From: Aequorivita sp.
GTDB taxonomy: Bacteria > Bacteroidota > Bacteroidia > Flavobacteriales > Flavobacteriaceae
Assembly: GCA_002715485.1 (NCBI GenBank)
Contig: PAZL01000032.1
Coordinates: forward strand, 32,557-70,536
DNA: 37,980 nt
Direction of reading: 5' to 3'
The translations under genes and the position numbers were made by a program. Within the stretch, counting starts at the first letter, position 1. The number at the start of each line of letters is the position of its first letter. Shown here in pieces: positions 1 through 37,980 of this stretch. The notes under the pieces were generated by a model. It worked only from the letters and a program-made list of their open reading frames with translations. It did not search any database and had not been told where the DNA came from.

Positions 1-663
1 AAAAACACTTATAAAATTTCAAAATATGCCTACGGCACCGATTATCATTTCGTTATAAAAGATAAACTGAGGCAGTTGATGGATTTTATTTCAGAAGAAA
101 TAGGCGAGGTCCAGGGCCGTGCCTTTGTTGATTCTGCGCCAGTTTTAGATAAAGCTTGGGCCGCAAAAAGTGGTTTGGGATGGATTGGAAAGCATAGTAA
201 TTTGCTCACCAAACAATTGGGGTCTTTTTATTTTGTTGCTGAGTTGATCGTCGATTTGGATTTGGAGTACGATACACCCGTAACCGACCACTGCGGCAGC
301 TGCACCGCTTGTATTGATGCCTGCCCAACAAACGCAATTGTTGCCGATAGGGTTGTGGATGGCAGCAAATGTATTTCCTATTACACCATTGAATTGAAAA
401 ATGAAATTCCCACCTCAGAAAAAGGAAAATTTGAGGATTGGATGTTCGGTTGTGATATTTGCCAAGATGTTTGCCCGTGGAACCGTTTCAGCAAAGTACA
501 CAACGAGCCACTTTTCAACCCGCATCCCGAACTTTTATCAATGACAAAAAAAGATTGGGAAGAAATCACCGAAGACGTTTTTTATAAATTTTTTAAAAAT
601 AGTGCCGTAAAACGCACCAAGTTTTCGGGTTTAAAGCGTAATATCAACTTTTTGAAAGATTAA
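1..663 (+). CDS. queG: Epoxyqueuosine reductase QueG, 3' portion (5' end outside the window)
   Basis: Frame is open from base 1 ([33 protein letters not shown]...). Motifs [29 protein letters not shown] and [13 protein letters not shown] (two 4Fe-4S motifs) are typical of QueG. The listed ORF start at 76 is internal. Confidence 0.95.
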
Positions 664-672
664 CCTCCAAAC

Positions 673-703
673 TTTCGCCATTTCAACTAACATCATAACT
701 TTG
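673..703 (+). promoter_or_regulatory. Putative Bacteroidota sigma-A-type promoter of the malic enzyme gene (TTTC-N19-TAACTTTG)
   Basis: TAACTTTG at 696-703 matches the -7 consensus TAnnTTTG. A weak -33 element TTTC lies at 673-676. Confidence 0.45.
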
Positions 704-781
704 TAAGTTAGTCTTTACAATTATGCATTAGTACAATAATTCGAAGAACCACAAGTATTCACAGTATCAATAGACCAAAAT

Positions 782-3088
782 ATGAGCAAACAGAGTAGAC
801 GTAGAGAAGCCCTATTATACCACGCAAAGCCAAAGCCTGGAAAAATTCAAGTAGTTCCCACAAAAAATTATTCCACCCAGCGAGATCTTTCTTTAGCCTA
901 TTCGCCTGGGGTTGCGGAACCTTGCCTTGAAATTGAAAAGGAAAAGAATAACGTTTATAAATACACAAACAAGGGCAATCTGGTTGCTGTAATTTCAAAC
1001 GGGACGGCAGTGCTGGGTTTGGGAAACATCGGCCCGGAAGCTTCAAAACCAGTAATGGAGGGCAAAGGACTGCTCTTTAAAATTTTTGCCGATATCGATG
1101 TTTTTGACATAGAAATAAACACTGAAAACATTGATGAATTTGTTGCAACAGTAAAAAATATTGCGCCAACTTTTGGAGGTATCAACCTTGAAGATATAAA
1201 AGCTCCGGAAGCTTTTGAAATTGAAAGAAGACTAAAAGAAGAATTGGACATTCCCGTAATGCATGACGACCAGCATGGTACTGCTATAATTTCTGCAGCA
1301 GCTTTGTTGAATGCTTTAGAACTTGCAAATAAAAGTATATCAGAGGTTAAAATTGTAATAAGTGGTGCAGGTGCGGCGGCAGTTTCGTGTACTCGGCTTT
1401 ACAAGGCATTTGGAGCCAAAAGCGAAAACATTGTAATGCTGGATAGTAAGGGTGTTATAAGAAAAGACCGCGAAAACCTTTCCGAAGAAAAAAAGGAGTT
1501 TGCGTCACAAAGAAAGATAGACACATTGGATGAAGCTATGAAAGATGCCGATGTATTTGTGGGGCTTTCAGTTAAAAATATTGTTACCCCAAAAATGCTT
1601 GAAAGCATGGCGCCAAACCCTATTGTTTTTGCAATGGCCAATCCCGATCCTGAAATTGAATACGATTTGGCTATTAAAACTAGGAAGGACATCATTATGG
1701 CAACGGGCAGAAGTGATCATCCCAACCAAGTGAACAATGTACTTGGTTTTCCATTTATTTTCCGAGGTGCACTTGACGTTCGCGCTACAAAAATCAACGA
1801 AGCCATGAAAATGGCGGCTGTTAAGGCATTGGCAGAGTTAGCAAAAGAGCCGGTGCCAGAACAAGTAAATATTGCCTATGGGGAGACCAAGCTTAATTTT
1901 GGAAGGGATTATATCATCCCAAAACCTTTCGATCCTAGATTGATAGCCGCCGTACCGCCCGCCGTAGCCAAAGCAGCAATGGAAAGTGGTGTTGCCACTA
2001 CTGAAATTACCGATTGGGAAAAATACCAAGATGAGCTTTATGAACGTATGGGCAGCGATAATAAAATCATCAGATTATTGCTTAATCGCGCAAAGTTGAA
2101 TCCAAAACGCATCGTTTTTGCCGAAGCCGATCATTTGGATGTGTTGAAAGCTGCGCAAATTGTTTATGAGGAAGGTATTGGCACACCTGTTTTGTTGGGG
2201 AGAAAGGAAATTATCCTAGAACTGATGGAACAGATTGATTTTGATGCCAAACTGAAAATTATTGATCCTAAAAATGATGAAAACGCTGAGAAACTTCAAT
2301 ACTATGCCCAGAAGCTCTGGGAAAAGCGTAGAAGAAGTGGTATTTCTCTTTATACTGCTGAAAAGCTCGTTCGCGAAAGAAACTATTTTGCTGGAATGAT
2401 GCTTAGCGAAGGCGATGTGGATTGTATGATTTCGGGATATGCACGTTCCTATCCATCTGTGGTTGTACCCGTTTTTGAAACCGTTGGCAGATTTGAAGGC
2501 GTTACCAAAGTAGCAACAACAAACTTGATGCTTACCAAACGCGGACCGTTGTTTATTTCAGATACATCCATAAATATAGATCCAACAGCAAAGGAGCTTG
2601 CCAAAATTGCCCAAATGACAAATTATACCATGAAAATGTTTGGGTTGCAACCTGTAATTGCTATGATAAGCTACGCTAATTTTGGTTCCTCAAAAGATTC
2701 GCACGCCACAAAGGTTCGTGAAGCTGTAGATTTACTTCACAAAAGCAATCCAGATATGATTGTTGATGGTGAACTTCAGACCGATTTTGCGCTGAACCCC
2801 GAAATGCTCCAAAAGAAATTTCCATTTTCAAAATTGGCCGGCAAAAAGGTTAATGCGCTTATCTTCCCAAATTTAGATTCAGCAAACAGCAACTATAAAT
2901 TATTGAAAGAGCTGAACGGTGTGGAGTCCATAGGCCCTATTATGTTGGGCATGCGGAAACCCGTTCACATTTTACAATTGGGGGCCAGCGTTGAGGAAAT
3001 GGTAAACATGGCGGCAGTGGCAGTAGTAGATGCCCAGCAAAAGGAAAAACGTGCATCCGCGGCGGCAGAAAAGCAAGTAAATCCATAG
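782..3088 (+). CDS. maeB: NADP-dependent malic enzyme with C-terminal phosphotransacetylase-like domain (MaeB type)
   Basis: 768 aa. SLAYSPGVAEPC, MHDDQHGTAII and FAMANPDPEI are malic enzyme motifs. The C-terminal half (NPKRIVFAEADHLDVLKAAQ..., MISGYARSYPSVV) is PTA-like. Confidence 0.97.
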   Translation: MSKQSRRREALLYHAKPKPGKIQVVPTKNYSTQRDLSLAYSPGVAEPCLEIEKEKNNVYKYTNKGNLVAVISNGTAVLGLGNIGPEASKPVMEGKGLLFKIFADIDVFDIEINTENIDEFVATVKNIAPTFGGINLEDIKAPEAFEIERRLKEELDIPVMHDDQHGTAIISAAALLNALELANKSISEVKIVISGAGAAAVSCTRLYKAFGAKSENIVMLDSKGVIRKDRENLSEEKKEFASQRKIDTLDEAMKDADVFVGLSVKNIVTPKMLESMAPNPIVFAMANPDPEIEYDLAIKTRKDIIMATGRSDHPNQVNNVLGFPFIFRGALDVRATKINEAMKMAAVKALAELAKEPVPEQVNIAYGETKLNFGRDYIIPKPFDPRLIAAVPPAVAKAAMESGVATTEITDWEKYQDELYERMGSDNKIIRLLLNRAKLNPKRIVFAEADHLDVLKAAQIVYEEGIGTPVLLGRKEIILELMEQIDFDAKLKIIDPKNDENAEKLQYYAQKLWEKRRRSGISLYTAEKLVRERNYFAGMMLSEGDVDCMISGYARSYPSVVVPVFETVGRFEGVTKVATTNLMLTKRGPLFISDTSINIDPTAKELAKIAQMTNYTMKMFGLQPVIAMISYANFGSSKDSHATKVREAVDLLHKSNPDMIVDGELQTDFALNPEMLQKKFPFSKLAGKKVNALIFPNLDSANSNYKLLKELNGVESIGPIMLGMRKPVHILQLGASVEEMVNMAAVAVVDAQQKEKRASAAAEKQVNP

Positions 3089-3175
3089 TTTATTAACACT
3101 AATATTTTCACAAAAACCCCAATGGCTGTTGCAAATAATTATACTATATTTGAGCCTTTAAGTTTTCGTTAACAC

Positions 3176-3757
3176 ATGATAACCCATATACAGGGCAGAC
3201 TGGTTGAAAAAAACCCGACCGACGTAGTGATAGATTGTAATGGAGTAGGGTACTTTATCAATATTTCCTTGCACACATTTTCCGAACTCCCCACTAGTGA
3301 AAATGTTAAGTTGTTTACCCATTTGCTTATTCGGGACGATGCCCATACACTGTACGGTTTTTCCGGTGTGGCGGAACGAGAAATTTTTAGGTTGTTAATT
3401 AGTGTCTCTGGGGTTGGTGCAAGCACCGCTAGAACAATGTTGTCGTCTCTGGCGCCGGAACAAGTGCTCGATGCTATTGCCCAGAATGACATAGCAACAA
3501 TACAATCAGTAAAAGGAATAGGAGCCAAAACTGCACAACGTGTGGTTTTGGATTTAAAAGATAAGATTTTAAAAGTGTACGGTTTGTCGTCTATTTCTAC
3601 CGGAACGAGCAATACTAACAAAAATGAAGCGTTATCTGCTTTGGAGACGTTGGGCTTTGTTCGCAAACAGTCTGAAAAAGTGGTGGATGCCATTGTGAAG
3701 GAAAATCCCCAGGCTTCGGTAGAAATGATCATTAAACAAGCTTTAAAAAATTTGTAG
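3176..3757 (+). CDS. ruvA: Holliday junction branch migration protein RuvA
   Basis: 193 aa, MITHIQGRLVEKNPTDVVIDCNGVGYFI..., HhH motifs VSGVGASTARTML and VKGIGAKTAQRVVLDLKDK. Confidence 0.97.
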   Translation: MITHIQGRLVEKNPTDVVIDCNGVGYFINISLHTFSELPTSENVKLFTHLLIRDDAHTLYGFSGVAEREIFRLLISVSGVGASTARTMLSSLAPEQVLDAIAQNDIATIQSVKGIGAKTAQRVVLDLKDKILKVYGLSSISTGTSNTNKNEALSALETLGFVRKQSEKVVDAIVKENPQASVEMIIKQALKNL

Positions 3758-3760
3758 AAT

Positions 3761-6700
3761 TTGAAGGCAAAAAATTACGTTTACAAGGGTGGCTTTTTCA
3801 AGCTTTTAACAATTTTAAGTTTTATATTGTTCAGCAATGTTTCGCTGGCACAGGATCCCGACACAACCGCTGTAGGGAGTGAAATGGGAAGAATGGATTT
3901 ACCAACTCCCGTTAGTATTCAGGATCTTTATACCTACGACCCCATAACCGATAGATACATCTATACCCAAACCTTGGGTAGTTTTAATATTACCTACCCT
4001 ATAATTCTTACCCCTCAAGAGTATCAGCGTCTTATTCAAGAGGAACAGATGAGGGCTTACTTCAAAGAAAAAATTGATGCAGCCGACGGTAGAAAGGAAG
4101 GCTCTGAAGAACAGCAGAAAAACCTATTGCCTACGTTTTATGTAAATTCAAATTTCTTTGAATCCATTTTTGGCGGAAACACAATTGAAGTTATTCCACA
4201 AGGTTCCGTTGAGATGGACCTTGGGCTATTGTATACAAAACAGGATAACCCACAATATTCACCGCGAAACCGAAGCAATTTCTCCTTTGATTTTGACCAA
4301 AGAATCAGTTTAAGCCTTTTGGCCAAGGTAGGAACCAGACTTCAGGTTACGGCCAATTACGATACTGAAAGCACCTTCGATTTCCAAAACCAGATTAAGT
4401 TGGAATACACTCCAACGGAAGACGATATTATTCAAAAAATTGAAGTGGGGAATGTGAGCATGCCTTTAAACAGTTCCTTGATTCAAGGAGCACAAAGTCT
4501 TTTTGGGGTTAAAACGCAGCTTCAATTTGGAAAAACAACCATTACTGGGGTTTTCTCTGAACAAAAATCTGAAACTCGTACCGTTACCGCTGAAGGTGGT
4601 GCAACTATTACGGATTTCGAACTTTTCGCATTGGATTATGACGATAACCGACACTTCTTTTTATCACATTACTTTAGGGATAATTATGATCGTGCTCTGG
4701 AGCAATATCCTTTCATAAACAGCAATGTCCAGATTACTCGTATGGAGGTATGGATTACCAACAGAACAAGTAGAACCGAAAACGTTCGAAATATTGTGGC
4801 ATTGCAGGATATAGGCGAATCAGACCCATTGAATATTGGATTGAACACGCCGCCGGGAGGCTTTATTAGAGCGGGCAGAAATGCTTATCCAGATAACACA
4901 AATAACCTCTTTAATCCATTCGGTATCAATGGAGGAGAGCCAACCCTTCTCAATCCGTTAATTCGTGATGTTGCCACAGTGCGTCAAGGGTTTACGGGGG
5001 TTCAAGTAAGTGAAGGTGTAGATTATGTTACGCTTGAAAATGCAAGAAGATTGGATCCGGGGGAATATTCCTTAAACTCGCAATTAGGTTATATCTCTTT
5101 GAACCAGCGTTTAACAAATGATGAGGTTTTAGCAGTTTCATATCAATTTACCGTTAACGGAAAGGTTTATCAAGTAGGTGAATTTTCAAACGATGGTGTT
5201 GAGGCAAATGGAGGTACTCTTCCAGGAACGGGAGGTACAAACCCACCTATTGAGGAAACTGGTCTTGCCCAAAACCTTGTAGTGAAACTTTTGAAGAGTA
5301 GCATTACGAATGTAAATGAGCCAATCTGGGATTTGATGATGAAAAATATCTATCCTATTGGGGCATATCAGCTTGAAAAAGAAGACTTCAAGCTTAATAT
5401 TCTTTATACTGACCCTTCTCCGTTAAATTATTTAACCGAAGCAGGTGCTGAACTTCCCCCAGATGTAAAAGATGAAATTCTCTTAAAGGTTTTCAATCTT
5501 GATAGGTTGAACTTTAATAATGATCCACAGCAGGGGGGCGATGGTTTCTTTGATTTTCTACCAGGGATAACTGTAGACGCACAAAATGGTCGCATTATTT
5601 TTACGACCGTGGAGCCCTTTGGGAAGCACTTATTTGAAAAACTGGATTTGCCAAGTACATCGGCTACTTATTCAATGCCTGAAACCTATAACCCAAATCA
5701 GGCCAAATATGTTTTTAGAACACTTTATACAGGAACCAAAACACAGGCGGAACAACTTGAGAGTGAAAAGAATAAATTTCAGTTAAAAGGAAGTTATAAA
5801 TCTACGGGTGCTGATGGAATTCCCATTGGTGCGTTCAATATTCCGCAAGGCTCCGTTACCGTTACGGCCGGTGGAAGAACTTTGGTAGAAGGGGTGGATT
5901 ATACCGTAAACTATCAATTGGGAAGAGTTCAGATTTTAGACCCTTCATTATTGAATAGTAATATTCCAATTTCTGTGAGTACAGAGAATAATTCGCTTTT
6001 TGGGCAGCAAAGCAAGCGTTTTACAGGCTTAAATGTGGAGCATAAATTTAGCGATAAATTTTTAATAGGTGCAACCTACTTAAATCTTAATGAGCGCCCG
6101 CTAACCCAGAAGTCATCATATGGAGTAGAGCCAATTAACAATACTATTTATGGTATCAATTTAAACTACTCAACCGAGGTGCCGTTCTTAACTAGATTGG
6201 TAAATAAACTTCCAAACATTGATACCGATGTAGAATCAAATGTTTCTTTGCGTGGAGAGTTTGCATACTTAAGGCCGGGGGCGCCAAAAGTTTCAGACTT
6301 TGATGGTAAAACAACTGTATATGTTGATGATTTCGAAGCATCACAAACAGGAAACGATATAAGCGCACCCTCCAGTTGGTTTTTGTCAAGTACGCCAATT
6401 GGTTATGGTGGTGAGTTAGGAAATGATAATTTAGGATATAATTACAACCGTGCAAAACTTGCTTGGTACACCATCGACCCTATTTTCTATAGTAGCCAGC
6501 GCCCAGAAGGGATAAATGATGAAGACCTTTCTTCACCATTTACACGTCGTGTTTTTAGGGATGAAATTTTCCCTAACCAAGATATTATCCAGGGACAAAC
6601 CCAAGCTTTATTCACATTAGATCTAGCATATTACCCATCTACAAGAGGGGAGTATAACTACAACCCCGAAGCTGCAGGAACAAATGATTTGCCAAACCCC

Positions 6701-9700
6701 GAAGATAGATTCGGTGGTATTATGAGACAGCTTACAACTACCGATTTTGAACAATCAAATGTTGAATATATCCAGTTCTGGGTCATGGACCCATTCATTT
6801 ATGATGAAAATAGTGGCAACCCAGGAGGAAATATCAACTTTAACTTGGGAAGCATTTCAGAAGATGTATTAAAAGATGGAAGAAAACAGTACGAAAACGG
6901 ATTGCCTGAAGATGGCGGTAATGCTAATACAACTGCTACAGCCTGGGGTAAAGTACCTACCAACCAATCATTAGTTTATACTTTTGATACCGAAGGACAA
7001 CAACGTACAAACCAGGATATTGGATTAGATGGTTTGGACAATGCTGGAGAAGCAGCCGAGTATGGGGCTTTTGGAGGCTTGCCAGACCCCGCAAATGATG
7101 ACTACCAATACTTTCTTCAAGCTGAAGGAAATATTCTGGACCGTTACCTAAAATACAACGGAACCCAAGGAAACTCTCCGGTTGAAGTTACAAACAACAA
7201 CCGTGGAAATACGGCCCAACCCGATGTTGAGGATATAAATCGTGACAACACCATGAACACGATTGATAGCTATTTTGAATATAACGTACCAGTTTATCCG
7301 GGAATGAGCCGTGAAAATAATGAGTTTATCACAGATGTGAAAGAACTGGAGGTAACTACACAAAATAATGATGTAATCCCAGTGCGCTGGGTACAGTTCA
7401 AAGTTCCAATAAGCGAACCAGATCAGGCAATTAATGGCATTTCAGATTATAGATCTATTCGTTTTATGAGAATGTTCCTTTCACAATTCTCACAAAATAC
7501 CGTTTTGCGTTTTGGTACTATGGAATTGGTCCGAGGCGATTATAGAAAATTCCAAAAAACCCTGGATGATGTAACTCTTGAAGACCCTTCAAATGACAAT
7601 ACCCTGTTTGAAGTTGAAGCTGTAAGTATTGAAGAAAACGAAAACCGAGAGCCAATTCCTTATAGACTTCCCCCAGGGCTTGTTCGTGAGGAATTGAATA
7701 ACAATAATAATATTATACGTGAAAATGAGCAATCATTGGCCCTACGTGTATGCGGCTTGGAGCCAAATGATGGGCGTGCAGTCTATAAAAACTTTAATGT
7801 AGATATGCGCCAGTACAAAAATCTCGAAATGTTTATTCACGCAGAATCATTACAAAATGAAACGGCACTTAGTGATGGACAATTGGTAGCATTCATGCGT
7901 TTGGGGAATGACCTTACAAACAACTATTATGAAGTTCAAATTCCATTGAATCCCACCAATTTTGGGGCAACAAATGCTGAGGAAATTTGGCCCGTTGCAA
8001 ACAGGCTAAATCTTCCTTTAGAACTATTGCAGCAAGTAAAAACCAGAACGCCATTAAATTCAACTGAAGTTGTTTATTATACACAATCAGAACTTGAAGG
8101 TGGTATATCCGGTGGTGAGAATGAGTTAATAATTGGGATTAAAGGAAATCCAAGTTTTGGAAATGTTAGAACCATTATGCTTGGTGTAAAAAACAGTACT
8201 TCCAATGATTTATGTGGGGAGGTTTGGTTTAACGAGCTTAGAATGTCTGAGCTTAAAAATGAGGGAGGCTGGGCCGCCGTTGTGAGTATGGATGCTAACC
8301 TTGCAGATTTTGCGACTGTTAGCGCCACAGGAAAAAGAAGTACAGTTGGCTTCGGCTCTATTGAGCAAGGACCAAACCAACGAAGTCGTGAAGACCTTCA
8401 ACAGTATGACGTTGTTACAAATGTAAACCTTGGCCAATTGCTTCCAAAAAAATGGGGAATTCAATTGCCGTTTAACTATGGACGCTCCGAAGAACTGATA
8501 ACGCCACAATACGATCCTGAATTTCAGGATATTGAACTTGATACCAGGCTCGACAACACAGAGGATGAAGCCGAGAAAGACAGAATTAAGGAACAGGCCG
8601 TAGATTATACAAAGCGCCAGAGTGTTAACTTTATTGGCGTGCGTAAAGAGAGAACCGGAGACGGAAAACCTCAGGTATATGATGTTGAGAATTTCACAGG
8701 ATCATTCTCTTACAATCAAACGGACCATCACGATTTTGAAGTGGAAGATGCTGTTGAACAAAATGTTCGGGTTGGTGCTACCTATAATTACAACTTCGCG
8801 GCGAAACCAGTAGAGCCCTTTAAAAAGAATGATTCATTGTTTACAGGACAGTACTGGAGGTTTTTGAAAGATTTCAACTTTAATTATTTGCCCACAAACA
8901 TTTCAGTAAGTTCAAATATAACTAGGCAGTACAACGAACAAAAGTTTAGAGAAATAAATCTATTGCCGGGCAATATAGGTTTGCCTACTCTTTATCAGCG
9001 TAACTATCTTTTTGATTGGCAATACACCATCAACCATAATTTAACGAAGTCATTGCGTTTCAATTTCACGTCTTCAAATAATATGATAGTTAACAATTAT
9101 TTGGATGATAATGGATTGATAAATAATGACATCGGAATTTGGGATGGTTTCTTTGATGTGGGTAACCCAAATCAGCATTTTCAGTCGTTGCAACTAAATT
9201 ACGACTTGCCTTTCAGTAAGTTTCCTTTCCTAAAATTCCTTCGGGCTACGTATTCCTATACCGGAGACTACCAATGGCAGCGTGGAAGTAATCAATTTAA
9301 TGAAATTGAAATTGAGTTGAGTGACGGAAGCAGAAATGTTTACAATCTAGGTAATTCGATACAAAATGCAAGTACGCATCAAATTAATTCTAGTTTGGAT
9401 ATGAATGGTTTTTACCGCTACATTGGCCTTACTAAAATTAAGAAAAGCAAAACTCGAAAATCTGCCGGCGACGGTAGTCGTGGGGAAGGAGATAAAAATT
9501 CAGCTAGTGGTGGAGAAGGCAAGGCTAGTAGAGAAAGCAAACTTGAGGAAGAAAAGAACAGTGCGCTTTCAAATGAGAAGTCAAATACGCCAAACGTACT
9601 TGGAAGAGGCGCTTCGGGTCAAGAAGGAGGCTTAAATGCAGGCGATAAGGCTATAAATACAGTAATTGGTCTTGCCACAATGCTTAAGAAGGTACAATTT

Positions 9701-10993
9701 AACTATCAAGAAAATAATGGTATCTACCTTCCAGGATATTTGCCTTCTATTGGGTTTATAGGAACTTTGAAGCCAACAACAGGCTTTGTTTTTGGAAGTC
9801 AAGCTGATGTAAGGGAACTTGCCGCTAGAAAAGGATGGTTAACACTCTACCCCGAATTTAATGAGCAATATACCGAGGTAGAAAGCCGTCAAATGGACAT
9901 TCAGGCCAATTTGGAACCTATAAATGATTTGACTGTAGATATTAACGGAAGCAGAATTTATTCAGAAAACTATTCAGAAAATTATATAGTAGAGAACGAC
10001 CTTTATAATTCGTTAACACCGAATACCTTTGGAAACTTTAATATTTCAACTGTTTTAATAAAAACTGCTTTCAGCGCTAGCGATGAAAATAGTTCTGCTG
10101 CTTTTGACGATTTCAGGACCAATAGATTAACTATTGCAAACAGATTGGCGGAGGATTATTACCAAGGTGGAGCCATCCCGAGAGATTCGCTGGGTTACCC
10201 TGTAGGTTTCGGAAGAAACAGTCAAGATGTGCTGTTGCCGGCATTCCTTGCCGCCTATAAAGGCAGTAATGCTTCAAAGGAAAAGACAGGAATATTTAGA
10301 GATATTCCGCTTCCAAACTGGGATATAAAATATACCGGGTTAATGAATATTCCTTGGTTCAAGAAAAACTTCAAACGTTTTTCATTGACCCACGGATACC
10401 GTGCAGGGTACACCGTAAACCAATTTCAGTCTAATTTGGACTATGACCCGAACAATCCCGAGGCTGTTGACCAGGCAGGTAACTTTAAAGTGAAAACATT
10501 GCTCACAAACGTTAACCTGACGGAACAGTTTTCACCTTTACTGCGAGTGGATTTTGAAATGAACAATTCAGTGAAAATACTTGCTGAGATGCGTAAAGAC
10601 CGTGCGCTTTCATTAAGTTTTGCAAATAACCTCTTGACAGAGATAAAGGGTAATGAATATATCATAGGGCTTGGCTATAGAATTAAAGACCTTCGTATTG
10701 CTACCAATTTTGGAGGGAAAAAATCTGTTATTACAAGTGATTTGAACTTTAAAGTAGATCTTTCCAGAAGAGATAACATCACAATTATTAGGTATTTGGA
10801 TATTCAAAACAACCAGACTACCGCCGGGCAAACAATATATGGGGCACAATTGTCTATTGACTATGCATTAAGCAAAAATTTGACCGCCCTTTTCTATTAT
10901 GACCATACATTCTCTGAATATGCTATTTCAACCGCATTCCCACAAACAACTATTAGAAGTGGTTTTACGTTGAGATACAATTTTGGAAACTAA
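3761..10993 (+). CDS. sprA: SprA, giant outer-membrane translocon of the type IX secretion system / cell-surface gliding protein (TTG start)
   Basis: 2410 aa with signal peptide. Characteristic segments: FYVNSNFFESIFGGNTIEVIPQGSVEMDLGLLYTKQDNP, YVDDFEASQTGNDISAPSSWFLSSTP, NYQENNGIYLPGYLPSIGFIGT. Position after ruvA and before gcvH fits Bacteroidota synteny. Confidence 0.96.
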   Translation: MKAKNYVYKGGFFKLLTILSFILFSNVSLAQDPDTTAVGSEMGRMDLPTPVSIQDLYTYDPITDRYIYTQTLGSFNITYPIILTPQEYQRLIQEEQMRAYFKEKIDAADGRKEGSEEQQKNLLPTFYVNSNFFESIFGGNTIEVIPQGSVEMDLGLLYTKQDNPQYSPRNRSNFSFDFDQRISLSLLAKVGTRLQVTANYDTESTFDFQNQIKLEYTPTEDDIIQKIEVGNVSMPLNSSLIQGAQSLFGVKTQLQFGKTTITGVFSEQKSETRTVTAEGGATITDFELFALDYDDNRHFFLSHYFRDNYDRALEQYPFINSNVQITRMEVWITNRTSRTENVRNIVALQDIGESDPLNIGLNTPPGGFIRAGRNAYPDNTNNLFNPFGINGGEPTLLNPLIRDVATVRQGFTGVQVSEGVDYVTLENARRLDPGEYSLNSQLGYISLNQRLTNDEVLAVSYQFTVNGKVYQVGEFSNDGVEANGGTLPGTGGTNPPIEETGLAQNLVVKLLKSSITNVNEPIWDLMMKNIYPIGAYQLEKEDFKLNILYTDPSPLNYLTEAGAELPPDVKDEILLKVFNLDRLNFNNDPQQGGDGFFDFLPGITVDAQNGRIIFTTVEPFGKHLFEKLDLPSTSATYSMPETYNPNQAKYVFRTLYTGTKTQAEQLESEKNKFQLKGSYKSTGADGIPIGAFNIPQGSVTVTAGGRTLVEGVDYTVNYQLGRVQILDPSLLNSNIPISVSTENNSLFGQQSKRFTGLNVEHKFSDKFLIGATYLNLNERPLTQKSSYGVEPINNTIYGINLNYSTEVPFLTRLVNKLPNIDTDVESNVSLRGEFAYLRPGAPKVSDFDGKTTVYVDDFEASQTGNDISAPSSWFLSSTPIGYGGELGNDNLGYNYNRAKLAWYTIDPIFYSSQRPEGINDEDLSSPFTRRVFRDEIFPNQDIIQGQTQALFTLDLAYYPSTRGEYNYNPEAAGTNDLPNPEDRFGGIMRQLTTTDFEQSNVEYIQFWVMDPFIYDENSGNPGGNINFNLGSISEDVLKDGRKQYENGLPEDGGNANTTATAWGKVPTNQSLVYTFDTEGQQRTNQDIGLDGLDNAGEAAEYGAFGGLPDPANDDYQYFLQAEGNILDRYLKYNGTQGNSPVEVTNNNRGNTAQPDVEDINRDNTMNTIDSYFEYNVPVYPGMSRENNEFITDVKELEVTTQNNDVIPVRWVQFKVPISEPDQAINGISDYRSIRFMRMFLSQFSQNTVLRFGTMELVRGDYRKFQKTLDDVTLEDPSNDNTLFEVEAVSIEENENREPIPYRLPPGLVREELNNNNNIIRENEQSLALRVCGLEPNDGRAVYKNFNVDMRQYKNLEMFIHAESLQNETALSDGQLVAFMRLGNDLTNNYYEVQIPLNPTNFGATNAEEIWPVANRLNLPLELLQQVKTRTPLNSTEVVYYTQSELEGGISGGENELIIGIKGNPSFGNVRTIMLGVKNSTSNDLCGEVWFNELRMSELKNEGGWAAVVSMDANLADFATVSATGKRSTVGFGSIEQGPNQRSREDLQQYDVVTNVNLGQLLPKKWGIQLPFNYGRSEELITPQYDPEFQDIELDTRLDNTEDEAEKDRIKEQAVDYTKRQSVNFIGVRKERTGDGKPQVYDVENFTGSFSYNQTDHHDFEVEDAVEQNVRVGATYNYNFAAKPVEPFKKNDSLFTGQYWRFLKDFNFNYLPTNISVSSNITRQYNEQKFREINLLPGNIGLPTLYQRNYLFDWQYTINHNLTKSLRFNFTSSNNMIVNNYLDDNGLINNDIGIWDGFFDVGNPNQHFQSLQLNYDLPFSKFPFLKFLRATYSYTGDYQWQRGSNQFNEIEIELSDGSRNVYNLGNSIQNASTHQINSSLDMNGFYRYIGLTKIKKSKTRKSAGDGSRGEGDKNSASGGEGKASRESKLEEEKNSALSNEKSNTPNVLGRGASGQEGGLNAGDKAINTVIGLATMLKKVQFNYQENNGIYLPGYLPSIGFIGTLKPTTGFVFGSQADVRELAARKGWLTLYPEFNEQYTEVESRQMDIQANLEPINDLTVDINGSRIYSENYSENYIVENDLYNSLTPNTFGNFNISTVLIKTAFSASDENSSAAFDDFRTNRLTIANRLAEDYYQGGAIPRDSLGYPVGFGRNSQDVLLPAFLAAYKGSNASKEKTGIFRDIPLPNWDIKYTGLMNIPWFKKNFKRFSLTHGYRAGYTVNQFQSNLDYDPNNPEAVDQAGNFKVKTLLTNVNLTEQFSPLLRVDFEMNNSVKILAEMRKDRALSLSFANNLLTEIKGNEYIIGLGYRIKDLRIATNFGGKKSVITSDLNFKVDLSRRDNITIIRYLDIQNNQTTAGQTIYGAQLSIDYALSKNLTALFYYDHTFSEYAISTAFPQTTIRSGFTLRYNFGN

Positions 10994-11020
10994 ATAAAAT
11001 ACTTACTTATTTAATTTATT

Positions 11021-11401
11021 ATGAACGTACCATCAAATTTAAAATACACGAAAGACCACGAATGGGTCTTAATCGAAGGTGATACCGCAACAATTGGCGT
11101 TACAGACTTTGCTCAAGGCGAGTTAGGCGATATTGTATATGTGGAAGTGGAAACTGTAGGCGATACAATGGATAAAAATGAAGTTTTTGGAACTGTGGAA
11201 GCCGTAAAAACAGTTTCAGATTTGTTTTTGCCTCTTTCGGGAGAGATAGTTGAATTTAACGAAAGTTTGGAATCTGAGCCAGAAAAAGTTAATTCAGATG
11301 CTTACGGAGAAGGCTGGATGATAAAACTGAAATTTTCAAACCCAGATGAAATAGCAGAATTACTGGACGATGCCGCTTATAAAGCACTTATTGGCGGATA
11401 A
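11021..11401 (+). CDS. gcvH: Glycine cleavage system H protein
   Basis: 126 aa; [35 protein letters not shown], with lipoyl-site context [21 protein letters not shown]. Confidence 0.97.
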
Positions 11402-11765
11402 AAGGCTATTGCTCATAGCTATAATTTACAGTTGCTTAATCACAGTGCTGTTTTTTATCCCTAGCCAAGATTTACCAAAAACTCAATTTTTAGAAGCAGA
11501 CAAGTTAGTTCATATCCTTGTATATTTTGTATTGGTTAATCTTTGGTTGCTTTACTTGTACATTAGTAATGAGTGTCATTTACAAAAAAAGAGGATTCTC
11601 ATTCTCCTATTTTCAATATTGCTTTATGGCATAATAATTGAGATATTTCAAGGGCTGTTTACAGTTTCAAGAAGCGCAGATATTCTAGATGTGGCCTCAA
11701 ATTTATTGGGTTCTTTACTTGGTATCTTTTTTTTCAAAATTGTAAAACAAAAATTAAAAGCTTAA
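11370..11765 (+). CDS. VanZ-like family membrane protein
   Basis: 131 aa, several TM segments, [30 protein letters not shown] and [29 protein letters not shown] are VanZ-like. Overlaps the gcvH 3' end by 32 nt if the first ATG is used. Confidence 0.85.
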
Positions 11766-11831
11766 AGTTTTAATTAAGTTTTAAATTGAACGATAATTTC
11801 TATATTTTAGCAACAAGTTAAACACACTATT

Positions 11832-12554
11832 ATGGAACCCAAAAAAAATCCGAAAGCAGACGTAGGCCGAAGAAGCATGCTGTTTTTCCAACTTGGAATG
11901 GTTGTTATGCTTTTTCTGGCATGGCAAGCAATTGAATGGAAATCTTACGATAAATCCGATAATGATTTCGGAAAACTTGACGTAGGCGATGAACTAGAGG
12001 AAGAAATTCCTGTAACACAACAGTTAACACCCCCACCACCGCCACCACCGCCACCGCCAGCCCCAGAGGTAATAGATGTGATTGAAGATGAGGAAGATGT
12101 GGAAGAAACCATAATAGAATCTACTGAAACAAACCAAGAAGAGAAAATTGTTGAGGTAAAGGAAATTAAGGAAGAAGTGGTTGAAGAAGAGATTGCAGAT
12201 GTACCCTTTGCAGTTATTGAAAATGTTCCTGTTTATCCAGGATGCGAAGGTGAAAAAACTAACGACGCAAAGAAAAGATGTATGTCATCTAAAATTAGTG
12301 AATTCATTAATAAGAAATTTGACACCAACCTTGCATCAGATTTAGGTTTGGAAGGTAGGCAACGTATCGCTGTTCAGTTCAAAATTGACAAAAACGGAAG
12401 AGTTGTGGATGTTCGTGCACGTGCGCCGCACCCAAGACTTGAAAGAGAAGCAATGGATGTTGTACAGTCCCTACCAAATATGACTCCCGGAAAACAACGT
12501 GGAAAACCAGTTGGGGTACTTTATTCACTTCCGATAGTGTTTGATATTCAATAA
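11832..12554 (+). CDS. Energy transducer TonB family protein (TM anchor, poly-Pro segment, TonB C-terminal domain)
   Basis: 240 aa; N-terminal TM, PPPPPPPPPPAP tract, VPVYPGCEG...RIAVQFKIDKNGRVVDVRARAPHPRLEREAMDVVQSLPNMTPGKQRGKPVGVLYSLPIVFDI. Confidence 0.93.
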   Translation: MEPKKNPKADVGRRSMLFFQLGMVVMLFLAWQAIEWKSYDKSDNDFGKLDVGDELEEEIPVTQQLTPPPPPPPPPPAPEVIDVIEDEEDVEETIIESTETNQEEKIVEVKEIKEEVVEEEIADVPFAVIENVPVYPGCEGEKTNDAKKRCMSSKISEFINKKFDTNLASDLGLEGRQRIAVQFKIDKNGRVVDVRARAPHPRLEREAMDVVQSLPNMTPGKQRGKPVGVLYSLPIVFDIQ

Positions 12555-12571
12555 TTAGAAATATTTATATT

Positions 12572-12609
12572 AAAAGCCCCGTCTTTACTATGAAAGACGG
12601 GGCTTTTTT
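12572..12609 (+). terminator. Rho-independent terminator
   Basis: AAAAGCCCCGTCTTT-actatg-AAAGACGGGGCTTTTTT: perfect GC-rich stem with T-tract after the TonB gene. Confidence 0.95.
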
Positions 12610-12627
12610 CGTTTTGGCATAACAGTT

Positions 12628-12658
12628 GTATTTAAAAAGGTATTAACCTTTTAAATAC
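12628..12658. repeat. Imperfect inverted repeat just upstream of the second TonB-like gene
   Basis: GTATTTAAAAAGGT-atta-ACCTTTTAAATAC (one bulged A), ending 6 nt before the ATG at 12665. Confidence 0.6.
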
Positions 12659-12664
12659 TTTATT

Positions 12665-13447
12665 ATGAAAAAAAATGTAAAAAATTTCGCAAACAAGAGA
12701 GAGGATAAAAAGCAGATTAACATCAAATGGAATTCACGTCTGTTTTTCCAAATAGGTGTTATAGTTAGCTTACTTACTGTTTTTTTCATAATGCAGACTA
12801 ATTTTGAAATTACAACAGATATTGCTGAACGGTCCATTCCAATAACCTTGGAAGAGCCTCCAATGATTTCCTATGTTCTGGATGTTGAAAATCCAAAGCC
12901 TACAGCGCCCGTGAAAAAGATTGTGGAAAAAAGTGTTCCTATCCAGAAAGTGGTTAAAAGTAATTTTTTTGACGTGAAGTCTAATGATACGCCAATCGAT
13001 GAAACACCTATCGCTAATACTGATATGCCTGTAATAGAAAAACCAACAATTACTTCCCAGGCTCCAGCTAAACCTTCAGAGCCTGCAGTAACAAGAACTG
13101 TCTTAAATGTAGAATTTGTACCAGTATTTCCAGGTTGCGAGCCGTTTGCTACCAACGCAGAGAAAATTGATTGTATGTCTTCAAAAATAAATGCTTTTAT
13201 TAATAAAAATTTTCGAAAGGAAATTTTAGAAAATTTGAGTCCAAATGAAACACACAGAATTTATGTGAAGTTCAAGATTGATTCAAACGGTTTTATCGCT
13301 GATGTTGTAGCAAATTCACACAACGTTTATTTAAAAAAAGAAGCCCAGCGAGTAATCAACAATTTACCTGTAATGAAGCCGGGTAAGCAGGGAGATAAGA
13401 ATGTAGATGTTGTTTACACGGTGCCCATCGTTTTCAATATTCATTAA
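12665..13447 (+). CDS. TonB-like protein, paralog of the preceding gene
   Basis: 260 aa; N-terminal TM (LFFQIGVIVSLLTVFFIM) and C-terminal FVPVFPGCEPFATNAEKIDCMSSKINAFINKNF...VMKPGKQGDKNVDVVYTVPIVFNI, aligning to the 11832-12554 product. Confidence 0.88.
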   Translation: MKKNVKNFANKREDKKQINIKWNSRLFFQIGVIVSLLTVFFIMQTNFEITTDIAERSIPITLEEPPMISYVLDVENPKPTAPVKKIVEKSVPIQKVVKSNFFDVKSNDTPIDETPIANTDMPVIEKPTITSQAPAKPSEPAVTRTVLNVEFVPVFPGCEPFATNAEKIDCMSSKINAFINKNFRKEILENLSPNETHRIYVKFKIDSNGFIADVVANSHNVYLKKEAQRVINNLPVMKPGKQGDKNVDVVYTVPIVFNIH

Positions 13448-13464
13448 AATTTTGGATAAAAAGT

Positions 13465-13495
13465 AAAAGCTCCCAATAAAATGGGAGCTTTTTTT
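13465..13495 (+). terminator. Rho-independent terminator
   Basis: AAAGCTCCCA-ataaaa-TGGGAGCTTTTTTT following the 13447 stop. Confidence 0.93.
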
Positions 13496-13551
13496 AAATC
13501 CGGTCATTCCAAAAAAACTGTATCTTTCGGCTTTAAACAAGCAAACCTCAA

Positions 13552-15642
13552 ATGAAACATTTTATATTTCTTCTCATATTTTGTTTTCCAATAATTTCTT
13601 CAGCGCAAACCGCTTCGGCACAATACGAAAAATACCCCGTCTTTAAAGAATGTGAGGGTGCAGAAGTTGAGGCTTTAGAAAGCTGTTTTAAAAATACGTT
13701 GCAACAATTCATTTTCAAAAATTTTCAAGTCCCTGAAAAGGTTTTTGAGGAAAATTACAAAGGAAATGTAAATGTTCTTTTTGAGGTAACAAAAGAAGGG
13801 AAGTTTAAAGTGCTGTATGTTGATGGAATTTACGAGGAATTAAAAACAGAAGCGCGACGTGTTTTTAGCGCCCTACCTAAAATAGAACCAGCTACCTATA
13901 ACGGAAATCCGGCCTATGTGCAGTTTACACTTCCTATTGCCATTCCATTGGTAGCGCCAGGAGAAAGTATTGTCCAAGCCTCTGAAATTGTAAAGAAAAG
14001 CGAAAGAGAACAACTGATTGAAGAATATGATGCAATTGAAAACCTGCCTTATAATAATGAAGAATACAGTAGCAATATTAATATTCCGCTTTCACATCAT
14101 AACTATAGCTTGTTTGATCCATCTCTTAACCGTGTAGGGCTCAACAATCACACGGCCCAAAAGCCCTATATTTATTCTGAAGTAAATAAGTATTATGACT
14201 TTGAAGCTGCCAATCAGGAAATTTTAAAAAATAAATCTTCTTGGTTTGGCCGTAAACTTTGGAATGAACACCTTATTACCATAAAGGGAAAAGATTATTG
14301 GATAACCTTAGATGCCGGGGTAGACTTGCAGGCCGGTAAGGACTTTGATGCAGAAATAGATACCTATAACAATACACGCTTGGTTTACACACAGGGGGGC
14401 ATTGGAAAAAATATTGGTTTTTTCGGAGTTATTTATGAAAGTCAAGGCCGCTTTGCAGATTATTTCAATCGCTATGCCGAATCCATCCGTCCCGATGGAG
14501 GTAATCCGGCAATTATTCCCGGTCGGGGTATAGCAAAACAATTTAGGACAGATTCCTATGATTATCCTATTGCTACGGGGCATATTTCTTATACGCCTTC
14601 AAAATATTTTAATATCCAGTTGGGGCACGGTAAAACCTTTTTAGGTGATGGTTACCGTTCTTTATTGACAAGTGATAATGCGAGTTCCTATCCTTTCTTC
14701 AAAATAAATACCACTTTTTGGAAATTGAAGTATACTAATACTTGGATGTCTTTACGGGATGTTCGCCCCGAGGTTACTGAAGACGGTTCTTTTCGAACAA
14801 AATATATAGCAAACCACTATTTGAGCTATAACATCACCAAACGCTTAAACATTGGTCTTTTTGAATCTGTTATATGGCAGAATGATAACGGTAGAGGTTT
14901 TGATGTGAATTATTTAAATCCAATTATTTTTTACCGAGCTATTGAATTCTCAACGGGTTCCCGGGGTGGTAATGCGCTTATTGGCCTAAGCACAAAGTAT
15001 AAAGTGAATGACCGAGTGAATATCTACGGGCAACTTATAATTGATGAATTTTCCTCTGGCGATGTTTTTGGTGGGGAAGGAAGCTATAAAAATAAAACTG
15101 GATACCAGTTGGGACTTAAATATTACAATGCTTTTGGATTAAAAAATCTTTACCTTCAAACAGAATATAACAGGGTACGTCCTTATACCTACTCGCACAA
15201 TACAGTAGTGCTAAATTACGGGCACAACAATCAATCTATGGCACATACCCTAGGCGCTAATTTTTCTGAATTTATAGGAATAGCGCGCTACCAGAGAGGC
15301 AGAATTTATGGAGATGCAAAATTTATTGTTGCCAAGCGGGGATTTGAATTTAATACGCCGGAAGATTCTTTTTTCTACGGCGGAAATATTTACGGAACAG
15401 AAGATGACCGTGTTTCAGATAATGGTAATGAACTGGCTCAGGGAAATACCACGGATTTTTTTCACGCTGAAGTACAAGCGGGTTACATAATTAACCCCGC
15501 GACAAATCTAAAGGTTTATGGGAGTTTTATTTTTAGAAGTTTTGACCCAGAGGTTGACACAGAAACCGTGTTTAAAAATCAAACCACTTGGGTCAATTTT
15601 GGAATAAGAACAGATTTATTTAATTGGTATTATGACTTTTAA
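13552..15642 (+). CDS. remB: Outer-membrane beta-barrel protein, RemB / Wzi-like, with N-terminal TonB-C-like domain
   Basis: 696 aa with signal peptide. N-term YPVFKECEGAEVEALESCFKNTLQQFIFKNF... resembles the two upstream TonB C-termini. The remainder has beta-barrel character (GHGKTFLGDGYRSLLTSDNASSYPFFKINTTFWKLKYTN...). The RemB name is from recollection of flavobacterial annotation. Confidence 0.6.
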   Translation: MKHFIFLLIFCFPIISSAQTASAQYEKYPVFKECEGAEVEALESCFKNTLQQFIFKNFQVPEKVFEENYKGNVNVLFEVTKEGKFKVLYVDGIYEELKTEARRVFSALPKIEPATYNGNPAYVQFTLPIAIPLVAPGESIVQASEIVKKSEREQLIEEYDAIENLPYNNEEYSSNINIPLSHHNYSLFDPSLNRVGLNNHTAQKPYIYSEVNKYYDFEAANQEILKNKSSWFGRKLWNEHLITIKGKDYWITLDAGVDLQAGKDFDAEIDTYNNTRLVYTQGGIGKNIGFFGVIYESQGRFADYFNRYAESIRPDGGNPAIIPGRGIAKQFRTDSYDYPIATGHISYTPSKYFNIQLGHGKTFLGDGYRSLLTSDNASSYPFFKINTTFWKLKYTNTWMSLRDVRPEVTEDGSFRTKYIANHYLSYNITKRLNIGLFESVIWQNDNGRGFDVNYLNPIIFYRAIEFSTGSRGGNALIGLSTKYKVNDRVNIYGQLIIDEFSSGDVFGGEGSYKNKTGYQLGLKYYNAFGLKNLYLQTEYNRVRPYTYSHNTVVLNYGHNNQSMAHTLGANFSEFIGIARYQRGRIYGDAKFIVAKRGFEFNTPEDSFFYGGNIYGTEDDRVSDNGNELAQGNTTDFFHAEVQAGYIINPATNLKVYGSFIFRSFDPEVDTETVFKNQTTWVNFGIRTDLFNWYYDF

Positions 15643-15648
15643 ATAGAA

Positions 15649-16635
15649 TTAATTTTTCTCCTTCTCTTTTAATTTCTTTTCTATCTCCTTATACTTTTTC
15701 ATTGCTTCCTTATTTTTTGCTGCTCTTTCTTCTGCGCCTTCACTTGCTTCTTGGGACACCTCTTTATAGATCATTTTTAAAAAAGCATCGGTTTTAATAA
15801 AACCGTCTCCAAACCCTTCATCATCATATTCTTTTGTTAGATCTGCCATTTCTAGTATTTCCGCCTCGGTTTTATTGTTTAGGTAGAGGTTATTTACACG
15901 TTTGTATAAAATAGAGAGCATTTCTATAGTGTCTTTCAAATCTTTATATGAACCAACATCTCCGTGGCCGGGAATAACCTTAGTATCTTCATTTATGATC
16001 AATAAGGCTCTATCCAAACCGGCAATGTATCCTTTTAAGCTACCCCCATTTTCTATATCTATGTACGGATATTTTCCATTAAAGAAAACATCTCCAGTGT
16101 GCAATACGTTGCTTCCGGTAAAATATACCATGGAATCACCATCTGTGTGGGCATTATGAACGTGAAAAACATATATTTTTTCTCCATTGAAATGAAAAGT
16201 AAGATCTTCCGCAAACGTTATAACCGGAAGTGCTTCTTCACTAATTTTTTTTGTTTCCTTGGCAATAACATCCTGTAGGCGGTTTCGAACGTTTTCCTGC
16301 GAAAAAATTACGGTACCTGTTTCGGCCATCGCTGGGTTGCCTCCTGTGTGGTCGCCATGAAAATGAGTGTTCACCAAAAACCTAACAGGCTTATCGCTTA
16401 CTTTTTTTATTTCATTTTGAATCTGTTCAATACCATCGGCATATTGATCGTCAACCATGAATACGCCGTCATTTCCAAAACTTAGCCCTATATTGCCTCC
16501 CTTGGCTTGCAGCATATAAATATTGTTTTTGACCTTTATAAGGTTAATATTCATTTTTTCTCCGCTATCAGTTTGGGCGGAAACAATTAATACAGAGAAT
16601 AAAAAGATGGTATTTAGGATAAATTTTGAGAACAT
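15649..16635 (-). CDS. Secreted MBL-fold metallo-hydrolase
   Basis: 328 aa; signal peptide, NTHFHGDHTGGNPAM (HxHxDH), HAHTDGDS-like HNAHTDGDSMVYF, VIPGHGDVG. Confidence 0.9.
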   Translation of the reverse strand: MFSKFILNTIFLFSVLIVSAQTDSGEKMNINLIKVKNNIYMLQAKGGNIGLSFGNDGVFMVDDQYADGIEQIQNEIKKVSDKPVRFLVNTHFHGDHTGGNPAMAETGTVIFSQENVRNRLQDVIAKETKKISEEALPVITFAEDLTFHFNGEKIYVFHVHNAHTDGDSMVYFTGSNVLHTGDVFFNGKYPYIDIENGGSLKGYIAGLDRALLIINEDTKVIPGHGDVGSYKDLKDTIEMLSILYKRVNNLYLNNKTEAEILEMADLTKEYDDEGFGDGFIKTDAFLKMIYKEVSQEASEGAEERAAKNKEAMKKYKEIEKKLKEKEKN

Positions 16636-16709
16636 ATATTTTTAGTTTGAAAAATCGGTTCAAATTAATAAAAATGCTGAAATAATACAGTAAGATTATT
16701 GATAATATA

Positions 16710-16740
16710 TTGTGGAAAAAATACAGGAAGCGTATCTTTG
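16710..16740 (+). promoter_or_regulatory. Bacteroidota promoter TTG-N20-TATCTTTG
   Basis: TTG at 16710-16712, exactly 20 nt spacer, TATCTTTG at 16733-16740. It overlaps the first codons of the track ORF 16710-17654. Confidence 0.75.
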
Positions 16741-16760
16741 CGCAGCCTAAAAAAAATAGC

Positions 16761-17654
16761 TTGTCCGTTTCCCAATCACAGTCAATTAGTCCGTCCGTCA
16801 TCAGGAATTTTACTGAAATCACTAAGCTTCGGCTTTCCGTGAGTGTTGTATTCTCTTCGGTTGCGGGTTATTTATTGGGAGCAGATTCAATTGACTTCTT
16901 TGTACTGTTTTTGTTGTGCGTAGGTGGTTATTGCATGGTAGGCGCTTCAAATGTTTTCAATCAAATTATCGAAAAAGATTTGGACTCACTAATGGAGCGC
17001 ACTAAAAATAGACCGCTGCCGGCTGGCCATATGACTGGGCGTTCGGCATTTATACTAGCGTGTATTTTGACGGTGGCAGGTATAGTTGTTCTTTACAACA
17101 TAAATCCCGTTACGGCGATGTTTGGCGCCATTTCAATATTTATGTATGTGAGCCTGTATACCCCTTTAAAAACAAAAACGCCACTTTCGGTATTTGTGGG
17201 TGCTTTTCCGGGCGCAATTCCATTTATGTTAGGTTGGGTGGCGGCAACCGGGAAATTCGGCATTGAACCCGGAACGCTATTTATGATTCAGTTTTTTTGG
17301 CAATTTCCGCACTTTTGGGCTATTGGTTGGTTTCTTTTTGATGATTATAAAAAGGCGGGCTTCTTTATGCTTCCAAACGGAAAACGCGATAAAGGTACTG
17401 CCATACAGGTTATTCTTTATACAATTTGGACAGTTCTTGTTTCTTTAATTCCTGTTTTAGGAATTACCGGAAAACTCTATTTAACACCAATATCAGGTGG
17501 TTTTATTGGGATTTTGGGGATAGGGTTTTTGTATTACGCAATTAAGCTGTACAAAGAAAAAACTTCAACTGCTGCCAAGCAGCTTATGCTGGCTAGTGTA
17601 AGTTATATTACATTGCTGCAAATAATTTACGTTGCAGATAAATTTTTAAGATAA
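16761..17654 (+). CDS. ctaB: Protoheme IX farnesyltransferase (heme O synthase); start re-proposed at TTG 16761
   Basis: UbiA-type NVFNQIIEKDLDSLMERTKNRPLPAG, YTPLKTKTPLSVFVGAFPGAIPFMLGWVAATG, QFFWQFPHFWAIGWFLFDDYKKAGF. The track ORF starts at TTG 16710, but the promoter lies inside that extension. Confidence 0.93.
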   Translation: MSVSQSQSISPSVIRNFTEITKLRLSVSVVFSSVAGYLLGADSIDFFVLFLLCVGGYCMVGASNVFNQIIEKDLDSLMERTKNRPLPAGHMTGRSAFILACILTVAGIVVLYNINPVTAMFGAISIFMYVSLYTPLKTKTPLSVFVGAFPGAIPFMLGWVAATGKFGIEPGTLFMIQFFWQFPHFWAIGWFLFDDYKKAGFFMLPNGKRDKGTAIQVILYTIWTVLVSLIPVLGITGKLYLTPISGGFIGILGIGFLYYAIKLYKEKTSTAAKQLMLASVSYITLLQIIYVADKFLR

Positions 17655-17695
17655 CCGCAGCGAAATGTCTTCGGAAAATATATAAGAGTAAAAAA

Positions 17696-18277
17696 ATGGA
17701 TTTAACACAGGGAAGTGAAGAACTAAAAGTTGCCAGGGCAAAAAAGAATATGCTTTGGTTCGGAATTATTAGTTTAACCATGAGTTTTGCAGGACTCACA
17801 AGTGCCTATGTTGTTAGCAAGGAAAGACCCGACTGGATTTCAAGTTTTGAAATACCACAGGCCTTTTACATTGCGCTGGTCTTGATTGTTTTGAGTAGCG
17901 CTACGGTTTACTTAGCGCTAAGGGCTATTAAAAAACAGCAAAACAAATTAGGAATGGTTTATCTCGTAAGCACTTTTTTATTGGGGAGCTTATTTATCTT
18001 TTTTCAGTTCAGAGGCTTCTCTGAAATAATAGCAAGCGGTTATAATTTTACCGGTCCTACCAGTAGCATTACTACTTCCTTTATCTATCTGGTAGTATTA
18101 TTGCACGTTGCGCACGTTTTTGTAGGGTTGATATCTCTTTTGGTTGTAATTTATAATCATTATAAACAAAAGTATGAAAACGGTAAAACCCTTGGTGTTG
18201 AACTAGCTGCAACTTTTTGGCATTTTGTGGATATTGTATGGATTTACCTGTTTTTATTTTTATATTTCGTTAAATAA
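17696..18277 (+). CDS. Cytochrome c oxidase subunit III-like (heme-copper oxidase subunit III), short form
   Basis: 193 aa, five TM-like segments, FWHFVDIVWIYLFLFLYFVK C-terminus. Confidence 0.9.
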   Translation: MDLTQGSEELKVARAKKNMLWFGIISLTMSFAGLTSAYVVSKERPDWISSFEIPQAFYIALVLIVLSSATVYLALRAIKKQQNKLGMVYLVSTFLLGSLFIFFQFRGFSEIIASGYNFTGPTSSITTSFIYLVVLLHVAHVFVGLISLLVVIYNHYKQKYENGKTLGVELAATFWHFVDIVWIYLFLFLYFVK

Positions 18278-18323
18278 AAATTAAACGTATTTTTGAACCT
18301 TTATTTAAAACCAAATTCTTTTT

Positions 18324-19307
18324 ATGGAAGCTACTGTTGTTAAAACAGGTACCGAAGATAAAACCTGGGGCGGCGGAAACCAACCGTTGAAAGCAAGTTA
18401 TGGCAAAATGATGATGTGGTTTTTCATCGTTTCTGATGCCTTGACGTTTTCAGGTTTTCTTGCCTCTTATGGATTTTCAAGATTCAAATTTGTAGATGCC
18501 TGGCCTATCGCCGATGAAGTATTTACTCACTTTCCGTTTCTTCATGGAGTAGAAGCGCCTATGTACTATGTGGCGTTTATGACCTTTATTTTGATTTTTT
18601 CGTCCGTGACTATGGTTTTGGCTGTGGATGCTGGGCACAAAATGAAACAAAATAAAGTAATTCTATATTTGTTCCTTACTATTATTGGGGGTCTTATTTT
18701 CTTGGGCTCTCAAGCATGGGAATGGGCAACCTTCATTAAAGGAGATTATGGTGCAATTGAAACCAGAGGTGGACAAATCATCCAGTTTTTGGACAAAGAA
18801 GGCGAACGTGTAGCGATCAGAGATTTTGTGGCAATAAATGATGCTGATCGCATTCCCCAGACTCGAGAAAATGGATTGTGGTTTGTTCAGGATTCTGAAT
18901 ATTTGCCAAGCGTCACCTTTAATCAAGTAAAAGAAGGATTTTTAGCAAACGATAATCTTTTGGTAAGGCTCCAACATAAAGACGAACACGGGCATCATAT
19001 TATTTTGTCACGTGAAGAGTCCATTGCCAAAGTAGTTAATGATGGCCAATTGGTGGTAGAGGGGGCAAATCTTCGTCACAACGAATACGGGCATCCATTG
19101 TTTGCAAACTTTTTCTTCTTCATTACGGGGTTCCACGGTTTCCACGTTGCAACAGGAGTTCTAATTAATATTATCATATTTTTTAATGTAATATTGGGTA
19201 CCTACGAACGCCGACACAGCTATGAAATGGTAGAGAAAGTTGGTCTTTACTGGCACTTTGTAGATTTGGTATGGGTATTTGTATTCACATTCTTTTATCT
19301 TGTTTAG
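18324..19307 (+). CDS. Cytochrome c oxidase subunit III, long form with soluble insertion
   Basis: 327 aa; SQAWEWATFIKGDYGAIETRGG..., FFITGFHGFHVATGVLINI, YWHFVDLVWVFVFTFFYLV. Confidence 0.93.
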   Translation: MEATVVKTGTEDKTWGGGNQPLKASYGKMMMWFFIVSDALTFSGFLASYGFSRFKFVDAWPIADEVFTHFPFLHGVEAPMYYVAFMTFILIFSSVTMVLAVDAGHKMKQNKVILYLFLTIIGGLIFLGSQAWEWATFIKGDYGAIETRGGQIIQFLDKEGERVAIRDFVAINDADRIPQTRENGLWFVQDSEYLPSVTFNQVKEGFLANDNLLVRLQHKDEHGHHIILSREESIAKVVNDGQLVVEGANLRHNEYGHPLFANFFFFITGFHGFHVATGVLINIIIFFNVILGTYERRHSYEMVEKVGLYWHFVDLVWVFVFTFFYLV

Positions 19308-19325
19308 ATTTCAAAAAATTTAAAA

Positions 19326-19709
19326 ATGGCACACGAACATAAATTAGCAATCTTTAGGGGCGCTGTAAAATTTAAATCAAACGTAAGTAAAATTTGGGGT
19401 GTATTTGCTTTTCTTTCCATAGTTACTATTATTGAGGTAGCTTTGGGTATCATCCGCCCCGCTTTTTTAATAGATACTCACTTCTTGGCACTGAAGCTTC
19501 TTAACTGGATTTTCATTCTTCTTACTATTGTAAAGGCATACTATATTACTTGGGATTTTATGCACATGCGTGATGAAACAACGGGTCTCCGTAGGGCAGT
19601 TATATGGACTTCAATTTTCCTAATAGCTTATTTGGTGGTACTTGTGTTAATTGAAGGCGACTATATTTTTGAAGTATATAAATCTGGATTTATAAAATTC
19701 GATTTTTAA
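19326..19709 (+). CDS. Cytochrome c oxidase subunit IV family protein
   Basis: 127 aa, three TM segments, IVKAYYITWDFMHMRDETTGLRRAVIWT, adjacent to the cox3 genes. Confidence 0.9.
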   Translation: MAHEHKLAIFRGAVKFKSNVSKIWGVFAFLSIVTIIEVALGIIRPAFLIDTHFLALKLLNWIFILLTIVKAYYITWDFMHMRDETTGLRRAVIWTSIFLIAYLVVLVLIEGDYIFEVYKSGFIKFDF

Positions 19710-19730
19710 ATAATATTGAACCAATCATTA

Positions 19731-19757
19731 AAGCTCTCCTCGTGAGGGCTTTTTTTA
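19731..19757 (+). terminator. Rho-independent terminator
   Basis: AAGCTCTC-ctcgt-GAGGGCTTTTTTT (one G-U pair) 22 nt after the cox4 stop. Confidence 0.85.
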
Positions 19758-19790
19758 TAAAGTAAACTTATAAAATTAACACCCAAAACA

Positions 19791-19821
19791 TTGTCCAACC
19801 CCCATTTACCCTGTATTTTTG
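19791..19821 (+). promoter_or_regulatory. Bacteroidota promoter TTG-N20-TATTTTTG
   Basis: TTG 19791-19793, 20 nt spacer, TATTTTTG 19814-19821, directly after a terminator. Confidence 0.75.
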
Positions 19822-19842
19822 CAAAAGCAAAAAATGCTAGAA

Positions 19843-20487
19843 ATGAAGAAGTATCTCGTCCTTGGAATTCTATTTTTACTGCCCATTACGGCCTATGTTT
19901 TTTTTGCTTCCGGAAAAAATAACTTTGCCACTTTGCCACTGCTTACACCTTCAGTCACTGAATTGCAAAATTTTGAAACACTAAACGGAAAACCTGTTCG
20001 GTTGGAAAATCATATTACGGTTTTAGGTTTCTTTGGAAGTGATTTGGAAGCACACAGGGCATATGCTTATAATTTAGCGCATAAAATATATAGTAAAAAT
20101 CATAAGTTTAACGAATTTCAGTTTGTAATTCTTCTGCCAAAAGGAACCGAGGAGCAAGCCAGAAATATTGAGGAAAAACTAAAACAAATTGCTCCCACCG
20201 ATGCATGGGTTTTTGCTTTTGGGACCGCAGAAAATATAAGAGAAGTGTTTCAATCGTTGAAGTCTGACATAACTTTGGACGACGATATTTCTACTCCGTA
20301 TGTTTTCATAATAGATAAAGAGCGCACCCTTCGCGGTCGTGATGACGATGAAGACGAAGGTGTTATGTATGGATTTGACTCCAGTAATATCGCCGAAATA
20401 AACAATAAGATGAACGACGATGTGAAAGTGCTGCTGGCAGAATATAGAAGAGCGCTTAAAAAGTATAATACAGACCGAGAAATATAG
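19843..20487 (+). CDS. SCO/thioredoxin-like membrane-anchored protein lacking the CxxxC motif (start 19834 or 19843)
   Basis: MKKYLVLGILFLLPITAYVFF anchor; VLGFFGSDLEAHRAYAYNL sits where SCO has FFFTTCPSICPIM. C-term RTLRGRDDDEDEGVMYGFDSSNIAEINNKMNDDVKVLLAEY resembles the neighbouring SCO GNIRSRKDENGNPIIYYDGLDDKGIQMLKEDIKKLL. Confidence 0.75.
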   Translation: MKKYLVLGILFLLPITAYVFFASGKNNFATLPLLTPSVTELQNFETLNGKPVRLENHITVLGFFGSDLEAHRAYAYNLAHKIYSKNHKFNEFQFVILLPKGTEEQARNIEEKLKQIAPTDAWVFAFGTAENIREVFQSLKSDITLDDDISTPYVFIIDKERTLRGRDDDEDEGVMYGFDSSNIAEINNKMNDDVKVLLAEYRRALKKYNTDREI

Positions 20488-20511
20488 AACAGCAACAGTA
20501 ATATCTGAAAA

Positions 20512-21135
20512 ATGAAAAAGAATTATTCCTACATCGGTATTTCGTTTATAATCTTGGTTTTTGGAATTTGGGCAGTCCCAAAAATCATCAATACACTTTC
20601 AAAACCTGATCTTGAAACAATTGGCTCCGTGCCACCATTTAGTTTTACGGACCAAAATGGAAAAACCATCACCAACGATGATTTTAAAGACAAGATATAT
20701 GTAGTTGAATTTTTCTTCACTACCTGTCCCTCTATCTGTCCAATTATGACAGAAAATATGCTTAAAATACAAAATGAGTTTTTGGGTAATCCCAGAGTTG
20801 GCATCGCGTCTTTTTCTATCGATCCAGAGTATGATACTTCCCAGATTTTAAAGGAATATGCTAAAAATAAAGGCATAACAAAGCCACAATGGCATCTGCT
20901 CACTGGACCAAAAGAAGAAATTTTTAAACTTGCCAACGAAGGCTTTAATCTCTATGTAGGTGAAGCCCCCGAAGTTGAGGGCGGGTTTGAACATTCAGGC
21001 TTTTTTGCCCTTGTGGATCAAGAAGGAAACATTCGTTCCCGTAAGGATGAAAACGGAAACCCGATTATTTACTATGACGGTTTGGACGATAAGGGGATAC
21101 AAATGCTAAAAGAAGATATAAAAAAATTATTGTAA
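20512..21135 (+). CDS. SCO1/SenC family copper chaperone for cytochrome oxidase assembly
   Basis: 207 aa; FFFTTCPSICPIMTENML (CxxxC), FSIDPEYDT, HSGFFALVDQEGNIRSR. Confidence 0.93.
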   Translation: MKKNYSYIGISFIILVFGIWAVPKIINTLSKPDLETIGSVPPFSFTDQNGKTITNDDFKDKIYVVEFFFTTCPSICPIMTENMLKIQNEFLGNPRVGIASFSIDPEYDTSQILKEYAKNKGITKPQWHLLTGPKEEIFKLANEGFNLYVGEAPEVEGGFEHSGFFALVDQEGNIRSRKDENGNPIIYYDGLDDKGIQMLKEDIKKLL

Positions 21136-21138
21136 CAT

Positions 21139-21666
21139 ATGCAGACTTCAATCCAAAACTCAAAAAATTATAATCTGTGGATATGGATACTCTCCATTGC
21201 CATTCCTTTGGCCGTTGCAGTTCTTTTTACCGTGCGTATTCCCGGAGTAGAACGATTGGGTTTTTTGCCACCAATTTATGCAACTATCAATGGGCTTACT
21301 GCCATCATTTTGGTGGTTGCCGTTTTCCAAATAAAAAAAGGAAACCGAAAACTTCACGAAAGACTGATGAAAACCGCAATTGTATGTTCGGTACTTTTTT
21401 TGATAATGTATGTAGCGTACCATATGACCTCTGATTCTACGCCCTTTGGTGGTGAAGGAATTATCAAATATGTGTACTATTTTATCCTTTTAACACATAT
21501 TTTATTATCGATTGCCGTTATTCCATTTGTATTGATTACGTATGTTCGGGGTATTTCGGGACAGTTTTATAAGCATCGAAAAATTGCGCGAATCACCTAT
21601 CCGCTGTGGTTGTATGTAGCAGTTACAGGGGTAATTGTTTACTTAATGATTTCGCCATATTATTGA
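21139..21666 (+). CDS. DUF420 family membrane protein (cytochrome oxidase-associated)
   Basis: 175 aa, five TM-like segments, LPPIYATINGLTAIILV, HERLMKTAIVCSVLFLIMYVAYH, HILLSIAVIPFVLITY, HRKIARITYPLWLYVAVTGVIVYLM. Confidence 0.9.
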   Translation: MQTSIQNSKNYNLWIWILSIAIPLAVAVLFTVRIPGVERLGFLPPIYATINGLTAIILVVAVFQIKKGNRKLHERLMKTAIVCSVLFLIMYVAYHMTSDSTPFGGEGIIKYVYYFILLTHILLSIAVIPFVLITYVRGISGQFYKHRKIARITYPLWLYVAVTGVIVYLMISPYY

Positions 21667-21672
21667 TTGATA

Positions 21673-21906
21673 ATGAAATTCAAACTCCTATTTGTATTAC
21701 TTATCCTTTTAATAGTTGCGCTTCCAGCTGAGGCGCAATGCGCCATGTGCCGTGCTGTTCTTGAAAGTGAGGAAGGTGGGCAGGCAGCTAAGGGTATCAA
21801 TAACGGAATCGTTTACTTAATGATTTTTCCTTATCTATTAATTGGCGGAATAGGTTATGCTATTTATAGAAGCCGAAAAAAGGCCCGCGAAGAAAAAAAA
21901 TTATAG
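21673..21906 (+). CDS. Small membrane protein with periplasmic CxxC motif
   Basis: About 77 aa; signal/TM, AQCAMCRAVLESEEGGQAAKGINNGIVYLMIFPYLLIGGIGYAIY-RSRKK. ATG at 21673 preferred over TTG at 21667. Confidence 0.8.
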   Translation: MKFKLLFVLLILLIVALPAEAQCAMCRAVLESEEGGQAAKGINNGIVYLMIFPYLLIGGIGYAIYRSRKKAREEKKL

Positions 21907-21955
21907 TTTTTCCAAAGAAGGTGTAACACTTGCCATCTATAATAGTCTTATAAAT

Positions 21956-21981
21956 ACTTGAAAGCATTAAAGTTTTCAAGT
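21956..21981. repeat. Inverted repeat upstream of the ABC export cluster
   Basis: ACTTGAAA-gcattaaagt-TTTCAAGT in the intergenic region before the ABC ATPase gene. Confidence 0.5.
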
Positions 21982-22046
21982 CTTAACAAGAATTTCACAT
22001 TTGGAGGGAGAATTCCCCTTTATTTTGTAAATCAACAACTTTTAGG

Positions 22047-22754
22047 ATGATAGAAATCAAAAATCTTCACAAGTCATATCACATGGGTAAAAATTCGCTC
22101 CATGTTTTAAAAGGAATAAATTTCACGGTTTCTGAAGGAGAAATGGTTTCAATTATGGGCTCTTCCGGTTCGGGAAAATCTACATTGCTGAACATTCTTG
22201 GTATTCTTGATGAAGCTGACGAGGGCACTTACAATCTGGATGGGACCTTAATTAAAAATCTAAATGAAAGGGTGGCTGCTAGATACCGAAATAAATTTTT
22301 GGGTTTTATTTTTCAATCCTTCAACCTTATCAATTACAAATCTGCCATAGAGAACGTAGCCATGCCGCTTTATTATCAAGGTGTAAAGCGAAATATTCGC
22401 ATTGAAAAAGCCATGCATTATTTAGAAAAAGTAGGTCTTGCAGACTGGGCTTCCCATCTTCCGAATGAACTTTCAGGGGGTCAAAAACAAAGAGTTGCCA
22501 TAGCCCGTGCATTGGCGAGCGACCCTAAAGTATTACTTGCCGATGAGCCTACTGGAGCGCTTGATACAAAAACCTCTTATGAAGTAATGGAACTCATCCA
22601 AGGCATTAATGACGAAGGCAAAACAATCTTGATCGTTACCCACGAAGATGATATTGCACATATGACCAAGCGTATCGTAAACTTAAAGGATGGAATTATC
22701 ATTGACGATTCCGTTGTAAACCAAGTTCGAGCAAAAAGCGAAGTCTATGTTTAA
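22047..22754 (+). CDS. ABC transporter ATP-binding protein (MacB/LolD type)
   Basis: Walker A GSSGSGKST, signature LSGGQKQRVAIARAL, Walker B VLLADEPTGALD. Confidence 0.97.
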   Translation: MIEIKNLHKSYHMGKNSLHVLKGINFTVSEGEMVSIMGSSGSGKSTLLNILGILDEADEGTYNLDGTLIKNLNERVAARYRNKFLGFIFQSFNLINYKSAIENVAMPLYYQGVKRNIRIEKAMHYLEKVGLADWASHLPNELSGGQKQRVAIARALASDPKVLLADEPTGALDTKTSYEVMELIQGINDEGKTILIVTHEDDIAHMTKRIVNLKDGIIIDDSVVNQVRAKSEVYV

Positions 22755-23991
22755 TCTTGAACGCTGGCAGGAAATTTTTGAAGCTATTCGCAAAAACAAG
22801 TTGCGAACCTTTTTAACGGGTCTTTCCGTGGCTTCGGGAATTTTTATTTTGGTAATTCTGCTTGCAATCGGTCAAGGAATGTCCAATGGGGTTGCAAAGG
22901 AATTTGAAAACGATGCCACCAACCGCATTAGTGTCTGGACGAACGTTACATCTGTTGAATATAAAGGATTAAACCCTGGCCGAATTATAGAAATGGACAA
23001 CCGCGATTACGAAATGGCGGTAAACAAAAACACTGATAAAATTGAACTTAAATCTGGAGTTTATAGCAGATGGGGCCAATTGGTTACCTATAAAAAAGAA
23101 AATGGTAGTTACAGAGTGGAAGGTGTGCGTGGCGATTACCAGTTTTTGGAAAATGAAACTCTGGTTGTGGGTAGATACATTAATCAAAACGATCTAAACT
23201 CCTTTGAAAAAAATGCCGTGATCGGTAACCAAGTGTATCTCGATCTTTTTAAGGGAAAAGATGCCATGGGTGAATATATTGACATTGCCGGAATAAAATT
23301 TAAGGTAGTTGGAGTTTATACCGATCCGGGCGGCGAACGCGAGGAAACACGAATTTTTATTCCACTAACTACTGCACAGCGAGTCTATAACGCTGGCGAT
23401 AAACTTCGGTCTCTTGCATTTACACTGGAAAAACATGATAAATATGAAGATGCCCTAGCGGCATCTGAAGCCTTTTCAGCAGAATTGGAAGCAGATCTAA
23501 AAACAAAACATTCCATAGCGCCTAACGATGAAAGAGCAGTTAACGTGAATAATACTTTAGAGCACGCAAAACGATTTTACGATCTTAACAATATGATTCG
23601 CTGGTTCTTTTGGGGTGTGGGAGTATGTACCATTATTGCGGGCGTAGTGGGCGTTAGCAATATCATGCTCATCATTGTAAAAGAGCGTACCAAAGAAATT
23701 GGCGTGCGCAAAGCAATTGGTGCTCAACCTTGGTCAATAATTGGAATGATTTTGCACGAATCTATTTTTGTTACCGCAATTGCTGGTTTTGTGGGATTGA
23801 TTTTCAGTTTGATACTACTTCAACTTGTGGGTCCATTTATTGAAACCGATTATATACGAAACCCATCCGTAGATTTTTCAGTTGCAATTACAACTGTTAT
23901 TATTCTCGTAGTTGCGGGAGCCATTGCTGGATTTTTCCCTGCCTACAGAGCCGCAAATATCAAACCTATAGAAGCTTTGCGTGATGAGTAA
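22747..23991 (+). CDS. ABC transporter permease, FtsX/MacB family (first)
   Basis: 414 aa; N-terminal MacB periplasmic-core architecture, SNIMLIIVKERTKEIGVRKAIGAQPWSI, AGFFPAYRAANIKPIEALRDE. Overlaps the ATPase gene. Confidence 0.95.
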   Translation: MFNLERWQEIFEAIRKNKLRTFLTGLSVASGIFILVILLAIGQGMSNGVAKEFENDATNRISVWTNVTSVEYKGLNPGRIIEMDNRDYEMAVNKNTDKIELKSGVYSRWGQLVTYKKENGSYRVEGVRGDYQFLENETLVVGRYINQNDLNSFEKNAVIGNQVYLDLFKGKDAMGEYIDIAGIKFKVVGVYTDPGGEREETRIFIPLTTAQRVYNAGDKLRSLAFTLEKHDKYEDALAASEAFSAELEADLKTKHSIAPNDERAVNVNNTLEHAKRFYDLNNMIRWFFWGVGVCTIIAGVVGVSNIMLIIVKERTKEIGVRKAIGAQPWSIIGMILHESIFVTAIAGFVGLIFSLILLQLVGPFIETDYIRNPSVDFSVAITTVIILVVAGAIAGFFPAYRAANIKPIEALRDE

Positions 23992-25255
23992 ACTTTTTAG
24001 CAGAGACAGTTGGGCAGAAATAATTGAAGCTCTTAGCAGCAATTGGTTTAGGACCGTTATGACTGCTTTCGGAGTGCTTTGGGGAATTTTCATTCTGGTA
24101 ATTTTACTCGCTGCTGGCAACGGTTTGGAAAACGGCATTAAACAAGGTTTTAACGGCATGGCTACTAACTCTATGTTTATGTGGGCACAAACGGCTTCAC
24201 AGCCTTATAAAGGTTTGCCCAAAGGGCGTAGATACAATTTTAAGACAGATGATGTTGATGCCATAAAACAGCAAGTGCCGGGTTTACGCTTCGTTTCACC
24301 AAGAAATCAATTAGGGGGTTTTCGAGGAAGCAATAATGTAGTCCGTGGACTTCAAACAGGTGCTTTTAATGTTTATGGTGATTATCCCGAAATTATTCAA
24401 CAACAGCCTATGGATATTACTTCCGGGCGCTTTATAAATTATTCAGATATAAATGAAAAACGAAAAGTAGCCATTATAGGCAGTGGTGTTCAAAGTGCAC
24501 TTTACAACCCGGGAGAAGAAGTAATAGGCTCTTATATTAAAATCAACGGTGTTAATTTTTTAGTCATTGGCACCTATAAAAAGAAAGGGAACAATGGTGA
24601 TCCCGAAGAAATGCAAAAAGAAATCTACGTGCCGTTCACATCATTTTCGCAAGCGTTCAATATGGGAGATATTGTGGGATGGATGGCAATAACGGCGAAA
24701 GATGATTTTTCCATAACCAATTTAAAGACCCAGATTTTTGATGTTATAAAATTGCGCCATTCCATAAACCCAAACGACGATAGAGCAGTGGGAAATTTTG
24801 ATCTTTATCAAGAATACAGTAAAATCAACGGTTTGTTTACAGCACTTAATTTTGTAGCATATTTCGTTGGAATTTTGGTACTGCTTTCGGGAATTATTGG
24901 TATCAGTAATATTATGTTGATCGTCGTAAAAGAACGAACCAAAGAAATTGGAATCCGTCGTGCTTTGGGTGCAACTCCTTGGAGCATCCGTGCTCAAGTT
25001 TTGTTGGAATCCATATTTTTGACTATCATTTCAGGAATGGCGGGCATCGTTCTGGCCAGTGGCGTTTTATGGTTAGTTAATTACAAACTCAGCGGAATGG
25101 ATACAAGCGAAATGATGTTTATAAATCCTTCTGTGAACATAGGTGTAGTATTCATAGCGCTCACAATATTGATAGTTTCAGGCCTTTTGGCGGGATTAAT
25201 TCCTGCGCAAAACGCAATAAAGGTGAAGCCTGTGGAAGCATTAAGAACCGAATAA
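23981..25255 (+). CDS. ABC transporter permease, FtsX/MacB family (second)
   Basis: 424 aa; SNIMLIVVKERTKEIGIRRALGATPWSI, AGLIPAQNAIKVKPVEALRTE. Overlaps the previous gene (GTG 23981 or ATG 23984 start). Confidence 0.95.
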   Translation: MMSKLFSRDSWAEIIEALSSNWFRTVMTAFGVLWGIFILVILLAAGNGLENGIKQGFNGMATNSMFMWAQTASQPYKGLPKGRRYNFKTDDVDAIKQQVPGLRFVSPRNQLGGFRGSNNVVRGLQTGAFNVYGDYPEIIQQQPMDITSGRFINYSDINEKRKVAIIGSGVQSALYNPGEEVIGSYIKINGVNFLVIGTYKKKGNNGDPEEMQKEIYVPFTSFSQAFNMGDIVGWMAITAKDDFSITNLKTQIFDVIKLRHSINPNDDRAVGNFDLYQEYSKINGLFTALNFVAYFVGILVLLSGIIGISNIMLIVVKERTKEIGIRRALGATPWSIRAQVLLESIFLTIISGMAGIVLASGVLWLVNYKLSGMDTSEMMFINPSVNIGVVFIALTILIVSGLLAGLIPAQNAIKVKPVEALRTE

Positions 25256-25266
25256 AGAATACTAAA

Positions 25267-25686
25267 GTGGAATTAATAAGCGATCCAAAAGTTAAATCAG
25301 TTTTTGAGAACTATCCCTCAAAAGTAAAAGCGCAAATGCTTCAACTGCGGGAAATGGTTTTAAAAACTGCTTCTGAAATTGACGGACTTCAAATACTTGA
25401 AGAAACGCTGAAATGGGGTGAACCGAGTTATTTAACAAAAAATGGAAGTACAGTGCGGATGGATTGGAAAGAAAAAAATCCCGAGCAGGTTGCGGTATAT
25501 TTCAAATGCACATCCAAGTTAGTTCCAACATTTAGAGCAATTTATAAAGATAAATTCAATTTTGAAGGCAATCGGGCTATCGTTTTCAAATTAAAAGATA
25601 AATTACCCGTAAAAGAATTAAAACATTGCATCGCTTTGGCACTTACATATCATAAAGTAAAGCATTTGACATTGTTGGGTGCATAA
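25267..25686 (+). CDS. DUF1801 domain-containing protein (GTG start)
   Basis: 139 aa; LQILEETLKWGEPSYLTKNGSTVRMDWKEKNPEQVAVYFKCTSKLVPTFR. Confidence 0.85.
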   Translation: MELISDPKVKSVFENYPSKVKAQMLQLREMVLKTASEIDGLQILEETLKWGEPSYLTKNGSTVRMDWKEKNPEQVAVYFKCTSKLVPTFRAIYKDKFNFEGNRAIVFKLKDKLPVKELKHCIALALTYHKVKHLTLLGA

Positions 25687-25738
25687 AACAAATTAAAGAA
25701 TCATCAATTTAAGACCATAATTTCAACAATCAAAAAAA

Positions 25739-26908
25739 ATGAAAAAATCAAAAACCATAATCATTCTTGTAACAATAGCAGTATTGTTTGCAGTTTCTAT
25801 GTATTGGCTCTATTCCAAAAATATTGAAGACCCGGTTGTTTATGAAACTGAAAAACCGTCAATGGGTTCAATCGTGAAAAAAACGGTTGCTACTGGAAGT
25901 ATTGTTCCAAAGGAAGAAGTATTGATAAAGCCTAACATTTCCGGAATTATTGATGAAATTTTTGTGGAAGCTGGTGAAATTGTAAAAGCTGGCGACTTGA
26001 TTGCGAAAGTGAAAGTAGTTCCGAACGTTTCTTCATTAAATAGTGCCAAAAACAATATAAACAGCGTTCGTACGCAAGTGGAAACTGCACGATTGGCTTT
26101 TGAAAATCAAAAAAGCATTTACAATCGCCAAAAAGAATTGTTTGAAAAAGGTGTAATCTCTGCCAATGAATTTGACAATGCCCAATTGGCGTATGACCAA
26201 GCACAGCAAAGGCTTAAGCAAGAGCAAGTAGGGCTTACCGCGGCAAGTCAAAATTACGATATTGTAAAAACTGGAACCACAAGCGGTATGGGTTCTTCGG
26301 CAAATACGGAGATTCGTGCAACAGTTTCAGGCATGGTGCTGGATGTTCCCGTTAAAACAGGAAACCAAGTAATAGAAGCCAACAATTTTAATGATGGAAC
26401 GACAATCGCTACTTTGGCCGATGTGGACAAAATGATATTTGAAGGAAAAGTTGACGAAAGTGAAGTAGGAAAAATTAAGGAAGGGCTACCTTTGGAAATA
26501 ACTGTAGGGGCACTTCCCGACAAAACTTTTAATGCTGTGCTAGATTACATCGCCCCAAAAGGAGTGGACGAAAACGGCGCAATTCAATTTGAAATAAAAG
26601 GAACAATGAAAAATTTGGACACTACTTCCACTTTTATTCGCGCAGGCTTAAGCGCAAACGCTTCTATTATTTTGGCCAAGGCAGATGATGTTCTTACTAT
26701 TAAGGAAGCCTTGGTTCAGTATGACCCCAAAACACAAAAGCCTTTTGTTGAAGTAATGGTAGGCGATCAAAAATTTGAACGCAGAGAGATTGAGTTGGGT
26801 GTGAGCGATGGAATAGACGTAGAAATCAAAAGTGGTGTTTCCAAAGATGAAAATATTAAGGTTTGGAATCAATTGAAACCAGCTGCCGGACCAACAGGTA
26901 GGGGTTAA
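25739..26908 (+). CDS. Periplasmic adaptor (HlyD/MacA/RND adaptor family), first
   Basis: 389 aa; N-terminal TM, biotinyl-lipoyl-like and coiled-coil regions (VLIKPNISGIIDEIFVEAGEIVKAGDLIAKVK, RQKELFEKGVISANEFDNAQLAYDQAQQRL). Confidence 0.93.
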   Translation: MKKSKTIIILVTIAVLFAVSMYWLYSKNIEDPVVYETEKPSMGSIVKKTVATGSIVPKEEVLIKPNISGIIDEIFVEAGEIVKAGDLIAKVKVVPNVSSLNSAKNNINSVRTQVETARLAFENQKSIYNRQKELFEKGVISANEFDNAQLAYDQAQQRLKQEQVGLTAASQNYDIVKTGTTSGMGSSANTEIRATVSGMVLDVPVKTGNQVIEANNFNDGTTIATLADVDKMIFEGKVDESEVGKIKEGLPLEITVGALPDKTFNAVLDYIAPKGVDENGAIQFEIKGTMKNLDTTSTFIRAGLSANASIILAKADDVLTIKEALVQYDPKTQKPFVEVMVGDQKFERREIELGVSDGIDVEIKSGVSKDENIKVWNQLKPAAGPTGRG

Positions 26909-26978
26909 TAGTTTAATTTTTTAAAAATTTTGTAACGCAATGGCAATGCAAAAGACTTATTCATCAACAGAAAAACAT

Positions 26979-28310
26979 ATGAAGAAGATAGCAATCCCTT
27001 TCTTTTTTTTGATACTCAGTATTTCAATTCAAGCCCAGACCAAACAATGGACGTTGCAGGAATGCGTAAACCATGCTTTGGAAAATAATATTTCTGTCAA
27101 ACAAAGCGAGCTAGATTTAGAGCTTACAGAAGCCGATAAACTTGAGGCAGTTGGTAATTTTTTACCATCTCTAAACGCAAATGCCAGTGCCTCAAAAAAT
27201 ACCGGATTAAGTTTAAATCCCACCAACAATCAATTGGAGAATACTACATTTGGTTCTGCTTCGGCTGCTATAAACGTTGGGCTTACACTATTTGATGGAT
27301 TGAGAAATGTGCGCCAATTGCAGCGTTCCAAGCTCTCTGAACTTGCAGCACAATACCGTTTAGACAAAATGAAAGACGATATTGCCCTAGCGGTTGCAAA
27401 TTCCTATTTACAGGTTTTGTTGAATAAGGCAAATTTGGAAGTGGCAAAGTCTCAAAATATTGTAACCTTGGAACAATTGGATAGAACCAATAATCTTGTG
27501 GATGCTGGCGTACTTCCACGTGGAGATCTTTTGGAGATAAAGGCTACAGATGCCGCTGAAAAGCAACGTATTGCTGTTGCGGAGAATACCGTAAAGGTTT
27601 CATTAATAAGTCTTGCGCAGTTGCTTCTTATTAAGGACTATTCAAATTTTGATATAGCCGATGAAGAGTATGAAATTATTGATGGCGGAATTGCAGATAA
27701 GGACGTTTCAGAAATTATTGAAAGTGCAAAACAAACACGTTCAGAAGTGAAAATTGCACAAAAAAATGTGGATTTGGCTAAAAAAGACCTACAGATTTCC
27801 CGTGGGGCTTATTATCCAACGCTTTCAGCGTTTTTTGGATATAATACCCGTTATGCTGACAACGATCCCCTAAATCGTGAATTTATAGACCAACTTTATC
27901 TTAATGATGGTATTGGCTATGGGCTTCAACTGAATGTCCCTATTTTTAATGGCTTTAGCGCACGTAGTAATGTTAAACGAAATAAAATCAATTTAAAAAA
28001 TACAGAGTATCAATTGGAGCAAGCCCAACTCGATTTGGAGTCCAATGTCTATCAGGCCTATGTAGATGCAAATGGTGCATTGAAAGCTTACGAAGCGGCA
28101 ACTATTGCATTGGAGTCACAGGAGTTGGCGTATCAATATGCCAAAGACAGATATGATGTGGGCCTAACCAACGCATTTGATTTTAGTCAATCAAAATTGC
28201 GTTACGACAATGCCAAAATTGAAGAAAACAGAACTAAATTTGAATATATTTTTAAATTGAAGGTTTTAGAACTTTACTTTGGAGTTCCGGCCAGTGAATT
28301 AAAATTTTAA
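26979..28310 (+). CDS. TolC family outer membrane protein (start probably ATG 26979, track start 26940)
   Basis: Signal peptide MKKIAIPFFFLILSISIQAQ begins at the 14th codon of the track ORF. QWTLQECVNHALENNISVKQSELDL and SKLRYDNAKIEENRTKFEYIFKLKVLELYFG are TolC-like. Confidence 0.93.
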   Translation: MKKIAIPFFFLILSISIQAQTKQWTLQECVNHALENNISVKQSELDLELTEADKLEAVGNFLPSLNANASASKNTGLSLNPTNNQLENTTFGSASAAINVGLTLFDGLRNVRQLQRSKLSELAAQYRLDKMKDDIALAVANSYLQVLLNKANLEVAKSQNIVTLEQLDRTNNLVDAGVLPRGDLLEIKATDAAEKQRIAVAENTVKVSLISLAQLLLIKDYSNFDIADEEYEIIDGGIADKDVSEIIESAKQTRSEVKIAQKNVDLAKKDLQISRGAYYPTLSAFFGYNTRYADNDPLNREFIDQLYLNDGIGYGLQLNVPIFNGFSARSNVKRNKINLKNTEYQLEQAQLDLESNVYQAYVDANGALKAYEAATIALESQELAYQYAKDRYDVGLTNAFDFSQSKLRYDNAKIEENRTKFEYIFKLKVLELYFGVPASELKF

Positions 28311-28313
28311 AAT

Positions 28314-29597
28314 ATGAAGAAAAAAACACTCGTTTGGGTTTTTGTTGCTGTAGTGGCACTAATCGCTATTTTACTTGTTGGAAAAAAAGCTGGGTGGTTT
28401 GGAAAATCTGGTGATTTTAAAGAAGTAGAGGTTGCCCAGATTTCCGCAATAGATATTGTTGAAACCGTAGCTGCAACCGGAAAAATACAGCCTGAGATTG
28501 AAGTGGCTCTTTCTTCAGAAGTTTCGGGAGAGATTATAGAGCTTCCTGTTAAAGAAGGCCAAACAGTGGAAAAAGGAGATTTATTAGTAAAAATAAATCC
28601 CGATCTTATACAGGCTGCCGTGAGTCAATCGCAAGCGGGACTTCAAAACGTTCGTGCACAATATGCACAAGCACAGGCAAGTGAAAAAAATGCCCGGTTG
28701 AATTATGAAAGAAATAAGTCGCTTTTTGAAAAAGGGGTTATCTCAAAATCTGAATGGGACAAATCTGTTGCAGATTACGATATGGCCCAAGCCAATGCAA
28801 AGGCTGCTTACTACAACGTTCAAAGTGCTTCGGCAAATGTGAAACAGTCTGTAGATAACCTTTCTAGAACTACTATTTATGCGCCTATGAGCGGAACCAT
28901 TTCAAAGCTTTCTGTTGAATTGGGCGAGAGGGTAGTGGGAACCGCACAAATGGCGGGAACTGAAATTGTACGCGTTGCCAACCTTCAAAATATGGAGGTA
29001 GAAGTAGATGTAAATGAAAATGACATCGTAAAAGTTTCCGTAGGCGATTCTACAATTGTTGAGGTAGATGCTTATTTAAAGCGTGAATTTAAAGGAATTG
29101 TGACTGAAATAGCAAACAGTGCCGAGAGCGCCCTTACTGCAGATCAGGTTACAAATTTCAAAGTAAAGGTTCGAATTCTCCCAGACTCCTATAAAGATCT
29201 AACTGAAGGAAAACCTGAAAGCTTTTCTCCTTTCCGTCCGGGAATGACCGCAACCGTTGATATAATTACGAATAAAAAGAAAAATATAATCGGAGTGCCC
29301 ATTAGTTCGGTAGTTATAAAAACAGATACTACTGACTCTAAAAAATCCTACATATCCAACGAATCTTCCAGCGCGACAGCTGAAAAATTTGAGGCTGTAT
29401 ATGTAAAAGAAGGAAATGAGGCAAAACTACGCGTGGTAAAGACAGGAATTCAAGACGATTCAAATATTGAAATTATCTCAGGTTTAAAAGAAGGTGAAAC
29501 TGTAATCACTGGGCCTTACAACACAGTTACAAAATCATTAAAACAAGGAGATAAAGTGGAGGTTACTTCATCTGATAAGGATAAAAAGGATAAATAA
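28314..29597 (+). CDS. Periplasmic adaptor (HlyD/MacA family), second
   Basis: 427 aa; VALSSEVSGEIIELPVKEGQTVEKGDLLVKINPDL, RNKSLFEKGVISKSEWDKSVADYDMAQANAKAAYYNVQSA. Confidence 0.94.
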   Translation: MKKKTLVWVFVAVVALIAILLVGKKAGWFGKSGDFKEVEVAQISAIDIVETVAATGKIQPEIEVALSSEVSGEIIELPVKEGQTVEKGDLLVKINPDLIQAAVSQSQAGLQNVRAQYAQAQASEKNARLNYERNKSLFEKGVISKSEWDKSVADYDMAQANAKAAYYNVQSASANVKQSVDNLSRTTIYAPMSGTISKLSVELGERVVGTAQMAGTEIVRVANLQNMEVEVDVNENDIVKVSVGDSTIVEVDAYLKREFKGIVTEIANSAESALTADQVTNFKVKVRILPDSYKDLTEGKPESFSPFRPGMTATVDIITNKKKNIIGVPISSVVIKTDTTDSKKSYISNESSSATAEKFEAVYVKEGNEAKLRVVKTGIQDDSNIEIISGLKEGETVITGPYNTVTKSLKQGDKVEVTSSDKDKKDK

Positions 29598-30256
29598 TGG
29601 CAGTTATTTTATGTCTTGAAACTGCAACTACCAATTGCTCCGTAGCAGTTGAGATTGATGGTGAAGTAAAAGCCATTCGCGAAGAGAACAATCAAAAATT
29701 CTCCCATGCCGAAAAACTTCACGTCTTTATCGAAGAAGTTTTGAATGAGGCTAACATTGATAAAAAAAAACTTGATGCCGTTGCCGTAAGCAAAGGGCCA
29801 GGGTCTTACACAGGGCTTCGTATTGGCGTTTCGGCAGCAAAGGGATTGTGCTTTGCATTGGATATTCCACTCATTTCTACGTCTACCTTAGAGGTTTTGG
29901 CACAGCAAGTAAATTTGTCTAACGGCCACATTATCCCACTACTTGACGCTAGAAGAATGGAGGTTTATTCCGCAGTTTATACTTCAGACAAAAACCAAGT
30001 ACGCGAAACAAAGGCTGAAATTTTAAACGAGAATTCATTTATAGACTTTTTGGAAAAAGGGAAAACAGTTTTTATTGGTGATGGTGCTGTAAAGCTTGAA
30101 GCAATTTGTAACCATGAGAACGGAGTTTTTAAAAAAAATTTGTTCCCTTCTTCAGCGGATATGGTAAGTTTGGCCGAAGCTAAATACAAAATAAGCGACA
30201 CAGAAAATGTCGCTTATTTTGAACCTTTTTATTTAAAGGAATTTATGATGGGGTAA
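29597..30256 (+). CDS. tsaB: tRNA threonylcarbamoyladenosine biosynthesis protein TsaB
   Basis: 219 aa; ILCLETATTNCSVAVEIDGE, SKGPGSYTGLRIGVSAAKGLCFALDIPLISTSTLE, LDARRMEVYSAVY. One-nt overlap (TAATG) with the adaptor gene. Confidence 0.96.
   Translation: MAVILCLETATTNCSVAVEIDGEVKAIREENNQKFSHAEKLHVFIEEVLNEANIDKKKLDAVAVSKGPGSYTGLRIGVSAAKGLCFALDIPLISTSTLEVLAQQVNLSNGHIIPLLDARRMEVYSAVYTSDKNQVRETKAEILNENSFIDFLEKGKTVFIGDGAVKLEAICNHENGVFKKNLFPSSADMVSLAEAKYKISDTENVAYFEPFYLKEFMMG
30188..30220. terminator. Bidirectional terminator-like hairpin embedded in the tsaB coding sequence
   Basis: AAAATAAGCGACA-cagaaaa-TGTCGCTTATTTT: 13-bp perfect stem, 7-nt loop, A/T-rich on both flanks; tsaB (stop 30256) and the opposing gene (stop 30266) converge here. 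Confidence 0.75.
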
Positions 30257-30265
30257 CTTTTTTCA

Positions 30266-31003
30266 TTATAATAGTGAATCAAAATATATAAATACTTTTG
30301 TTAAATCTGACTCGTTATCAACATCCAGATTGTTCTCGCTTATATAATCTTTTACTTCCTTTTTCTTTGAGTCCATAACTTTTAAAACTTTAGACTTAGT
30401 AGTTGGCATTTCTAAAAATTTACCGTTTTGAACTAAGTAATATTTGGTTGTCTTTTCGAAAGATGGAGGGGTGCGTTTTTCATAACTTGTATTTGCCGTT
30501 TCGGGTTCTAAAAAAACCGCAGTTGTCTTTTTGTAAAGATCATAGCTTTTTCCATCAGCAAGAATATTAAAATATCCCCCTTTTTCATTGGACCCATTAT
30601 AAGGGATGAATACATAAATGTCTTTTTCGATTTTCACATAAATGCTTGGGTCTTTCATTAAAGCGCCATAATTCTCTTGAGATGCGTGGTTTTTGATTTC
30701 AATTTCATCGGCATAAGCATTGTAGCGCATAGGCACTCCAGATTTTAATAATTTATCATCTTGGTAAATGTTTCCGACCATGAAGTTTGGATTCAAATAC
30801 GCCTCATCTTTTATTCCATTAAATTCTGCTTCGGTAAGGCCAAAAGATTGAGATTTTTGGTCTATATCAATGGTGCGTAAATAGAGGTCATACATATTAT
30901 CAGCTCCTCCAGAACTTCCTGCATCTCTTTTTGCAAAATCTCTTTGCGAAAAACATTGGGAAAAAGCAAAAATGCAAACTATAAATAGGATATAATTTTT
31001 CAT
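30266..31003 (-). CDS. Secreted protein of unknown function, tandem paralog A
   Basis: 245 aa with signal peptide. Aligns along its length with the neighbouring product (TIDIDQKSQSFGLTEAEFNGIKDEAYLNPNFMVGNIYQDDKLLKSGVPMRYNAYADEIEIK...). Confidence 0.85.
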   Translation of the reverse strand: MKNYILFIVCIFAFSQCFSQRDFAKRDAGSSGGADNMYDLYLRTIDIDQKSQSFGLTEAEFNGIKDEAYLNPNFMVGNIYQDDKLLKSGVPMRYNAYADEIEIKNHASQENYGALMKDPSIYVKIEKDIYVFIPYNGSNEKGGYFNILADGKSYDLYKKTTAVFLEPETANTSYEKRTPPSFEKTTKYYLVQNGKFLEMPTTKSKVLKVMDSKKKEVKDYISENNLDVDNESDLTKVFIYFDSLL

Positions 31004-31073
31004 AAAATGTTGTTTAACATTAAATATACTAAATTACAATTGAATATCTGTAGGCCCTGTAAAATTAATCAGT

Positions 31074-31126
31074 AAAAAAGGCTTAAATTAAATGACGTTT
31101 TACCTGCCATTTACTTTAAACCTTTT
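31074..31126 (-). terminator. Rho-independent terminator for paralog B (minus strand)
   Basis: On the minus strand AAAAGGTTTAAAGTAAATG-gcaggtaaaacgt-CATTTAATTTAAGCCTTTTTT: 19-position stem with one mismatch and one G-U, followed by a T-tract. Confidence 0.8.
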
Positions 31127-31158
31127 CTTAAAAATAGTATATTCTGCTAAAGTAAAAC

Positions 31159-31863
31159 TTATAGTAAAGAATCGAAATAGGAAATTGTCTTGATTAAATC
31201 TGCTTCTTTGTCAAGATCTATATTTTTGTCTTTTATATATTTTTTCATTTCATTCTTTTTAATATCCATCATTTTTAAAATCTTGGATTTGCTATTTGGC
31301 ATTTCCAAAAAGCTACCATCTTTTACTAAATAATATGTAGTTGCCTTCAGAAAGGCAGGTGGGGTATCTTGCTGATAGGATGTTTGGGCTTTTCTCGGCT
31401 CTCTGTATTCAGCTTTTGTTTTTTTGTATAAATCATACGTTTTTCCGTCATTTAATACGTTGAAATAACCTCCTTTTTCGTTTGAGCCGTTGAAAGGTAC
31501 AAAAACATAAATATCGTTGACTATCTTCACGAAGATGTCTGGCGATTTTATAAGTGCGCTATAAGTTTCATCAGAAACATTTTTCTTAATTTCAATTTCA
31601 TCGGCATAAGCGTTGTAGCGCATAGGCACATCATCTTTTATTAACTGGTCTTCCTGAAATATTTTTCCCTGTAAAAAATTGGGGTTTGCGTATGCCTCAT
31701 CTTTAATGGCTGCAAACTGAGCTTCGGTAAGGCCAAAAGCCAGTGATTTTTGATTTATGTCGATAGTTCGATCATAAACGCTGGTGTAGCCACTTTGTCT
31801 GGATTGAGAAAAAGCCGAGATTCCAACTAATAAAAAAGCGGCCGTAAATATTATTCTTTTCAT
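31159..31863 (-). CDS. Secreted protein of unknown function, tandem paralog B
   Basis: 234 aa with signal peptide; TIDINQKSLAFGLTEAQFAAIKDEAYANPNFLQGKIFQEDQLIKDDVPMRYNAYADEIEIKK..., same C-terminus LIKTISYFDSLL vs LTKVFIYFDSLL. Confidence 0.85.
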   Translation of the reverse strand: MKRIIFTAAFLLVGISAFSQSRQSGYTSVYDRTIDINQKSLAFGLTEAQFAAIKDEAYANPNFLQGKIFQEDQLIKDDVPMRYNAYADEIEIKKNVSDETYSALIKSPDIFVKIVNDIYVFVPFNGSNEKGGYFNVLNDGKTYDLYKKTKAEYREPRKAQTSYQQDTPPAFLKATTYYLVKDGSFLEMPNSKSKILKMMDIKKNEMKKYIKDKNIDLDKEADLIKTISYFDSLL

Positions 31864-31920
31864 TTTTAATTTTTTAGTATATGTTATAAAAATATGTATT
31901 ATTCCTACAAATTTAATGAT

Positions 31921-32766
31921 TTATTTCGATAAAGTCTCCAAATTAAAATGGTGTACGTCGCGCTGTGGAAATGGAATCGTAATTCCGGCTGCTTCTAAAC
32001 GCTCTTTTCCTTCTTCCAGAATTAGCCACCTTAGCGCCCAGAAATCTTCATTTTTTGCCCAGTAGCGTAACGTAATATTTACGGAGCTATCACCCAATTC
32101 AGCTACTGCTGCCATTGGCATTTTGTCTTCAAGTTTTAAAACCGTCTCTTGTTCGGAAACTAAGTTTAAAAGAATTTCCTTGGCTTGCTTGATATTATCG
32201 TCATACCCTATCCCAAAGGAAAGATTTTCACGCCTTATGCCTTCTTCGGTGTAATTTATAATATTATCATTACTCAACTTGCCGTTCGGAATTATAGCTA
32301 GTTGGTTTCCAAAAGTTGTCAATTTTGTATTGAATATGGAAATCTCCTTTACCGTTCCATCAACACCTTGGGCGCTAATAAAATCGCCAACCCGAAATGG
32401 CTTTATCAATAATATAAGCACACCTCCTGCAAAATTTGCCAGTGATCCCTGTAGCGCCAAGCCCACAGCAAGTCCTGCGGCACCAATAATAGCTACCAGC
32501 GAAGCAGATTCAACACCCAATTGGGTAATTACTAATACGAAGAGTACTATCTTTAAGCCCCAATTTATTAAGCTGGCAATAAAATTTTCGAGCGTGGGGT
32601 CGTACTCTTTCTTATCAAAAAATCTTCTTATAAAGCCGTTGATTATCTTAATCAACCAAAGCCCTATCAGAAGCATTAAAATTGCTCCAACTACATTTGG
32701 TAAAAAATCAATTAATTTTTGTCCGTACTTTTCAATGTAAATATCCAAGTCTTGAAATTTGTCCAT
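31921..32766 (-). CDS. Small-conductance mechanosensitive ion channel (MscS family)
   Basis: 281 aa; IGAAGLAVGLALQGSLANFAGGVLILLIKPFRVGDFISAQGVDGTVKEISIFNTKLTTFGNQLAIIPNGKLSNDNIINY. Confidence 0.96.
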   Translation of the reverse strand: MDKFQDLDIYIEKYGQKLIDFLPNVVGAILMLLIGLWLIKIINGFIRRFFDKKEYDPTLENFIASLINWGLKIVLFVLVITQLGVESASLVAIIGAAGLAVGLALQGSLANFAGGVLILLIKPFRVGDFISAQGVDGTVKEISIFNTKLTTFGNQLAIIPNGKLSNDNIINYTEEGIRRENLSFGIGYDDNIKQAKEILLNLVSEQETVLKLEDKMPMAAVAELGDSSVNITLRYWAKNEDFWALRWLILEEGKERLEAAGITIPFPQRDVHHFNLETLSK

Positions 32767-32771
32767 AAAAT

Positions 32772-34886
32772 TTATTCGTTTTTATTTAATAATTCAATTG
32801 CAATTTTTATATCCTTTATGGGCAGTTTGCAGGTATTGTTTTTGCAAACATAAATAAGGGTTTCGCCGTCCACAAATCTATTTTTAAACAGCGGCCCGTT
32901 ATTTTCATCCACGCTTCCGGCAATAATAATATTTGGCAGATAATGTTTGTTTATTTGCTTTGCTTTTTCAGAAACATCTTTTCCTACGATAATTACTTCA
33001 AAAAAGTCGTTTTTAAAATTCAGCAGAAGATCCAGCCAATTTGAAAACCCGCTGGGATATTGCATCATTTCTTCAGATACATTCTTTAGCATCTGTTGCG
33101 AAATTTCTTTAAAACCTGTATTTTCAAAATATTTTGAAAGCAGAAAAAGGTTTTTTGCCATTGCCGAATTTGACGACGGAATCACGTTGTCCCGATATTC
33201 AAAATTTCGGCTAACGATGGCGGAATCTTCTTTTGAGGTGAAATAGAACATATGCTTTTCCGAATCAAAGAAATTGGCGATTGTATAATCGGTCATTTTT
33301 TTTGAAAGTTGAAGCCATCTTTCATCCAGCGATATTTGATATAACTCCAGAAAAGCCTCGATGGTAAAGGCATAATCCTCTAAAAACCCATTGATACTGC
33401 TTTGGCCGTCTTTGTAATTGTGAAACAATGCGCCATTATCCCGTAGTTGTTTTTCAGAAATGAAACTTGCATTTTTAAGAGCGCTATTTAAATATTCTTT
33501 TTTTCCAAAGGCTTTATAAGCATCCACATACCCCTTAAGCATTAAGGCATTCCAAGAAGTTAGGGTTTTGTCGTCCAGACGCGGTTTGGCTCTTTGGTTG
33601 CGATAGGTGAGGAGGGTTTTTTTCCAGCTTTTCTTTTTTTGCTGAAATGCTTCGGAAGTAAGATCAAATTCATTTTCAATTTGTGCATCGGTTTTTTGGC
33701 GGATGAGCACATATTGATCTTTTTCCCACTTTCCGTAACTGTTCACATTATAATATTCTTTAAATATTTTGAAGTCATCCTTTAACAATTTCTGCAATTG
33801 TTCCGCAGTAAAAACGTAGAAAGCGCCTTCCTCTAATGTTCCATTTTCATCTTTACTATCCGCATCAAGTGAAGAATAGAAGCCACCCTCCTCATTTGTC
33901 ATTTCAAGTGAAATAAATTCCAAAGTTTCTGCAACAACATCGCTATAAAGAGGGTTTTGGGTCACTAAAAAAGCATCGCTGTAAAGACTGATAAGTTGGG
34001 CATTGTCATAAAGCATTTTTTCAAAATGGGGCACATGCCATTTTTCGTCTGTACTATATCGGGCAAAGCCTCCGCCAATTTGATCATAGAGGCCACCAAA
34101 CGCCATTTTATCTAAGGTTAGAGTTATTTGGGCAAGTAATTTATCGTTTTTATTTGAAACTGCTTGTCTCAATAAAAATGCTAAATTATTTGGCATCATA
34201 AACTTTGGGGAACCTTTAAAGCCCCCGTTTTTATCATCGAATTGATTGGACCAATTCTTTATAATTTCATTAACGGGAAAATTTTTAAAATCGACTGTTT
34301 CGGTTCTCAAACGGATGAGATCCATACTTTTAATGCCCTCTTCCAATCTGTTTGCGTAGGCAATCAATTTTTGGGGCTCATTCTTGTAAATTTCCTGTAT
34401 CTGCTCCAGCGCATTTATCCAGTCTTTTTTTCTGAAATAAGTCCCGCCCCAAACCGGTCTTCCATCAGGAAGTGTCACCACGTTTAAGGGCCAGCCAGCA
34501 CTACCGGTCATAAGTTGCACGGCATTAATATAACTTTGATCTACATCTGGTCTTTCCTCGCGATCTACTTTTACTGGTATAAAATTCTTGTTCATCACTG
34601 AGGCTACGGTACTGTCCTCAAAACTTTCTTGCTCCATAACGTGGCACCAATGGCAGGCCGCATAACCAATACTTACAATCATTAATTTTTTTTCTTTTTT
34701 GGCCTGTTGTAAGGTTGTTTCGTTCCAAGCCTTCCACTGTACCGGGTTATGGGCATGTTGTAGCAAGTAGGGGCTAGACTCTTTACTTAAATCGTTAGTA
34801 AATTTGTGTGTTTCCAAGTTATGTTTTGTTGAAGAGTTGCAACCGAATAGAATTTGCAGGGCGATAAAAACCAATATCAATCGCAT
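32772..34886 (-). CDS. DUF255 / thioredoxin-domain (YyaL-like) lipoprotein; start re-proposed at ATG 34886
   Basis: [69 protein letters not shown]. Lipobox-like [16 protein letters not shown] starts at codon 22 of the track ORF (34949). A hairpin lies inside the upstream extension. Confidence 0.9.
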
Positions 34887-34904
34887 AATATTTTTTAGGA
34901 AAAC

Positions 34905-34938
34905 AAAATACGCCTTTGATAACCCAAAAGCGTATTTT
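34905..34938 (-). terminator. Probable terminator of the dodecin gene (minus strand), possibly bidirectional
   Basis: AAAATACGCCTTTG-ataacc-CAAAAGCGTATTTT: 14-position stem with one mismatch. Minus-strand flank reads GCGTATTTTGTTTTCC. Confidence 0.7.
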
Positions 34939-34955
34939 CCGACAATCATTATGTA

Positions 34956-35156
34956 TTACTTTACTTCAAAAGTAATTTTAACGTTTACGCGAAATTGGGT
35001 GATGTTGTTATCGTCAACAACACAAGTTTGTTCATTAATATAAGCTGAACGAATATTTTTCACGCTTTTCGAAGCTTCCTTGATTGCATTTCGCGTAGCA
35101 TCTTCCCAGCTATTACTAGAGTTGGAAAGCACTTCGATTACTTTTAATACTGCCAT
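34956..35156 (-). CDS. Dodecin family flavin-binding protein
   Basis: 66 aa; MAVLKVIEVLSNSSNSWEDATRNAIKEASKSVKNIRSAYINEQTCVVDDNNITQFRVNVKITFEVK. Confidence 0.93.
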   Translation of the reverse strand: MAVLKVIEVLSNSSNSWEDATRNAIKEASKSVKNIRSAYINEQTCVVDDNNITQFRVNVKITFEVK

Positions 35157-35254
35157 TTTATTTGGTTTTAGGTTAAAAATCAGTGAACCTCCAAATTACG
35201 ATTATTAACTGCTAATTTTCAGAAAATTAAGTTAAAAGAGAAGATTTTGAATAC

Positions 35255-36175
35255 TTATCCATTAATAGCCACCACTTGGTTTACCTGCCCGTTTAGCATT
35301 TCTCTTAGCATGGTTTCAATACCATTTTTTAAGGTAATTGTAGATGAAGGGCAACCACTGCAGGCACCCTGAAGAATAACCTTAAGTGTTTTAGTCTCAA
35401 TGTTGAAAGAATCAAACATAATATGTCCGCCATCACTTGCCACTGCTGGTTTGACATATTCATCCAGTATGGAGATTATTTCCTTTTCAAGATCAGTATA
35501 TGGTTTGTGAGAAGTTTGAGAAGAACTTATTGAGGTAGATTGATTTTCAGTAATATTTGTGGCGTTCAATATTTCATCGTTCAATACTGGTTTTCCTTCT
35601 TCGATAAATTTTCTGATGAACTCCCGCAGTTCGGATGAAATATCTTGCCAATCCGCAGTATCATACTTCATAATCGAAACGTAATTTGCGCTTATAAAAA
35701 CTTCTTTTACAAATGGAAAGCTGAACAGCACTTTGGCCAATGGTGAATGGATGGCATCATCAAGGTTTTTAAACTCAAATGTTCCCGATGCCAATGGTTT
35801 ATTGGCAACAAATTTCAAAACACTGGGATTTGGAGTGCTTTCCGCATAAATGCTTACGGGAGATTTTTTGACAGTGTTTTCTTCAGAAATAACAGATTTT
35901 CCAGTATTTAGGTATTCCAAAATCGAATTGGCTACTTCTTGTTGAACATCTTCCCATGCAACAATATTATATTTTTCAATTGCGACAAAATTTTGGGAGA
36001 TATAGACTGTTTTAACGAAAGGTAGATAAAAAAGCTGTTGTGCTAACGGACTTGGCTTTGCTTCATCGATATTTTTGAATTCGTAGCTAGAATTGCTTGA
36101 TAGGAAAGAGTTTGCAGTAAATTTAACAATATTTGGATTAGAAGTTTGGGAAATTTCAATGTTAAATTGGGACAT
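35255..36175 (-). CDS. NifU family (Nfu-type) Fe-S protein with duplicated N-terminal domain
   Basis: 306 aa; two consecutive Nfu-N-like repeats, then VKPAVASDGGHIMFDSFN...GACSGCPSSTITLKNGIETML (CxxC). Confidence 0.94.
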   Translation of the reverse strand: MSQFNIEISQTSNPNIVKFTANSFLSSNSSYEFKNIDEAKPSPLAQQLFYLPFVKTVYISQNFVAIEKYNIVAWEDVQQEVANSILEYLNTGKSVISEENTVKKSPVSIYAESTPNPSVLKFVANKPLASGTFEFKNLDDAIHSPLAKVLFSFPFVKEVFISANYVSIMKYDTADWQDISSELREFIRKFIEEGKPVLNDEILNATNITENQSTSISSSQTSHKPYTDLEKEIISILDEYVKPAVASDGGHIMFDSFNIETKTLKVILQGACSGCPSSTITLKNGIETMLREMLNGQVNQVVAING

Positions 36176-36191
36176 TTACTTGTTTTTTTTG

Positions 36192-36223
36192 CAAAAATAT
36201 AAAAAGAAAAACAATGTATTCAA
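36192..36223 (-). promoter_or_regulatory. Bacteroidota promoter for the Nfu gene (TTG-N21-TATTTTTG on the minus strand)
   Basis: Minus strand: TTG (36223-36221), 21-nt spacer, TATTTTTG (36199-36192), just upstream of the start at 36175. Confidence 0.6.
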
Positions 36224-36251
36224 TATATTTGGCATTGTAATACCCAGATTT

Positions 36252-37980
36252 ATGAAAAAATTAATACTTCTTTTAACGTTTGTATTTCCTCTTTTCGTTT
36301 TTTCACAACCAGTTACGTTGTTCCAACAGTTTAACGGTAGGTATGATTTTACGGCAGTTGGTAATACTTTAAATGCACAACCGAACTTTAACGGGTATTG
36401 TGGCCAACTCCTTCAAAGTAGTGCCAGCTTGTCCCTAACGCCAGGTCAAACTTTTGTATCAGCTCATTTGTATTGGGGTTCAATTGGTACTGGAGATTTT
36501 GATGTTTCGTTAAATGGAACACCTATTAGTGCACAACGCATCTTCAGCCATACCTTTAATGGCCAGCCTTATTTTTCGGCATATGCAGACGTTACTTCTT
36601 TAGTTGCAGCTACAGGAAACGGTACTTATACTTTTGCCGACATGGATGTTCAAGGCTTGCTTTCACAATATTGTGGTACAAACTTTGGAGGGTGGGCTAT
36701 CTATATAATTTATGAAGACCCATCATTGTTGTTGAACCAGATAAGCTTGTTTGACGGTTTGGAAAGTGTTTCTGCCAATAATAATAACTTAAGTATAACT
36801 TTAACTAATATTGATGTAAGTTCAGATATTCTTTCAAAAATTGGATTTTTGGCCTGGGAAGGGGAAGCTGAAATTGCAAATGGTGAAAGCCTTTTTATAA
36901 ATGGCACATTAATTTCGAATGCATTAAACCCTGCCGATAATGCATTTAATGGAACAAACTCTTATATAGGTCCGCCCGGAAATACCCAAAATTATAACAT
37001 GGATTTGGATTATTACGATCTGGTCGGGATCGTAAACCCAGGGGACACAACCATCCTCATTGAATTGGAGTCTCAGCAGGATTTCATAATGGTAAATAAT
37101 ATTATTACGAGTGTAAACTCTGAACTTCCAGATGCAACCATTGAGATTGATGATTTGGGAGTACTATGTCAAAATGGTAATATTGATGTTGACTATACGG
37201 TATATAATGTTAACAGTACAAATGAATTACCAGCAAATACTCCAATAGCATTTTATGCTGATGCTGTTTTAATTGGCCAAACTACAACAACAAATGCCAT
37301 TCCCATTGGCGGTTCTGAAAGTGGAACTATTACTTTAAATATACCTATCGCTACTCCAAATAACTTTAACCTTAGAGCCGTTGTGGATGATATTGGAAAT
37401 GGTACGGGCATAGTAGCAGAAACCGACGAATCAAATAACGAATTCATTTATCCCGTTGATCTTAGTACGGCCGGTATTTTACTTGATCCAGGTCCAGCTT
37501 GTTTGGGTAGGCCAGTTATTTTAGATTCTGGAGTTACCGATCCTCCATTTAACATTCAGTGGTTTAGAAATGGTATTCCTATCCCAGGAGCTACTAACGC
37601 TACCCTTACGGTTACAACAGATGGTATATATTCTGTTGAAGCAGTAGATGGCATCTGTCGGGTAGATAGTAATTCGGTTGTCATTACTTTTAGGCCCCAG
37701 CCCATTGCGAACGCTGCTGTGGATCTTTACCAGTGCGACTACGGGACTACGGCGGGCGTGTTCAATCTGACGGACAACGACGCGAACATTCTGGGCGGTC
37801 AGGACCCTGCGCTCTTCACGATAAAGTACTACCAGAGCTACCAGGACAGTTTTGACGACACCAACGAGATCCTGGGTGGTGTTCACATCATCGTCCCCCC
37901 GTCCCCGCAGACGATCTATGCGCGCATCGAGGACAACAGCGGTAGCTGTTTCGACCTTACGGACTTCCGTATCTTTTTCA
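36252..37980 (+). CDS. Large secreted adhesin-like protein (CARDB-like and Ig/PKD-like modules; probable T9SS substrate), 5' portion, continues beyond the window
   Basis: Open frame from ATG 36252 to the window end, not in the ORF track because it has no stop. MKKLILLLTFVFPLFVFSQ signal peptide; DLGVLCQNGNIDVDYTVYNVNSTNELPANTPIAFYADAVLIGQ...VAETDESNNEF is CARDB-like; FNIQWFRNGIPIPGATNATLTVTTDGIYSVEAVDGICRVDSN is Ig-like; LYQCDYGTTAGVFNLTDNDANILGGQDPALFTIKYYQS...QTIYARIEDNSGSCFDLTDFRIFF resembles repeat units of flavobacterial type B-sorted proteins. Confidence 0.9.
   Translation, partial: MKKLILLLTFVFPLFVFSQPVTLFQQFNGRYDFTAVGNTLNAQPNFNGYCGQLLQSSASLSLTPGQTFVSAHLYWGSIGTGDFDVSLNGTPISAQRIFSHTFNGQPYFSAYADVTSLVAATGNGTYTFADMDVQGLLSQYCGTNFGGWAIYIIYEDPSLLLNQISLFDGLESVSANNNNLSITLTNIDVSSDILSKIGFLAWEGEAEIANGESLFINGTLISNALNPADNAFNGTNSYIGPPGNTQNYNMDLDYYDLVGIVNPGDTTILIELESQQDFIMVNNIITSVNSELPDATIEIDDLGVLCQNGNIDVDYTVYNVNSTNELPANTPIAFYADAVLIGQTTTTNAIPIGGSESGTITLNIPIATPNNFNLRAVVDDIGNGTGIVAETDESNNEFIYPVDLSTAGILLDPGPACLGRPVILDSGVTDPPFNIQWFRNGIPIPGATNATLTVTTDGIYSVEAVDGICRVDSNSVVITFRPQPIANAAVDLYQCDYGTTAGVFNLTDNDANILGGQDPALFTIKYYQSYQDSFDDTNEILGGVHIIVPPSPQTIYARIEDNSGSCFDLTDFRIFF

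Follow-up and report, generated by a model that had tools for sequence, protein, structure and literature searches.

A GC-rich 3′ module shared by two type IX secretion surface-protein genes of Aequorivita, likely a product of GC-biased ectopic gene conversion

Paralogous genes that evolve in concert are enriched in GC in mammals, as in the histone and Hsp70 genes, and concerted evolution is known in bacteria from the tuf genes and the rRNA operons. GC enrichment of converted paralogues was also described for the X-chromosome palindromes of mammals (PMC8981503). Concerted evolution of duplicated bacterial genes was reviewed by Santoyo and Romero (2005, as referenced in PMC13061034), and GC-biased gene conversion in bacteria was proposed from genome-wide correlations (Lassalle et al. 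2015, PMC4450053); this proposal is disputed (PMC8153448), likewise by Bobay and Ochman as cited in PMC8223754. Proteins of the type IX secretion system (T9SS) with a type B signal attach to PorP-like partners on the cell surface, an example being SprB with SprF (PMC9143113).

The Aequorivita locus analysed here resembles the mammalian converted paralogues in its near-identical tracts, attributed to ectopic conversion, and in a raised GC content that is limited to the tract, and it differs from them in being bacterial, without meiosis, in a step of ~20–25 GC points and in the existence of sister taxa without a homogenised partner, which serve as built-in controls. With duplicated bacterial genes it shares the homogenisation of paralogues within a genome by gene conversion. 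As in the proposal of Lassalle et al. (PMC4450053), recombining DNA has the higher GC, in coding and non-coding positions alike; that proposal was built on genome-wide statistics across genes, whereas the Aequorivita case is a single intragenomic tract in which GC steps up by 20–25 points at a defined boundary of recombination. The C-terminal type B signal (TIGR04131/CHU_C) and a PorP-like gene adjacent to one locus are those of T9SS type B proteins with PorP/SprF-like partners (PMC9143113); unlike these systems, two genes with different heads carry one homogenised stalk and signal, and the second locus is without an adjacent PorP-like gene. In a literature search of incomplete coverage, no earlier report came up of this locus, of a similar case in bacteria or of a large GC shift limited to the converted tract in bacterial paralogues.

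The DNA analysed (the window) is a stretch of 37,980 nucleotides from a 2.8 Mb Aequorivita assembly in 70 contigs, and its last base is also the last base of contig C32 (70,536 bp). A single open frame runs from nt 36252 to the window end. Its first 480 codons (36252–37691, plus strand; GC 37.6%, GC3 26.9%) encode the AT-rich, unique N-terminal head of a T9SS surface protein at a site termed locus A, where orthologues of the head were found in G001, G003, G005, G007, G010, G011, G012, G013, G014, G015, G017 and G020; the product is secreted, and its head contains a CARDB domain (amino acids 297–398, about nt 37140–37445, plus strand; PF07705, E 1.2e-5). The remaining 288 nt or so (37692–37980, plus strand) are the beginning of a GC-rich 3′ module of about 7.0 kb, the rest of which lies beyond the contig end. 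GC in these 288 nt is 56.6% and GC3 77.1%; other 288-nt windows in the 38 kb reach 47.2% GC at most (mean 37.5, s.d. 3.8). The GC3 step from 27% to 77% has its best change point at nt 37692, with a likelihood ratio of 85.5, where 1000 permutations gave 21.5 at most, so that the GC jump near 37.69 kb within one frame given in a preliminary description is real, and the onset which it had placed at RPQPIANAA is right to within one codon. Upstream lie three minus-strand genes that serve as synteny markers of locus A: a divergent Nfu/NifU-type Fe-S scaffold gene (35255–36175; PF08712, E 2.5e-54; a marker in the congeners examined) and, assigned by domain search, a DUF255/thioredoxin-like gene (32772–34949) and an MscS-type mechanosensitive channel gene (31921–32766). 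The window that carries this T9SS cargo gene also carries a translocon component, a gene for 2410 amino acids at 3761–10993 (plus strand) with a Pfam SprA_N match (E 3e-198).

The terminal 288 nt match a second contig, C22, with 99% identity (3 mismatches), and the shared block opens exactly at the GC step. The gene on C22 encodes 2767 amino acids, with an AT-rich head of ~440 residues that differs from the window head, followed by ~7 kb at about 60% GC. This ~7-kb module encodes a stalk of degenerate modules and a C-terminal type B sorting signal, which was detected on the full-length paralogue P0002 (TIGR04131, E 2.8e-35; CHU_C, PF13585, E 5.7e-12); the window copy stops before the signal, and the tail at locus A is deduced from synteny. 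Contigs C5 (3962 bp, 11 mismatches) and C11 (101 bp) likewise carry the module in truncated form. With two ends of the head type and two of the tail type, the contigs indicate two genes with one common long 3′ module, inside which the assembly breaks, and C32 ends close to the GC step because the module is a long repeat. In congeners, locus A consists of the MscS/DUF255/Nfu neighbourhood, head A, the module and, directly 3′ of it, a PorP/SprF-like gene, and locus B has the head found on C22 between folE/cysS and OmpP1/proS; by this synteny, the window gene at locus A corresponds to C32 plus C11, and locus B to C22 plus C5. No PorP-like gene was seen beside locus B, where OmpP1 is found instead. 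Both traits of a type B system, the C-terminal sorting domain (on P0002) and the adjacent PorP/SprF-like gene (at locus A), are present.

Module pairs within single-contig genomes were 99.6% identical over 6986 bp (G015), 100% over 5420 bp (G016) and 97.8% over 5.4 kb (G002), while the same modules were 74–78% (G016 and G015, aligned stretches) and 69% (G002) identical to those of the window species; aligned module stretches from different species were mostly 65–82% identical, and up to 94% for the closest. Paralogous modules are thus more alike within a genome than between species, and the heads remain orthologous by locus. Judging from the assemblies, the module is homogenised inside each genome and diverged between species throughout the genus. 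Many draft assemblies hold a stand-alone contig consisting of the module alone, as expected of a collapsed repeat. The preliminary description had offered a tandem array homogenised by GC-biased conversion as one explanation; its within-array part does not hold, as near-identical repeat units are absent inside the module gene (internal repeats are only ~70% identical, against 97.8–100% between gene copies), and its GC-biased conversion part is supported, for two paralogous genes at separate loci. Some exchange of the locus between species, outside a simple model, is suggested by gene-tree/species-tree discordance: module identity between G000 and G017 (94.2%) exceeds their topA identity (87.0%). 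G017 and G022 are near-sisters by topA (97.2%); G017 has a GC-rich module that is 94% identical to that of the window species, and G022 has a single GC-poor module allele of another type, a contrast that suggests interspecies replacement of the locus.

Module GC3 was compared with topA GC3 of the same genome. In 14 genomes of the homogenised class (in drafts, the presence of two copies was deduced from contigs that are collapsed repeats and from contig ends that pair up, rather than directly seen) module GC3 was 0.44–0.82, i.e. 0.13 to 0.38 above topA, and in 7 genomes with a single copy or diverged copies (one of which, G026, is a truncated contig assumed to be single-copy) it was 0.21–0.36, i.e. 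0.06 to 0.13 below topA (Mann-Whitney p 1.7e-5 for the excess, 14 vs 7 genomes). In G001, G012, G020 and G022 the module occurs at locus A alone, at a GC of 40–44%, and locus B is empty, with OmpP1, folE and cysS adjacent. In A. xiaoshiensis and A. sinensis both loci are kept, and the copies have diverged to 64–66% identity with a GC of 36–37%. On this sequence evidence, the module appears to be GC-rich in the genus only where two copies are homogenised, single or diverged copies being at background GC. The GC-rich and GC-poor states interleave, with at least five changes on the topA tree and at least four on the module protein tree, which makes a single origin of the GC-rich state, native or foreign, unlikely. 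The GC4 ranges (0.43–0.87 vs 0.17–0.41) stand beside the effects on PorP and on an intergenic terminator described below as indications that the rise is independent of gene function and codon preference.

Outside the genus the size of the effect varies. Excess of GC3 over topA was +0.50 in Luteirhabdus, +0.45 in Thermobacterium and +0.43 in the MAG SAT49; collapsed modules in Ulvibacter, Bizionia and one Flavobacterium showed no excess, and in AB_MB380 and HC6-5 copies that are 97–99% identical had their GC raised by only ~3–4 points. Pair age, conversion rate and repair genes may differ between these lineages. The most extreme composition was seen in stand-alone contigs of Thermobacterium salinum (L079) and Luteirhabdus pelagi (L084), with a module GC of 70–71% and GC3 of 0.92–0.94 at a topA GC3 of ~0.45. 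The Flavobacteriaceae MAGs HC6-5 and AB_MB380 (L104, L134, L085, L090, L099) have at least three homogenised copies, some of them close together, yet show only a small GC rise.

The GC step coincides with the boundary of the identical tract, whose position is not the same in every genome. In G002, the copies are ~78% identical over the first 400 bp of the module, with a GC of 41–46%; DNA of 99.5% identity and 64% GC follows, in a tract that takes in the stop codon, intergenic DNA and terminator. In 250-bp windows of G015, G016 and G002, mean GC was 0.39–0.41 at identities below 85% and 0.55–0.64 at 95% or more. A scan of 1.2 Mb of G016 (mean GC 38.8%, s.d. 3.7% per kb) placed all 1-kb windows above 52% GC at the two module copies, and apart from these copies no duplicate of 300 bp or more reached 95% identity; by the module tracts and this control, GC elevation is confined to recombining DNA, with matching boundaries. 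A tandem repeat cluster in G016 (C1:671813–673033; 86–91% identity) has a GC of 48% against 44% in its flank, and may be a milder instance of this effect.

In the lineage of G016 and G009, a head, the module and a PorP copy were inserted at a third site (site C), which is empty in G000 and G022; since the insertion included PorP, the 100% identical tract of G016 takes in this gene. GC3 of PorP is 0.68 in G016 and 0.61 in G009, compared with 0.24–0.45 in all other genomes examined, and the encoded G016 protein is 91% identical to the orthologue of the window species. Synonymous changes on the G016 branch numbered 30 AT>GC versus 2 GC>AT in PorP and 15:13 in topA (Fisher p 6e-4). By its rise in PorP, the effect can be separated from causes specific to adhesins, repeats or stalk codons. 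G009 had been considered as a GC-rich single-copy counterexample and was rejected: in its assembly a site-A-like head runs into the downstream flank of site C, and the end of another contig lies exactly in the head of site C, so that the copies are collapsed.

Two copies of the module exist, they evolve in concert, and GC follows both the tract edge and the homogenised state. The GC-rich stretch is quite likely the product of GC-biased ectopic gene conversion between the two paralogous genes. Each gene combines an AT-rich head of its own with the common stalk and T9SS type B signal. In the proposed mechanism, recurrent ectopic conversion (RecA-type recombination between the copies, mostly without crossover) would keep the modules near-identical. 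Every round of conversion would prefer G/C to A/T, by which DNA within the homogenised tract (stalk, intergenic terminator and PorP) would rise from ~38% to 55–65% GC and DNA outside would stay at background. Conversion would thus be the cause of the GC rise, presumably via biased mismatch repair rather than recombination-linked mutation. It is also probable that any DNA, irrespective of what it encodes, gains ~20–25 GC points on entering a homogenised paralogous tract, and that it is at background GC in relatives in which the partner is missing or diverged.

An unlikely alternative is that repair synthesis during ectopic exchange adds A/T to G/C mutations, which unbiased conversion then spreads to both copies; the same tract-limited GC rise is predicted. 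Differences between copies, polarised by outgroup, numbered 28 GC>AT and 21 AT>GC, less AT-biased than ordinary bacterial mutation would give, in a small sample with distant outgroups in which repair bias and mutation bias are not separated. A mutation bias from AT to GC would be unusual in view of the near-universal GC>AT mutation bias of bacteria (PMC8153448).

Selection for high GC on the adhesin stalk, through codon use, mRNA or DNA structure or protein composition, would fit a step that falls inside a gene and a stalk that is long and low-complexity-like, and selection on the DNA or mRNA of the array was among the earlier suggestions. It is disfavoured, and we consider it quite improbable: orthologous stalks are at 36–44% GC in congeners with single or diverged copies, the heads of the same transcripts are unaffected, the G002 tract covers intergenic terminator DNA, and PorP, an unrelated beta-barrel gene, has its GC raised in the tract mostly at synonymous sites. 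The abrupt change of composition, and the likelihood of some interspecies exchange of the locus, could also be read as a horizontal gain of a GC-rich cassette from a GC-rich donor with later duplication, the third explanation of the preliminary description. This is very improbable: congeners have AT-rich orthologues, the module tree mixes GC-rich with GC-poor versions, and PorP, a native gene, turned GC-rich in the tract and is so only in G016 and G009. No GC-rich donor was found among the GTDB matches, whose 74 kept loci are titled Flavobacteriaceae or Flavobacteriales except for three doubtfully labelled bins. These three (L077, L081 and L086, titled Legionellaceae, Gammaproteobacteria and Cyclobacteriaceae) have a module of Flavobacteriaceae type and are probably misbinned or mislabelled contigs.

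The same correlation of identity and GC would result if GC-rich sequence recombined more easily and therefore stayed homogenised. In M30B29, the opening 750 bp of the tract combine 97–100% identity with a GC of 37–39%, and no demonstrably single GC-rich module copy was found among the genomes compared, so that homogenisation apparently precedes the GC rise; PorP, moreover, is AT-rich in all outgroups without the site-C duplication of the G016/G009 lineage, and such reversed causality is extremely unlikely. An assembly chimera or a contaminating read join, conceivable at a contig end only 288 nt beyond the switch, can be dismissed, as the junction of head A and module recurs in single-contig G015 and in drafts G003, G005, G010, G011, G013 and G017, and the GC-rich part runs for ~7 kb rather than returning to background within a few hundred bases.

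The two genes probably encode surface adhesins with different tips and a common stalk and signal, which may be recognised by a single PorP/SprF-like anchor encoded at locus A. A shared PorP would favour tails that are alike, but would not alone raise GC. Whether bacterial gene conversion is GC-biased is an open dispute, which bears on the excess of bacterial GC over mutational expectation (PMC4450053 for; PMC8153448 against). The Aequorivita locus offers replicate lineages, controls within the gene, within the genome and in sister species, sharp boundaries and culturable species, so that a direct test is possible. Abrupt GC islands in bacterial genes can arise at home and not by horizontal transfer, and detectors of horizontal transfer that rely on composition may misread them. 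If the proposed mechanism is true, the module pair would amount to a natural experiment on strong GC-biased conversion within a bacterial genome.
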